Part shown: positions 1 through 64,000 of the stretch, one piece after another
Layout of the letters: every line of letters starts with the position of its first letter
How positions within the stretch are numbered: the first letter of the stretch is position 1
Assembly: GCA_003279715.1 (NCBI GenBank)
Contig: QCGY01000006.1
Location: 21,848 to 85,847, forward strand
Length of the DNA: 64,000 bases
Origin: Pelagibacteraceae bacterium AG-390-D18
GTDB lineage: Bacteria > Pseudomonadota > Alphaproteobacteria > Pelagibacterales > Pelagibacteraceae
Reading direction: 5' to 3'
The notes under the pieces: model-generated
Databases searched by the model: none
What the model saw: the letters and a program-made list of their open reading frames with translations, nothing else
Told to the model about the DNA's origin: nothing
Made by a program: the position numbers and the translations under genes

Positions 1-2
1 AC

Positions 3-623
3 TCCATTGCTATTAGGGGTAATATTTCAAGAAAAAAACTTCAGAATTTTAATAAAAATAATATTTCTTTATTTATGGGTCATAATTTTCATTATGTGAT
101 TTATCCAGTGAATAAAGATAATGAATATTATAATTTTATTGGAGTTTTGAAATATCAATTAACTGCAAAAGAGCAGCAAAATTATAGTCTTTTTAAAGAA
201 GAAACTTTCATTCAAGGCATAAAAGATAAAATACAAAATGAATTTTCAATTAATATTCTAGAAAAAATTAATAATATTAAATGCTTCCCAGTTTTTGTTA
301 GCAAAGGTTATCTCAAACCACGTAAAAATATCTTTTTACTTGGGGATGCATTTTTTGCTTTCCCACCCTCATTTGCACAAGGTGCCTCACAATCGATTGA
401 AGGTGCATCAGAGTTATTTGATAATATTATGAATAGTAAAAAAAATTTTTACGACAACAGAGTTGTAAAAGTAAAAATGATTAACAACAGATCAAAACTA
501 AATCAATTTGCTTTTCACGCATCTAACCCAGTGGTAGTTTTTTTTAGAAATATCAGCTTAGGAGTATTAACTAAAAATAAGAAATTTTTACAAAATTATT
601 TGGGTAAAATTTATAAGAATTAA
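3..623 (+). CDS. FAD-dependent monooxygenase (UbiH/salicylate hydroxylase-like), C-terminal part, truncated by window start
   Basis: Frame stays open upstream of the listed ATG to the window edge (SIAIRGNISRKK...); LLGDAFFAFPPSFAQGASQSIEGA matches the GDAAH-type FAD motif of this family. Confidence 0.7.
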   Translation, partial: SIAIRGNISRKKLQNFNKNNISLFMGHNFHYVIYPVNKDNEYYNFIGVLKYQLTAKEQQNYSLFKEETFIQGIKDKIQNEFSINILEKINNIKCFPVFVSKGYLKPRKNIFLLGDAFFAFPPSFAQGASQSIEGASELFDNIMNSKKNFYDNRVVKVKMINNRSKLNQFAFHASNPVVVFFRNISLGVLTKNKKFLQNYLGKIYKN

Positions 624-1690
624 TTTTTTGCAATTAATCTTTGTCTTAGATAGTCAATTGGATGTATTCTTCCATTGATGTCACAATGCCAATAAGTCCA
701 ACCGTTACAACTTTCGGCGCCTAAAATAGTAGCTGCAACTTTATGTATAGAACCTTCAGCCTGATTATGTTTAATACTACCATCAGCCATAATTTTAGCA
801 GTAATTTTTTTCTTATTATCGAAAATATTCGTACCAGGTTTGATAATTCCTAACTCTACTAATGAGCCAAAAGGTATTCTTGGTTTAGATCTATTATTTT
901 TAAGAGTATCTAATAAGTCATCTTCAATAGGTTTTGTATTTTTTAATCTTTGCTCAGCAGCTTTAAAATAATTTTTTTCCTTTTCTATGCCATAATAATT
1001 TCTACCCAATTTTTTAGCTACGGTAGCCGTAGTTCCAGATCCTAAAAATGGATCTAAAATCATGTCATCTTTATTTGACGATGCTAATAAAACTCTGTGT
1101 AGTAAAGATTCTGGTTTTTGTGTTGAATGTACTTTTTTACCATTTTTTTTAAGTCTTTCAGAACCACTACAGATTGGTAAGTTCCAATTAGATCTCATTT
1201 GCAGATCATCATTTAAACATTTTAATGATTGATAGTTAAAAGTATATTTTGATTTTTCACTCTTTGAAGCCCAAATTAAAGTTTCATGAGCATTAGTAAA
1301 TCGTGTTCCTCTAAAATTGGGCATTGGGTTATTCTTATTCCAAATAACGTCATTTAAAATCCAAAATCCTAAATTTTGAATTGCAGTTCCTACTCTAAAA
1401 ATGTTGTGATAACTACCTATGACCCAGATAGCTCCATCTTTTTTCAAAATTCTTTTACACTCAGCTAACCATTCATAGGTAAATTCATCATAATTTTTAA
1501 AATTTTCAAAATGATCCCATTTATCATTCACGGCACTTACTTTAGATCTATCAGGTCTTGTCAGCTCACCTTTTAACTGCAAATTGTAAGGAGGGTCAGC
1601 AAAAACCAAATCAAAAGTTTCGCTCGGAATTTTTTTTAACTCCTCAAGACTATTTCCATTAATAATTTTATTTTTAAAATCAGTTGTCAT
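620..1690 (-). CDS. ccrM: Adenine-specific DNA methyltransferase, CcrM-like (GANTC)
   Basis: ADPPYNLQL motif, DPFLGSGTT SAM motif, C-terminal CcrM-type domain (PFGSLVELGIIKPG...WTYWHCDINGRIHPIDYLRQRL). ORF track starts at TTG 1714; ATG at 1690 (MTTDFKNKIINGNSLEEL) is more likely. Confidence 0.93.
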   Translation of the reverse strand: MTTDFKNKIINGNSLEELKKIPSETFDLVFADPPYNLQLKGELTRPDRSKVSAVNDKWDHFENFKNYDEFTYEWLAECKRILKKDGAIWVIGSYHNIFRVGTAIQNLGFWILNDVIWNKNNPMPNFRGTRFTNAHETLIWASKSEKSKYTFNYQSLKCLNDDLQMRSNWNLPICSGSERLKKNGKKVHSTQKPESLLHRVLLASSNKDDMILDPFLGSGTTATVAKKLGRNYYGIEKEKNYFKAAEQRLKNTKPIEDDLLDTLKNNRSKPRIPFGSLVELGIIKPGTNIFDNKKKITAKIMADGSIKHNQAEGSIHKVAATILGAESCNGWTYWHCDINGRIHPIDYLRQRLIAKN

Positions 1691-1782
1691 TTGTATAAAA
1701 TTATTAGACTCCAAATGGATTCTGGGGTCAACCTGAGATTGAATTATTTGGATTCGATTTGTGCTAAATAAAAAATAGTTAA

Positions 1783-2355
1783 CTAGATATTGTGTATCTT
1801 GAGCCTAGAAATAGGAGAGAACGTTTTTCTATGATGCCTATTAATACCTAGTTTTTTAATTGCTTTTAAATGTTGTTTAGTCCCATATCCAAAATTTTGC
1901 TCCCAACCATATCCTTTATTATTGATGGCTAATGTAGTTATAAACTTATCTCTGGCAACCTTAGCTATGATGGATGCTGCAGAGATTGAAGCAACTTTTT
2001 GATCTCCTTTAATTACAGCTTTTAAATTATAATTTTTTAAATCAGGAACTTTATTTCCATCTATCAAAACTTGATTTGGTTTTTTTTTAAGTTTTTTAAT
2101 TGCTCTTTTCATAGCTAGTAAACTTGCTTGTAAGATATTAATTTTATCTATTTCCTTAACAGATGCTTTACTAATAACCCAGATAGAGTTTTTTTTGATA
2201 TATTTTGATAATAATTCTCTTTTATCTTTAGAAATAGTCTTGGAGTCTTTTAACAATTTTTTATCAATTCTTTTATTTAATATTACTGCTGCTGCATATA
2301 CTGGACCTATTAAACTCCCTCTTCCGACCTCATCGACACCAGCTATAATTTTCAT
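1783..2355 (-). CDS. rnhB: Ribonuclease HII
   Basis: AGVDEVGRGSLIGPVYAAAVIL, SAASIIAKVARD, GYGTKQHLKAIKKLG motifs. Confidence 0.95.
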   Translation of the reverse strand: MKIIAGVDEVGRGSLIGPVYAAAVILNKRIDKKLLKDSKTISKDKRELLSKYIKKNSIWVISKASVKEIDKINILQASLLAMKRAIKKLKKKPNQVLIDGNKVPDLKNYNLKAVIKGDQKVASISAASIIAKVARDKFITTLAINNKGYGWEQNFGYGTKQHLKAIKKLGINRHHRKTFSPISRLKIHNI

Positions 2356-2490
2356 TTAAATTATTATAAAGTGATAAATTAATAACCCGACTAAAACTCC
2401 TTTTATAAAAGATATCCAAAGCAAACCATAATTAGAAATACTAAATATCTTTTTACACCATGAAATTAAGTTTTTATGTTGCTCAATCAT
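2356..2490 (-). CDS. Small hypothetical membrane protein (44 aa)
   Basis: Read by hand: MIEQHKNLISWCKKIFSISNYGLLWISFIKGVLVGLLIYHFIII, one predicted TM helix; fills the gap between rnhB and the UDG gene on the same strand. Confidence 0.45.
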   Translation of the reverse strand: MIEQHKNLISWCKKIFSISNYGLLWISFIKGVLVGLLIYHFIII

Positions 2491-2496
2491 AAAAAA

Positions 2497-3216
2497 TTAA
2501 ATGACAATCTTCATTGCATTTATTTTTTGTTTAATTTTTTTTAAATCTTCCCATGAATATTTTTTATTTTCTGGAAATCTAATTAGATAAGACGGACTAA
2601 ATGAAATTATCAGTGGATAGGTTTTATTTTTTAATATTAATTCTTTCCATTTTCCTCTTTCTGAAGATATTTTAGTATTAATACCGGTTAAGGACTCCAT
2701 AGCTGAACTTCCCATTAAAATAATAATCTTTGGATTAATAATTGAAATATGCTCTTTTAAGAAAACTGAATATCTTCTAATTTCATAGGTAGTAGGTTTG
2801 CGATCTTCTGGAGGTCTAAAATTGACCGCATAACTACAATAAATACTTTGTCTTTTTATTTCAATCGCAAGTAGCATTTTATTTAATAATTCCCCCACCT
2901 CACCTTTGAATGTTGTGCTGGTTTTATCTTCTTCAGCTCCTGGCGCTTCTCCAATCAACATAATTGAACTGTTTATGTTTCCATCTCCCAGGATAAGATT
3001 TTGGGAGTTATCTTTTAAATTACAATTTTCGATTGAATTAATTTGCTTTTTTAACTTTTCTAGAAGTTCAGCTTTATTAGTTTGATCATTATCATTATTA
3101 TTTTCAATAATATTAAATCTATTTATCGGCTTATTTTTAAATACAAAATTTGGCTCTATAGTATCTATTAATTGCTCGTCGAATTTGCCTTTTTGATTTA
3201 TCATTTTTTTAGTCAT
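2497..3216 (-). CDS. Uracil-DNA glycosylase family 4/5-like protein
   Basis: IGEAPGAEED, FKGEVGELLNKML, NFRPPEDRKPT, SPSYLIRFPENKKYSWEDL. Confidence 0.85.
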   Translation of the reverse strand: MTKKMINQKGKFDEQLIDTIEPNFVFKNKPINRFNIIENNNDNDQTNKAELLEKLKKQINSIENCNLKDNSQNLILGDGNINSSIMLIGEAPGAEEDKTSTTFKGEVGELLNKMLLAIEIKRQSIYCSYAVNFRPPEDRKPTTYEIRRYSVFLKEHISIINPKIIILMGSSAMESLTGINTKISSERGKWKELILKNKTYPLIISFSPSYLIRFPENKKYSWEDLKKIKQKINAMKIVI

Positions 3217-3227
3217 ACAATGATCGA

Positions 3228-4913
3228 ATGTTTAATAAACTAATAAAATTAATTGTAGTTTTTGGAGTATTATATCAGACGCCATTGTATTCTAAAAGTG
3301 CTAGTTTTAATGATTTTAACTCAAGAGATTTATCAAATTATTTCTCAGGAATTATCGCTTTTGAAAATAAAGATAATTCTGATGCATTAAAATTTTTTAA
3401 TGCATCTAAGGTGCTTCTTAACAAACATGATGCATATTTAAAACGATATGTTTATTCTTTGGTTTTAGAAAATAAAGTTCCCCAAGCTATTAATGTAATA
3501 AAAAATAGTAGCAAAAAAGCAAATTTAGATTTTTTTGAGGCTTATTTGCTTTTAATAATTGATAATTTAAAAAAAAATAATTTAGTTCAAGCAGAAAAAA
3601 ATTTAAATTTAAGTTTAAACTTTCAAAATGAAAACAGATTTAATTTGGTAATATTTGAAACTCTAAGACAATATCTCTACACTTTTAAAAATAATAAAAC
3701 CCCACCTAACAAAAAAAATTTTGGCAACATCTCTATTATAAATCAAGCATTTCAAAGATGTTATTTAAAAAAGGAAAATACTAGATCATCTTTTTTAAAT
3801 TTGATTAATAATCCTGATGGAGATTATTCAAGATACATATTTTTTTATATTAATTATTTGATCGAAAATGATAAAATTGAGGAAGCAAAAGCTGTCGCTG
3901 ATCAACTTGAATATATAAATTCTACACTTTTATTATCTCAAAGCAAAAGCTGGATTGAAGATAAAAATTTTAAAGTATTCAGTAAGATTTTTTCATGTAG
4001 TAATCATAATGATATAATTGGTGAATTTTTATTTTTAATTTCAAATCTTTTTTCATCTCAAGGCGATGTTGAAAAGTCTAATTTCTATTTAAATCTTTCT
4101 GACTATTTAAATCCTAAATTTACTTTAAATTCATCGCTAGTAGCTGAAAATTTTTATATTAATGGAGAATATGAAAAGACTAAAAAAGTTTTAAAAAACT
4201 TTGATACAAAATATGAATTTTATTACTGGTTTAGGGTAAAAAAAGAAGCTCAAATTATTGTCAAAAAGAAAGGGTATGAAAAGGGGATAGAGTTTATAAG
4301 TTCAAAGTTTAATAAAATTAATAATCCAAATGTTAGAATGGTTTTTGATGTTGCAAATTTTTACAAAAATTCAAAAAAATATGAAAAAGCAATTAAATAT
4401 TATACTGAAATCATCTCGTCTTTGAGTATCAATTCGGCTATTAAATCTGATTTGTTGTATAGAAGAGGTGGTAGTTATGAACGATTAGGTAATTATCAAA
4501 AAGCAGATGAAGATTTAAAACATTCTCTTAAAATTAATCCAGATGATGCTTATGTTTTAAATTATCTGGCATATTCATGGTTAGAGCGTGATTATAAAAT
4601 TGATGAAGCAATGGAAATGTTAGAAAAAGCTTATGCTCTGAGAAGTAATGATCCCTATATAACAGACTCAATAGGATGGGCTTATTATTTGATAGAAAAT
4701 TACATTGAAGCAGAAAAATATATTAGAAAAGCTGTTGAATTAATGCCAGAAGATCCCACCGTTAATGATCATTATGGTGATATTTTGTGGAAGTTGAATA
4801 GAAATATTCAGGCAAGGTACTTCTGGAACTATGTTTTAAAATTAGAAGATACTGATGAAAATATTAGAAAACAAATAAATATTAAAATCATAGAAGGTCT
4901 AAATAATTCTTAA
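3228..4913 (+). CDS. TPR-repeat protein with N-terminal signal sequence
   Basis: Signal-like N-terminus; C-terminal TPR units (AIKYYTEIISSL..., YQKADEDLKHSLKINPDDAYVLNYLAYSW..., AEKYIRKAVELMPEDPTVNDHYGDILWK). Confidence 0.85.
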   Translation: MFNKLIKLIVVFGVLYQTPLYSKSASFNDFNSRDLSNYFSGIIAFENKDNSDALKFFNASKVLLNKHDAYLKRYVYSLVLENKVPQAINVIKNSSKKANLDFFEAYLLLIIDNLKKNNLVQAEKNLNLSLNFQNENRFNLVIFETLRQYLYTFKNNKTPPNKKNFGNISIINQAFQRCYLKKENTRSSFLNLINNPDGDYSRYIFFYINYLIENDKIEEAKAVADQLEYINSTLLLSQSKSWIEDKNFKVFSKIFSCSNHNDIIGEFLFLISNLFSSQGDVEKSNFYLNLSDYLNPKFTLNSSLVAENFYINGEYEKTKKVLKNFDTKYEFYYWFRVKKEAQIIVKKKGYEKGIEFISSKFNKINNPNVRMVFDVANFYKNSKKYEKAIKYYTEIISSLSINSAIKSDLLYRRGGSYERLGNYQKADEDLKHSLKINPDDAYVLNYLAYSWLERDYKIDEAMEMLEKAYALRSNDPYITDSIGWAYYLIENYIEAEKYIRKAVELMPEDPTVNDHYGDILWKLNRNIQARYFWNYVLKLEDTDENIRKQINIKIIEGLNNS

Positions 4914-5759
4914 ATGAAAATTTACAAAGTTAAGTCATTTGCAAAAATAAATTTAGTTTTACATGTTATTGGCAAACTAAAGAAACTCCATAAAATTGAA
5001 AGTATTGTTAAATTTATTCAATTGCATGATTTAATTACTATTAAGACGACTAAAGGCAGTAATCACAAAATCTCTTTCAATGGACATTTTTCTAAAAATA
5101 TAAAAAAAGACAATACAGTTCATAATTTATTTAAAATTCTAGATGAGAAAAATTTATTAAATAATAAAAAATTTCAAATTAATGTGAAAAAAAATATTCC
5201 ACAGAAAGCAGGACTAGGAGGTGGATCAATGAATGCTGCTACTATTTTAAATTTTCTAATTGAAAAAAAGTTTATCAAAATTAATCAAAAAAAAATTTTA
5301 AAAATTACAAATTTAATTGGTTCTGACGTAATTTTGGGTATTAATCCAATAAGTACCATCCTGTCATCAAATGGAGCTGTAAAAAGATTTTTAAAGACTT
5401 CTAGTTTTTATACTTTATTAGTGCGTCCAAATTTTGGATGTTCTACAAAAAAAATTTATTCTGGAGTAAAAAAATTTAGTAAACCAGTATTGAATAATCC
5501 TAATAAAAATATGTTAAATTTAAGATTGTTATTAAAATATGAAAATGCACTTGAAAAAATTGCATTCTCGAAATACCAAAATCTAGAAAAACTTAAACTT
5601 TTTTTAGAAAAACTAAACCAACCATTATTTGTGAGAATGACTGGCTCGGGTTCAGTATTGGTTGCCTATTATCAAGGAAAGCGAGATTGTGAATTAGCAA
5701 AAGTTAAATTTAAAAGAAAATTTAGAAATTATTGGTGTAATACATCAAAAACTATATAA
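4914..5759 (+). CDS. ispE: 4-diphosphocytidyl-2-C-methyl-D-erythritol kinase
   Basis: SFAKINLVLHVIGK N-terminus, PQKAGLGGGSMNAA GHMP ATP motif, MTGSGSVLVAYY. Confidence 0.93.
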   Translation: MKIYKVKSFAKINLVLHVIGKLKKLHKIESIVKFIQLHDLITIKTTKGSNHKISFNGHFSKNIKKDNTVHNLFKILDEKNLLNNKKFQINVKKNIPQKAGLGGGSMNAATILNFLIEKKFIKINQKKILKITNLIGSDVILGINPISTILSSNGAVKRFLKTSSFYTLLVRPNFGCSTKKIYSGVKKFSKPVLNNPNKNMLNLRLLLKYENALEKIAFSKYQNLEKLKLFLEKLNQPLFVRMTGSGSVLVAYYQGKRDCELAKVKFKRKFRNYWCNTSKTI

Positions 5760-5792
5760 ATTTTATTTTTTTGTGTTATACGAAAACAATAT

Positions 5793-5866
5793 TGGGGCGT
5801 AGCCAAGTGGTAAGGCACTGGTTTTTGGTACCGGCATCCTAGGTTCGAATCCTAGCGCCCCAGCCA
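5793..5866 (+). tRNA. tRNA-Gln (anticodon TTG), CCA encoded
   Basis: TGGGGCG...CGCCCCAGCCA acceptor stem, CTGGT-TTTTGGT-ACCGG anticodon arm, GGTTCGAATCC T-arm. Confidence 0.97.
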
Positions 5867-5869
5867 TAT

Positions 5870-7144
5870 ATGGATAACTTTTTAGATAAAATTTTTTTTA
5901 GATCTCGTAATCTTGATTACATAAGTCAAAATCTTATTAATTTAACAAATCAAACACCTGCTAAAAGAATATTTGAAGCAATTAATACTTATTCAGAGAA
6001 TAGTGAAGTCAGATATGTTGGTGGGTGTGTTAGAAAAATTATTAAAAAAGAAATAGTCGATGATATTGATTTAGCCACAAATTTAAAACCAATTGAAGTT
6101 TGTGATGCTTTAAAAAAACAAGATATTAATTATTATGAAACTGGCATTGAGCATGGAACTATTACGGCTATAATTGATGACTATAAGTATGAAATTACAT
6201 CTTTAAGAAGAGATGTGTCAACAGACGGAAGACATGCAAAAGTAGAATTTTCTTCTGATTGGAAGGAAGATGCAGCAAGGAGGGATTTCTCAATAAATTC
6301 AATATACTCAGATAAAGATGGAAATTTGTTTGACCCTTATAATGGTAAAAAAGATCTTGAGAGTGGAATAATTAATTTTATAGGAGACTCAGAAGATAGA
6401 ATTAAAGAAGATTATTTACGTATTCTTAGATATGTTCGTTTTTTTATAAATTATTCAAATCAAAGCCATGACATCAATATAATTAAAAAGATAAAAAAAA
6501 ATATTGGTGGTGTTTCAAAATTATCATCAGAAAGATTGTTAGATGAATTTAAAAAACTAACAAGATCTAATGCATTCTTAAAAATATTTAATGATGAGAT
6601 TAGTTTAGAACTTATAGAGATCATTTTTCCTCAATTAAAAAACTTAGAAAATTTCAAAAAATTAAATTCTTATGCCCTTGATAATCTATCTAAGATAGAT
6701 TTTATTTTTTTATTATCATTATTGATTATCGATGGAACAGATAATACTGATTATTTTTTTTATAAATTTAATATATCTAAAAAAGATCAAAAAAGATTAA
6801 AATCAATTGATTCTTTCTATAAAGAAAATGTAAGTATAAAAAATTTTAATGAAAAAAATTTTAATAAGATTCTCTACTATAATGGCAAGCAAGCTGTATT
6901 TGATATTATTAATTATAAATTATTTATATCCCCTAAAGTTGAAAAAAAATTACTTAAATTAATAGAATCTTATAAAGATAAGGTTGTTCCAAATCTTCCA
7001 ATTGACGCAAACATGCTCATGACTAAATATAATATTCCTGAGGGAAAGACCTTGGGTAATAAGTTAAAGTTAATAGAGGAAACATGGGTTGATAATAAAT
7101 TCCAAATTTCAGATAAACAAATCCAAAAAATTATTAAAAGTTAA
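5870..7144 (+). CDS. cca: CCA tRNA nucleotidyltransferase / poly(A) polymerase family
   Basis: VRYVGGCVRKII...DDIDLATNLKP nucleotidyltransferase motif, RRDFSINSIYSDKDGNLFDPYNGKKDLE. Confidence 0.92.
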   Translation: MDNFLDKIFFRSRNLDYISQNLINLTNQTPAKRIFEAINTYSENSEVRYVGGCVRKIIKKEIVDDIDLATNLKPIEVCDALKKQDINYYETGIEHGTITAIIDDYKYEITSLRRDVSTDGRHAKVEFSSDWKEDAARRDFSINSIYSDKDGNLFDPYNGKKDLESGIINFIGDSEDRIKEDYLRILRYVRFFINYSNQSHDINIIKKIKKNIGGVSKLSSERLLDEFKKLTRSNAFLKIFNDEISLELIEIIFPQLKNLENFKKLNSYALDNLSKIDFIFLLSLLIIDGTDNTDYFFYKFNISKKDQKRLKSIDSFYKENVSIKNFNEKNFNKILYYNGKQAVFDIINYKLFISPKVEKKLLKLIESYKDKVVPNLPIDANMLMTKYNIPEGKTLGNKLKLIEETWVDNKFQISDKQIQKIIKS

Positions 7145-7617
7145 ATATATTTAACATCTTTTATTTCAAAATTTTTAATTCCTGCAGGAGTTTTGATTTC
7201 GACTAGATCATTTTTATTTTTTCCAATTAAACCTTTACCAATTGGTGATTGAAAAAAAATTAGTTTTTGTTTTAAATCAGCTTCATCTTTTCCAACAATT
7301 TTGTAGTTAATTTTTTCACCATTATCTAGGTTTTCTAAAAATACAGTAGAGCCAAAGATTATTTTACCCTCATTATTTAATTTTGTAACATCAATGACAT
7401 TGGCCCTTGCAATAATATCATTGATTTCTGTTATTCGTCCTTCGCTATGAGACTGCTCTTCTTTAGCGGCATGATATTCTGCATTTTCTTTTAGATCTCC
7501 ATGTGATCTAGCCTCTGCAATTGCAGCTACAATTTCTGGTCTCTTTTTTTCTTTTAAAAAAACTAACTCCTCTTTTAGTTTGTTTAAACCATTCAATGTT
7601 ATTGGTTCTTTATCCAT
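7141..7617 (-). CDS. greA: Transcription elongation factor GreA
   Basis: RPEIVAAIAEARSHGDLKENAEYHAAKEEQ and GreA C-terminal domain. Confidence 0.97.
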   Translation of the reverse strand: MDKEPITLNGLNKLKEELVFLKEKKRPEIVAAIAEARSHGDLKENAEYHAAKEEQSHSEGRITEINDIIARANVIDVTKLNNEGKIIFGSTVFLENLDNGEKINYKIVGKDEADLKQKLIFFQSPIGKGLIGKNKNDLVEIKTPAGIKNFEIKDVKYI

Positions 7618-7620
7618 TTT

Positions 7621-8448
7621 TTATTTCCACTTAGCTATTGGTGGTAAAGACATCAATATACCCTCAACATTTCCACCCGTTTGTAAGCCAAATTTTGTAC
7701 CTCTATCATATAATAAATTAAATTCAGCGTACCTTCCTCTTTTAATATACTGCATCTCTTTATCTTTTAAAGTCCATTTTTTGTGAATTTTTTTTTCAAT
7801 AATATTATTAAATATCATTTGAAATGTTACACCAACATCTCTTACAAATTTGAAGTCTCTTTCAAAATTATTTTTTTTGTAATCAAAAAAAATTCCACCA
7901 ATACCTCTTGCTTCACTTCTATGAGGTAGATAAAAATATTTATCACACCATTCTTTATATCTTTTATAATATTTTTTATTATGACGATTACACATTTTTT
8001 TTAATGAGAGATGAAAATTTTCTTCTTCTTTTTTATCTTTAATTGAAGGTGTTACATCCATACCACCACCAAACCAATTTTGAGTTGTACAAATATATCT
8101 AGTATTAAAATGCATCGCTGGAATATGAGGATTTTGCATATGCATTACTATTGAAATCCCAGAAGCCCAAAATCTTGGATCTTTATTAGCTCCAGGAATA
8201 TTTTTTTGAAATTTTTTTGGAAATTTTCCGTAAACTTTTGAAAAATTTACTCCTACCTTTTCAAAAATTTTTCCATTTTTTATAATTCTATATTCTCCTC
8301 CTCCTTCATCCTTAATTTTACTTCTTTGCCATGTAGTTGATTTAAATTTTATTTTATTTTTTTCAAGTTTACTAATGTCATCACAAATAGCATTTTGAAG
8401 AAGCTTGAACCAATTACTTACTAAGTCTTTTTTTATTTCATTGTCCAT
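7621..8448 (-). CDS. hemF: Coproporphyrinogen III oxidase, aerobic
   Basis: PHIPAMHFNTRYI, WFGGGMDVTP, EARGIGGIFFDY, RYAEFNLLYDRGTKFGLQTGGN. Confidence 0.97.
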   Translation of the reverse strand: MDNEIKKDLVSNWFKLLQNAICDDISKLEKNKIKFKSTTWQRSKIKDEGGGEYRIIKNGKIFEKVGVNFSKVYGKFPKKFQKNIPGANKDPRFWASGISIVMHMQNPHIPAMHFNTRYICTTQNWFGGGMDVTPSIKDKKEEENFHLSLKKMCNRHNKKYYKRYKEWCDKYFYLPHRSEARGIGGIFFDYKKNNFERDFKFVRDVGVTFQMIFNNIIEKKIHKKWTLKDKEMQYIKRGRYAEFNLLYDRGTKFGLQTGGNVEGILMSLPPIAKWK

Positions 8449-8449
8449 T

Positions 8450-8923
8450 TTATATTAATTTTGTTTGTCTTAAGCTTTCTGCTAAAACGATTGCAACAGA
8501 GGATGCTATATTCAATGACCTGGTATTTTCATTCATAGGTATTTTAAGTCGATCATTAATTGATTGATGAATCTTTTCGGGTACGCCAGCACTTTCTCTA
8601 CCAAATAGTATTGTGTCATCTTTTTCAAATTTAAATTTTAAGTATGATATCGATGCTTTTGTTGTCATTAATATCACTCTATGATTCTTTTTCGCATCAA
8701 AGAATTTATCTGAGCTTTGATATATTTCAACTTTATCCCAATCCATATAGTCCATTACCACTCTTTTAAACCTTTTGTCATTTAAGTGAAAACCACATGG
8801 CTCAATAATTTCAAGTTTAGCCCCTAAACAAGCACATGTTCTAATTATTGCAGCTGTATTTTGAGGTATATCTGGCTCATAAAGTGCAATTTTAGGTCTT
8901 AGAATTGTTGAATTCTGTGTCAT
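8450..8923 (-). CDS. trmL: tRNA (cytidine(34)-2'-O)-methyltransferase (SPOUT)
   Basis: ALYEPDIPQNTAAIIRTCACLGA, ILFGRESAGVPE, IPMNENTRSLNIASSVAIVL. Confidence 0.95.
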   Translation of the reverse strand: MTQNSTILRPKIALYEPDIPQNTAAIIRTCACLGAKLEIIEPCGFHLNDKRFKRVVMDYMDWDKVEIYQSSDKFFDAKKNHRVILMTTKASISYLKFKFEKDDTILFGRESAGVPEKIHQSINDRLKIPMNENTRSLNIASSVAIVLAESLRQTKLI

Positions 8924-9016
8924 TCTTTCAGTAGTAAAATTATTATTTTATATTATATGAATTCGTATATTAAGTATTTTTAAATCAATAATAGACAATA
9001 TAAACAACTAATTCAT

Positions 9017-9526
9017 ATGTCAGATAAAAAACCAGAAAGACGAGATTTTTTATTTACAGCCTCATATGCTGTAGGAGCAGTAGGTGTTGCTGCAGTAGTT
9101 TGGCCATTAGTTGATCAAATGAATCCAGATGCCTCTGTAAAGGCACTAGCAAGTACAGAAGTTGATGTAAGTTCAGTTAAACCCGGAAATACTATAACTG
9201 TGCTTTGGAGAGGAAAACCAGTTTTTATTAGAAGAAGAACTCAAGAAGAAATTTCAGAAGCTAGATCAGTTAAAATGGAAGATCTAATACATCCTGAAAA
9301 AGATGAGGATAGAGCCAAAGATCCAGAGTGGCTAGTAATGCTTGGTGTTTGTACTCATTTAGGGTGTGTTCCATTAAATGACAAAGGTGATTACGATGGT
9401 TGGTTTTGCCCATGTCATGGCTCGCATTACGATACATCGGGCAGAATTAGAAAAGGTCCCGCACCTTTAAACATGGAAGTTCCAAAATACGAATTTGTTA
9501 ATGATAATACAATTAAAATTGGATAA
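9017..9526 (+). CDS. petA: Ubiquinol-cytochrome c reductase iron-sulfur (Rieske) subunit
   Basis: [16 protein letters not shown] Tat-like N-terminus, CTHLGCVP and CPCHGSHYD Rieske motifs. Confidence 0.97.
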
Positions 9527-9534
9527 CTAATATT

Positions 9535-10797
9535 ATGAGTGATCACGAATATACGCCTACATCAAAAGTTGGAAAATGGTTTAATGATAGACTTCCACTT
9601 TTAACTTTAGCAAATCACTTAACAGATTATCCTACACCAAAAAATTTAAACTACTGGTGGACATTTGGGGGAATTCTAACTTTTTGTTTAATAACTCAGA
9701 TTGTAACAGGTTTAACACTTGCAATGCATTACATAGCTCATGCGGACATGGCTTTTGAAAGTGTTGAGCATATAATGAGAGATGTTAACTATGGTTGGTT
9801 AATAAGGTACATACATGCAAATGGTGCATCCATGTTTTTTTTAGCAGTTTATATTCATATATTTAGATCTTTATTTTATGGATCTTATAAATCTCCAAGA
9901 GAAATTATTTGGATAATTGGAATAATCATTTATCTATTAATGATGGCAGCTGCATTTATGGGTTACGTATTACCTTGGGGCCAAATGAGTTTTTGGGGGG
10001 CAACAGTTATCACAAATTTATTTAGTGCAATTCCATTAGTGGGTGAGGGAATTGTTACTTGGTTATGGGGTGGTTATTCTGTAGACAATCCTACTTTAAC
10101 TAGATTTTTTACACTCCATTATTTAATTCCTTTTTTAATTTTAGGCCTTGTTGTTTTGCATATTTGGGCTCTTCATGTTCCTGGAAACAACAACCCGGTT
10201 GGAATTGATATAAAGAAACCTTCAAAGGATACAGTGCCGTTTCATCCATACATTGTTATTAAAGATGGATTTGCATTACTGATGTTTATGATTGTTTTTG
10301 CCTTTTTTGTATTTTATTCACCAAATATTTTAGGTCATGCTGATAACTATATTGAAGCTAATCCAATGGTAACCCCAGCTCATATTGTTCCTGAATGGTA
10401 TCTTTTACCTTTTTATGCAATTTTAAGATCAGTACCTGATAAGTTACTTGGAGTTGTAGCAATGCTTTCAGCTATTTTAATCTTAGCTGTATTACCATGG
10501 TTAGATACTTCAAAAATAAGATCTGCAGTGTTTAGACCTTTGTACAAACAGTTCTATTGGATACTTGTAGCTGATGTTTTAATTCTAGGATATATGGGAG
10601 CTATGCCAGCTGAAGGGCTTTACTTATTAATTGCAAGAGTAGCTACTGCATATTATTTTCTTCATTTCTTGGTGATTTTACCAGTTTTAGGATTTAAAGA
10701 AAAAACATTGCCTATTCCATTAAGTATAACCGAACCTGTTCTTGGAGGCTCTACCAATTTGGCAATGGCTAAAAATAAAGAAAGTTTAGATAAATAA
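9535..10797 (+). CDS. petB: Cytochrome b of bc1 complex
   Basis: [57 protein letters not shown]. Confidence 0.98.
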
Positions 10798-10798
10798 A

Positions 10799-11578
10799 GT
10801 GAAGAATTTAATTAAATTATTTTCAATTCTAGTCTTATTTTTTTTTACAGTTACTCAATTACAATCAGCTGAAAAAGTTGACTATTTAAAGACTGATTGG
10901 AGTTTTAAGGGACTTTTTGGTAAATTTGATAGAGGTTCACTTCAAAGAGGGTATCAAGTTTACACAGAAGTCTGTGCTTCCTGTCACTCAATGAAATATC
11001 TAAGTTATAGAAATTTAGGAGAAAAGGGTGGACCAGAGTTCTCACAAGCTGAAGTCAAAGCTATAGCAGCCTCATTTGAAGTAATAGATGGGCCAAATGC
11101 TGATGGTGAAATGTTTGAGAGACCTGCAAAATTGTCTGATAAATTTGTAATGCCATACGACAATGTCAAAGCAGCTCAAGCAGCTAATGGTGGAGCTTAT
11201 CCTCCTGACATGTCAGTTCTTGTTAAAGCTAGAGGTGGTGGGGTAGATTATATTTATTCTTTGCTTCAAGGTTATGAAGATGCTCCATCTGGAATGACTT
11301 TAGATGAAGGTGTTCATTATAACAAATATATGTATGGAAATAAAATTAGAATGTCAGCTCCACTTTCAGATGATCTAATAGAATATGGAGATGGAACAAA
11401 AGCAACAGTTGAACAAATGTCAAAAGATGTTACGACATTTTTAATGTGGGCAGCAGAACCTCATTTAGAATCTAGACATCAAATGGGCTTTAAAGCAATT
11501 ATTTATTTAATTATTTTAACTATCTTAGTTTATTTCAGCATGAAAAAAATATGGTCACGTGTTGAATCTGAAGTTTAA
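10799..11578 (+). CDS. petC: Cytochrome c1 of bc1 complex (GTG start)
   Basis: CASCHSMKYLSYRNL heme motif, C-terminal TM anchor, downstream of cytochrome b. Confidence 0.95.
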   Translation: MKNLIKLFSILVLFFFTVTQLQSAEKVDYLKTDWSFKGLFGKFDRGSLQRGYQVYTEVCASCHSMKYLSYRNLGEKGGPEFSQAEVKAIAASFEVIDGPNADGEMFERPAKLSDKFVMPYDNVKAAQAANGGAYPPDMSVLVKARGGGVDYIYSLLQGYEDAPSGMTLDEGVHYNKYMYGNKIRMSAPLSDDLIEYGDGTKATVEQMSKDVTTFLMWAAEPHLESRHQMGFKAIIYLIILTILVYFSMKKIWSRVESEV

Positions 11579-12628
11579 TATATCACCATCTTTAACAATA
11601 TAATCTTTACCTTCTAGTCGCATTTTTCCATTAGTCTTTGAATTGACCCATCCATCATTTGTTACAAAATCTTCATAAGAAACTGTTTCTGCTCTTATAA
11701 AACCCTTTTCAAAATCAGTATGAATTTCACCAGCAGCTTTAGGAGCTGTACAGTTTTTTTGTATAGTCCATGCTCTAGTTTCTTCTGGACCAGAAGTAAA
11801 ATAGGTATCTAATTCTAAAACTTTATAACCTTTTTGAATTAACATACTTAATCCAGTTTCTTTCAAACCAATCATTTCCATATAGTTTTCTCTCTCTGAA
11901 GACTCTAGTTCATTGATTTGATTTTCTATATCAGCTGACACAATAAGAGTATTTTCTTCACCAAATTTTTCTATAAAATCTTTTGTATATTGATTACCCT
12001 CTTGAACACTTTCCTCGTCTACGTTACATACAAATATTTTTGGTTTAATGGATAATAAACCACTTTGATTAAGTTGCTTGATCTCAAATTGAGATTTTAG
12101 AATTGAGATATCCTTATCATTATTAATACAATCCAATGCAACTTCTAATATTTTTAATTGCTCCTCATCAACATTTTTTTTATTACTTTTTTCCAATCTC
12201 TTTTGAATTGACTCTAAGTCTGCTAACATCATTTCAGTTTCAATAATTTCTAAATCTCTGATGGGATCTACCGTTGGATTAACATTTTGAATATCATCAG
12301 AATCAAAACATCTAATCATGTGAATAATTGCATCCACTTCTCTAATATGTGATAAAAACTTATTACCCAAACCTTCACCTTTTGATGCGCCTTTTACTAG
12401 TCCAGCAATATCGACAAATGAAATTGTGGTATTTATGATTTTTTTTGATTTTGAAACTTTAGATAGGTTGTTTAATCTTTCATCTGGGACTGGAACAATA
12501 CCAACATTTGGTTCAATCGTGCAAAAAGGAAAATTAGCTGCTTGAGCTTTACTTGAGTTTGTTAATGCATTGAATAGGGTAGACTTACCAACATTGGGCA
12601 AACCAACAATTCCACATTTAAAGCTCAT
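11555..12628 (-). CDS. ychF: Redox-regulated/ribosome-binding ATPase YchF
   Basis: GIVGLPNVGKSTLFNALT, YchF TGS domain at C-terminus (IHTDFEKGFIRAETVSYEDF). Confidence 0.97.
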   Translation of the reverse strand: MSFKCGIVGLPNVGKSTLFNALTNSSKAQAANFPFCTIEPNVGIVPVPDERLNNLSKVSKSKKIINTTISFVDIAGLVKGASKGEGLGNKFLSHIREVDAIIHMIRCFDSDDIQNVNPTVDPIRDLEIIETEMMLADLESIQKRLEKSNKKNVDEEQLKILEVALDCINNDKDISILKSQFEIKQLNQSGLLSIKPKIFVCNVDEESVQEGNQYTKDFIEKFGEENTLIVSADIENQINELESSERENYMEMIGLKETGLSMLIQKGYKVLELDTYFTSGPEETRAWTIQKNCTAPKAAGEIHTDFEKGFIRAETVSYEDFVTNDGWVNSKTNGKMRLEGKDYIVKDGDILNFRFNT

Positions 12629-13191
12629 TATTTATTGTTATTTACTGTGCTAGAAAATAAATCTAATTTTTTTTCAACTAATATAGAAATTGACTCATTA
12701 ATATGATTTGAGATTTTTTCTATACCAATTAATTCTTCTTCATCAAAGTTTTGAAGTACAAAATCTCCAACTTCTACATTCTCTTTTGGTTTACCAATAC
12801 CAATTCTTACTCTTGAATAATCTTTTCCTATAAATTTATCAATGGATGCAATTCCGTTGTGACCTGCACTTGATCCACCGAATTTTGCTTTAATCTTCCC
12901 AAACTCTAAATCTAAATCATCATGAAAAACAATTACATCTTCTGCGTCTATTTTAAAATATTCAATAAGCTCTCTAATACAAATTCCTGAATTATTCATA
13001 AATGTTAATGGTTTGATGGCATAAACTTTTTGATTACCAACATTCCCAGTTGTTAGTAGTCCTTTAAATTTTGGCTTTTGTTTTGATAAGCCAAATTTTT
13101 TATTAATAGAGTCTATAATTTTAAAGCCAACATTATGTCTATTATTCTCACTATCTGGAGTTGGGTTGCCTAGGCCTACAAATAAAAGCAT
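12628..13191 (-). CDS. pth: Peptidyl-tRNA hydrolase
   Basis: LFVGLGNPTPDSENNRHNVGF, PLTFMNNSG, FHDDLDLEFGKIKAKFGGSSAGHNGIASI. Confidence 0.97.
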   Translation of the reverse strand: MLLFVGLGNPTPDSENNRHNVGFKIIDSINKKFGLSKQKPKFKGLLTTGNVGNQKVYAIKPLTFMNNSGICIRELIEYFKIDAEDVIVFHDDLDLEFGKIKAKFGGSSAGHNGIASIDKFIGKDYSRVRIGIGKPKENVEVGDFVLQNFDEEELIGIEKISNHINESISILVEKKLDLFSSTVNNNK

Positions 13192-13227
13192 ATTTTTTAG
13201 TGGATAGTAAAATTTAACTTTGGCAGA

Positions 13228-13929
13228 TTATTTCTTTTCTTCAGCAACTTTTTTGTCTTCACCTTCTTTTGCTTCACCTTCTGCAGCTGGCTTTTCACCA
13301 TCTGCAGCTGCTTCAGATCCTGCCTCTCCTTCCGCAGCTTCCGCTTCAGCAGGTTTCTCAGGCTCTTTCATTACTGTAGGTGCAGCTAAAGTTGCTATAA
13401 CAAAGTCTCTACCTTTAATAGTTGGAGCCACATCTGTTTCTAAGTCGATTGATGATATTTTAAAACTTTCACCAATCTCAACTCCATCCAGATCTATTAC
13501 TAAACTTTCTGGAATCTTTTCACTTGGACATCTTAATTCTACTTTTCTTCTAACGATGTTCAAAACTCCACCTCTCTTCAAGCCTGGAGATTTTTCATGG
13601 TTAATAAACTGAACAGGCACTTCAATTCTTATTTTTACACCTGGAACCACTCTTAAAAAGTCTACATGAATAGGTTCATCTGAAATGATGTGATATTTAA
13701 TTTCTCTTGGAAGAACGTTTTGAGGTTTTCCATCAACATTTAAAGTAACTATATTGGATAGGAAATTTTCTTTATCAATCAGAGACTTTAATAGTTTTTT
13801 TGAAATTGAAACTGTTTCATTTTGTGCTTCACCACCATAAATTACAGCTGGCACACCACCATTATTTCTAAGCGCACTAAGTTCACCCTTAGTTTTTGTG
13901 TTTCTAATGTTTGCGTCTAATGAAATCAT
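13228..13929 (-). CDS. rplY: 50S ribosomal protein L25/Ctc with acidic Ala/Glu-rich tail
   Basis: L25/CTC fold sequence (GGVPAVIYGGEAQNETVSISKK...HVDFLRV); low-complexity EAEAAEGEAGSEAAADGEKPAAEGEAKEGEDKK tail. Confidence 0.93.
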   Translation of the reverse strand: MISLDANIRNTKTKGELSALRNNGGVPAVIYGGEAQNETVSISKKLLKSLIDKENFLSNIVTLNVDGKPQNVLPREIKYHIISDEPIHVDFLRVVPGVKIRIEVPVQFINHEKSPGLKRGGVLNIVRRKVELRCPSEKIPESLVIDLDGVEIGESFKISSIDLETDVAPTIKGRDFVIATLAAPTVMKEPEKPAEAEAAEGEAGSEAAADGEKPAAEGEAKEGEDKKVAEEKK

Positions 13930-13974
13930 AAAATCATGGGTTTTTAGCCCAAGTTCTTTAATAACTCAAGGTAA

Positions 13975-14907
13975 TTATTTAAATAAATCTGAGACAGATG
14001 TTGAGTTAGATATTCTTTTAATTGCTTCTCCCATTAAGCCAGAAATTGGCAGAACCTCAATGTTTTTAGCACCCTTAATTTTATCATTGTTGTCAATTGT
14101 ATCGGTAATAACAAGATTTTTGATTACAGAATTTTTAATTTTTTTTACAGCCTCACCACTTAATACTCCGTGTGTGATGTAAACATAAACTTCCTTCGCA
14201 CCTCTGTCTTTAAGCGCTTTTGCAGCGTTTACTATTGTCCCACCTGAATCAATAATATCATCAACGATTACACAAGTTTTTCCTTTAACATCTCCTATCA
14301 CATTCATTACTTGTGATTGACCTGGCTTTGGTCTTCTTTTATCAACGATTGCAAGTCCTACATTTAATAGTTTGCCTAAAGCTCTAGCTCTCTCAGTTCC
14401 ACCTACATCTGGTGCAACACAAATAATATTTTTATTTTTTATTTTTTTCTTTGCGTGTCTTGCAAAAATTGGAGTTGCAAATAAGTTATCAACAGGAATG
14501 TCAAAAAAACCTTGAATTTGACCAGCATGTAAATCAACTGTTACCACTCTATCTGCACCAGCTTTAGTAATTAGATTTGATACAAGTTTTGCTGAAATAG
14601 AAGTTCTTGGAACAACCTTTCTATCTTGTCTTGCATAACCAAAGTAAGGAATGACAGCTGTAATATTTTTTGCAGATGATCTTTTTAATGCATCTATGCA
14701 AAGTAAAAGCTCCATTAGATTATCATTAGCAGGCGATGAAATTGATTGAATGATAAAAATACTATTTCCTCTTATATTTTCATTAATCTCAACATAAATT
14801 TCTCCATCAGAAAAATTTCTGATGCTAGAATTTACCAATTTAGATTTTAAATATTTTGCAATATTTTTGCTAAGAGGCTTATTGCTGTTACCGGATAATA
14901 ATTTCAT
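13975..14907 (-). CDS. prs: Ribose-phosphate pyrophosphokinase
   Basis: [57 protein letters not shown]. Confidence 0.98.
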
Positions 14908-14914
14908 TAAAAAC

Positions 14915-15679
14915 CTAATTAAGCATAATTATTGATATATTTCTACCATAATCATCATGATTTAATTTCAAAGCTCTTCTCGCACTAAAAAATTTATTTG
15001 TTTTATCAAAAGTATCAATTCTTAACATATCTATATTTTTAACTTTAATGGTTTTAAGCGAAGCATATATATACTTAGTTAAATCAAAGTATAATCTATT
15101 TTTTTTATTCTTAAAAAATATATAATTTTTTTTATCTTTTTTAATAAATTTTCTTTTAAAATCTTGTTTAACTTCATAATTTTTTTGAGAAATAGATGGA
15201 CCTATAGCAGCTGTAATATTTTCTAATTTACAACCTTTTTTGATCATGAACTTGATTACTTTAGCAATAATACCTTTAAATGCTCCTTTCCATCCAGCGT
15301 GAATTGCTGCTATCATCTTCATTTTGTCTTCATAAATTAGTATTGGAGCACAATCAGCAGTTAGAACACCTATAGGAAAATTTTTTTTATTAGTAATTAT
15401 AGCATCAACCTTAGGCTTCTCTTTATTGTCATATGCCTTATCAATGAATAAGAACTTATTACTATGTATCTGATGAACTAAAAAAATATTTTGTGCTTTT
15501 TTACTAATTTTTTTTCTAACTATTTGTAAGTTTTTTTTGATATTTTTCTTATTATCTTTTGAGCCAGGGCCACAGTTTAAACTTTTGTATATATTTTTAG
15601 AGTGACCACCAACACTATTAAAAAAGCAATGTTCCAAGTCCTTTATTCTTGCTAATTTTTTTGATCTAATCAATTTCAA
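14915..15679 (-). CDS. pgeF: Peptidoglycan editing factor / purine nucleoside phosphorylase (laccase-domain, YfiH)
   Basis: [11 protein letters not shown]-like [37 protein letters not shown]. Confidence 0.93.
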
Positions 15680-16718
15680 AGCCTGTTTTGAATTTATTTT
15701 TTTTCTTTTTTATTAACATTACTTTAAATAGTTCACCCATTTGTTTTTTATCAATAAGTCTTCTTATTCTATAGAATAAATCTGATTTTTCAGAAAAAGG
15801 TAAATTTTCACTTATAATCTCAGCTCTTTGAACTATCCCCATACTTGTCAAAAATTTCTTATGGTTGCTAATTATAGAACTTAATTCATCGAATTGATTT
15901 GTAAATTTTTTAAATAAATCGAAGTTAATATTGTATGTTATGTCAGTTTCTCCAATATTTTCTAAAATATTAGAATATTTATGATTTTTGATAGCCTGTA
16001 AAGTTTCACGCATCTTAATATCTAAATACCCATAATCAATTATTAATACTCCACCATCATTTTTTTTTATTAAGTTACAAATATTTTTTAAATATTCAAA
16101 TGAACCTGGTGAATATTCAATAATTTCTTGTTCTTTTGAAATAGCAAAATTTAAATTCTGCTCAATTTTTTTTATATTTGCTGGCTGTTCTTTAAATTCA
16201 GCTTTCCCTTTTTCTTTGAAATTAACAAATCTTTCAACCCAACCTTCTTCTTTTTTAAAAAACTGCTTAATTGGAAGTGCATCAAAAAATTCATTAGCTA
16301 AAAAAATAGTTGGATAGGAATTATTAGTATTTATATCTTCTATCCAAATTATTTTTTCAGACCTCAAAATTAACTGTTGTTTTTTTTTCAATAATTCACT
16401 TTTTTCATGAATTTGAAAATTACAGTTATGAAAACATTCTGGAAAATTTTTTAATGTTTCAATTATAACTTTCATCATTTCACCATTTCCAGCTCCAAAT
16501 TCTAATAAGTTAAATTTTTTTGGTGATCCTAGACTTTTCCAAAAGGTCACTATCCAGATTGCTATTATTTCTGAAAAAACTCTTGTAATATTTGGGGCAG
16601 TAATAAAATCTCCTTCTTTTCCAAAAGGATTTTTTTTCATGTAGTATCCATCAACTTTGTCGTAAAGAGCGAATTCTATAAATTGATCTAACGGTAAATC
16701 TCTATTATTTGTTTTCAT
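15666..16718 (-). CDS. SAM-dependent methyltransferase, NDUFAF7/MidA family
   Basis: FALYDKVDGYYMKKNPFGKEGDFITAPNITRVFSE, LLEFGAGNGEMM. ORF track starts at 16754; MKTNNRDLPLDQF at 16718 is a more family-like start. Confidence 0.9.
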   Translation of the reverse strand: MKTNNRDLPLDQFIEFALYDKVDGYYMKKNPFGKEGDFITAPNITRVFSEIIAIWIVTFWKSLGSPKKFNLLEFGAGNGEMMKVIIETLKNFPECFHNCNFQIHEKSELLKKKQQLILRSEKIIWIEDINTNNSYPTIFLANEFFDALPIKQFFKKEEGWVERFVNFKEKGKAEFKEQPANIKKIEQNLNFAISKEQEIIEYSPGSFEYLKNICNLIKKNDGGVLIIDYGYLDIKMRETLQAIKNHKYSNILENIGETDITYNINFDLFKKFTNQFDELSSIISNHKKFLTSMGIVQRAEIISENLPFSEKSDLFYRIRRLIDKKQMGELFKVMLIKKKKNKFKTGFEID

Positions 16719-17478
16719 TTTTAAGGTAAAAGATAGCCATGCCAATAGAAGCAAATACTAAACTAATTATTTGGCCCATAGTTAAACTTAAAATTAAATA
16801 ACCTATATGTTCATCTGGAACTCTAAAAAACTCAATAAAGAATCTAAATATAGAATAAAAAATTAAAAATAATCCTGAAATTAAACCAGGTTTGTTTAAA
16901 TATTTTTTATTTGTAAAATAAATTAATATTATAAATAAAATTAAGCCTTCTAAAATTGCTTCATATAATTGTGATGGGTGTCTGGATAATTTATCTACTT
17001 TAATAAAAATTACTGACCAAGGTACATCTGAGACCGTTCCATAAAGTTCTGAATTTATAAAATTAGCTAATCTGCCAAAAAAAATTCCAACTGGAGCAAC
17101 TAATGATACCTGGTCTAAATAAAAAAATGGATTTTGATTATTTTTTTTTGCAAAAATATAACTTGAAACAATTACACCAAATAATCCTCCATGAAACGAC
17201 ATTCCACCTTGCCAAATTTTAAAAATATCTAAAAAATTATCTGAGTAATATGAAAAATTGTAAAATACGATGTAACCTATTCTTCCACCTAAAATTATTC
17301 CAATGATGAGGTAGGTAATATAGTCATCAAATTTTTCACTTATATCTGATTGTTTGATGAATATTTTTTTGCATAAGATCCAGCCAATTACAATTCCTAA
17401 AATGTAAGCTAATGAATACCATCTAATTTCAAATGACATGATTTGAAAAGCAACTGGGTCAAAATTATTGATGAACAT
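16705..17478 (-). CDS. lgt: Prolipoprotein diacylglyceryl transferase
   Basis: IRWYSLAYILGI, GGRIGYIVFYN, GGMSFHGGLFG, GRLANFINSELYG, HPSQLYEA. Confidence 0.97.
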   Translation of the reverse strand: MFINNFDPVAFQIMSFEIRWYSLAYILGIVIGWILCKKIFIKQSDISEKFDDYITYLIIGIILGGRIGYIVFYNFSYYSDNFLDIFKIWQGGMSFHGGLFGVIVSSYIFAKKNNQNPFFYLDQVSLVAPVGIFFGRLANFINSELYGTVSDVPWSVIFIKVDKLSRHPSQLYEAILEGLILFIILIYFTNKKYLNKPGLISGLFLIFYSIFRFFIEFFRVPDEHIGYLILSLTMGQIISLVFASIGMAIFYLKNENK

Positions 17479-17510
17479 TTTAAATATTACTTATAATGTA
17501 TATCTTAAAT

Positions 17511-17756
17511 ATGAAAAATTCTAAATTTTTAATTGATAGACTTGGTAAACTCTTTGAACAAGGTATTATTTCTTCAAAAGATCTTACTTCAGAACTTTTC
17601 AATATTTTAAAATCTAAAAGAGATGAAATTGTTTTTAAGTTGAAAATTGTTAGCAAAGATGAATTTGATGTATTATCTAAACGGGTCGAAAATTTAGAAA
17701 ATAAAATAAAAAAATTAGAGACTAAGAAGAAAACTAAACGGGCAAAAAAATCTTAA
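17511..17756 (+). CDS. BMFP-domain accessory factor, UbiK-like
   Basis: Short N-terminal helix plus C-terminal coiled coil (EFDVLSKRVENLENKIKKLE); start at MKNSKF. Confidence 0.75.
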   Translation: MKNSKFLIDRLGKLFEQGIISSKDLTSELFNILKSKRDEIVFKLKIVSKDEFDVLSKRVENLENKIKKLETKKKTKRAKKS

Positions 17757-19062
17757 TACTTAGTCCGTTCATTTTAGATCGATCAAGAACGATATTTCCA
17801 CCATGTGATCTAACGATATCTGATGCTATGGATAATCCAAGACCAACACTTGATTTTGAGTCTGCTCTTCCTTTATCTATTTTATAAAATGGTTTGAACA
17901 CATTTTCATATTCTTCTTTAGGTATACCCAAACCATCATCATCAATTATAATTAATATATTTGTATTTTCTTTACTCAGTTTTATTTGAACTTTGTTCCC
18001 GTATTTTAATGCATTATCAATTATATTATTTAAACACCGATTAATTAAATTCTTTCTACCATTGAAATAAAGTCTAGGTGATAAATCTTTTTGGATATTT
18101 TTATTATTATATTTAATAACAGTTTGCTCTATTAATTCTGTTAAGTTGAACATTTCATCTTTTTCAATGTAAGATGAACTTGTAAACTGAAGATACTCAT
18201 TAAGCATTTTTTCCATTTCATTAATATCTTCAGATAATCTTTTAGCTAAATCTTTATCTGAAATAAAAGCAACTTGTAATTTCATCCTTGTAAGTGGAGT
18301 CCTTAAATCATGACTTATGCCAGATAACATTTCATTTCTTTGATTTAGATGACGAAGTATTCTTTTTCTCATTTTATCAAATTCATGACCTGCCTGTCTA
18401 ATTTCTAGAGCTCCTGATGGTCTAAACTCCTCTATTTTCTCACCTTTACCAAATCTTTCGGCGGCACGTGCAAGATTAGTAATTGGTCTAGTTTGATTTT
18501 TTAAAAATATTAACGAAATCATTATCATTATAATTGCTGGAACAGTTATCCAGAGCGCAAATATTCTTGCTGAAGAACTAGTAACTCTATCTCTAGGTAC
18601 TAGAAATTTAAAATACCCATCTTCATATTTTATTCTTATATCAATTAATTCTTTATAGCTTGTTGTGTCAAACCAAAATTCACCAAGATTAAAGTTAGAC
18701 TTTAGTTCTCGTCTAAGAGTTCTATCAATTGGGCTAAACCATCTTTCGTTGTATTGATAATCAAAGGTTTGATTATTCAACAACTCTATATTTAGATCTA
18801 AAAATAAAGAAGAGGTATTTTTTAAATCCTTTTTATCTATTTCTTTATTGTCATAAATTTCAACAAATAAATTAATTTCATTAATTAATGCTCTAGTCAT
18901 TCCTTTATTAGTTTTAATCCAAAGGCTGTCAAAAAATACAATAGTAATAATTAATTGAAGAACTATGATAGGAGCAGCTATAATTAAAAGCGCTCTATAA
19001 AATAACCTTTTTGGTAATATTTTTTTTAAAAAACTACTCAATCCAAAGAACATATCCGGCAC
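17734..19062 (-). CDS. Sensor histidine kinase, EnvZ-like
   Basis: Two TM segments, HAMP, GISHDLRTPLTRMKLQ H-box, NIIDNALKYG N-box, DDGLGIP, GLGLSIASDIVRSHGG. Confidence 0.95.
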   Translation of the reverse strand: MPDMFFGLSSFLKKILPKRLFYRALLIIAAPIIVLQLIITIVFFDSLWIKTNKGMTRALINEINLFVEIYDNKEIDKKDLKNTSSLFLDLNIELLNNQTFDYQYNERWFSPIDRTLRRELKSNFNLGEFWFDTTSYKELIDIRIKYEDGYFKFLVPRDRVTSSSARIFALWITVPAIIMIMISLIFLKNQTRPITNLARAAERFGKGEKIEEFRPSGALEIRQAGHEFDKMRKRILRHLNQRNEMLSGISHDLRTPLTRMKLQVAFISDKDLAKRLSEDINEMEKMLNEYLQFTSSSYIEKDEMFNLTELIEQTVIKYNNKNIQKDLSPRLYFNGRKNLINRCLNNIIDNALKYGNKVQIKLSKENTNILIIIDDDGLGIPKEEYENVFKPFYKIDKGRADSKSSVGLGLSIASDIVRSHGGNIVLDRSKMNGLSIKIFLPV

Positions 19063-19711
19063 CTCTTATGGTTTGTAAAAATTTTGGATTTTTTGGATCA
19101 ATTTCAATTTTTTTTCTCAATCTTGTAATGATTACATCTATAGATCTCTCTTTATCTAATTCAATTAACTTACCAATATCCTCTCTTGAAAAAGTTTTAC
19201 CAGGGTTATTTATCATTTTTTCTAAAATTATTTTTTCTGTATTATTAATTTTGAATTCAATATTATTTTTTAAAATTAAAAGTTTGTTTAGGTCAATTTT
19301 AATATTCGCAAATTTAATAATTCTAACTTGTTCGGTTTTTATAGTTTTATTTAAAATATTCTTAATTCTAAGTATTAATTCTTTTGGTTCAAATGGTTTT
19401 GGCAAATAATCATCAGCGCCAATCTCTAAGCCCTCAACTCTTTCACTTGCTTCACCTTTAGCAGTTAAAAGAATAATAGGTGTGTCCAGCTTTTTTTTAT
19501 GATCTTTAATAAATTCTAATCCATTTTTTCCAGGCATCATTATATCAAGAATTATTAAATCAAATTTTATAATTCCAATTTTTTCCGATGCATTTTCTGC
19601 ACTATTTGCAGTAGTGACTAAAAAATTATTTTCATTCAAATATTTTTTAACCAAAGATCTTATTCCATCATCATCATCAACAACAAGAACATGTGCAATA
19701 AATTTATCCAT
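19034..19711 (-). CDS. OmpR-family response regulator (PetR-like candidate)
   Basis: VLVVDDDDGIRSLVKKYL, DLIILDIMMPGKNG, LLTAKGE, winged-helix C-terminus. Confidence 0.95.
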   Translation of the reverse strand: MDKFIAHVLVVDDDDGIRSLVKKYLNENNFLVTTANSAENASEKIGIIKFDLIILDIMMPGKNGLEFIKDHKKKLDTPIILLTAKGEASERVEGLEIGADDYLPKPFEPKELILRIKNILNKTIKTEQVRIIKFANIKIDLNKLLILKNNIEFKINNTEKIILEKMINNPGKTFSREDIGKLIELDKERSIDVIITRLRKKIEIDPKNPKFLQTIRGAGYVLWIE

Positions 19712-20141
19712 TTATAATTTTGCTTAAGACATTATCAAAATTAATTACTTCCTCAGAACTTGAATTAAGTAATGCATTGTAAATTCTTTTCTTTTGTAAA
19801 TTAAAAATTTCTTCAAATATTTTTTTTCCTTTTTCATTTAAAAAGACATGCTTGATCCTAGTGTCTTGATCATCTTTTTTAAAAGTTAAAATTTCTAATT
19901 TAATTAAGTCTTTAAGCACTCTATTTAAACTTTGTTTGGTCACTTTTAGGCGTTTTAAAAGTTCTGAAATTGAAATACCCTGATACATTGATACTAAATG
20001 AATAACCTTGTGGTGAGCTAATCCAATAGAATGTTTATTTAATACCTTTTTTGCGTCAGAAAATGTTTCTCTATAGCTAACAAATAATTTTTCAATTAAA
20101 TCTTTTAGCTGTTCGTCTTTTAAATATAAAAGTTCTTTCAT
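19704..20141 (-). CDS. MarR-family transcriptional regulator (PetP-like candidate)
   Basis: HKVIHLVSMYQGISISELLKRLKVTKQSLNRVLKDLIKLEILTFKKDDQDTRIKHVFLNEKG. Confidence 0.9.
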   Translation of the reverse strand: MKELLYLKDEQLKDLIEKLFVSYRETFSDAKKVLNKHSIGLAHHKVIHLVSMYQGISISELLKRLKVTKQSLNRVLKDLIKLEILTFKKDDQDTRIKHVFLNEKGKKIFEEIFNLQKKRIYNALLNSSSEEVINFDNVLSKIING

Positions 20142-20211
20142 TATAGGTAAGTTATATTGACATATTAAAGATACAAAGATAATTTTTACTTAAAATTTAA
20201 AAATTTCATAA

Positions 20212-21093
20212 ATGGTACCGTACGATAAAAGATCTGGAAAAATTTGGTATAATAGTGAGTTGGTTGATTGGGCTGACGCTAAGATACACGTTTTAAATCA
20301 TGGACTTCACTATGCTAGTTGTGTTTTTGAAGGTGAGAGAGTTTATGATGGCTCAATATTTAAATTAGAAGAACATACTTCAAGACTTTTTTATTCAGCA
20401 GAAAGAATGGGTATGACAATTCCTTATACCGAAAAAGAAATAAATGATGCCTGTAATAAAATTATTTTAGTTCAAAATGTAGAAAATGGATATGTAAGAC
20501 CTACGATTTGGAGAGGCAGTGAGATGATGGCAATTTCTGCACAGCAAACTAAAATTCATGTGGCTATAGCAACTTGGGAGTGGGGTTCTTATTTTGATCC
20601 AAAACTTAAAGTTGAAGGAATAAAACTAAATATTTCAAACTGGCGAAGACCTGCACCAAACACAATTCCTTGGGATACAAAAGCTTCTGGTCTTTATATG
20701 ATATGTACTTTATCTAAGCATGAGGCAGAAAAACAAGGTTATACAGATTCATTAATGTTAGATCATGATGGAAATGTTGCTGAAGCAACTGGAGCTAATA
20801 TTTTTTTCAAAGATAAAAATGGAGAAATTCATACTCCAATTCCAGACTCTTTTTTAGATGGCATAACTCGAAGAACAGTTATTGGAATTGCAAAATCTAA
20901 AAATATTAAAGTACATGAAAGAAAAATAAGTCCATCTGAACTCCCTAATTTTGTAGGATGCTTTTTGACCGGAACAGCAGCAGAGGTAACACCTGTATCA
21001 TGTATTGCAGAAAATCAATTTAAGGTATGTGAAACTATAATTGATTTAAATGAAAGTTATCAAACTTTAGTAAGAAAGAAAAAGGCAGCTTAA
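20212..21093 (+). CDS. ilvE: Branched-chain amino acid aminotransferase
   Basis: HGLHYASCVFEGERVYDG, EATGANIFF, ITRRTVIGIAK, CFLTGTAAEVTPV. Confidence 0.95.
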   Translation: MVPYDKRSGKIWYNSELVDWADAKIHVLNHGLHYASCVFEGERVYDGSIFKLEEHTSRLFYSAERMGMTIPYTEKEINDACNKIILVQNVENGYVRPTIWRGSEMMAISAQQTKIHVAIATWEWGSYFDPKLKVEGIKLNISNWRRPAPNTIPWDTKASGLYMICTLSKHEAEKQGYTDSLMLDHDGNVAEATGANIFFKDKNGEIHTPIPDSFLDGITRRTVIGIAKSKNIKVHERKISPSELPNFVGCFLTGTAAEVTPVSCIAENQFKVCETIIDLNESYQTLVRKKKAA

Positions 21094-21674
21094 TTTTTTT
21101 TATCTTCTGACATCGCGTGATCAATTCCCTTTCGCATATAATCATATCCAGTGAAAAGAGTTAAAAACGCTGAAAGCCAAAGAAGTATAATCCCAATAGT
21201 TTGAGCATTATAATCTTGAAAACTAATAATTTTATTTCCAGTTTCACCTGAAAGTAAGAGAGCAATTGATACCATCTGCAAAACAGTCTTTAATTTTGCA
21301 AGATTAGACACAGGAAGTTTAATTTGTCCCTTAGCTAAAAATTCTCTTAAGCCTGAAATCAAAATTTCACGTGTAAGAATAATTATTGCTGCAATAACTT
21401 CATAATTTCTAATGGTACCATCCATTACTAATAAGATTAGTGCAGTAGCTACAATAATTTTATCTGCAATTGGGTCTAATAATTCACCTAACTTTGACTC
21501 CTCACCAAGCATTCGAGCCAGCATTCCATCTAAAAAATCTGTAAATGAGGCCACAATAAATAATATTAATGCAGTCAAATCTCCATAAAAACCAGGAAGA
21601 TAAAATGCCAAAACAAAGAAGGGGACAATTATTATTCGTCCAATTGTTAATATGTTTGGAATTTTTTTAAGCAT
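21090..21674 (-). CDS. pgsA: CDP-diacylglycerol-glycerol-3-phosphate 3-phosphatidyltransferase
   Basis: NILTIGRIIIVPFF, DFLDGMLAR...GELLDPIADK CDP-alcohol phosphotransferase motif. Confidence 0.95.
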   Translation of the reverse strand: MLKKIPNILTIGRIIIVPFFVLAFYLPGFYGDLTALILFIVASFTDFLDGMLARMLGEESKLGELLDPIADKIIVATALILLVMDGTIRNYEVIAAIIILTREILISGLREFLAKGQIKLPVSNLAKLKTVLQMVSIALLLSGETGNKIISFQDYNAQTIGIILLWLSAFLTLFTGYDYMRKGIDHAMSEDKKN

Positions 21675-21676
21675 AA

Positions 21677-23542
21677 TTATTCATGAAAAAAATTATATAT
21701 TTTTTTTGCAACTTTTTCTTCAACACCTTCTACAGACTTTATCTCATCAAAACTAGCAGACTCGACAGATCTTGCAGATCCAAAATGGTTTAATAAAGCC
21801 CTTTTTCTAATAGCACCTATACCATCAATCTGATCCAACAATGATTTTGATAATCCTTTAGCTCTTTTGGCTCTATGCGAGTTAATTGCAAATCTATGTG
21901 CCTCGTCCCTAAGTCTTTGCATAAAAAATAAAGTTGGATCATTTTTTTCAAATTTATAACTTTTACCATTGTAGAAGAAAGTTTCATCTCCACTATTTCT
22001 CATTTTACCTTTTGCAATAGCTATCATGGGAAGATCATGAAGGCCCAATTCATCTAGTACTTCTTTTGCCGAAGAATATTGGCCTTTACCACCGTCAATT
22101 AGTATTAAATCTGGTAAAGTTAAGTAATTTCCTTTTTCTAAAATTGCTCTTTTAAACCTTCTAGATAACACTTCTTTAAGCATAGCAAAATCATCTTGTT
22201 CAGCTCCTTTTGATTTAATATCAAATTTTCGATATCTTTTTTTAACAAAACCTTCATTTCCAAAAGTAACCATTGCACCAACACTATTAGTTCCTGAAAT
22301 ATGACTATTGTCATAAACTTCAACAAGATTAATAACATTTTTTAAATTAAATTTTTTAGAAATACCCTCAAATAAATTTTTATTATTATTTGTTTCATAA
22401 AGTTTTCTGTTTAATGACTCTTTGGCATTTTTTTCAGCCATTGCTACAACTTTTGCTTTAGTTCCTTTTTTTGCTATATTGATAGAAATACTATTGCCTT
22501 CTTTTTTACTCAAAGTTTCTTCTATTAATTTCTTATCTTTAATATCGCTGTTGATAATAACTAATTTAGGAACAGTTTTATTTTCATAAAATTGCATTAA
22601 AAAAGAAGATAAAATTTCTGAAACTTCTTGATCTGGATCATGTTTTGGAAAGTAAGCTTGGTTACCCCAGTTTTGTTTTGATCTATAAAAAAATACTTGA
22701 ATACAAGCTTTACCAGACTCTTTGTATCCAGCAATTACATCAGCATCAACTAAATTTGCTTCGTTAATTCTTTGAGAAGATTGAATAATATTTAAAGATT
22801 TTATTCTATCTCTAAAAATTGAAGCTTTTTCAAAATCAAGCTGATCACTTGCTGCTTCCATTTCTTTAGAGAGATTTTTTTGAATATCTCTTGATTTACC
22901 TGAAACAAATTGAATTGCTTGATCAACAGAACTTTTATAATCATCTTTATTTATGTAGCCTACACAAGGAGCTGAACATCTTTTAATTTGATAAAGTATA
23001 CATGGTCTTTTTCTATTCTTAAAAGTTCCGTCATCGCAAACTCTTAACTGAAATATTTTTTGAAGCATTTTGATCGTCCAATTAGCAGTACCTGCAGATG
23101 CGAAAGGTCCAAAGTAAAACCCCTCTTTTTCTTTCTTACCTCTATGCTTGGTAACTCTTGGCCATTGTTCTTTTTCACCAATAAATATAAATGGAAAGGA
23201 TTTATCGTCTTTCAGTAAAATATTAAATTTTGGCTTATGTTTTTTGATTAGATTAGCTTCCAAAAGTAAGGCTTCACTTTCATTTGCTGTAGTTGTGATC
23301 TCAATTTTAAAAGTTTGAGATAGCATTCTTTCTGTTCGAATGATGTGATTTTTTTCAGCAACATAACTTTTCAATCTATTAGGTAAGTTTTTAGCTTTTC
23401 CAACATAAAGAATATCATCTTTATGATTGAGCATTCTATAAACACCAGGGCTTTTAGGAATTAGTGGTAGCTCTTTTTTTATTACTTCTTTTCCAAGTTC
23501 AGAGCTTTTCATGACTTCTTTTTTTGGTAATTTGAATACCAA
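21677..23542 (-). CDS. uvrC: Excinuclease ABC subunit C
   Basis: [35 protein letters not shown] domain, [26 protein letters not shown]-terminal HhH. Confidence 0.97.
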
Positions 23543-23924
23543 CAGAGGTACATTCTTTTAATATTTCTAATTTTTCAATCTGTAGCATTATTTTGCCAAT
23601 TCGCTTATCCTTAAACAACATATCAAAAACATCTTCTGCAAGCGTTTCTAGGAAGTTATAATGTTTATTTTTGGTAAGTTTTTTGATCAATTTTACAACT
23701 TGCCCATAATTTACAATAGACTTGATATCTTTATCGCTTGTTGGTTTTTTATCCTCATAATCAATTTCTAAGTTAAACTTTACTTTTTGAGGTTCTTCTT
23801 TTTCAAATTCATAATAACCAAGTTTTAAATCAAGAGTTAACTCTTTAATTAGGATTTTTTTTTCGTAATTAAATAAACTTTTATTCTTATCTATTTTTAC
23901 AACTTTTAAATTATTCTTTTTCAC
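23499..23924 (-). CDS. folB: Dihydroneopterin aldolase family
   Basis: [56 protein letters not shown]. Confidence 0.85.
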
Positions 23925-24673
23925 TCTTTTCCTATTACATCTGGTGTTTGCCAGTTTAAATTTTGACCACTATCAATTGCTAAAACTTGTCCAGTAATAG
24001 ATCTGTTTTTAATGAAGAAGTCAACAGCATTGCAAATTTCATTTACATCAACTTGTTTTTTCAATGGAGTTGCTAAATATTGTTTTTTAAAGTGTTTATC
24101 ACTTTGTCTTTTATTCTTAATTGTTGGCCCTGGGGCAATTCCATTTACTCTAATATTTGGAGCAAAGTTCATGGCACTTGTTTTGGTCAAAGTGTAAAGA
24201 CCAGTTTTACTTATTGTGTATGAAAAGAAATAAGGAGTTAGTTTAAACACCCTTTGATCAATTATGTTTATAATATTATTATTTTTACCCCTTATATTTT
24301 TTGAAAACTCTTTAGATAATAATGCAGGTGTTCTCAAATTTGTTCTTAAATGTTTTCCCCAACTATCAGTTGTAAAATTATCTAATTTATCATTTTCAAA
24401 AAGAGAAGCATTATTAATTAAACAGTCGAAGTATTTTAATTTTGATTTTGCAAACTTTACTATTTTATTAACATCAACTTCTTTGCTTAAATCACCTTTG
24501 ACCAAGTAAATTACCGAACCATTCTTTTCTAATTCTTTTTTTAAAGCATTAGCTTTTGATATTGATTTATTATAGTGGATTAATATTTCTTTTTTTGGTC
24601 CTGATAATTTTCTTGCGATTGCCGCACCAATTCTAGTTGCACCACCGGTAATAATTATTTTATTTGCTTCCAT
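23921..24673 (-). CDS. SDR-family oxidoreductase, pteridine-reductase (FolM)-like candidate
   Basis: [48 protein letters not shown]; overlaps folB by 4 nt. Confidence 0.85.
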
Positions 24674-26826
24674 TTTTTTTTACCTTTTTGTGCTCTTGTA
24701 CCTGGAAGACCCATTGTTGATCTACCTTTTGGATAAATTTTATTTTTTGAACTATATTTTTTTACTTTAGGATTTAAAGTAATTTCTAATTCAGATGCTT
24801 CAAGTTTTCTAATTTCATCCCTAATTTTAGCAGCTTCTTCAAACTCCAGGTTGGTTGCAGACTCTTTCATCCTTTTATTAAGAGCCTTAAGATGTTTCTT
24901 AAGATTGCCACCAATATTTTCATCAGTACCGACTTTTACATAGTCTTTCTCATAAACACTCTCAAGAACATCTCCAATTTCTTTTTTTATACTTTTTGCA
25001 CTTATGTTATGTTTTTTGTTGTAAGCAACTTGAATAGTTCTTCTTCTATCTGTTTCTTTAATTGCATTTTTAATACTTTTTGTCTCTTTATCTGCATAAA
25101 GAATAACTTTTCCATCTAAATTTCTTGCAGCTCTTCCAATAGTTTGAACTAAAGAAGTTTCAGATCTCAAAAAACCTTCTTTATCTGCATCTAGAATTCC
25201 AACTAATGCACACTCAGGAATATCAAGTCCTTCTCTAAGCAAATTAATTCCAACCAACACATCAAAGACACCTAGTCTTAAATCTCTCATGATCTCAATT
25301 CGTTCTAAAGTATCAATATCAGAGTGCATATATCTAACTTTGATACCGTTTTCATGAAGATATTCAGTTAGATCTTCAGCCATCTTTTTAGTTAAAGTAG
25401 TAACTAATACTCTAAAATTATTATTAATTACTTTTAAACACTCATGCATTAAGTCATCTACTTGGTTTTTGGCAGGTCTAATTTCAACTGGTGGATCAAT
25501 TAATCCTGTTGGCCTGATTATTTGCTCTACAAATTTATTTTTTGTTTGTTTTAATTCCCAAGGCCCTGGAGTGGCTGATACAAAAACAGTCTGAGTTCTC
25601 ATTGCATCCCATTCTTCAAATTTAAGAGGACGATTATCCATGCATGAAGGCAGTCTAAATCCATACTCTGCAAGATTACTTTTTCTAGATCTGTCACCCT
25701 TATACATTCCATTTAACTGTGGAACGGTTACATGACACTCATCTACAAAAATGAGTGTATTGTCTGGAAAATATTCAAATAGAGTAGGAGGTGGTTCCCC
25801 AGGTTTTCTACCTGATAAAAATCTTGAATAGTTTTCAATTCCAGCACAAGAACCAGTTGCCTCAATCATTTCTAAATCAAATTTGGTTCTCTCCTCTAAT
25901 CTTTGTGCTTCAAGTAATTTATTCTGTTCTTTAAATTTTTTTAAAGTTACTTCTAATTCTCTTTTAATCTTAATTATTGCTTGTTCGATTGTAGGCTTTG
26001 GAGTGATGTAATGACTATTTGCATAAACCTTGATTACATCAAGTTCATTTACCAGATCTCCTGTTAGCGGATCAAATTCCTCAATTTTTTCAAGCTTATC
26101 CCCAAATAAGCTTAACCTCCAAGCACGATCTTCTAAATGAGAAGGAAAAATTTCTAAATATTCACCACGTGCTCTAAAAGTTCCACGATAGAAATTTTGA
26201 TCATTTCTTTTGTATTGAAGTGCTACTAAAGATTTTATTAATTCTTCTCTGTTATAATCGTAATTTATCTTTAAGCTTAAAGTCATCTTGCTGTAAGCTT
26301 CAACCGAACCTAATCCATAAATGCATGAAACACTGGATACAATAACCACATCATCTCTCTCAAGCAAAGATCTTGTTGCAGAGTGGCGCATTCGATCAAT
26401 TTGTTCATTAATCGATGCTTCTTTTTCTATATATGTGTCTGAACGGGGAACATATGCTTCTGGGGTATAGTAATCGTAGTAAGATACAAAATACTCAACA
26501 GCATTATCTGGAAAAAATGATTTCATTTCACCATATAATTGAGCGGCCAAAGTTTTGTTGGGTGCAAGGATTAATGCAGGTCTATTGGTTTTTTCAATAA
26601 CTTTTGCCATTGTAAACGTTTTTCCAGATCCAGTTACACCAAGTAAAACTTGACTAAGTTGATCTTTATTAGCTCCGTTAACTAATTGATTTATAGCCTC
26701 TGGTTGATCACCAGCAGGTTTAAAATCAGTTTTCATCTGGAATTTTTTTCCACCCTCAAGTTTAGGGTTAATAGCAGGATTTTTATTCTGCACAGCTGTA
26801 ATTAGATCTTGATAAGTATTCTGCAT
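24655..26826 (-). CDS. uvrB: Excinuclease ABC subunit B
   Basis: [62 protein letters not shown]-terminal UVR motif. Confidence 0.98.
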
Positions 26827-26849
26827 TATTTATAAAACTAGTAGATTAA

Positions 26850-28049
<1,200 letters not shown>

Positions 28050-28052
28050 GAA

Positions 28053-28709
28053 GTGAAAACAGCCTTATTATTTGGTGCATCAGGTTTAGTTGGAGGACAC
28101 CTTCTAAATGAATTAATTCAGAATGATAATTACAGTAAAATAAAGCTTTTTGTTCGATCAGATCATGGGAGCAATCACTCAAAAACTGAAATTATTAAAA
28201 CTGATTTTAATAATTTAGAAAATCATAAAGAAGATGTTAAAGGTGATGACTGTTTTTTTTGTATTGGCACAACTAAACAAAATTCACCAGATAAAAATGA
28301 GTATAAAAGAGTTGAACTTGATGTGCCTAAAAAAATTGCGCAAATTGCAAAATCTAACTTAGTAAATTCATTTGTTTTTATTTCTTCAGGTTATGCAGAC
28401 CCTAATAGCTCAGGAGATTATTTAAAATTTAAAGGATTAGTTGAAGAAGAATTAAAAAGATTAAGTTTTAGTAAACTTGGAATAATGAGACCCTCTTTTT
28501 TAATGGGAGATAGAAAAGAGAAAAGAGCTGGAGAAAAAGTAGGGATATTTATATTTAAATTATTGTCACCTTTATTTTTAGGACCATTAAAAAAAATGAA
28601 ACCAATTCATTCAAAAAAAGTAGCAAAAGCGATGATTAAAATTACCAATAGTGACTTTAAGCAGAATGTATTTGAGTCTGATGAAATAGTTGAAGTGAGC
28701 AACTCTTGA
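28053..28709 (+). CDS. NAD(P)H-binding oxidoreductase, HTATIP2/YwnB-like (GTG start)
   Basis: ALLFGASGLVGGHLLNELI Rossmann motif, CFFCIGTTKQ, FIFISSGYAD-like FVFISSGYAD. Confidence 0.85.
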   Translation: MKTALLFGASGLVGGHLLNELIQNDNYSKIKLFVRSDHGSNHSKTEIIKTDFNNLENHKEDVKGDDCFFCIGTTKQNSPDKNEYKRVELDVPKKIAQIAKSNLVNSFVFISSGYADPNSSGDYLKFKGLVEEELKRLSFSKLGIMRPSFLMGDRKEKRAGEKVGIFIFKLLSPLFLGPLKKMKPIHSKKVAKAMIKITNSDFKQNVFESDEIVEVSNS

Positions 28710-28713
28710 TTTT

Positions 28714-29127
28714 TTAAATCCTAAAATACTCTCTTATATCTTTATGAAACAATAAATATATAGATGAAATCTGTATTAAAGTATTTAAACTTAAAACAAA
28801 TCTTACACCCGTGGCAGTTAACCCTATTTCTGGTAGAGGTCCAAAAGGAGCTTCAAAACTGACCATAATTGCTCCGAATAAATCGAATAGACCAACTACA
28901 TTCCATGAAAGTAATAGACCCCATAAGATAGCACTTGGTTTTTTTATAATGTGGTAAACCAAGAATATCGCAGTTATTCCAATTATAAAGTCACCTACAA
29001 AAGGGACTATCCATTCAGATGGTGCTGAACGATCATTTCCAGTGAAAGTCCAAAATAAAAATAAGCCTGATCCTAGTGCCCTGAAGGACATCCATCCTGT
29101 TGCAAAAATAAGCCAATTTAATTTCAT
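28714..29127 (-). CDS. Hypothetical multi-spanning membrane protein
   Basis: Several hydrophobic segments; start MKLNWLIFATGWMSF at 29127 avoids overlap with trxB. Confidence 0.65.
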   Translation of the reverse strand: MKLNWLIFATGWMSFRALGSGLFLFWTFTGNDRSAPSEWIVPFVGDFIIGITAIFLVYHIIKKPSAILWGLLLSWNVVGLFDLFGAIMVSFEAPFGPLPEIGLTATGVRFVLSLNTLIQISSIYLLFHKDIREYFRI

Positions 29128-29131
29128 ATTT

Positions 29132-30076
29132 TTAATGGGATAAAAATTTTTCAGCTTCAAGAGCAGCCATACAACCCATTCCTGCAGCTGTAACGGCTTG
29201 TCTAAAAGTTTTGTCTTTAACATCACCCGCTGCATAAACTCCGGGGATATTAGTTTCTGTTGAATCTGGTTTAGTTAATAAATAACCTTCTTTATCCATA
29301 TCCAACTGCTCCTTAAATAAAGCTGTTGCTGGATCATGACCAATTGCAATAAATAAACCATCAACTTTCATTTCTTTAATATTATTAGTCTTTAGATTTC
29401 TAATCTTAATACCTGTAACATTTTTTGGCTCTCCGTCTCCAATAACTTCATCGACAGCACTATCCCAAATAATTTCAATTTTTTTGTTTTCCATTAATTT
29501 CTTTTGAAGTAATTTTTCAGCTCTTAATTCATCTCTTCTATGAATTAGTTTTACCTTTGATGCAAATTTTGTAAGAAACATTGCTTCTTCAACAGCAGCG
29601 TTTCCACCACCAACTACTGCAACTTCTTTATCTTTAAAAAAGAAACCATCACAAGTAGCGCAAGCTGAAACACCGAAACCTCTAAATTTTTGTTCTGACT
29701 CTAAATTTAACCATCTTGCTTGAGCACCAGTTGAAATAATTATGCTATCTGAAGTATATTTTTGACCACTATCACCTATGGCTTCAAAAGGTGTTGATTT
29801 TAAATTTACTGATCCGATATGATCTTCAATCATTTCTGTACCAACAGCTTTAGCCTGTTCTTTCATTTGGTCCATTAACCATGGACCTTGAATTACGTCA
29901 GCAAAACCTGGAAAATTTTCAACATCAGTTGTTGTAGTTAATTGTCCACCAGGTTCAGAACCATAGACTAATATAGGACTTAACATTGCTCTCGCTGCAT
30001 AAACAGCTGCTGTGTATCCGGCAGGACCGGATCCAATTATTAACACTTTTGTGTGTTTTGTTGGATTCTCACTCAT
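29132..30076 (-). CDS. trxB: Thioredoxin reductase
   Basis: IIGSGPAGYTAAVYAARA, ACATCDGFF redox motif, GGGNAAVEEA, YAAGDVKDKTFRQAVTAAGMGCMAA. Confidence 0.97.
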   Translation of the reverse strand: MSENPTKHTKVLIIGSGPAGYTAAVYAARAMLSPILVYGSEPGGQLTTTTDVENFPGFADVIQGPWLMDQMKEQAKAVGTEMIEDHIGSVNLKSTPFEAIGDSGQKYTSDSIIISTGAQARWLNLESEQKFRGFGVSACATCDGFFFKDKEVAVVGGGNAAVEEAMFLTKFASKVKLIHRRDELRAEKLLQKKLMENKKIEIIWDSAVDEVIGDGEPKNVTGIKIRNLKTNNIKEMKVDGLFIAIGHDPATALFKEQLDMDKEGYLLTKPDSTETNIPGVYAAGDVKDKTFRQAVTAAGMGCMAALEAEKFLSH

Positions 30077-30097
30077 ACAAAAGTTATATAGGGATAA

Positions 30098-31042
30098 ATG
30101 ACAAAATTAAAAGGGATATTATTGACTGAGGGCATGCATGGCATGATCAGTCAAGTAGAAGGCTTAGCAAAAGCTTTAGATATAGATTTCACACACCACA
30201 AGGTTGAACTAAATCATGTTTGGAAATTTGTTCCACCAAACCTTAGTCCAATTTCACAAAATGTTTTTAAAAAAATTGATCATGATGATTTTGACGTAAT
30301 TATATCTTGTGGGCGTAAAAGTGTTATTCCTTCAATCTATTTAAAAAGTACAACTAATAAAAAAGTATTTAATATTCATATTCAAGATCCAAAAGTAGAT
30401 TTAAATCATTTTGATTTTATTGTAGCTCCAGAACACGATGAGATACATGGTCAAAATGTTATTAGCACAAAGGGTGCTATTCACTACCTTACAGAAAATG
30501 AGATTAGTGAAAATAAGGATTATTTAAATTCATTTATTAAAAGAGATAAAAGAAAAATTTGGACTTTAATATTAGGTGGTCCAACAAAATATTATGATTA
30601 TTCAACAAAAAATATGAAACATATTTTTACATCTTTATATAAATTATTAAAAAAACATGATTTTCAGCTTGTGGTAATCCCATCAATGAGAACACCAATA
30701 AATACTATTCATTATACTAGAGAATTTTTTGGAAATAATCACACTATAATTATGGATGTTGATAAAAAAGCATATTTATCAGCTTTGGCGATATCTGAAA
30801 ATATTGTAGTTACATGCGACTCTAGTTCAATGATTTCTGAAGCAGCCTTAACCGGTAAGCCAATTTATATAGCAAGTATTTTGCCTAGAAAAAATGATAA
30901 AAGATTCCAAAGATTTAGAAATTTATTTAGAGAATTAAATATAACAAGAAATTTAGGAGAAGAAGTAGAAAATTGGAACTATGAAAAGCTAGATGAAACA
31001 AATAGAGTAGCAAATATTATCAAACAAAAAATTAATTCTTAA
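30098..31042 (+). CDS. Mitochondrial fission protein ELM1 family (DUF1022)
   Basis: GILLTEGMHGMISQVEGLAKAL, VIISCGRKSVIPSIYLK, IHIQDPKVDLNHFDFIVAPEHD, VTCDSSSMISEAALTGKPIYI. Confidence 0.88.
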   Translation: MTKLKGILLTEGMHGMISQVEGLAKALDIDFTHHKVELNHVWKFVPPNLSPISQNVFKKIDHDDFDVIISCGRKSVIPSIYLKSTTNKKVFNIHIQDPKVDLNHFDFIVAPEHDEIHGQNVISTKGAIHYLTENEISENKDYLNSFIKRDKRKIWTLILGGPTKYYDYSTKNMKHIFTSLYKLLKKHDFQLVVIPSMRTPINTIHYTREFFGNNHTIIMDVDKKAYLSALAISENIVVTCDSSSMISEAALTGKPIYIASILPRKNDKRFQRFRNLFRELNITRNLGEEVENWNYEKLDETNRVANIIKQKINS

Positions 31043-31707
31043 TGTCATTTTTAAATTCAATTCAAAATCAATCAAAAAAACATGAGTTTCCTTTCGATCA
31101 TTGGGAATATAATAATGCTTTGAGTGATGGCTCTATAGAAGAAATTATTAAAGCAGATATTCCTGATGTAAGTAAACATAATCTTAATTATGATGGAACG
31201 AGGGCAATCGATGGTGGTGCAGCTGAATTTAGAGAAGGGATAGCGTCAGGGGGTGAAGCAATTAAATTTAGATGTTTTGTAACTAAAGAAAATGAAAAAC
31301 AATTTCCAAATTTGGTAAGATTTATTAACGAACTTCAATCTAAAGAAGTTCATGAAACTATTTCAAAAATGATCAATAGAGATTTATCAAACTCATATGT
31401 TAGAGTTGAAGTTATCTGTGATCGAGAAGGTTTTTGGCTAAAACCTCATTGCGATATTAAAGAAAAGCTAATGTCAGGATTAATATTTGTTAATAATGCC
31501 AATGAATCTGAAGGCTTAGGCACAGATTTTTATAATAAAAAGTTGGAAAAAGTTAAAACAGTTCCTTACAAAAATAACTATGGCTACATGTTTACTAGCG
31601 GACCAAATACATGGCATGGTATGGAAAAGAAGACAATCGTTAAAGAGAGACGTTGTATTCAGGTAAATTATGTAACTTTTGAAACAGACTGGAAAGTAAA
31701 TTCCTAA
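31042..31707 (+). CDS. Putative 2-oxoglutarate/Fe(II)-dependent oxygenase
   Basis: [18 protein letters not shown] (HxD), distal H and R in [23 protein letters not shown]. Confidence 0.65.
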
Positions 31708-34700
31708 ATATCTTGAAGTGAAGTTACTTCTAATTTTTTAGTTTTAAGAGATTTGATTGCTTCTAAGCATGCTTGAGCAGTAGACATGTTTGTACAATAT
31801 GGAACTTTATTTTTGAGAGTTGCTCTTCTAAGAGCAATTGCATCACTTAATCTGTGTTCAGTGTTTCCCCCACCCGTATTAATAACAAGTGCAATTTTTT
31901 TAGAGTCTAAGACATCTACAATATGAGGAGATCCACTACTTACTTTATTAATGATTTTACATTTAATTTTATGTTTCTCAAAATTCTCTGCAGTTCCTTT
32001 AGTTGCACAAAGTGTAAAATTTAATTTAATTAGCTCTTTTGCTAAATCAATTCCCTCGTCTTTATGAGAGTCTTTTAATGATACGAAAGCAAGTCCTTGT
32101 TTTGGTAACGAATTAGCCGCTGCAATTTGGCTTTTTGCGAATGCCATTCCAAAGTTTTTATCAAATCCCATTACTTCACCTGTTGACTTCATTTCAGGTC
32201 CCAAAAGTAAATCACTATTTGGAAATTTATTAAAAGGAAATACAGCTTCTTTTACAGCATACATACCCCTAGATTTATCTTTCAAATTAAACTTAGATAA
32301 TTTTTCACCAGCCATAATACGTGATGCAATTTTAGCAAGCGGAAGACCTTTTGCTTTTGATACAAATGGTACGGTTCTACTAGCTCGAGGATTTACTTCG
32401 ATTACATAAATTTCATCTTTCTTGATTGCAAATTGAATATTCATAAAACCTTTAACTTTTAAAGCTAAGGCTAGTTTTTTAGTTTGATTTTCTATTTCTT
32501 TAATTAAATATGGCTTAATTGATACTGGGGGCAAGCTACAAGCAGAGTCACCTGAGTGAATTCCAGCTTCTTCGATGTGCTGCATGATGCCTGCTACATG
32601 AACTTCTTTACCATCTGATATTGCATCAACATCAACTTCCATTGCATGATCAATAAACTTATCAATTAGAATTGGGTTTTCTTCAGCTGCTTTAAAAGCC
32701 TCCTCTACAAAGTTTTTAAGCTGACTTTTTTCATGAACAATCTCCATTGCTCTTCCACCTAATACATAAGATGGTCTAACCATTAAAGGTAAGCCTATTC
32801 TCTCTGATATTTGGATAGCTTGTTTAAATGTTTTAGCAATTCCACTTTCGGCCTGCTTTAACTTTAACTTATTAAGAAGATTTCTAAAAAGATCTCTGTC
32901 TTCTGCTAAATCAATTGAAGTGTACTGTGTTCCTAAAATTGGAAGTTTATTATTATGTAAAAATTTGGCTAGTTTAATTGGAGTTTGGCCACCAAATTGA
33001 GCAATAATCCCAATTAAGTTTCCTTTTTCTTTTTCTTTTTTAATTATATTAAAGACATACTCTTCTTTTAACGGCTCAAAGTATAATCGATCACTGGTAT
33101 CATAATCAGTTGAAACTGTTTCAGGGTTACAATTAATCATGATGGTCTCAAAACCAGCGTCTTTCAATGCAAAACTGGCCTGACAACAACAATAATCAAA
33201 CTCTATCCCTTGTCCTATTCTATTAGGCCCACCGCCCAATATTATAATTTTTTTCTTAGCTGATGGGTCAGCTTCACATTCTGAATTGATTGAAAAATTT
33301 CTTTGATATGTTGAATACATATAAGGAGTGAATGATTTAAATTCTGCTGCACAAGTATCAACTTTCTTAAATACAGGTAATATTTTAAGTGCTGTTCTTT
33401 TTTGTCTTACAGCATTTTCGGAAGTTTTTGTTAACTCTGATAGTTTTTTATCAGAAAAACCAATTGATTTTATTCGGTTAAACTCATTAAAATCCTTAGG
33501 AAGTCCTCTGTTTTTAATCTTAGTTTCATTATCTACAATTTCTTTAATTTGTTCTAAGAACCATGGATCAATCTTAGATAAAGTAAATATTCTTTTTAAA
33601 TCGATCTTTTTTCTAATTGCTTCAGCAACTAGTAGAATTTTATTTGGAATACTTTCTTTAAGTTTCTTTTCAATTTGTTTTTTATTTAAATCAAATATTC
33701 TGTCTAATCCTGAAAAACCCGTTTCAAGTGACACCAAAGCTTTTTGAAGCGATTCTTTAAAGTTTCTACCGATTGCCATTGCCTCACCAACAGATTTCAT
33801 TGATGTGCCTAATGTTGTAGGTGAAGTTGAAAATTTTTCAAATGTAAATCTTGGAATTTTTGTTACCACATAATCAATACTAGGCTCAAATGATGCAGGA
33901 GTTACTTTTGTGATTTCGTTTTTTAATTCATCTAATGTGTAGCCAACAGCAAGTTTAGCTGCAACTTTTGCAATTGGAAAACCAGTTGCTTTTGATGCAA
34001 GGGCTGAAGAACGGGATACCCTTGGGTTCATTTCAATTACAACCATTCGACCATTTTTAGGGTTGATTGCAAATTGCACATTTGAACCACCTGTCTCAAC
34101 TCCAATTTTTCTAAGGCATGCAATAGATGCATTTCTCATTACTTGGTATTCTTTATCGGTTAAGGTAAGAGCAGGGGCGACTGTAACAGAGTCTCCTGTA
34201 TGTATTCCCATTGGATCAATATTTTCAATTGAACAAATAATAATACAGTTGTCTTTTTTATCTCTTACAACTTCCATTTCAAATTCTTTCCAACCCTCCA
34301 AACATTCTTCAACTAGTACTTGGCTCACAGGAGACTCGTGTAATCCACTTTTAATAATTTTTAAGTAATCTTTTTTATTTTTTGCAATTCCACCTCCAAG
34401 ACCTCCAAGTGTAAATGCAGGTCTAATAATTGCTGGTAAGCCAATTTTCTTTAAAACTTTTGAAGCTTGATTGATTTTGTTGACGATTTCAGATTTTGGC
34501 AAATCTAAACCTATATCGATCATGTTTTTTCTAAATTTCTTTCTATCCTCAGCATTTGAAATTGCTTTAGAGTTCGCACCAATTAGCTCTATTTTATATT
34601 TTTTTAGAATTCCTTTTTTTTCAGCTTCCATTGCAAGGTTAAGTGCAGTTTGACCCCCCATAGTTGGAAGAATTGCATCTGGTTTTTCTTTTTTAAGAAT

Positions 34701-34928
34701 TTTCTCTAAAACCTCTAAAGTAATAGGTTCAATATAAGTTTTATCTGCAACATCAGGATCAGTCATTATTGTTGCTGGATTTGAGTTAATTAATACAACT
34801 TTATAACCCTCATCTCTTAGAGCTTTACAGGCTTGAGTTCCTGAATAATCAAATTCACAAGCTTGACCTATGATAATCGGTCCAGCTCCTACAACTAATA
34901 TTTTTTTAAGATCTTTTCTTTTTGGCAT
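31704..34928 (-). CDS. carB: Carbamoyl-phosphate synthase large subunit
   Basis: Full-length CarB with duplicated ATP-grasp halves, [26 protein letters not shown]. Confidence 0.98.
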
Positions 34929-36099
34929 TTTTTTTCATGTTGTTAATAAATTCTTGAAATAAATAAACACTGTCTTGAGGTCCTGGATTTGATTCAGGGT
35001 GATATTGAACAGAAAATACAGGTTTATTTTTTATTTTTATTCCTTCGATACTGTTATCAAATAAAGATTTATGAGTGATTTCAATATTTTTAGGTAAATT
35101 TTCTTTAACTACTTCAAAGCCATGATTTTGACTGGTGATTTCAACATTATCATGAATTAAATTTTTAACTGGATGGTTTGCACCTCTATGTCCAAGTTTC
35201 ATTTTCTTTGTTTTACCGCCTAATGTCAATGCAAGTATTTGATGACCTAAACAAATACCAAATACAGGTAAGTTTTTATTAATTAAATCTCTAACTATTT
35301 TAATTGAATATTTTCCAGTTGCCGCTGGATCTCCTGGGCCATTAGACAAAAATATTCCATTTGGTTTGAGTGCTAGAATTTTATCAGCTGATGTTTTACA
35401 AGAGACAACAGTTACTTTACAATTAAAATCTGAAAAATATCTTAAAATATTTTTTTTTATCCCATAATCGATTGCAACTACGTGAAATGAGTTTTTATTA
35501 TTTTTTTTGTAGCCAGTTTCTTTTTTCCAAGTTTTAAGACCTTTCCAAACGTAGTTTTTTGAGGTTGTTACTTTTTCTGCAAGATCAAGATTTTTTAATC
35601 CACTCCATTTAATAGTTGAGTTAGTTAGTTTGCTAATATTAAATTTTCCAGTTTTTGAATATGCAATAGTTCCTTTTGGAGCACCTTTGTCTCTTATAAA
35701 ATTTGTTAAACTTCTGGTGTCTAAACCAGTAATACCAACTATTTTATTTTTTTTAAGCCAAGCATCTAAGTGAAGAAAAGATCTGTAATTTGATGGAGAA
35801 GTTATTTCAGAATTAAATATTACCCCTTTTGTCCAGATTTTATCAGACTCGTAATCTTCATTATTTGTTCCAACATTTCCTATGTGAGGAAACGTAAAGT
35901 TAATAATTTGTCCTGCATAGGAAGGGTCAGATATAATTTCTTGGTAGCCAGTTAATGAAGTATTAAAACAAACCTCACCTGTTGCTTCTCCTTGGTAGCC
36001 AATTCCAATTCCTTTAAAAATCCTCTTATTTTCAAGAACTAAAACGCCTGTACTGATTTGTGAATTTTTTGAGTTAGATTTTTTTGCTTTTTTGATCAA
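34906..36099 (-). CDS. carA: Carbamoyl-phosphate synthase small subunit
   Basis: [53 protein letters not shown]. Confidence 0.98.
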
Positions 36100-36225
36100 T
36101 TACAACTCATGAGTTAGAGGTTAATACAATAATTGCATTATTATCGCAACAGAGATGTATTATAAAATTGTAAAAAAACAATTTTTCTTTTGAAGAATTT
36201 TATCTTTCAAGTAAATTAAAAAATT

Positions 36226-36687
36226 ATGGCATTAAAAGAAACTATCGAAACAGAATATAAAACCGCTTTAAAAGCTAAAGATAAAACTAAAATATCAACC
36301 TACAGGTTAATATTATCATCGATTAAAGATTTAGATATTGTGAATAGATCTGGTCTTAATAAAAAAGACACCGATGATGAAGATATCAAGAGGCTTCTCA
36401 AAAAAATGGTTAAACAAAGAGCCGAATCGATCGATATTTATAAAAAAAACAACAGAACAGATCTTTTAGAAATCGAACAAAATGAATATGAAATTCTAAC
36501 TGCATTTTTGCCTAAACAACTAGGTGAAGAAGAAACTAAGAAAATATGTGCAGAGATAATTTCAAAACTTGGAGCAAGCTCAGTTAAAGATATGGGTAAA
36601 GTAATGGGTGCACTTAAAAAAGATTATGCGGATGAAATTGATTTTGCAAAAGCAGGTCCTTTAATTAAGGAATTATTAGGCAGTTAA
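36226..36687 (+). CDS. GatB/YqeY domain protein
   Basis: YRLILSSIKDLDIVNR, AFLPKQLGEEETKKI, DMGKVMGALKKDYADEIDFAKAGPLIKELL. Confidence 0.92.
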   Translation: MALKETIETEYKTALKAKDKTKISTYRLILSSIKDLDIVNRSGLNKKDTDDEDIKRLLKKMVKQRAESIDIYKKNNRTDLLEIEQNEYEILTAFLPKQLGEEETKKICAEIISKLGASSVKDMGKVMGALKKDYADEIDFAKAGPLIKELLGS

Positions 36688-38462
36688 TGAAATACCCAAA
36701 AGAGTACCTTGATGAAATTAAAACAAGGCTTAAAGTTTCAACTGTTGTATCAAAATCAGTTGTTCTAAAAAAAAGAGGCAAGGAATATGTTGGCTTATCT
36801 CCATTTAAGACAGAAAAAACTCCTTCTTTTACTGTTAATGATGAAAAGGAATTTTATCATTGTTTTGCAACATCAGAGCACGGAAACATTTTTGACTTTG
36901 TAATGAAAACTCAAAATCTAAAATTTGGTGAAGCTGTAAAACATCTTGCCCAGTTAGCTGGTATGCAGAAGTATATGTTTTCAAAACAAGATGAAGAAAG
37001 AGAAAAAAAATGGAAAGAGTATTTATCAATTTATAGCCGATATGTTGACTTTTATCACAGTGAATTATTAAAAAATGAAAAATACTCAAATGCTAGAGAT
37101 TATTTAAAAAATAGATCTTTAAGTAAAGAAGAAGTTAAAAAATTTAAAATTGGTTATGTGGAAAAAAACCCTATTTTTTTTGAAAGAATAAAAAACGAAT
37201 TTAGTGAACAAGCTTTAGTAGAAAGTGGATTATTTTATTTAGACGAAAAAAAGAAAATATATTTTGAAAGATTTAGAGGTAGATTAATTTTTCCAATTAA
37301 TAATATATCAGGACAACCAATTGCTTTAGGTGGAAGAATAATTGAAAATTTAGATTATTTAGCAAAATATATTAATTCGCCAGAAACAACTTTTTTCAAA
37401 AAAGGTTCAAATTTATATAATTTAGATTTAGCTAGAAAATTATCTAATAAATTAGATCACATTTATTTAGTTGAAGGCTATATGGATGTAGTTGGTCTGA
37501 GTAAAAATGGAATTGAAAATGTAGTTGCAAATCTTGGTACCTCCTTAACCGATAAGCAAATTTTAACTTTAAATCAGTTCTTTGATGATATTATAATTTG
37601 TTTTGATGGTGATGAAAGTGGCTATAAAGCTGCTCTTAGAGCTGCCGAAAACTCTATAAAAGAATTAAGACCTGAAAAACAAATATCATTTTTATTTTTA
37701 CCAGATAAAGAAGATCCTGATAGTTACGTTAACAAACATGGTAAAAACTATTTTGTTGATTTTACAAAACAAAGCAAACTATCCATTCATCAATTTATTT
37801 TTGGTCACTATAAAAAACAAACTGAAAATAATCCTTCTTCAATGGCAATATTTGAAAAAAAACTTAGATCTATTGCGAATACTATTAAAGATGATTTTAT
37901 TAAAAAATATGTTCTTGAATATTTTTTGGAAAAAGTTGCAGAGCTAACACCTCATTCTAATCAAAATAAGAAAAAGTTTTATTTAAAAAAGGTAAAATCA
38001 CTTGAATCAACTAAAAAATATTTTAACGAAAGCCAATCTGTAACAGGTGTAGAGTTGAAAGAATTTTCTTTATTATTTTTACTTTTAAATAATTTATCTT
38101 TTTTTCAAGCAAATATTCACTTAGTTGAAAATATTAAATTATTCACTGATATAAATAAGCAAATATTCAATTCTATAATAGAAAGATTAAAGTCTGGTGA
38201 ACAAATAAGTATTAATGATCTCAATCTAGATAAACAATTACTAGACAAGATTAATAAGTTTGCTCCAATCAAACATATTCTAAAAAATAAATCTGATAAT
38301 GATGATCAGGTAATTGAATTATTAGATGATATATCTAAAGATTTGTTTAATTATGACCTAGAGTTTAGAATCCAAGAATTAGAATCGAGGTTTTCAAAAG
38401 ATATGAGTGAAACAACATTTAATGAGCTTAAAGAGCTTAAAAACGAAAGAAAAATCAACTAA
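36687..38462 (+). CDS. dnaG: DNA primase
   Basis: GLSPFKTEKTPSFTVNDEKEFYHCF, LVEGYMDVVGLSKNGIENVVANLGTSLT. Confidence 0.97.
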   Translation: MKYPKEYLDEIKTRLKVSTVVSKSVVLKKRGKEYVGLSPFKTEKTPSFTVNDEKEFYHCFATSEHGNIFDFVMKTQNLKFGEAVKHLAQLAGMQKYMFSKQDEEREKKWKEYLSIYSRYVDFYHSELLKNEKYSNARDYLKNRSLSKEEVKKFKIGYVEKNPIFFERIKNEFSEQALVESGLFYLDEKKKIYFERFRGRLIFPINNISGQPIALGGRIIENLDYLAKYINSPETTFFKKGSNLYNLDLARKLSNKLDHIYLVEGYMDVVGLSKNGIENVVANLGTSLTDKQILTLNQFFDDIIICFDGDESGYKAALRAAENSIKELRPEKQISFLFLPDKEDPDSYVNKHGKNYFVDFTKQSKLSIHQFIFGHYKKQTENNPSSMAIFEKKLRSIANTIKDDFIKKYVLEYFLEKVAELTPHSNQNKKKFYLKKVKSLESTKKYFNESQSVTGVELKEFSLLFLLLNNLSFFQANIHLVENIKLFTDINKQIFNSIIERLKSGEQISINDLNLDKQLLDKINKFAPIKHILKNKSDNDDQVIELLDDISKDLFNYDLEFRIQELESRFSKDMSETTFNELKELKNERKIN

Positions 38463-38469
38463 TCTTTAT

Positions 38470-38496
38470 AAATTAGCAATGGATTTTTGCTAATTT
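38470..38496 (+). other. Inverted repeat between dnaG and rpoD (AAATTAGCA-9nt-TGCTAATTT)
   Basis: Perfect 9-bp arms read directly; no U-tract follows, so not clearly a terminator. Confidence 0.4.
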
Positions 38497-38529
38497 GATA
38501 TTATATAAGTCTTTCAAACTAATATTGCC

Positions 38530-40356
38530 GTGGAAAGAATAATTACAAAATCATTTGCTAGATTAATGGGTCGAGGCACTCATAGAGGTTTTATTACTCA
38601 TGAAGAATTAAGCAAATCTCTTGGAAAAAGAAATCTCTCTGATGAAAATTTATCACAAGCATTTATTCATATATTAGATGAAGGTGTAGCATTAGTAGAA
38701 AAAAAATCTGATTTTAAAGTTTTAAGAAAAAAAGAAGGATCGTCAAAAGAAGACGGTAAGACAATGGAGAAAAGTGATGATCCAATTAGAATGTATTTAC
38801 GGGAAATGGGTGGTGTTGAATTGCTTTCAAGAGAAGGTGAGATTGCAATTGCTAAAAGAATTGAAGCTGGAAAAGATATAATGTTGATTGCTTTATCACA
38901 AAGTCCAATGACTGCTCAACAGTTTTATGAGTGGAATGGGCAATTACAAAAAGATGAAATTTTAGTTAGAGAAATTATTGATATTGACACAAATTATATG
39001 GAAGATGAGTCCACAGGTCCTAGCGCAAAGCAAAAAAATGCTGGTGAAACTGAAAAAGATGAAAGCTCAGGTGATGGTGATGATGATGATTTTAACCCAA
39101 CACTTGCAGCAATGGAAACTGAAATAAAACCAAAAGTTTTAAAGACAGTTAATACGTTAACAAAAGATTATACAAAATTAATAAAATACCAAAAAGAAAA
39201 ATTAGATAGTGTTTTAAATTCAAAAAACTTTTCTCCTGCAAAAGAAAAAGGATATCAAAAAATTGTTGATGACATTTTAGAAAATATAAAGTCTCTTCAG
39301 CTATCACCTTCAGTTTTAGAAGATTTGGTGCAAAAACATTATATTGAAAATAAAAAAATTATATCTTTAGAAGGTAATCTTTTAAGATTAGCAATGGATC
39401 ATAATATTCCAAGAAATGAATTTATTAAATTTTATATTGGTAATGAAATTAATCCAAATCTTAAAAAATTTTTAGATACTAACTCAATTTGGAAACAATT
39501 TTTTACAAAAAATAAGGAAGAGTTTAAAAATATTAGAGAAAGATTAATTGAGATTAGTCAAAAGCTAGGTATTTCAGTAACAGATTTTAAAAAGTTAGTT
39601 AGCAGGGTTCAAAAAGGTGAAAAAGAGTCAAGAATTGCGAAAAAAGAAATGGTTGAAGCTAATTTAAGATTAGTAATTTCAATTGCTAAAAAATATACAA
39701 ATAGAGGTCTCCAGTTTTTAGATTTAATTCAAGAAGGAAATATTGGCTTGATGAAAGCTGTTGATAAATTTGAGTACAGAAGGGGATATAAATTTTCTAC
39801 TTATGCTACTTGGTGGATAAGACAAGCGATTACCAGATCAATTGCTGACCAGGCTAGAACTATAAGAATTCCAGTTCATATGATTGAAACAATCAATAAG
39901 ATTGTAAGAACTCAAAGATTAATTTTAAGTGAGTTTGGAAGAGAAGCAACACCTGAGGAATTAGCTCAAAAACTTAGAATGCCACTTGATAAAGTAAGAA
40001 AAGTTTTAAAAATTTCTAAAGAACCTGTTTCGTTAGAAAAACCAGTAGGAGATGAGGAAGATAGTAGTTTAGGAGATTTCATTGAAGATACAAAAGCATT
40101 AGCGCCTCTTGAACAAGCAATCAAATCTAATCTTGGAGAGGCAACAACTAAGATTTTATCAACTTTAACTCCAAGAGAAGAAAGAGTTTTGAGAATGAGA
40201 TTTGGTGTTGGAATGAATACAGACCACACTTTAGAAGAGGTGGGTCTTCAATTTTCTGTAACAAGAGAAAGAATTAGACAAATTGAGGCAAAAGCTCTTA
40301 GAAAACTAAAACACCCTAGCAGATCTAAACAATTAAAAAGTTTCTTAGAAAGTTAA
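38530..40356 (+). CDS. rpoD: RNA polymerase sigma factor RpoD (GTG start)
   Basis: [85 protein letters not shown]. Confidence 0.98.
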
Positions 40357-40363
40357 TTTTACT

Positions 40364-40438
40364 GGGCCGTTAGCTCAATAGTAGAGTACTGCATTGACAT
40401 TGCAGGGGTAGTTGGAGCGTAACCAACACGGCCCACCA
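40364..40438 (+). tRNA. tRNA-Val (anticodon GAC), CCA encoded, atypical D- and T-loops
   Basis: Complete 75-nt cloverleaf: GGGCCGT/ACGGCCC, GCTC/GAGT, CTGCA-TTGACAT-TGCAG, GTTGG-AGCGTAA-CCAAC, ACCA end. Confidence 0.88.
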
Positions 40439-40498
40439 TTTAATTATTATCTACAATTGATAACCTAAGAAAAATGATATAATTAAATTAATTATTTT

Positions 40499-40575
40499 GG
40501 GCCTGTAGCTCAGTTGGTTAGAGCAGTACACTCATAATGTATTGGTCCCAGGTTCGAGTCCTGGCGGGCCCACCA
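40499..40575 (+). tRNA. tRNA with CAT anticodon (Met elongator or Ile2/lysidine)
   Basis: GGGCCTG/CGGGCCC acceptor, GTACA-CTCATAA-TGTAT anticodon arm, CCAGG-TTCGAGT-CCTGG T-arm, ACCA. Confidence 0.95.
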
Positions 40576-40584
40576 AAATTACAA

Positions 40585-41169
40585 TTAATTTTTTGAAAAA
40601 TCTTCTAAAGTTTTAAACAAAACATTAATATCACTATTGTTTGAGTTTAGAATTGATGCAAACTCTTCTTTTTGTGTCCTAGCCAAGCTCAATCCTTCTA
40701 TTATTAAGTCTCTGATCAATGGCTCATTAGGATTTTTTGTGTAAATTCTCCAATCAATTTTTACTTCAGGTCTATCAGGTGTACTAATCAATATGCTGTT
40801 AACAATTGTGTAATTTTTATTAATTATTTTTTTACTTTTAACTTCAATTTTTGGATTAGTATATTCAGACAATCTACTTGAAAAACTTTTCAAAAAATAA
40901 TTTTCAAACAATTTAAAATATATTTTTTTTTCTTTATCATTTAGATTTTTTCTAGCTGAACCTAGAGAATAAAAACCTATTCCTCGTATATCTACTGTTT
41001 CTTTAGCTATAATTTTTAAAGCATTTATTTTTTCTTCTTTCGAGATATTCTTTGATAGAGCTTCTGATGCTCTATTTACGGTAGTTTGAACAAATACATC
41101 AGGCTCAGTAGAAAAAACATAATTATTAAATAGATTAAAAAATAATATAATTATAAGAATTTTTTTCAT
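40585..41169 (-). CDS. mlaC: Phospholipid-binding periplasmic protein MlaC/Ttg2D-like
   Basis: Signal peptide; FKLFENYFLKSFSSRLSEYTNPKI-type MlaC region, VKIDWRIYTKNPNEPLIRDLIIEGLSLARTQKEEFASILN. Confidence 0.88.
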   Translation of the reverse strand: MKKILIIILFFNLFNNYVFSTEPDVFVQTTVNRASEALSKNISKEEKINALKIIAKETVDIRGIGFYSLGSARKNLNDKEKKIYFKLFENYFLKSFSSRLSEYTNPKIEVKSKKIINKNYTIVNSILISTPDRPEVKIDWRIYTKNPNEPLIRDLIIEGLSLARTQKEEFASILNSNNSDINVLFKTLEDFSKN

Positions 41170-41192
41170 ATTGATTCATTTTTTTATGTGAA

Positions 41193-41990
41193 TTATTTGC
41201 TATCTATTTCTTCCCAGTCTTCTTCGTCTTTATAAATAACCTCTAAGCTTCCTCTTTGATTGTTTTTAATTTTATTTTCTCTATCTTGTAAATATAAGCT
41301 TCTTAAAGATGCATAAAAGTCTATTGAATTCTTTTCAAGATTTTCAAACGACTCTAGATTGTCTGATCTAAAATCAATACCACTCAAAGCTTTGGATGTA
41401 ATATAAACTCCTTCGCTTAAAAACTCATTATTACCATGTATTGATGCGTTATACCAAGGGTCTCCTCCTAATATATTAGCAAAAGAGCCTGCAGTATCCC
41501 TAACAGTAGATGGGCCTAAAATAGGCAATACCACATAACAGCCTGGTCCTACACCCCACTTCCCTAAGGTTTGACCATAATCTTCTTTTTCATATTTTGG
41601 AAAACCCATTTTATTTGCAACATCAATAGTGCCCAAAAGTCCAACTGTTGTATTGACAACTAATCTGCCTGTATTTATTGCTGCTGTTTTTACATCTCCC
41701 TGCAAAATATTATTAGGTATTGTTATAAGATTCGATAAATTCTTAACCACATTGCTAGTACCTTTTTGAATTGGAGTTGGTAAATTTCTATAACCTTTTG
41801 CTATTGGCTTTATAAGCACTTTATCTAGACCTTGATTAAATGAAAAAGTCGCTCTGTTCAATTTTTCAAAACAATCTTTTATTTTCTCCGGTTGATCTTT
41901 TTTTAGAACTAATTCACCATCCGATCCAGCATTTGCATTAAACGCTAGTAAGAATATGTAAATTACAGTTATTGTTAATTTTCTCAACAT
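41193..41990 (-). CDS. mlaA: MlaA/VacJ-family lipid asymmetry protein
   Basis: DCFEKLNRATFSFNQGLDKVLIKPIAKGYRNLPTPIQKG, GPGCYVVLPILGPSTVRDTAG. Confidence 0.92.
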   Translation of the reverse strand: MLRKLTITVIYIFLLAFNANAGSDGELVLKKDQPEKIKDCFEKLNRATFSFNQGLDKVLIKPIAKGYRNLPTPIQKGTSNVVKNLSNLITIPNNILQGDVKTAAINTGRLVVNTTVGLLGTIDVANKMGFPKYEKEDYGQTLGKWGVGPGCYVVLPILGPSTVRDTAGSFANILGGDPWYNASIHGNNEFLSEGVYITSKALSGIDFRSDNLESFENLEKNSIDFYASLRSLYLQDRENKIKNNQRGSLEVIYKDEEDWEEIDSK

Positions 41991-42087
41991 GGTTAAATTA
42001 TATTATATATTTATATTTTATAAAATAATATTTAATTTTAAAAATTGTCAATAAAGTGTTTATAAATAGTCAAAATTGAAACCCAAA

Positions 42088-42831
42088 ATGAGTAAAAAAA
42101 TAACTCTGAATTATTCTCCTAATTTTGACATAAAAAAAAGAAAACCAAATCAAATTAAATTTATTATTTTTCATTACACAGGAATGAAAAAAGAGTCTGA
42201 GGCAATAAATAGACTTACAAATATTAAATCAAAAGTAAGTAGCCATTATTTAATCAAAAATAATGGGGAAATAATTGTTTTGGTACCAGACTTATACGAA
42301 GCATGGCATGCTGGTGTATCATCTTGGAAAAATTTTAAATCTTTAAATAAGAATTCAATAGGAATTGAAATTAGCAATCCAGGCCATAACTTTAATTATA
42401 GAAATTTCTCTAAAAAACAGATTCAATCTCTAAAAAAACTCTGTAAATTATTACTTAAAAAGTACAAGATTGATAAAAAAAATATTTTAGGACATTCTGA
42501 TATAGCTCCTATTAGAAAAAAAGATCCTGGAGAAAAATTTCCATGGAAATATTTTGCTAAATCTGGAATTGGTATGTGGTACTCATTATCAAAAAAAACC
42601 CTACTTAAAAATAGAGGTAAAAAAGTTACTCCTATAGATAAAAAAAATTTTTATTTTAATTTATCAAAAATTGGATATTCAATTAAATGTCCAAAAAAAA
42701 TGAAAAAAGATAAATTTTTGAATTTTATAATTATTGCGTTCCAGAGAAGATTTAGAAAAGAGTTGATTAATAACAAAATTGACCAAGAATGCTTCCTAAT
42801 AAGTCAAAATCTGGCAAAAAAATTGAATTAA
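42088..42831 (+). CDS. N-acetylmuramoyl-L-alanine amidase (AmpD-like, Amidase_2)
   Basis: IIFHYTGMK, VSSHYLIKNNGEI, YEAWHAGVSSW, NSIGIEISNPG, GHSDIAPIRKKDPGEKFPW; start MSKKITLNYSPNF. Confidence 0.92.
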   Translation: MSKKITLNYSPNFDIKKRKPNQIKFIIFHYTGMKKESEAINRLTNIKSKVSSHYLIKNNGEIIVLVPDLYEAWHAGVSSWKNFKSLNKNSIGIEISNPGHNFNYRNFSKKQIQSLKKLCKLLLKKYKIDKKNILGHSDIAPIRKKDPGEKFPWKYFAKSGIGMWYSLSKKTLLKNRGKKVTPIDKKNFYFNLSKIGYSIKCPKKMKKDKFLNFIIIAFQRRFRKELINNKIDQECFLISQNLAKKLN

Positions 42832-42871
42832 AATTTCTTGAAGTTTTGAAGTTTAGTAATAAGTTACTTAA

Positions 42872-43224
42872 GCCAGATAAATGATTTATCGCTTTAATTT
42901 ATTAAAGAGGAAAGTCCGGGCTCCACAAGGAAACAGTGCCAGGTAATACCTGGCGGGGGAAACCCTAGGGACAGTGCCACAGAAAATAAACCGCCATAAC
43001 ATGGCAAGGGTGAAAAGGTGTGGTAAGAGCACACCGGTTCTATTGGTAACAATGAACGCTGGAAAACCCCACTGGGAGCAAGACTAAGTAGAGATGACAT
43101 TGTTGAAAAACTAAAAGTCTTCCTTGGCTAGTCATCAGGGTTAGTTGCTTGAGCTTAAGAGTGATCTTAAGCCTAGACAAATGATAGGTTTAAATGACAG
43201 AACCCGGCTTATAGTTTATCTGGC
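42872..43224 (+). ncRNA. rnpB: RNase P RNA (class A)
   Basis: GAGGAAAGTCCGGGCTCC 5' core, ACAGAACCCGGCTTAT 3' core, P1 pairing GCCAGATAA ... TTATCTGGC. Confidence 0.95.
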
Positions 43225-43270
43225 AAAACTATTAACTGTCTAAATAGCATCCAAAATAAATGTTCACGTT

Positions 43271-43290
43271 TTGACTCACTAATGAGTCAA
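43271..43290. promoter_or_regulatory. Perfect palindrome TTGACTCA-CTAA-TGAGTCAA containing two GANTC sites (operator, methylation-sensitive element, or weak rnpB terminator)
   Basis: Read directly; GACTC at 43273-43277 and GAGTC at 43284-43288. Confidence 0.45.
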
Positions 43291-43362
43291 TAATGTTCTA
43301 TTTTTTCAATCCCTGACACGTAGTACATAATTATAACTTTTAATTAATTGTCAGATTAGATA

Positions 43363-43378
43363 TTAAAAAGTGGTTAAC
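43363..43378 (+). promoter_or_regulatory. CtrA-like full binding site TTAA-N7-TTAAC upstream of mraZ
   Basis: Exact match ttaa aaagtgg ttaac. Confidence 0.45.
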
Positions 43379-43407
43379 ATCAGTCAAAAATGATCAAGAT
43401 TCAAGGT

Positions 43408-43436
43408 TTGACAGTAAATTAAATTACCCATATATT
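43408..43436 (+). promoter_or_regulatory. Sigma70-type promoter for mraZ-ftsZ: TTGACA-17 bp-TATATT
   Basis: TTGACA 43408-43413 and TATATT 43431-43436 with 17-bp spacer. Confidence 0.65.
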
Positions 43437-43450
43437 CCCATATATTCCCA
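43427..43450 (+). promoter_or_regulatory. Candidate MraZ operator: three CCCA repeats at 10-bp period (TACCCA-TATAT-TCCCA-TATAT-TCCCA)
   Basis: CCCA at 43427, 43437 and 43447; reverse complement TGGGA-N5-TGGGA-N5-TGGGT resembles the known MraZ TGGGN-N5 direct repeats. Confidence 0.7.
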
Positions 43451-43478
43451 ATTATGGAATTTATAAATTATAAAATAT

Positions 43479-43946
43479 ATGTTTTTATCTACTTACGAGA
43501 ACAAACTAGACAAAAAGGGAAGAGTTTCTGTGCCTGCTAGCTTTAGATCTCATTTATCAAATCTAGGTTACAATAGTGTTATTTGTTATCCTTCATTTAA
43601 TAATGCTTCAATTGAAGCTTGCTCACAAGATAGAATAGAAAAAATTTCTTCTGCTATAGACTCTTTAAATCCATTTGAAGAAAAAAGAGATTTTTTTGCA
43701 ACATCAATTTTATCAGAAAGTACTAATTTACAATTCGATAGTGAAGGCAGAATTTCACTTTCATCAAAATTATTAAAGCATGCAAAGATAAAAAATAGTA
43801 TGTTGTTTGTTGGTCAAGGCCAAACCTTTCAAATTTGGGAACCGGCAACATTTGAAAAATTTAAGGTAACAGCAAGAAAAAAAGCAAATCTAAATCGAGC
43901 AAACCTTAAATGGGAAAAACATTTAAACAATAATGAGGGGAAATAA
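43479..43946 (+). CDS. mraZ: Transcriptional regulator MraZ
   Basis: FLSTYENKLDKKGRVSVPASFRSHL; second AbrB-like half FDSEGRISLSSKLLKHAKI. Confidence 0.95.
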   Translation: MFLSTYENKLDKKGRVSVPASFRSHLSNLGYNSVICYPSFNNASIEACSQDRIEKISSAIDSLNPFEEKRDFFATSILSESTNLQFDSEGRISLSSKLLKHAKIKNSMLFVGQGQTFQIWEPATFEKFKVTARKKANLNRANLKWEKHLNNNEGK

Positions 43947-43949
43947 CAG

Positions 43950-45428
43950 ATGACAATTAACTTTAAGGCACCAGAAATTAAAGAATTACAACCACGACTT
44001 TTAGTGATGGGAGTTGGTGGAGCAGGGGGAAATGCAATTAATGAAATGATTGAAAATAATCTTCAAGGTGTAGAATTTATTGCAGTTAATACTGACGCGC
44101 AGGATTTAAAGTTAAGTAAATGTAAAACAAGAATTCAAATTGGTTTAAATTTAACTAAAGGATTAGGTGCTGGTGCAAAACTTGATATTGGTCAAGCAGC
44201 AGCTGACGAGTCATTAAATGAAATTGTAAACACTTTACAAGGTGCAAACATGGTTTTTATAGCAGCTGGTATGGGTGGTGGAACAGGTACTGGTGCTGCT
44301 CATGTCATCGCTAGAGCTGCAAAAGAATTAAATATCTTAACAGTAGGTGTTGTGACTCTTCCTTTCTTATATGAAGGCCCCTCTAGAATGAGAAGAGCAC
44401 AACAAGGTTTGGAAGAATTGAGAAAACATGTTGACACAATTATAGTAATTCCAAATCAAAACTTATTTAAAATTGCTAATGAGCAAACAACATTTGAAGA
44501 TTCTTTTAATCTTTCAAATAATGTTCTAATGCACGGTGTTCAAAGTATAACTGATTTGATGGTTAGACCAGGTTTAATTAATCTTGATTTTGCTGATGTA
44601 GAAACTGTTATGGCATCTATGGGTAAAGCAATGATGGGAACGGGAGAAGCTGAAGGCGAAGGTAGAGCTCTTAAGGCTGCCGAGATGGCTATAAGCAATC
44701 CATTGATTGATGATTATACTTTAAAAGGCGCAAAAGGATTATTAGTAAACATCACCGGTGGAAAAGATCTTAAACTTTTTGAAGTCGATGAGGCTGTAAA
44801 TAAAGTAAGAGCTGAAGTAGATCCAGAGGCAGAACTAATTATTGGAGCAATAACTGACTCTGAATTAGATGGAAAAATGAGAGTTTCGATTGTTGCCACA
44901 TCATTAGATGGACAACAGCCAGAGACTAAATCTGTGATTAATATGGTGCATCGTATTCAAAATAGAAATCCAGGTTATTCAGATTTTTCAAATATGGGAT
45001 CATCTGCATCTTTTAATTTCTCAAATTCAATTTCAAATCCAGTTTCTCATGGTGCAAATGCATTGAAGCTTGATAATGAAATCGTTCAAGAACAACAACA
45101 AGAGGATTTAAGCTCAAATGTTTCTAATGAAGAGTTGGTAAATAATAATAACTTTGAAACACAAAGTGTTGTTGAGGATACCTCTGTAAATGAAATGGAG
45201 AAGTCTTTTACTCAAGAAGCAATGGAAACACCCCAAGAACAAATAGTTGAAGAAAGTATTGAAGATGATGTTTCTAATGATTTAAAAGAATTTGGTGTGG
45301 ACTCTGATGCACCAGATTTATTTAGTTCAGAAACTGAAAACTCAAGTTCGGAAGATTTATTATCTACAAATGATGAAGAAGATGACGATCTTGAGATACC
45401 AGCATTCTTAAGAAGACAAAAAAATTAA
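43950..45428 (+). CDS. ftsZ: Cell division protein FtsZ
   Basis: [30 protein letters not shown] tubulin signature, C-terminal [12 protein letters not shown] peptide. Confidence 0.98.
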
Positions 45429-45446
45429 TGGTCTTCAAAGAAATAA

Positions 45447-46457
45447 ATGGACGCCACCATAGTACCGGAAGTACAAAAGCATTATCCGGTACTGCTAAAA
45501 GAAATTATTAGCATTATTTCCCCTCAATATGGTGGCACATTTATTGACTGTACTTTTGGTCAAGGTGGTTATTCAAAAAAAATACTAGAGTTTGAAAATA
45601 CTAAAGTAATAGCTTTAGATCGAGATATCGAAAGTGAAGTAGAAGCTAATCAGTTAAAAAATAAATTTGATGATAGGTTTTTATTTAAAAACATTAAATT
45701 TAGCCAACTAAACAATCTAAAACTTAAAAACGAAAATGTTAAAGGAGTAATTTTTGATCTTGGTTATTCTTATGTTCAAATTAAAGATCCTAAAAAGGGA
45801 CTGTCATTTGAATCTAAAGGCAACTTGAATATGCAAATGGGTTTGAATAATTATTCTGCCGAAGATGTAATTAATAAACTTGATGAAAAAGAGTTAGATA
45901 AAATATTTAAATTTTTTGGAGAAGAAAAAGAAAGTAAATTTATAGCTAGAAACATTATTAAGGAAAGATCTAAGAAAAAAATAGATACCCAAAAACTTGT
46001 TGAGATCATAGATAAAACAAAAAGAAAAAAAAACTTTAAAGTTCATAGTGCTACAAAAGTTTTTCAAGCTTTAAGAATTTTAGTTAATAGAGAAATAAGT
46101 GAATTAATTTTTGGACTAATTAATGCAACCAAGGTTTTAAAGAAGGATGGTGTGTTAGTTGTAGTTACATTCCATTCATTAGAAGATAAAATTGTAAAAT
46201 ATTTTTTCAAAAGTCTTTCTGAGAAAAAAAGTATATCAAGATATGCTCCAATTACAGAGCAGCCAGAAACATTACTTAAATTAAATGAAAAAAAAGCAAT
46301 TACACCCTCTGATGAAGAGATTAGTGAAAACTTACCATCAAGATCGGCTAAACTTAGATATGCGATTAAAAAAAATGACTTTTATGAATTTAAAACTGAC
46401 GTTTTAGAACAATTTAGTAACTTAATTGAGATAGAAAATTTTGGGAATAAGTTATGA
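45447..46457 (+). CDS. rsmH: 16S rRNA (cytosine(1402)-N4)-methyltransferase
   Basis: [52 protein letters not shown]. Confidence 0.96.
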
Positions 46458-46759
46458 AAAAAATTGCTCTAGTATTAATTATTTTTTCATTAATTTTATT
46501 TACTGCAATTATTAAAAATTCTGCTAAAAAAAATGAGGATAAACTTTTCACAGTAAAAGAAAATATTAGAATTTTAAATTCAGAACTTGAGAAGATCAAG
46601 TTGGAATTTGATTATCTGAGTTCTTCTGACAAATTATTAGAGTTTCAATCATTATATTTTGAAAATGATTTAATTCAAAAAAAAATTGAAAATATAAAAG
46701 TCTTTAAAATTACAAATAAAGACAAAGAGATTAAAAATTTAAAAATAATTAGAGAATAA
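46454..46759 (+). CDS. ftsL: FtsL-like division protein
   Basis: Short bitopic protein with one TM and coiled coil between rsmH and ftsI. Confidence 0.65.
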
Positions 46760-48450
46760 TGGAAAAATTAAGATCAAAAATTATTATTGAAGATTATAAA
46801 AATAATTTTGATTATAAAAAAAATAATTCAAGTTTAAATATTGAATTTAATAGAGTGGCATTTGTATTCTTTTTCTTTTTTATTATTTATTTAATTTATA
46901 CTATTCATTTAATTCATCTTGGATCACGTAAATCTAAGATAGAATTAAATAATGATGTGCCAAAGTTTGCCAATAAACTCTATAGAGCCGATATAATTGA
47001 TATAAATGGCAATTATTTAGCTAAAACAGTTAAATCAATTGATATAGGTATAAAGACATCAGATATAATAGATAGGAAAAAACTTTTATTAAGTTTAAAT
47101 ATTATATTTCCAAATAAAGATTTTAATAAAATTAAAAAACAACTCGATACAAAAAAGTTCTTTTGGTTAGAAAAAAAAGTCTCAGAGGAAAACTATGAAA
47201 AATTAATGAAACTTGGAGATAATTCTATAAAACCTGAGGAAAAGGTTTTAAGGATGTATCCTCAAAAAAATCTTTTTAGTCATATTATTGGTCAAATAGA
47301 TGATGATAATAACGGAATTTCAGGTTTAGAAAAATCATTTAACGAGATTCTCAGAAATTCAAAAAAACCAATAAAACTTACAGTCGATAAGGATGTACAG
47401 TTTTTAATACGAAAAGAACTAATCAAGTATCAAGAAATTTTTAAAAGTAAAGGTAGTGCAGCAATACTAATGAATGTGAATAATGGAAATATACTTTCAC
47501 TTATTTCATTACCTGATTTTAATCCTAATAAAAGACAAAATATAACTGATGTTAATTTTATTAATAGAGTAACTAAAGGAACTTATGAGCTTGGCTCAGT
47601 TTTCAAACCATTCACATTTGCAAGTGCTTTAAACGAAGATTTAATAAAACCAGAAACTGAATTTTTAGATTTACCAAAATCTATTCGTTGTGACAAACAT
47701 AAGATTGGAGAATATGATAATAAAATTCCCTCAGATCTCACAGCAGAACAGATTTTAATTAGATCGGGTAATATTGGCTCTGTTAGAATTGCTCAGTTAG
47801 TAGGACCAGAAAAACATAAATCTTTTTTAAAAAAAGTAGGTGTATTAAGTACAATTGATTTTGATATAGACGAAATAGCTCCTCAAAAAGATTATAATTT
47901 TGGTAAATGTAGATTAGCTACAGCTTCATTTGGCCATGGTGTTGCAACTACAATTCTTCAGTTAGCAAAAGGTTATGCGGTAATATCTAATGGAGGTTAT
48001 GATATTAAACCAAGTTTGATTGAAAAAACCACTAAAACTAAAGAAAAAAAAAGTAGATTAATTAATAAAGAAGTTTCCAGCCAAGTTGTTGTGGCTTTAA
48101 GAAAAATTGTAAATACAGAAGAAGGTACTGCAAAATTTGCTGACGTATCAAATTACGAGATTGGTGGCAAAACAGGAACAGCTGACCAACCAAAAGAAGG
48201 ATCTTATTCTGAAGCAAAGATAAATACTTTTGCTTCAATATTTCCGACATCAAATCCACAATATGTATTTGTTGTTATGTTAGACACACCTCAAAAAGCA
48301 AAAGATTATTATTATAAATATAGGCATCAAAAAGGTGGTTGGAAGGGAACCTTGTATAATACAGCAGGTTGGACTTCAGTAGAGGTAGCTGGAAAAATAA
48401 TGGATAAAATTGGGCCTATTTTAGCCACAAAATATCTAGAAATTAATTAA
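46759..48450 (+). CDS. ftsI: Division-specific peptidoglycan transpeptidase FtsI/PBP3
   Basis: GSVFKPFTFA (SxxK), RSGNIG (SxN), GGKTGTAD (KTG). Confidence 0.93.
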   Translation: MEKLRSKIIIEDYKNNFDYKKNNSSLNIEFNRVAFVFFFFFIIYLIYTIHLIHLGSRKSKIELNNDVPKFANKLYRADIIDINGNYLAKTVKSIDIGIKTSDIIDRKKLLLSLNIIFPNKDFNKIKKQLDTKKFFWLEKKVSEENYEKLMKLGDNSIKPEEKVLRMYPQKNLFSHIIGQIDDDNNGISGLEKSFNEILRNSKKPIKLTVDKDVQFLIRKELIKYQEIFKSKGSAAILMNVNNGNILSLISLPDFNPNKRQNITDVNFINRVTKGTYELGSVFKPFTFASALNEDLIKPETEFLDLPKSIRCDKHKIGEYDNKIPSDLTAEQILIRSGNIGSVRIAQLVGPEKHKSFLKKVGVLSTIDFDIDEIAPQKDYNFGKCRLATASFGHGVATTILQLAKGYAVISNGGYDIKPSLIEKTTKTKEKKSRLINKEVSSQVVVALRKIVNTEEGTAKFADVSNYEIGGKTGTADQPKEGSYSEAKINTFASIFPTSNPQYVFVVMLDTPQKAKDYYYKYRHQKGGWKGTLYNTAGWTSVEVAGKIMDKIGPILATKYLEIN

Positions 48451-48452
48451 TT

Positions 48453-51296
48453 ATGTTCTTAGGCGATTATTTTCAAAATATTCAATCTAATTATAAAAAA
48501 TTTTTTTTTTCAGGGATATCTTTTGATAGTACTCAAATAAAAAAAAATAATATTTTTTTTGCAATTAAAGGAAATAAAATAGACGGTAATTACTTTGTGT
48601 CATCTGCAATATCTAAAGGTGCAAAAATAATAGTAACTGAAAAAAAAATTAACGGACTTAAAAATGGTATTTTATTTATTCACTCAAATAATATTAGAAA
48701 ATTATTAGCTGAAACATCATTTAAAATTAACAACAAAATTCCAAATAATATTATTGCAGTTACGGGTACAAATGGAAAATCCTCTATTTCTGATTTTTAT
48801 TATCAAATATTAGATTTGAATAATAAAAAAGTTGCATCAATTGGAACATTAGGAGTTAAATCAAAAAAATATAAAAAAGATTTATCTAATACTACAATAG
48901 ACCCAATTCAATTAAGTAAAATTTTGAGTAACTTAAAAAAACAAAATATTAATAATGTCATTATGGAGGCTTCTAGTCATGGTCTAAGTCAAAACAGGCT
49001 GGACGGCTTATTGTTTAATACAGGAATATTTACAAATTTATCACAAGATCATTTAGATTATCATAAAGATATAAAAAATTATTTGAAAGCGAAACTATAT
49101 TTATTTGAAAAATTGATAAAAAAAAGAGGCAATATAATAACTGATGAAAAAATCCCAGAATTCAAAAAAATAAAAAATCTAGCAATCAAAAAAAATTTAA
49201 ATCTTTTTTCATTATTAGATAAAAAAAATAATTTTCAATTCTTGTCTCATCAATATGAGGGTGAGTCTCAATTGTTGGAGATAAAATATAAAAATTCAAT
49301 TCATAAAATTAAGCTTAATTTGATAGGAAAAATTCAATTTAAAAATGTATTAATGGCATTAATTGCCTCAATCAAAAGTAGTGTCAATATTAAAGACATA
49401 CTTAATATAATACCAAAAATTAAATCTGTAGAGGGAAGATTTGAAAGAGTTGGCAGGATAAAAAACAACTCAAAAGTAATTTTAGACTACGCACATACAC
49501 CTGATGCTTTAAAAACTTGTCTTAGAAATATAAAAGAACAATTTCCAGATAAAAAAATAACTCTAGTGTTTGGTTGTGGAGGAAATAGAGATCAAAATAA
49601 AAGAGCTAAAATGGGTAAAATTGCTGATATTTTTTCAGACAAAATTTATCTTACTGATGATAATCCAAGACTAGAACAACCTAGTAAAATAAGAAAAGAC
49701 ATAAAAAAAGGAATAAAAAAACAAAAAGTATTAGAATTTTCTAATAGAGCTAAGGCAATTGCAGAGGCAATAAAACATTTAAATACAGGTGAGATTTTAC
49801 TTGTAGCTGGAAAAGGCCATGAAAAAGTTCAAGAAATTGGTGTAAAAAAAATTTTTTTTTCAGATAAAAAAAATATCCTTGATGCGATAAAGGTTAAAAA
49901 TTTAAATTTATCAAATAATTTAAAAGTTAATATACTTAACGAGCTTAGTGTAGAAAAAAAAATCTCTAACCAAATCTCTTTGGAGAAAGCTAGAATTAAT
50001 TCAAAAGAAATAAAAAAAAATGATATTTTTTTTGCAATTAAAGGAAAAAAAAATGATGGTAACAAATTTATAAATGAAGCTTTCAAAAAAAAAGCATCAA
50101 TTGTAGTAGTTAATAAAATTAAAAAAAAAATAAATATTTCACATCAAATTAAAAGCAAAGATTCTTTAAAATTTTTAACAAAATGTTCTGAGTTATATAG
50201 AGAAAATATAAAAACAAAAATTATTGCTATAACGGGTAGCTGTGGAAAAACTACATTAAAAGAGTTGTTGGCCAATTCATTAAAACAGATATCCACAGTT
50301 GGTATTTCACCTAAATCTTATAATAATAAGTATGGAGTTCCGTTAAGTCTTTTTAATTTAGATCAAAAAAATAATTATGGAGTTTTAGAAATTGGGATGG
50401 ATAAAAAAGGTGAAATTGATTATCTCTCAAAAATTGTTAAACCAGATGTTAGTGTGATTACTAACATTAATTATGCTCATGCTAAGAATTTTAGAAATAT
50501 AAGACAAATTGCTTTAGCTAAATCAGAAATAATTAATAATACAAAAATTAATGGATTTATCGTTCTAAATGCCGATGATAATTCTTATACTTTACATAAA
50601 AAAATTGCTCATAAAAGAAAACTTAAAATTTTATCATTTGGTATTGATAATCAAAATGCAAATATAAGACTTATAAGTGTTAAAAAAATTGCCAATAAGT
50701 TTAAAGCAAGAATTAGGATAAATAATTTAAAAACTTATTTTTTTATTTCAAATAATTTTCAAAGTAATATCTTAAATATTTTAGCTGCACTGGCAGTAAT
50801 GAGTATTTTTTTAGATATATCAAAATTAAAAAAAAATATTTTTATAGGTTTTAAAATACCAAGTGGTAGAGGAGATATTGCTAAAATTAAGATTAACAAT
50901 AAAAACTTAAACTTAGTAGATGAAAGTTATAATTCAAATCCATTGTCTCTTAAATCTGCAATTTTAAATTTTGATAAAATCAAAATTGACAAAGGAAAAA
51001 AATTTATATTATTAGGTGATATGTTGGAACTGGGAAAACACTCAAAGAAACTTCATCAATCTATTGGAAAAATAATCAATAATACAAAGATAGACAAAGT
51101 CTTTGTAAGAGGAAGTAAAGTTTTGTTTACATACAATTCTATTTCGAAAAAGAAAAAAGGTAGAGTATTAAACAACAACTCACAAATTATTGATTTGATT
51201 AAAAATGATTTAAATAATAATGATTATCTTATGGTTAAGGCCTCAAATGCGACAGGATTCAATGAGATATTCAGTAATTTAAAAGGTTTAAAATAA
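48453..51296 (+). CDS. murE-murF: Fused MurE-MurF (UDP-MurNAc-tripeptide synthetase / D-Ala-D-Ala-adding enzyme)
   Basis: Two consecutive Mur ligases in one 947-aa ORF: AVTGTNGKSS...DDNPRLEQ (MurE, DNPR motif) then AITGSCGKTTLKELLAN...GVLEIGMDKKGEI...VDESYNSNPLSL (MurF). Confidence 0.9.
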   Translation: MFLGDYFQNIQSNYKKFFFSGISFDSTQIKKNNIFFAIKGNKIDGNYFVSSAISKGAKIIVTEKKINGLKNGILFIHSNNIRKLLAETSFKINNKIPNNIIAVTGTNGKSSISDFYYQILDLNNKKVASIGTLGVKSKKYKKDLSNTTIDPIQLSKILSNLKKQNINNVIMEASSHGLSQNRLDGLLFNTGIFTNLSQDHLDYHKDIKNYLKAKLYLFEKLIKKRGNIITDEKIPEFKKIKNLAIKKNLNLFSLLDKKNNFQFLSHQYEGESQLLEIKYKNSIHKIKLNLIGKIQFKNVLMALIASIKSSVNIKDILNIIPKIKSVEGRFERVGRIKNNSKVILDYAHTPDALKTCLRNIKEQFPDKKITLVFGCGGNRDQNKRAKMGKIADIFSDKIYLTDDNPRLEQPSKIRKDIKKGIKKQKVLEFSNRAKAIAEAIKHLNTGEILLVAGKGHEKVQEIGVKKIFFSDKKNILDAIKVKNLNLSNNLKVNILNELSVEKKISNQISLEKARINSKEIKKNDIFFAIKGKKNDGNKFINEAFKKKASIVVVNKIKKKINISHQIKSKDSLKFLTKCSELYRENIKTKIIAITGSCGKTTLKELLANSLKQISTVGISPKSYNNKYGVPLSLFNLDQKNNYGVLEIGMDKKGEIDYLSKIVKPDVSVITNINYAHAKNFRNIRQIALAKSEIINNTKINGFIVLNADDNSYTLHKKIAHKRKLKILSFGIDNQNANIRLISVKKIANKFKARIRINNLKTYFFISNNFQSNILNILAALAVMSIFLDISKLKKNIFIGFKIPSGRGDIAKIKINNKNLNLVDESYNSNPLSLKSAILNFDKIKIDKGKKFILLGDMLELGKHSKKLHQSIGKIINNTKIDKVFVRGSKVLFTYNSISKKKKGRVLNNNSQIIDLIKNDLNNNDYLMVKASNATGFNEIFSNLKGLK

Positions 51297-52382
51297 ATGC
51301 TTTATCAATTTTTACTTAATTTCGTTGATATATTTGGATTTTTAAACATTTTTAAATACATCACTGTTAGAACAGGATTATCCTTATTCACCTCATTAAT
51401 TATAGTTTTGTTAATTGGGGGACCTTTTATAAGTTTTTTTTCAAATAGAAAAATTTTAGATCCTATACGTGATGATGGTCCTCAAGATCATATTATAAAA
51501 AAAATTGGTACTCCAACAATGGGAGGAGTAATAATTTTATTTGGATTACTATTTTCTGTTTTATGTTGGGGGGATTTATCAAACTCAAGTGTTTTGTTCT
51601 GTATTTATATTGCTATTTCATTTGGTTTGTTAGGAGCATTTGATGATTATAAAAAAATAAAACACAATAATTCTTCAGGTATTTCATCTAAATTTAAACT
51701 TTTATCACAGTTTTTATTGGCTGTAGTTGGAATTAGTTTATTTGTTTACTTTATAGATTATCAAGAAATTACTAATTTATATTTTCCATTTTTTAAAAAT
51801 TTAATAATTAATCTTGGATGGTTTTTTATTCCTTTTTCTGTATTTGTAATTGTTGGTTCATCAAATGCAGTTAACTTAACAGATGGACTTGATGGATTAG
51901 CTACAGTCCCTGTAATTTTAGTCGCGGGATGTTTTGCTTTTATAAGTTATGTAACTGGAAATATTGTTTTTTCTGATTATTTACAAATTCCATACATTGA
52001 AGGGACTGGTGAGGTTTCAATTTTCTGTGGAGCTATAATAGGATCATGTTTAGGGTTTTTATGGTTTAATGCACCGCCAGCTAAAATTTTTATGGGCGAT
52101 ACAGGTTCTTTAGCGCTTGGGGGTTCTTTAGGAGCTGTTGGAATAATTACAAAACATGAAATAGTATTAGCAATTACAGGTGGCTTATTTGTTCTTGAGG
52201 CTGTATCCGTGATGGTGCAAGTAATTTCTTTTAAATTAACTGGAAAAAGAATTTTTAGAATGGCACCAATACACCATCATTTTGAAAAAAAAGGATGGCC
52301 CGAGTCAACAGTCGTAATTAGATTCTGGATCATTTCAATTATTTTAGCAATGATAGGTCTTGCCACATTGAAATTAAGATAA
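51297..52382 (+). CDS. mraY: Phospho-N-acetylmuramoyl-pentapeptide transferase
   Basis: DGPQDHIIKKIGTPTMGGVIIL, NAVNLTDGLDGLA, MAPIHHHFEKKGWPE. Confidence 0.98.
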   Translation: MLYQFLLNFVDIFGFLNIFKYITVRTGLSLFTSLIIVLLIGGPFISFFSNRKILDPIRDDGPQDHIIKKIGTPTMGGVIILFGLLFSVLCWGDLSNSSVLFCIYIAISFGLLGAFDDYKKIKHNNSSGISSKFKLLSQFLLAVVGISLFVYFIDYQEITNLYFPFFKNLIINLGWFFIPFSVFVIVGSSNAVNLTDGLDGLATVPVILVAGCFAFISYVTGNIVFSDYLQIPYIEGTGEVSIFCGAIIGSCLGFLWFNAPPAKIFMGDTGSLALGGSLGAVGIITKHEIVLAITGGLFVLEAVSVMVQVISFKLTGKRIFRMAPIHHHFEKKGWPESTVVIRFWIISIILAMIGLATLKLR

Positions 52383-53698
52383 TGATAGACAATATAAATA
52401 TTTTTTTAAAAAAAAAAATATTAATCTATGGTCTTGGAAAAAGTGGGCTATCCACATATAAATTTTTAAATAAAAAAGCTAAAATATATTTATTTGATGA
52501 TAATTTAAAAAAAAAATTTAGACATCAACCTAAGCAATGGATAACTAATATTAAAGAAATATCTAAAATAAAGTTTGATATAATTATTATTAGTCCTGGA
52601 ATTGATATTTTAAATTGTAAATTAACTAAATTTCTTAAAAAAAATCAATCTAGAATTTATACAGATTTAGATATATTCTACTCATTTTACAAAAACAAAA
52701 GCATCACCATTACTGGAACTAATGGGAAATCAACTACAGCTAAAATATTGCATGATATTTTGTCAGATCAAAACTATGATTGTAGGTTAATTGGTAACAT
52801 TGGAAATCCAGCATTATCTGAAAAAAAAATTACAAAAAAAACTGTTTTTGTGATTGAAGCTTCATCATATCAATTAGATTATAGTCAATTATTTACTTCA
52901 AAATACTCAGTAATACTTAATATAAGTCCTGATCACATAGAGAGACACAGAAACTTAAAAAATTATGTTAATGCTAAATTTAAATTATTAAATTCTCAGT
53001 CCAGAGAGTCCATAGCATTTGTTAGAAAAAATGATTTATTAATAGATAAAAAGCTTAATAGTAAAAAATATAATCCAAAAATTATTAGAGTTGATTTAAA
53101 AAAAGCAAATAAAAAAATTAAACAATTAAAGAATAAGTACTTTTTATCTGCAGGTAACCTGGAAAATTTATCTTTCGTCTTGAAGATTTCTGAAACATTA
53201 AATTTAAATATTAAAAAATTAATAAAAACTTTAAATAGATTTAAAGGTTTAAAATATCGACAACAAATTATCTATGAAAATAAAAATTTAACAATAATTA
53301 ATGATTCTAAGTCCACAAGCTTTGCTTCATCAGAAAATCTGTTAAAAAATTTAAAAAATGTTTATTGGATTTTGGGAGGCATTCCTAAAAAAGGTGATCA
53401 ATTAAATCTATCTAAAAAACATTGTAAGAATTTTAAAACATTTATTTTTGGTAATAATCATGAAGAATTTAAAAAAAATATCAAAAATAAAGTAACTATA
53501 AAGCATTATAAATATTTGAAAGATATATTAAATGAAATATTTTTTGATTTAAAAGATAAAAACTTAAAAAAAAATATTATTTTCTTTAGTCCAGCTGGAG
53601 CATCATTTGATAGCTTTAAAAATTTTGAAGATAGAGGAAAATATTTTAACCAATTAATAAAAAAATTCCTTAATGCAAAACAACACCTTTTTATATAA
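52382..53698 (+). CDS. murD: UDP-N-acetylmuramoylalanine-D-glutamate ligase
   Basis: IYGLGKSGLSTYKFL, ITGTNGKSTTAKIL, LNISPDHIERH. Confidence 0.95.
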   Translation: MIDNINIFLKKKILIYGLGKSGLSTYKFLNKKAKIYLFDDNLKKKFRHQPKQWITNIKEISKIKFDIIIISPGIDILNCKLTKFLKKNQSRIYTDLDIFYSFYKNKSITITGTNGKSTTAKILHDILSDQNYDCRLIGNIGNPALSEKKITKKTVFVIEASSYQLDYSQLFTSKYSVILNISPDHIERHRNLKNYVNAKFKLLNSQSRESIAFVRKNDLLIDKKLNSKKYNPKIIRVDLKKANKKIKQLKNKYFLSAGNLENLSFVLKISETLNLNIKKLIKTLNRFKGLKYRQQIIYENKNLTIINDSKSTSFASSENLLKNLKNVYWILGGIPKKGDQLNLSKKHCKNFKTFIFGNNHEEFKKNIKNKVTIKHYKYLKDILNEIFFDLKDKNLKKNIIFFSPAGASFDSFKNFEDRGKYFNQLIKKFLNAKQHLFI

Positions 53699-54800
53699 AT
53701 TTTACTATCAATGGTGGAAGAGTATAGATAAATCAATCTTTTTAATTATAAGTTCGTTATTTGCAATTGGACTTTTTTTTTCATTAGTTTCAACATCACT
53801 AATTGCTTCAGATAAATTAGATACAAATAGTTATTTCTTCTTTTTTAAACATTTAATTTATATCTTAATTGGAATAATTATTATTTATATTTTTTCATCT
53901 TTGAAAACTGTTCAATTATTTCATTACTCATATTTTCTTTTTTTTATTACTTTAATTTCTTTATTTTTAGTTCCAATTATAGGTGTTGAAGTAAAGGGAT
54001 CAAAGAGATGGATAGATTTATTTTTTTTACCAAGATTTCAACCAATTGAATTATTAAAACCTTTTTTAATTATTGTAATTTCAAGTATTCTTTGTAGTGT
54101 CAGAAGTTCAAATCTCTATTTAAAATATTTATTATCAATTGTCTTAGTATCAATAATCTCTTTACTTCTTATAATGCAGCCAGATATCGGCCAAACTCTT
54201 CTTATCGTTTTCTCTTGGGCAGTTCTAATTTTTACCTCCGGTATCAATATCTTTATTCTTTTTGGTCTTTCTATATTTGCTTTTATCTCATTAGCTTATT
54301 TGATTATGTACGTCCCTAAGTTTAATTATATTCAAAGTAGGATTTTTTCTTTTTTTAACAGAGATACAGGAACACATAATTTTCAATCTGATAAGGCTAT
54401 AGAGTCTATTACAAGTGGCGGTTATTTTGGTAAAGGAATTGGTGAAGGAACTTTAAAAAATCGAGTACCTGAGGCACATACTGATTATATTATATCCGTA
54501 ATTTCTGAAGAGTTTGGTGTTGTTGCCATAATGTTAATATTATTATTATTTTTAATGTTTATTTACATGGTCTTTAAAAAAATAAATTATGAAAAAGATG
54601 ATAAAACTAAACTAGTTTTAATTGGATGTGTAAGCTTAATCCTAATGCAAGCAACTATTCATGTGGGTGTAAATATTAGACTATTTCCTACGACAGGTAT
54701 GACTCTACCATTTTTGAGTTATGGAGGTTCTTCAATAGTAAGTATCTCGATACTCTCAGGAATAATTCTAAATTTAACTAAAAGGAAAATAAGAAATTAA
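53673..54800 (+). CDS. ftsW: SEDS glycosyltransferase FtsW
   Basis: VKGSKRWIDLFFLPRFQPIELLKP, MQPDIGQTLLI, FSFFNRDTGTHNFQSDKAI, GMTLPFLSYGGSS. Confidence 0.96.
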   Translation: MQNNTFLYKFYYQWWKSIDKSIFLIISSLFAIGLFFSLVSTSLIASDKLDTNSYFFFFKHLIYILIGIIIIYIFSSLKTVQLFHYSYFLFFITLISLFLVPIIGVEVKGSKRWIDLFFLPRFQPIELLKPFLIIVISSILCSVRSSNLYLKYLLSIVLVSIISLLLIMQPDIGQTLLIVFSWAVLIFTSGINIFILFGLSIFAFISLAYLIMYVPKFNYIQSRIFSFFNRDTGTHNFQSDKAIESITSGGYFGKGIGEGTLKNRVPEAHTDYIISVISEEFGVVAIMLILLLFLMFIYMVFKKINYEKDDKTKLVLIGCVSLILMQATIHVGVNIRLFPTTGMTLPFLSYGGSSIVSISILSGIILNLTKRKIRN

Positions 54801-55868
54801 ATGAAAAGTAAGATTTTAATCTCCACAGGAGGATCTGGTGGACATGTTACTCCCGCAATTACAATGCATGATCATTTAAAAGAAAATTACGATATATTAA
54901 TTTCAAGTGATGTAAGAGGTCTTAATTATCTTGATGATAAATTTTATAACATCCTTGTTATTGATACACCCAAGTTAAATAATTTTATTTTATTGCCTCT
55001 TTCAATTTTCAAAGTATTTTTTTTAACTTTAAAATCATTAATATTATTAAAAAAAGAAGAAATACGAATTCTCATTTCTACAGGCGGATATATGTCACTA
55101 CCTTTATGTATAGCTGCAAGAATATTAAACATTAAAATTTATTTGTTAGAACCAAACATGGTAATTGGAAGAGCAAATAAATTTTTTCTTAAATTTTGTA
55201 AAAAAATCATATGTTATTCAGAAAATATTATTGGTTTTCCCAAAGAGTATAAATATAAGTTAAAAATTACAAATCCCTTAATAAGAAAGAAATATTATGA
55301 CAAAAAATTAAAAGAAAATAATAATGAAAAATTTACTTTAATAATAATTGGTGGAAGCCAAGGTGCAAAAATATTTGATAAGATTTTACATCAGTCAATA
55401 ATTAAAGTTTCAAAAATAAAACCTTTAAATGTGATTCATCAAACAAATCAAAAGAATATAGGTGATCTCAAAAATATATATTTAGAAAATAAGATTGATA
55501 ATACCGTTTTTAGTTTTGATCAAAATCTTAACCTATTAATAGACCAAGCAGATTTATGTATAACAAGAGCCGGTGCCTCCAGTTTAGCTGAAATTTCTTT
55601 ATCTAAAAAACCATTTATTGCTATTCCATTACCAAGTTCTAAGGATAATCATCAACTAGAAAATGCTAATTATTATAAAAATAAAGGTTGTTGTTGGATT
55701 GTTGATCAAATTAATTTTAACAAAATAAAATTTGAAGATTTATTACTAAATATATTGAGTGATAAAAACGAAATAGGTTTAAAAAAAAAAAATTTAGAAA
55801 AATTAAATTATCAAAATACGTGGAATAATGTTAATCAAAATTTATTAAATATTATTAATGAAAATTAA
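54801..55868 (+). CDS. murG: UDP-GlcNAc:lipid I GlcNAc transferase
   Basis: ISTGGSGGHVTPAI, IIIGGSQGAKIFD, ITRAGASSLAEIS, PSSKDNHQLENA. Confidence 0.96.
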   Translation: MKSKILISTGGSGGHVTPAITMHDHLKENYDILISSDVRGLNYLDDKFYNILVIDTPKLNNFILLPLSIFKVFFLTLKSLILLKKEEIRILISTGGYMSLPLCIAARILNIKIYLLEPNMVIGRANKFFLKFCKKIICYSENIIGFPKEYKYKLKITNPLIRKKYYDKKLKENNNEKFTLIIIGGSQGAKIFDKILHQSIIKVSKIKPLNVIHQTNQKNIGDLKNIYLENKIDNTVFSFDQNLNLLIDQADLCITRAGASSLAEISLSKKPFIAIPLPSSKDNHQLENANYYKNKGCCWIVDQINFNKIKFEDLLLNILSDKNEIGLKKKNLEKLNYQNTWNNVNQNLLNIINEN

Positions 55869-57252
55869 ATTAGCAAAATCTGAAATTATTCATTTCATAG
55901 GAATAGGTGGAATAGGTATGAGTGGATTGTCCCTTATAATGAAGGGTAAAGGTTTTAAAGTTCAGGGTAGTGATATTGCTAGTAATAAAAATATTGAAAG
56001 ATTAAAAAAAGAGAAAATAAAAATTGCAATTGGACATAAAAAACAAAATATAAATAAAGCTACCATTATAGTAGTTTCCTCTGCTATAAAAAAAAATAAT
56101 CCTGAAATAATTGAGGCAAAAAAAAAACAACTACCAATTTATAAAAGAGGAGAAATGCTTGCAAATATTGTTTCTCTTACAAAAAATATTGTAGTTGTTG
56201 GCTCCCATGGAAAAACAACCACAACATCACTAATTGCTTCAATTTTCCAAGAAACCAAAATAGACCCAACTATTATCAATGGGGGAGTAATAAATTCTAT
56301 AAATAATTCTGCTAAACTAGGCAAAAGTGACTGGTCAATCCTTGAAGCTGATGAGTCTGATGGTAGCTTTGTCTATATTCCACCCACTTATTCAATAATA
56401 ACCAACATAGATAGAGAACATATGGATTTTTATAGTTCGATGAATGAGTTGAATAAATATTTTACTAAGTTTGTGAATAAAGTTCCACCCTTTGGAAAAT
56501 CTTTTATTTGCATTGATGACAGGAATAATAAAAATTTGATTAAGAAACTAAATAATAAAAATTTTTATACTTATGGAACTGACACAAAATCAAATTTCTG
56601 CATTAATAATATCAAACAATCAAAAGACTATTCTTTGTTCGATTTAAAGATAATTTTACCAAATAAAAAAAACAGATTAATTAAAAAAATTAAGATACCA
56701 CTTTTAGGAATACACAATATTAGAAATTCAGTTGCAGCATCAGCATTAGCTTTTACAGTTGGATTGACAGTTTCAAGTATTAAAAAAGGTTTAAAAAATT
56801 TTAAAGGAGTTCAAAGAAGATTTAACAAGATTTTTACATTTAATAAAGTCGACTTTTTCGATGATTATGCTCATCATCCAACTGAAATCAAAGTTGTCTT
56901 GGATGGAGTAAATAGCGTTTATAAAGGTTATGAAAAAATATGTATTTTTCAACCACACAGAATATCAAGATTAAAAGATTTGAAAAAAGAATTTACTTAT
57001 GCATTTAAGAACGCTGATAAAGTAATTTTGATGCCTATTTATACTGCTGGTGAAAAAATATCATTAGGATTTAAATATGAAAATTTTGCTAGAGAAATAA
57101 TCAAAAACTCAAAAGTAAAACTATTTTTAGCAGATGATAGGATTCAATTAGCAAAATACATTAAAAATAATATTTATGGAAAAAAAATAGTTATTGGAAT
57201 GGGTGCAGGAACTATCTCAACATGGATGAGAGAAATGCCTAAATACTTTTAG
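55858..57252 (+). CDS. murC: UDP-N-acetylmuramate-L-alanine ligase
   Basis: HFIGIGGIGMSGLSLIM, VVGSHGKTTTTSLIA, FDDYAHHPTEIK. Confidence 0.97.
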   Translation: MKIKLAKSEIIHFIGIGGIGMSGLSLIMKGKGFKVQGSDIASNKNIERLKKEKIKIAIGHKKQNINKATIIVVSSAIKKNNPEIIEAKKKQLPIYKRGEMLANIVSLTKNIVVVGSHGKTTTTSLIASIFQETKIDPTIINGGVINSINNSAKLGKSDWSILEADESDGSFVYIPPTYSIITNIDREHMDFYSSMNELNKYFTKFVNKVPPFGKSFICIDDRNNKNLIKKLNNKNFYTYGTDTKSNFCINNIKQSKDYSLFDLKIILPNKKNRLIKKIKIPLLGIHNIRNSVAASALAFTVGLTVSSIKKGLKNFKGVQRRFNKIFTFNKVDFFDDYAHHPTEIKVVLDGVNSVYKGYEKICIFQPHRISRLKDLKKEFTYAFKNADKVILMPIYTAGEKISLGFKYENFAREIIKNSKVKLFLADDRIQLAKYIKNNIYGKKIVIGMGAGTISTWMREMPKYF

Positions 57253-57257
57253 TTAAC

Positions 57258-58157
57258 ATGAACAAAGAAGATTTATTATTTGAATTTAAACAAAATATTA
57301 AATTTGATTATAATTTAAAAAAAAAAAATTGGTTTAATATAGGTGGCAATACTAAAATTTACTACAAGGCAGATAATTTAAAAGAATTGACAAAATTCTT
57401 AAAAATAATGGGGGATAAAGAGAAAATATTTGTTCTAGGTGGGGGATCAAATACATTAATTACCGACAAAACTTATGATGGAGCTGTAATTAAGTTATCA
57501 AATAATTTTAATAATATTTCTCTTTTATCAGAAGATATAATTATTGCTGGAAGTTCTGTTAGTGACAAATCACTTTCAGAATTTGCAATGAACAATAGTT
57601 TGGGCGGATTTGAATTTTTATCTTGTATACCAGGCACAGTTGGGGGAGGTATAAAAATGAACGCAGGTTGCTTCAAAAGAGAATTTAAAGATATTTTGAT
57701 TTCAGTACAAGCCATCAATAAATCAGGGCAGGTTATAATAATTCCAGCTAAAGAAATCGATTTTAAATATAGAGATAGTGGATTGTCTAACGATTTAATT
57801 TTTTTAAGTGCATCTTTTAAAGGTTTTAAAAAAAAATCAAATTTAATAAAGAAAGAAATAGTAAGATTAAAAGAAAAAAAGGAAAAAGCGCAACCTACAA
57901 AAATTAAAACTAGTGGGAGTACTTTTAAAAATCCATTAGATCAATCAGATAAAAAAGTTTGGCAATTAATAAAAGAGTCAGTCCCTTTAGAAAAATCATT
58001 TGGAGAAGCTTGTATTTCAGAAAAACATTGTAATTTTTTTGTAAATAAAGGTAATGCTAAGTTTGATGATATGAAAAAATTAATAGATTTTGTATCTGAA
58101 AGTGTTTTGAAGAAAACTGGTGTAAAGTTACAAACAGAAATAAAAATTTTAGAATAA
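57258..58157 (+). CDS. murB: UDP-N-acetylenolpyruvoylglucosamine reductase
   Basis: WFNIGGNTKIYYKAD, VLGGGSNTLITD, GCIPGTVGGGIKMNAG-like SCIPGTVGGGIKMNAGCF. Confidence 0.97.
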   Translation: MNKEDLLFEFKQNIKFDYNLKKKNWFNIGGNTKIYYKADNLKELTKFLKIMGDKEKIFVLGGGSNTLITDKTYDGAVIKLSNNFNNISLLSEDIIIAGSSVSDKSLSEFAMNNSLGGFEFLSCIPGTVGGGIKMNAGCFKREFKDILISVQAINKSGQVIIIPAKEIDFKYRDSGLSNDLIFLSASFKGFKKKSNLIKKEIVRLKEKKEKAQPTKIKTSGSTFKNPLDQSDKKVWQLIKESVPLEKSFGEACISEKHCNFFVNKGNAKFDDMKKLIDFVSESVLKKTGVKLQTEIKILE

Positions 58158-58158
58158 A

Positions 58159-59073
58159 TTGAAAAAAAAAATACTAATACTCGCTGGTGGAATCTCAAAA
58201 GAAAGATTAATTAGTCTTGATACGGGTTTGCAAGTTGCAAAAGAGCTTAAAAAAAATGGTTATAAAGTAAAAATTTCTGAACCTGATGGCAATTTATCAA
58301 AAAATATTAATCAATTTAAACCCAATATTATCTTTAATGCATTACATGGACAGTTTGGTGAAGATGGTTATATACAAACGATCCTAGAAGGATTTAAAAT
58401 ACCATATACTCATTCAGGAGTAATTGCCTCTTCATTAGCAATGGATAAAGTAATATCGAAAAAAATTTTTATTAAAAATAAAATCAATACCCCTAAATAT
58501 ATTAAATATTCTTATGAAGAAAATAATTTTGTTTTGATAAAAAATATTGAAAAGAAGTTAAAATTTCCAGTCGTATTAAAACCAATTAACGAAGGCTCAA
58601 GTGTAAATGTTTTTATTTGTACAAAAAAAAATATTTCAAGAGTTTTAAGTTCAATGAAAATATATAAAGAGATCATGATAGAGGAATTTATTGGTGGAAG
58701 AGAAATTCAAGTTGCAATCATGGGCAATAAAAAATTAGGAGCAATAGAGCTTAAACCAAAGAGAAAATTTTATGATTATGAAGCTAAATACAGCGTAAAT
58801 GCAAAAACTGAACATATAATTCCAGTTAAGATTCCAAAAAATAAATTAAATGAGGTAATGGACTTGTCATTTAAAGCACACAAGATTATTGGTTGTAAGG
58901 GAGTTACTAGATCAGATTTCAAATTTTATAAAAATAAGTATTATTTGCTAGAGATTAATACTCAGCCAGGTATGACAAAATTATCTCTTGTTCCAGAAAT
59001 AGCAAAATATAGAGGAATATCCTTTATAAAACTAATTGAGTGGATTTTAAAAGATGCAACAACGAAAAAGTAA
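58159..59073 (+). CDS. ddl: D-alanine-D-alanine ligase (TTG start)
   Basis: ILAGGISKERLISLDTG, NALHGQFGEDGYIQ, LEINTQPGMTKLSLVPE. Confidence 0.95.
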   Translation: MKKKILILAGGISKERLISLDTGLQVAKELKKNGYKVKISEPDGNLSKNINQFKPNIIFNALHGQFGEDGYIQTILEGFKIPYTHSGVIASSLAMDKVISKKIFIKNKINTPKYIKYSYEENNFVLIKNIEKKLKFPVVLKPINEGSSVNVFICTKKNISRVLSSMKIYKEIMIEEFIGGREIQVAIMGNKKLGAIELKPKRKFYDYEAKYSVNAKTEHIIPVKIPKNKLNEVMDLSFKAHKIIGCKGVTRSDFKFYKNKYYLLEINTQPGMTKLSLVPEIAKYRGISFIKLIEWILKDATTKK

Positions 59074-59710
59074 AAAAATTTTAATATACTTTTTTTTATT
59101 ACTGTTAGTTGGGTCAATAAATAATATTAATCTAAACACTTTAGAATTACAGAATATTAATGATATCAATATTGTTGGGTTAGAGGTTGAGGATAAATCA
59201 ATTTTACATCAAAAAATAAAAAATTTTAATCTAAATAATGTTTTTTCAATTAGTAAAATTGATCTAATTAATGAAATTGAATCAAATTCTATAATAGAAA
59301 AATATTCTATTTTCAAAAGATACCCATCTTCATTAGATGTTAATATTGAAAAAACAAAATTTTTAGCAAGAATAAATAAAAATGGCCAAATTTTTTATAT
59401 TGGCTCTAATGGACGATTTATTAAAAATGATTTTTTTAACAATCAATTACCTTTTATTTTTGGAAATCCAAAGTTGGATGAATTTTTTATAATTAAAAAA
59501 ATTATTGATGAGTCTAAAATTTCTTATGCAGAGATAAAAAACTTATATTTTTTTCCATCTAAAAGATGGGATTTAGAATTAAGAGATAACACTATAATAA
59601 AATTACCAAATGATAATGTTAATCTTGCCATTAATTTAGCAATAAAATTTTTAGATGATAATGAATTTATTGATGCAAGAATTAAAAACCAAATTATTTT
59701 AGATGATTGA
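59054..59710 (+). CDS. ftsQ: FtsQ-like division protein (POTRA)
   Basis: One N-terminal TM, POTRA-like region, syntenic position after ddl. Confidence 0.75.
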   Translation: MQQRKSKKILIYFFLLLLVGSINNINLNTLELQNINDINIVGLEVEDKSILHQKIKNFNLNNVFSISKIDLINEIESNSIIEKYSIFKRYPSSLDVNIEKTKFLARINKNGQIFYIGSNGRFIKNDFFNNQLPFIFGNPKLDEFFIIKKIIDESKISYAEIKNLYFFPSKRWDLELRDNTIIKLPNDNVNLAINLAIKFLDDNEFIDARIKNQIILDD

Positions 59711-60398
59711 AGAAACTGATTTTGAAACTTTCCTTTATATTTCTAAAAATAAATATCAAATATTTGTTTATGATAAAAATAATTTAAAAGAGCTATACAA
59801 TGAAGAAGTAAAGACTAATGTTGATATTGAACCAAATAATCTTTCTAAATTTATTGATGACAATATTTATAAAATTGAAAAAACAATAAATAATTTTATC
59901 AGAAATATTATTTTAATTATAGAAGATGATAAAATTTTAGATGTAACTATATCAATAAAAAAAAAGTATTATGAAAAAAGTATAGCTCAAAAATATTTAG
60001 AAAATAGCTTAGTAGAGGTCAAAGATATTTTTAGAGAAAATTATAATGATCAGATAATTATGCACATGATTATTGTTAATAATCACAAAATCAAAAATGA
60101 TAATTTATTAAATAATTCAAATAAAAATGATGATTATTTGTTCTTAGATATAAATTTCATTTCCATTCCGAATAAATTTACTTTTTATTTTGAAAAATTG
60201 TTAGAAGATCATCAAGTTAAGATTAGACGCTACATGTCAGGCAATTATATAAAAAGTTATTTAAGTGAAGATGCAAACAATTTATCTGTGATGGCAAATA
60301 AATTAAATAATGGACTAAATAAAGATGAAGTTCAATTAGTCTCGAAAAGTATAGAAAATAGAGGTTTTTTTGAGAGATTCTTTCAATTATTTAGTTAA
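59703..60398 (+). CDS. Truncated/minimal FtsA-like protein (231 aa) in the ftsA position
   Basis: Overlaps ftsQ by 8 nt; weak resemblance to FtsA 1A/1C regions (IIMHMIIVNNHKIKND, LDINFISIPNKFTFYFEKLLEDHQVKIRRYMSGNYIKSYL); C-terminal amphipathic RGFFERFFQLFS. Confidence 0.5.
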   Translation: MIEETDFETFLYISKNKYQIFVYDKNNLKELYNEEVKTNVDIEPNNLSKFIDDNIYKIEKTINNFIRNIILIIEDDKILDVTISIKKKYYEKSIAQKYLENSLVEVKDIFRENYNDQIIMHMIIVNNHKIKNDNLLNNSNKNDDYLFLDINFISIPNKFTFYFEKLLEDHQVKIRRYMSGNYIKSYLSEDANNLSVMANKLNNGLNKDEVQLVSKSIENRGFFERFFQLFS

Positions 60399-60462
60399 AA
60401 GTGTTTTTTCTAGTAACATTTGTTGTTTTCAAAATTTATTAAAAGCAAATTAAAAGACTTCT

Positions 60463-61383
60463 GTGTCTTATTTAACTCAAAAAACAATTAAAAATAATGT
60501 TTCATTTAGTGGTGTAGCATTACACACTGGGTTAGATGTGAATGTGTGCATAAAACCAGCTGAGCCCAATTTTGGAATTGTGTTTAAAAGAGTTGATTAC
60601 AAAGAAAATAACTTAGTTTATCCAAATTTTATGAACGTTACCAATACTTCACTAAACACAACTATTGAAAATGAATTTGGAGTTAAAGTTTCAACTATTG
60701 AACATTTAATGGGCGCATTATTTGGATTGGGAATTGATAATGCATTGATAGAAGTAGATAATGAAGAAGTTCCAATTCTAGATGGATCCGCAAAAGAATT
60801 TATTGAAAAGATTATTAGTTCTGGATTAGCAGTTAGCGAGTCACCAATTAAAATTATCAAAATTAATAAGAAAATAAAATTTATAGATGGTGAGAGATTT
60901 ATATCAATAGAGCCATCTACTTTGAGTTTGGATATAAACTTTGAGCTAAAGTATAAAAATCCAATAATTGGAAATCAAACTAATAAAGTTAAAGTTTTTG
61001 AAGATGATTTGACAGATGTCTACAATTCAAGAACTTTTTGTTTGTTTGAAGATATTGAATTGATTAAGAAAAATGGTCTAGCAAAAGGTGGAAGTTTACA
61101 AAATGCGATAGTAGTTAAAGATCATGAAATTTTAAATCCTGAAGGTTTAAGGAATGATAAAGAATTTGTTAATCATAAAATACTTGATTGCATTGGAGAT
61201 TTATATACATCTGGGTATAGAGTAATTGCTAAAATCAAATGCTCTCAAGGAGGTCATTATCTTACTAACCAGTTGCTTAAAAAAGTATTTGAAAATAAAG
61301 ATAATTTTTCAATTCTTGAAATAAAAGAAAAAAACTTACCTCATACTTTAATTAATAGAAAATTATTAAAATCTATAGCTTAA
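60463..61383 (+). CDS. lpxC: UDP-3-O-acyl-N-acetylglucosamine deacetylase (GTG start)
   Basis: VSFSGVALHTGLDVNVCIKPA, STIEHLMGALFGLGIDN, VNHKILDCIGDLYTSG. Confidence 0.97.
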   Translation: MSYLTQKTIKNNVSFSGVALHTGLDVNVCIKPAEPNFGIVFKRVDYKENNLVYPNFMNVTNTSLNTTIENEFGVKVSTIEHLMGALFGLGIDNALIEVDNEEVPILDGSAKEFIEKIISSGLAVSESPIKIIKINKKIKFIDGERFISIEPSTLSLDINFELKYKNPIIGNQTNKVKVFEDDLTDVYNSRTFCLFEDIELIKKNGLAKGGSLQNAIVVKDHEILNPEGLRNDKEFVNHKILDCIGDLYTSGYRVIAKIKCSQGGHYLTNQLLKKVFENKDNFSILEIKEKNLPHTLINRKLLKSIA

Positions 61384-61429
61384 AATAAACATAGATTTTT
61401 AAAAGATATAAATTAAGGTATAATCTATT

Positions 61430-62269
61430 ATGATCAGTCGTAACTATTTTTATTTTTTTTTAATTATTTTGTTTTGCTTTTCCTGTTCAAAAAAAGATAT
61501 TGAAAAATCTACAATTAATAAAGTAAATTTAGATTCTCAAATGATAGAGGCTTATAAAGAAGGATTAAAGCAGCTTAAGGCTGGTGATGTTCTTTTTGCG
61601 GCAAAAAAATTTAATGAAGCAGAAATTTTATTTCCACAATCAGAATATGCTCCAAAATCAGCTTTGATGGCTGCCTACTCATATTATTCACAAAATTATT
61701 ATGGAGATGCAATAGCTGAATTAACAAGATTTTTAAGAGTTTACCCTAACCACAAAGATATTGTGTATGCAGAGTATTTACTAGGATTGTGTTATTATGA
61801 GCAAATTGTAGATGAGAAGAAAGATCTTCAATCTATTATAAATGCTAAAAAAACATTTAAGAGTCTAATTTTTAAATATCCAGACACAGCATTTGCAACA
61901 GACGCAATGTTCAAAATTAATTTAATAGATGAGATTTTAGCTGCTAAGGAAATGTATATAGGTAGATATTATGTTGATAGAAAAAAATGGATTTCAGCCA
62001 TAAATAGATTTAGGGTTGTTGTTGATAATTATGACTCTACAATTTATGTTGAAGAGGCTATTCATAGATTAGTTGAAATCCACTATATAATTGGGATGGA
62101 AACGGAGGCAAAGAAATATGCTAATCTATTAGGATATAATTATCAATCATCTGAGTGGTATAAGAAATCGTTTAATGTTTTTAATAAAAAATATAAAAAA
62201 AATAGAATAAAAGAGATCAAAAAAGAAAATAATTCTATATTAGAAAAATTTAAATCTCTATTTAGTTGA
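61430..62269 (+). CDS. bamD: Outer membrane assembly lipoprotein BamD/ComL
   Basis: LFCFSCSKKD lipobox, TPR-like YKEGLKQLKAGDVLFAAKKFNEAEILFPQSEYAPKSALMAAYSYY. Confidence 0.92.
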   Translation: MISRNYFYFFLIILFCFSCSKKDIEKSTINKVNLDSQMIEAYKEGLKQLKAGDVLFAAKKFNEAEILFPQSEYAPKSALMAAYSYYSQNYYGDAIAELTRFLRVYPNHKDIVYAEYLLGLCYYEQIVDEKKDLQSIINAKKTFKSLIFKYPDTAFATDAMFKINLIDEILAAKEMYIGRYYVDRKKWISAINRFRVVVDNYDSTIYVEEAIHRLVEIHYIIGMETEAKKYANLLGYNYQSSEWYKKSFNVFNKKYKKNRIKEIKKENNSILEKFKSLFS

Positions 62270-62270
62270 G

Positions 62271-64000
62271 ATGAACAAAAAAAAAATAGAATCTCAGTAT
62301 AAAAAAAAAATAAAATTATTAAATAATTATAATAAAAAATATTATGATGACAGTAAACCATTAGTAACTGATGAAGTGTATGATGATTTAAAAAAAAGTA
62401 TTTTAATTTTAGAGAATAAATATTCTTTTCTTAACTCAGAAATCTCTCCATCAAAAACTGTTGGATTTAAACCGTCTAAAAATTTTCAAAAAAAATCTCA
62501 CAGAGTATCAATGTTGTCTTTATCCAATGCATTTGACAGAGAAGATTTAATTAACTTTGAAAAAAAAATATTAAATTTTTTATCAAAAAAGAAGGATTTT
62601 AGTTTATCTTATAGCGCGGAACCAAAGATAGATGGTATATCAGCTTCATTGATATATAAAAATGGAGAGTATAAGATTGGTTTGTCTAGAGGAGATGGAA
62701 AAGAAGGTGAAGATATAACGGCTAATCTTGCAACTATTAAAGATATTCCAAAAAAAATTCAGTCAAATAATTTTCCTGAGGAGATTGAAATTAGAGGTGA
62801 AGTATTTATACAAAATAGTGATTTTAAAAATTTAAAGGAAAAATTTGCAAACCCTAGGAATGCAGCATCAGGATCGTTAAGACAAAAAAATCCAGATGAA
62901 ACAAAAAAAATTCCGTTGAAATTTATTGCTTATACTTTCGGTTATGAAAAAGGACTTAAAGCAAAAAATCAAACAGATTTTTTAGAAGATTTAGATGCTT
63001 GGGGATTTAAAACAAATCCATTGAATAAACTAGTTACAGGAGTTGATAATTTATTGACCAATTATTCTAAAATAGAAAAGGACAGAACAAAAATTGATTT
63101 TGATATTGATGGTATAGTTTATAAAATTAATAATCTTGAACTTCAAAAAAGACTAGGGAATGTTGCAAATTCGCCAAGGTGGGCCATCGCTCATAAATTT
63201 GCATCCAATAAAGCTATATCTAAAATTCTTAATATTGAAATTCAAATTGGAAGAACTGGAGCATTAACTCCAGTTGCAAAAATTAAACCAATTAATATTG
63301 GAGGAGTAATCGTATCTAATGCAACATTGCATAATGAAGATGAAATTGAAAGAAAAGACATAAGAATTGGAGATTTAGCAACTATTGAAAGAGCTGGGGA
63401 TGTAATACCTCATATTCTTTCAGTTGATAAAACTAAGAGAGAAAATAAATCACAAAAATTTATTTTTCCAAAAAAATGTCCTTCATGTGGCTCAAAAACA
63501 ATTAAAGAATTTAATAATATTACCAAAAAAGAAGATGCAGTAAGAAGATGTTCTAGTGAAGGATATGAATGTGAAAAAATTGCAATTGAAAAATTAAAAC
63601 ACTTTGTTTCTAAAGATGCATTTAACATCGAAGGATTTGGCAAAAAAATAGTCAAAAACTTTTGGAACCTTAATTTAATAAAATTACCACAAGATATTTT
63701 TTATTTAGACTTTAATAAAATCGAAAGTCTTGAAGGTTGGGGTAGACAATCAATAGAAAATTTAAAATATTCAATTAATCAAAGAAAAAATATTTCACTA
63801 GAAAGATTAATCTATTCATTAGGTATTAGACATATTGGTTTAGAAAACGCAAAAATTTTATCAAAATATTTTAAATCATTTTCAAAGTTCATTAGATTTT
63901 CAAATGAAATGATCTCAGATGATATATTAAATATTGATGGAATAGGAGAAACACAACTAAAGTCAGTAAAAAATTTTTTTGATAATAAAGTTAATCTAAA
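62271..64000 (+). CDS. ligA: NAD-dependent DNA ligase, N-terminal part, runs off window end
   Basis: Missed by the ORF track because it lacks an in-window stop. Read by hand: MNKKKIESQYKKKIKLLNNYNKKYYDDSKPLVTDEVYDDLKK...SAEPKIDGISASLIY (KxDG) ...NPRNAASGSLRQKNP. Confidence 0.95.
   Translation, partial: MNKKKIESQYKKKIKLLNNYNKKYYDDSKPLVTDEVYDDLKKSILILENKYSFLNSEISPSKTVGFKPSKNFQKKSHRVSMLSLSNAFDREDLINFEKKILNFLSKKKDFSLSYSAEPKIDGISASLIYKNGEYKIGLSRGDGKEGEDITANLATIKDIPKKIQSNNFPEEIEIRGEVFIQNSDFKNLKEKFANPRNAASGSLRQKNPDETKKIPLKFIAYTFGYEKGLKAKNQTDFLEDLDAWGFKTNPLNKLVTGVDNLLTNYSKIEKDRTKIDFDIDGIVYKINNLELQKRLGNVANSPRWAIAHKFASNKAISKILNIEIQIGRTGALTPVAKIKPINIGGVIVSNATLHNEDEIERKDIRIGDLATIERAGDVIPHILSVDKTKRENKSQKFIFPKKCPSCGSKTIKEFNNITKKEDAVRRCSSEGYECEKIAIEKLKHFVSKDAFNIEGFGKKIVKNFWNLNLIKLPQDIFYLDFNKIESLEGWGRQSIENLKYSINQRKNISLERLIYSLGIRHIGLENAKILSKYFKSFSKFIRFSNEMISDDILNIDGIGETQLKSVKNFFDNKVNL

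Follow-up and report, generated by a model that had tools for sequence, protein, structure and literature searches.

Accounts of FtsA present it as a homologue of actin that binds ATP, polymerises and attaches FtsZ to the membrane. In the 64,000-nt stretch of Pelagibacteraceae bacterium AG-390-D18 analysed here (the window, from whose first letter all positions are counted), the place that follows ftsQ is taken by a frame of 231 aa, compared with the about 370-410 aa of FtsA. The locus raises the question of whether so short a gene encodes an FtsA and, in that case, which parts of the protein are left and what they may do.

The ftsA slot of the window

An uninterrupted reading frame with an ATG start was confirmed at 59703..60398 (+), between ftsQ (59054..59710, +), whose end overlaps its start by 8 nt, and lpxC (60463..61383, +), which begins with GTG 64 nt past its stop. 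Both neighbours are backed by Pfam, the coordinates of the initial annotation held throughout, and the order of ftsQ, the frame in question and lpxC was found in the window and in every locus read. That annotation regarded the slot as exactly the alphaproteobacterial place of ftsA, which is right for the position after ftsQ but not for what comes next, as in alphaproteobacteria ftsZ usually sits between ftsA and lpxC. The ftsZ of the window (43950..45428, +; 492 aa, with the C-terminal peptide encoded at 45384-45425) is found instead where the dcw cluster begins, flanked by mraZ and rsmH, about 15 kb upstream of the mini-ftsA, and likewise in other Pelagibacter genomes where both genes were placed. 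A 947-aa ORF at 48453-51296 looks by eye like a MurE-MurF fusion with two Mur-ligase P-loops.

A Pfam search with the window protein as a single sequence gave nothing significant (best SpoVT_C, E 0.096, at the level of chance), so that its homology is invisible to searches of this kind. Moreover, the NCBIfam ftsA model TIGR01174 matched neither this protein alone nor anything else in the AG-390-D18 genome, whose assembly is 82% complete.

Homology to FtsA

When 60 relatives were searched with the window protein, the same slot turned out to hold proteins of two sizes, ~231-237 aa and ~369-394 aa; in two of the long forms the alignment with the window protein is split, its main part matching separately from its tail. 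The long slot proteins match Pfam FtsA (PF14450, E 5e-11 to 2e-15) and FtsA structures. When profiles of the mini and full forms were compared with hhalign, they matched over residues 5-189 with a probability of 99.9 and an E-value of 1e-36 (9e-32 with larger sets), and the C-terminal tails of the two forms match as well. In this line, TIGR01174 was matched by 24 of 38 minis, with a best E-value of 5.9e-13, its curated cut-off of 175.85 bits being set for the whole protein; the SHS2 family PF02491 was matched by seven of the 38, and the best PDB sequence match of the mini profile was E. coli FtsA (E 1.3e-4, aligned over residues 57-191). At the level of sequence, synteny and profiles identify the ORF as the genuine orthologue of ftsA in this Pelagibacter genome.

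The AlphaFold2 model of the window protein, built with 61 aligned relatives, reached a mean pLDDT of 84.5 and a pTM of 0.80. Foldseek searches of the PDB with this FtsA-like model returned FtsA in all of the top 18 chains (E 1e-10 to 3e-8), followed by PilM and GspL/EpsL, and the comparison with the FtsA fold that the initial annotation had proposed thus came out in favour of its idea. The model of L119, a full relative, shows both lobes, and its match to FtsA extends over about 360-400 columns. As judged from these models, lobe II is cut out and lobe I is kept. Just before the tail, a helix at residues 194-202 is predicted with a confidence around 90, and its assignment to lobe I is consistent with the course of actin-like folds, where the chain comes back to lobe I at the C terminus. 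Altogether, profiles, tails, model and Foldseek agree with what had been suspected from the letters, a diverged FtsA in which half of the actin fold is missing, and we hold the homology to FtsA together with the loss of domains as firm, with very little room for doubt.

Parts kept and parts missing

The N-terminal part of subdomain 1A, as placed by alignment and model with approximate boundaries, covers residues 1-78 (59703..59936, +) and is predicted to form strands at 7-13, 17-24 and 30-37, a helix at 44-62 and a strand at 68-73. Where full forms carry the phosphate-1 motif DxGSSK, the window protein has YISKNK, which bears out the diverged 1A segment without phosphate loop read initially. 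Subdomain 1C (SHS2), inserted in 1A, would span about residues 79-156 (59937..60170, +) according to the profile alignment, the PF02491 matches, the model and Foldseek. An SHS2/1C module had indeed been proposed, and it is present, but the stretch FISIPNKF...SYL to which it was assigned comprises the end of 1C and the part where the chain comes back into 1A (residues 157-186; 60171..60260, +), the last before the missing 2A and 2B. After the retained last helix of FtsA (60282..60308, +) comes a conserved GxNxNEV stretch, and the protein closes with the helix RGFFERFFQLFS (60360..60395, +). This helix is a predicted membrane-targeting sequence, being both conserved and amphipathic: the moment of its GFFERFFQLFS portion is 0.60, a value that about 5% of shuffles attain, and none of 38 minis departs from F223 or F227. 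The linker and amphipathic end of the initial reading are thus real, although the last helix of FtsA, which that reading had passed over, is kept too.

The second actin lobe is missing. About 150 residues of the full form are absent, comprising 2A, with no PF14450 match left, and the FtsZ-binding subdomain 2B. With phosphate 1 replaced and the phosphate-2 and adenosine motifs belonging to the missing lobe, none of the nucleotide motifs is left. On alignment and model, the mini-FtsA is an FtsA minus 2A and 2B in which 1A, 1C, the last helix and the membrane helix are kept.

Distribution and selection of the short form

A scan based on LpxC, and therefore independent of ftsA, gathered 80 named loci, mostly from single-cell Pelagibacteraceae genomes. 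The slot was readable at least in part in 76 of them, 45 with a mini and 31 with a full form; 38 of the minis are complete (about 220-245 aa), and so are 30 of the full forms (369-399 aa). Three single-contig genomes (G062, G067 and G063) carry the mini form and a fourth (G066) the full one. The mini form is the derived one, given that FtsA in other SAR11 genera and the sister family measures about 393-411 aa wherever its two ends were readable. The initial annotation had advised looking for a canonical ftsA elsewhere, and a PF14450 search of the complete mini genomes found no second FtsA: outside the slot, the matches were MreB and DnaK-sized frames. A class-wide search with SHS2 gave no convincing short FtsA outside SAR11 among the matches listed, which include a 228-aa frame near a contig end (G522:C319).

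Contigs end in or near the N-terminal part of mini-ftsA more often than expected (L085, L088, L094, L105, L194, L195, L197, L198 and others), and what looked in several genomes like loss of the N terminus turned out to be such contig ends. With a GC content of only 16-18%, this stretch ranks near the bottom of the window, and for this reason the breaks are probably sequencing dropout. Two mini-ftsA genes, L169 (G012) and L196 (G184), carry single frameshifts at A/T homopolymers in nearly the same place; these are probably sequencing errors, polymerase slippage being possible, and they were set aside.

Frequent assembly breaks in a low-GC stretch could suggest that the short frame itself is a truncation produced by sequencing or assembly, or else a chance ORF in the slot. 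The recurrence of the short form in the three single-contig genomes and in many independent single-cell ones already refutes this explanation, to which we give practically no weight, and the alignment of SAR11 orthologues, another check proposed at the start, showed dozens of the same length and no truncation error. A real gene might be a decaying and functionless remnant on its way out, as the fast evolution of the protein and the two frameshifted copies could indicate. Nevertheless, the frame is open in nearly all of dozens of genomes with a near-constant length, and both frameshifts fall in homopolymers. Moreover, dN/dS between close minis is 0.11-0.26 (0.13-0.20 between close full forms), Y182 is as invariant in the 38 minis as the two phenylalanines of the last helix, and E59, K60, K86, H121, N206 and E209 are nearly so. 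The mini-FtsA is under purifying selection, which makes decay a very improbable explanation.

Probable repeated loss of lobe II

At least five changes between mini and full forms are required by a tree built from six flanking proteins, and a mixture-model tree with 51 rows gives five too, four of them forced by strongly supported branches. As the outgroups are full and lobe II could hardly be regained, these trees suggest, with the events counted by hand, that lobe II was lost at least 4-5 times. On the other hand, the mini form could have arisen once and spread by gene replacement, a history compatible with either of the mechanisms considered below: a short tree of the 1A-1C part of FtsA does not reject a single mini clade (p 0.36). 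The signal of 1A-1C is short, however, and the minis sit on long branches, whereas the flanking genes do reject one clade of all minis (AU test, delta lnL 126.5, p 0.0004). In addition, the tree of full-length FtsA largely agrees with that of the flanks, as expected for vertical descent, and this favours vertical descent with repeated loss over replacement. A single origin seems to us somewhat unlikely, though it deserves serious attention.

Lobe II also varies among the proteins that keep it. The genera g6, g7 and g10 have the 2B hairpin region and intact nucleotide motifs; the 2B region is shorter by about 20 residues in the sister family and in HTCC1062-like full forms, and the full model of L119 shows no strands in the hairpin region. 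This shrunken 2B in some full Pelagibacter FtsA suggests that loss of the 2B hairpin may have preceded that of the lobe: binding of FtsZ through 2B would have weakened first, leaving lobe II dispensable and open to repeated loss. In eight loci of other Pelagibacteraceae genera (L156-L163), the slot upstream of lpxC holds an FtsA of ~394-399 aa whose phosphate-1, phosphate-2 and adenosine motifs are lost, which is a second type of erosion and unlike the first. Within SAR11, therefore, the erosion of FtsA takes several forms.

Adaptor or FtsZ tether

The site of FtsA to which FtsZ binds in E. coli and Thermotoga is subdomain 2B (strands S12-S13), whose deletion in E. coli abolishes the FtsA-FtsZ interaction, whereas 1C is engaged in self-interaction and in the recruitment of FtsQ and FtsN (PMC4281207). 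The tail of FtsN sits in the IA-IC cleft, and longitudinal contacts between FtsA molecules use IIA and IIB (PMC7613929). Seen against this background, a protein without 2A and 2B that keeps 1A and 1C is best read as a membrane-bound, non-ATPase adaptor. The gene would be the ftsA that Pelagibacter inherited, after deletion of actin lobe II (2A and 2B), and its product would bind no ATP in an interlobe cleft, form no longitudinal contacts based on IIA and IIB and not hold FtsZ by the known 2B site. What is left may act as a small membrane-bound adaptor in which the 1A-1C cleft and the surface of 1C engage other divisome proteins, by comparison with other bacteria FtsQ or FtsN-like tails, and which possibly pairs 1C to 1C. 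This reading of function is drawn from models and from the homologous FtsA of E. coli and Vibrio. Taken together, lobe II deletion from an inherited ftsA leaving a non-ATPase adaptor that keeps its 1A-1C cleft for divisome partners is an account we consider probable; the adaptor mechanism by itself is plausible but unproven. With regard to FtsN as a partner, the SPOR matches were RlpA-like lipoproteins and FtsN was not found, and the client of the cleft is for this reason assumed only.

The initial annotation had gone further and proposed an FtsZ tether, a claim left unsupported, as the known FtsZ site in 2B (PMC4281207) is missing from the mini-FtsA. The tether would have to work through a new site on lobe I. 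In this regard, every mini and full Pelagibacter genome read has the identical core, EIPAFLRRQ, in its FtsZ C-terminal peptide, which indicates that something still binds the peptide, and the membrane helix is strictly kept. Searches for other anchors gave sub-threshold matches of about 21 residues for SepF and weak matches below the cut-off for FtsX, mostly to frames of 396-419 aa that we read as LolC/E-type permeases. With the peptide conserved and neither SepF nor a convincing FtsX found, the mini-FtsA could itself bind FtsZ. Against this, strands S12-S13 of 2B are gone (PMC4281207) and no new acceptor site was identified in what is left, so that we take a lobe I tether as unlikely. The adaptor reading can be widened into a fuller picture, which we advance tentatively and with rather less confidence than its core: the only FtsA of the mini genomes would lack ATP binding, actin polymerisation and the 2B contact with FtsZ, stripped repeatedly and independently to a 1A-1C membrane adaptor, and the Z-ring would be anchored through the same FtsZ peptide in a way not described so far.

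ZapA is present in 13 of 13 genomes, mini and full, and explains no difference between them. Four mini genomes (L184, L188, L193 and L047) have Phe or Tyr in place of the leucine that immediately precedes the FtsZ core, a change seen in none of the full genomes read; the four fall, partly by eye, in small separate mini lineages, and the change possibly reflects relaxed or altered FtsZ binding after the loss of 2B. SAR11 FtsZ linkers also share a motif, for example NGLENF...PELF, about 30-50 residues before the C-terminal peptide, with PDLF found in the sister family too, which is possibly a second binding motif.

Comparison with known systems

The mini-FtsA resembles FtsA (TIGR01174; PF14450 and PF02491; 1e4f, 4a2a, 7q6d, 7q6f and 7q6i) in gene position, in the 1A and 1C folds, in the last helix and in the C-terminal amphipathic helix, and differs from it in the absence of 2A, 2B and the three nucleotide motifs. 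The cytoplasmic domain of GspL/EpsL (type II secretion; 1yf5, 4pht) is actin-related and of similar size, with 224-238 residues in structures and Foldseek E-values of 2e-6 to 1e-5. It is however a different protein family, with its own transmembrane helix, and part of a secretion system. PilM of the type IV pilus (2ych, 5eou) has an FtsA-like fold with 1C and acts as an adaptor, binding the cytoplasmic tail of PilN in its IA-IC cleft (PMC7613929). Unlike the mini-FtsA, which has one lobe, lies in the dcw cluster and matches PilM below FtsA in Foldseek, PilM keeps both lobes and nucleotide and belongs to another operon and pathway. A further comparison is with engineered E. coli FtsA derivatives, in which the activities can be separated, since 1C recruits FtsQ and FtsN and deletion of 2B loses FtsZ (PMC4281207); a Z-ring-independent interaction of 1C is also on record (Corbin 2004, as cited in PMC7613929). 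In E. coli, however, deletion of 2B leads to filamentation (PMC4281207), whereas the mini genomes have a natural and sole FtsA from which all of lobe II is missing. A search of the open-access literature, with subscription literature outside its range, found no description of a half-length FtsA.

One of the most abundant bacterial groups would thus live with a natural, selected FtsA that lacks the modules for ATP binding, polymerisation and the tie to FtsZ, while close relatives keep the whole protein, which amounts to a natural separation of function. This makes it testable which half of FtsA is indispensable in a near-universal division protein, whether the downstream steps of division can proceed with 1A-1C alone, and how the Z-ring is held once 2B is gone.
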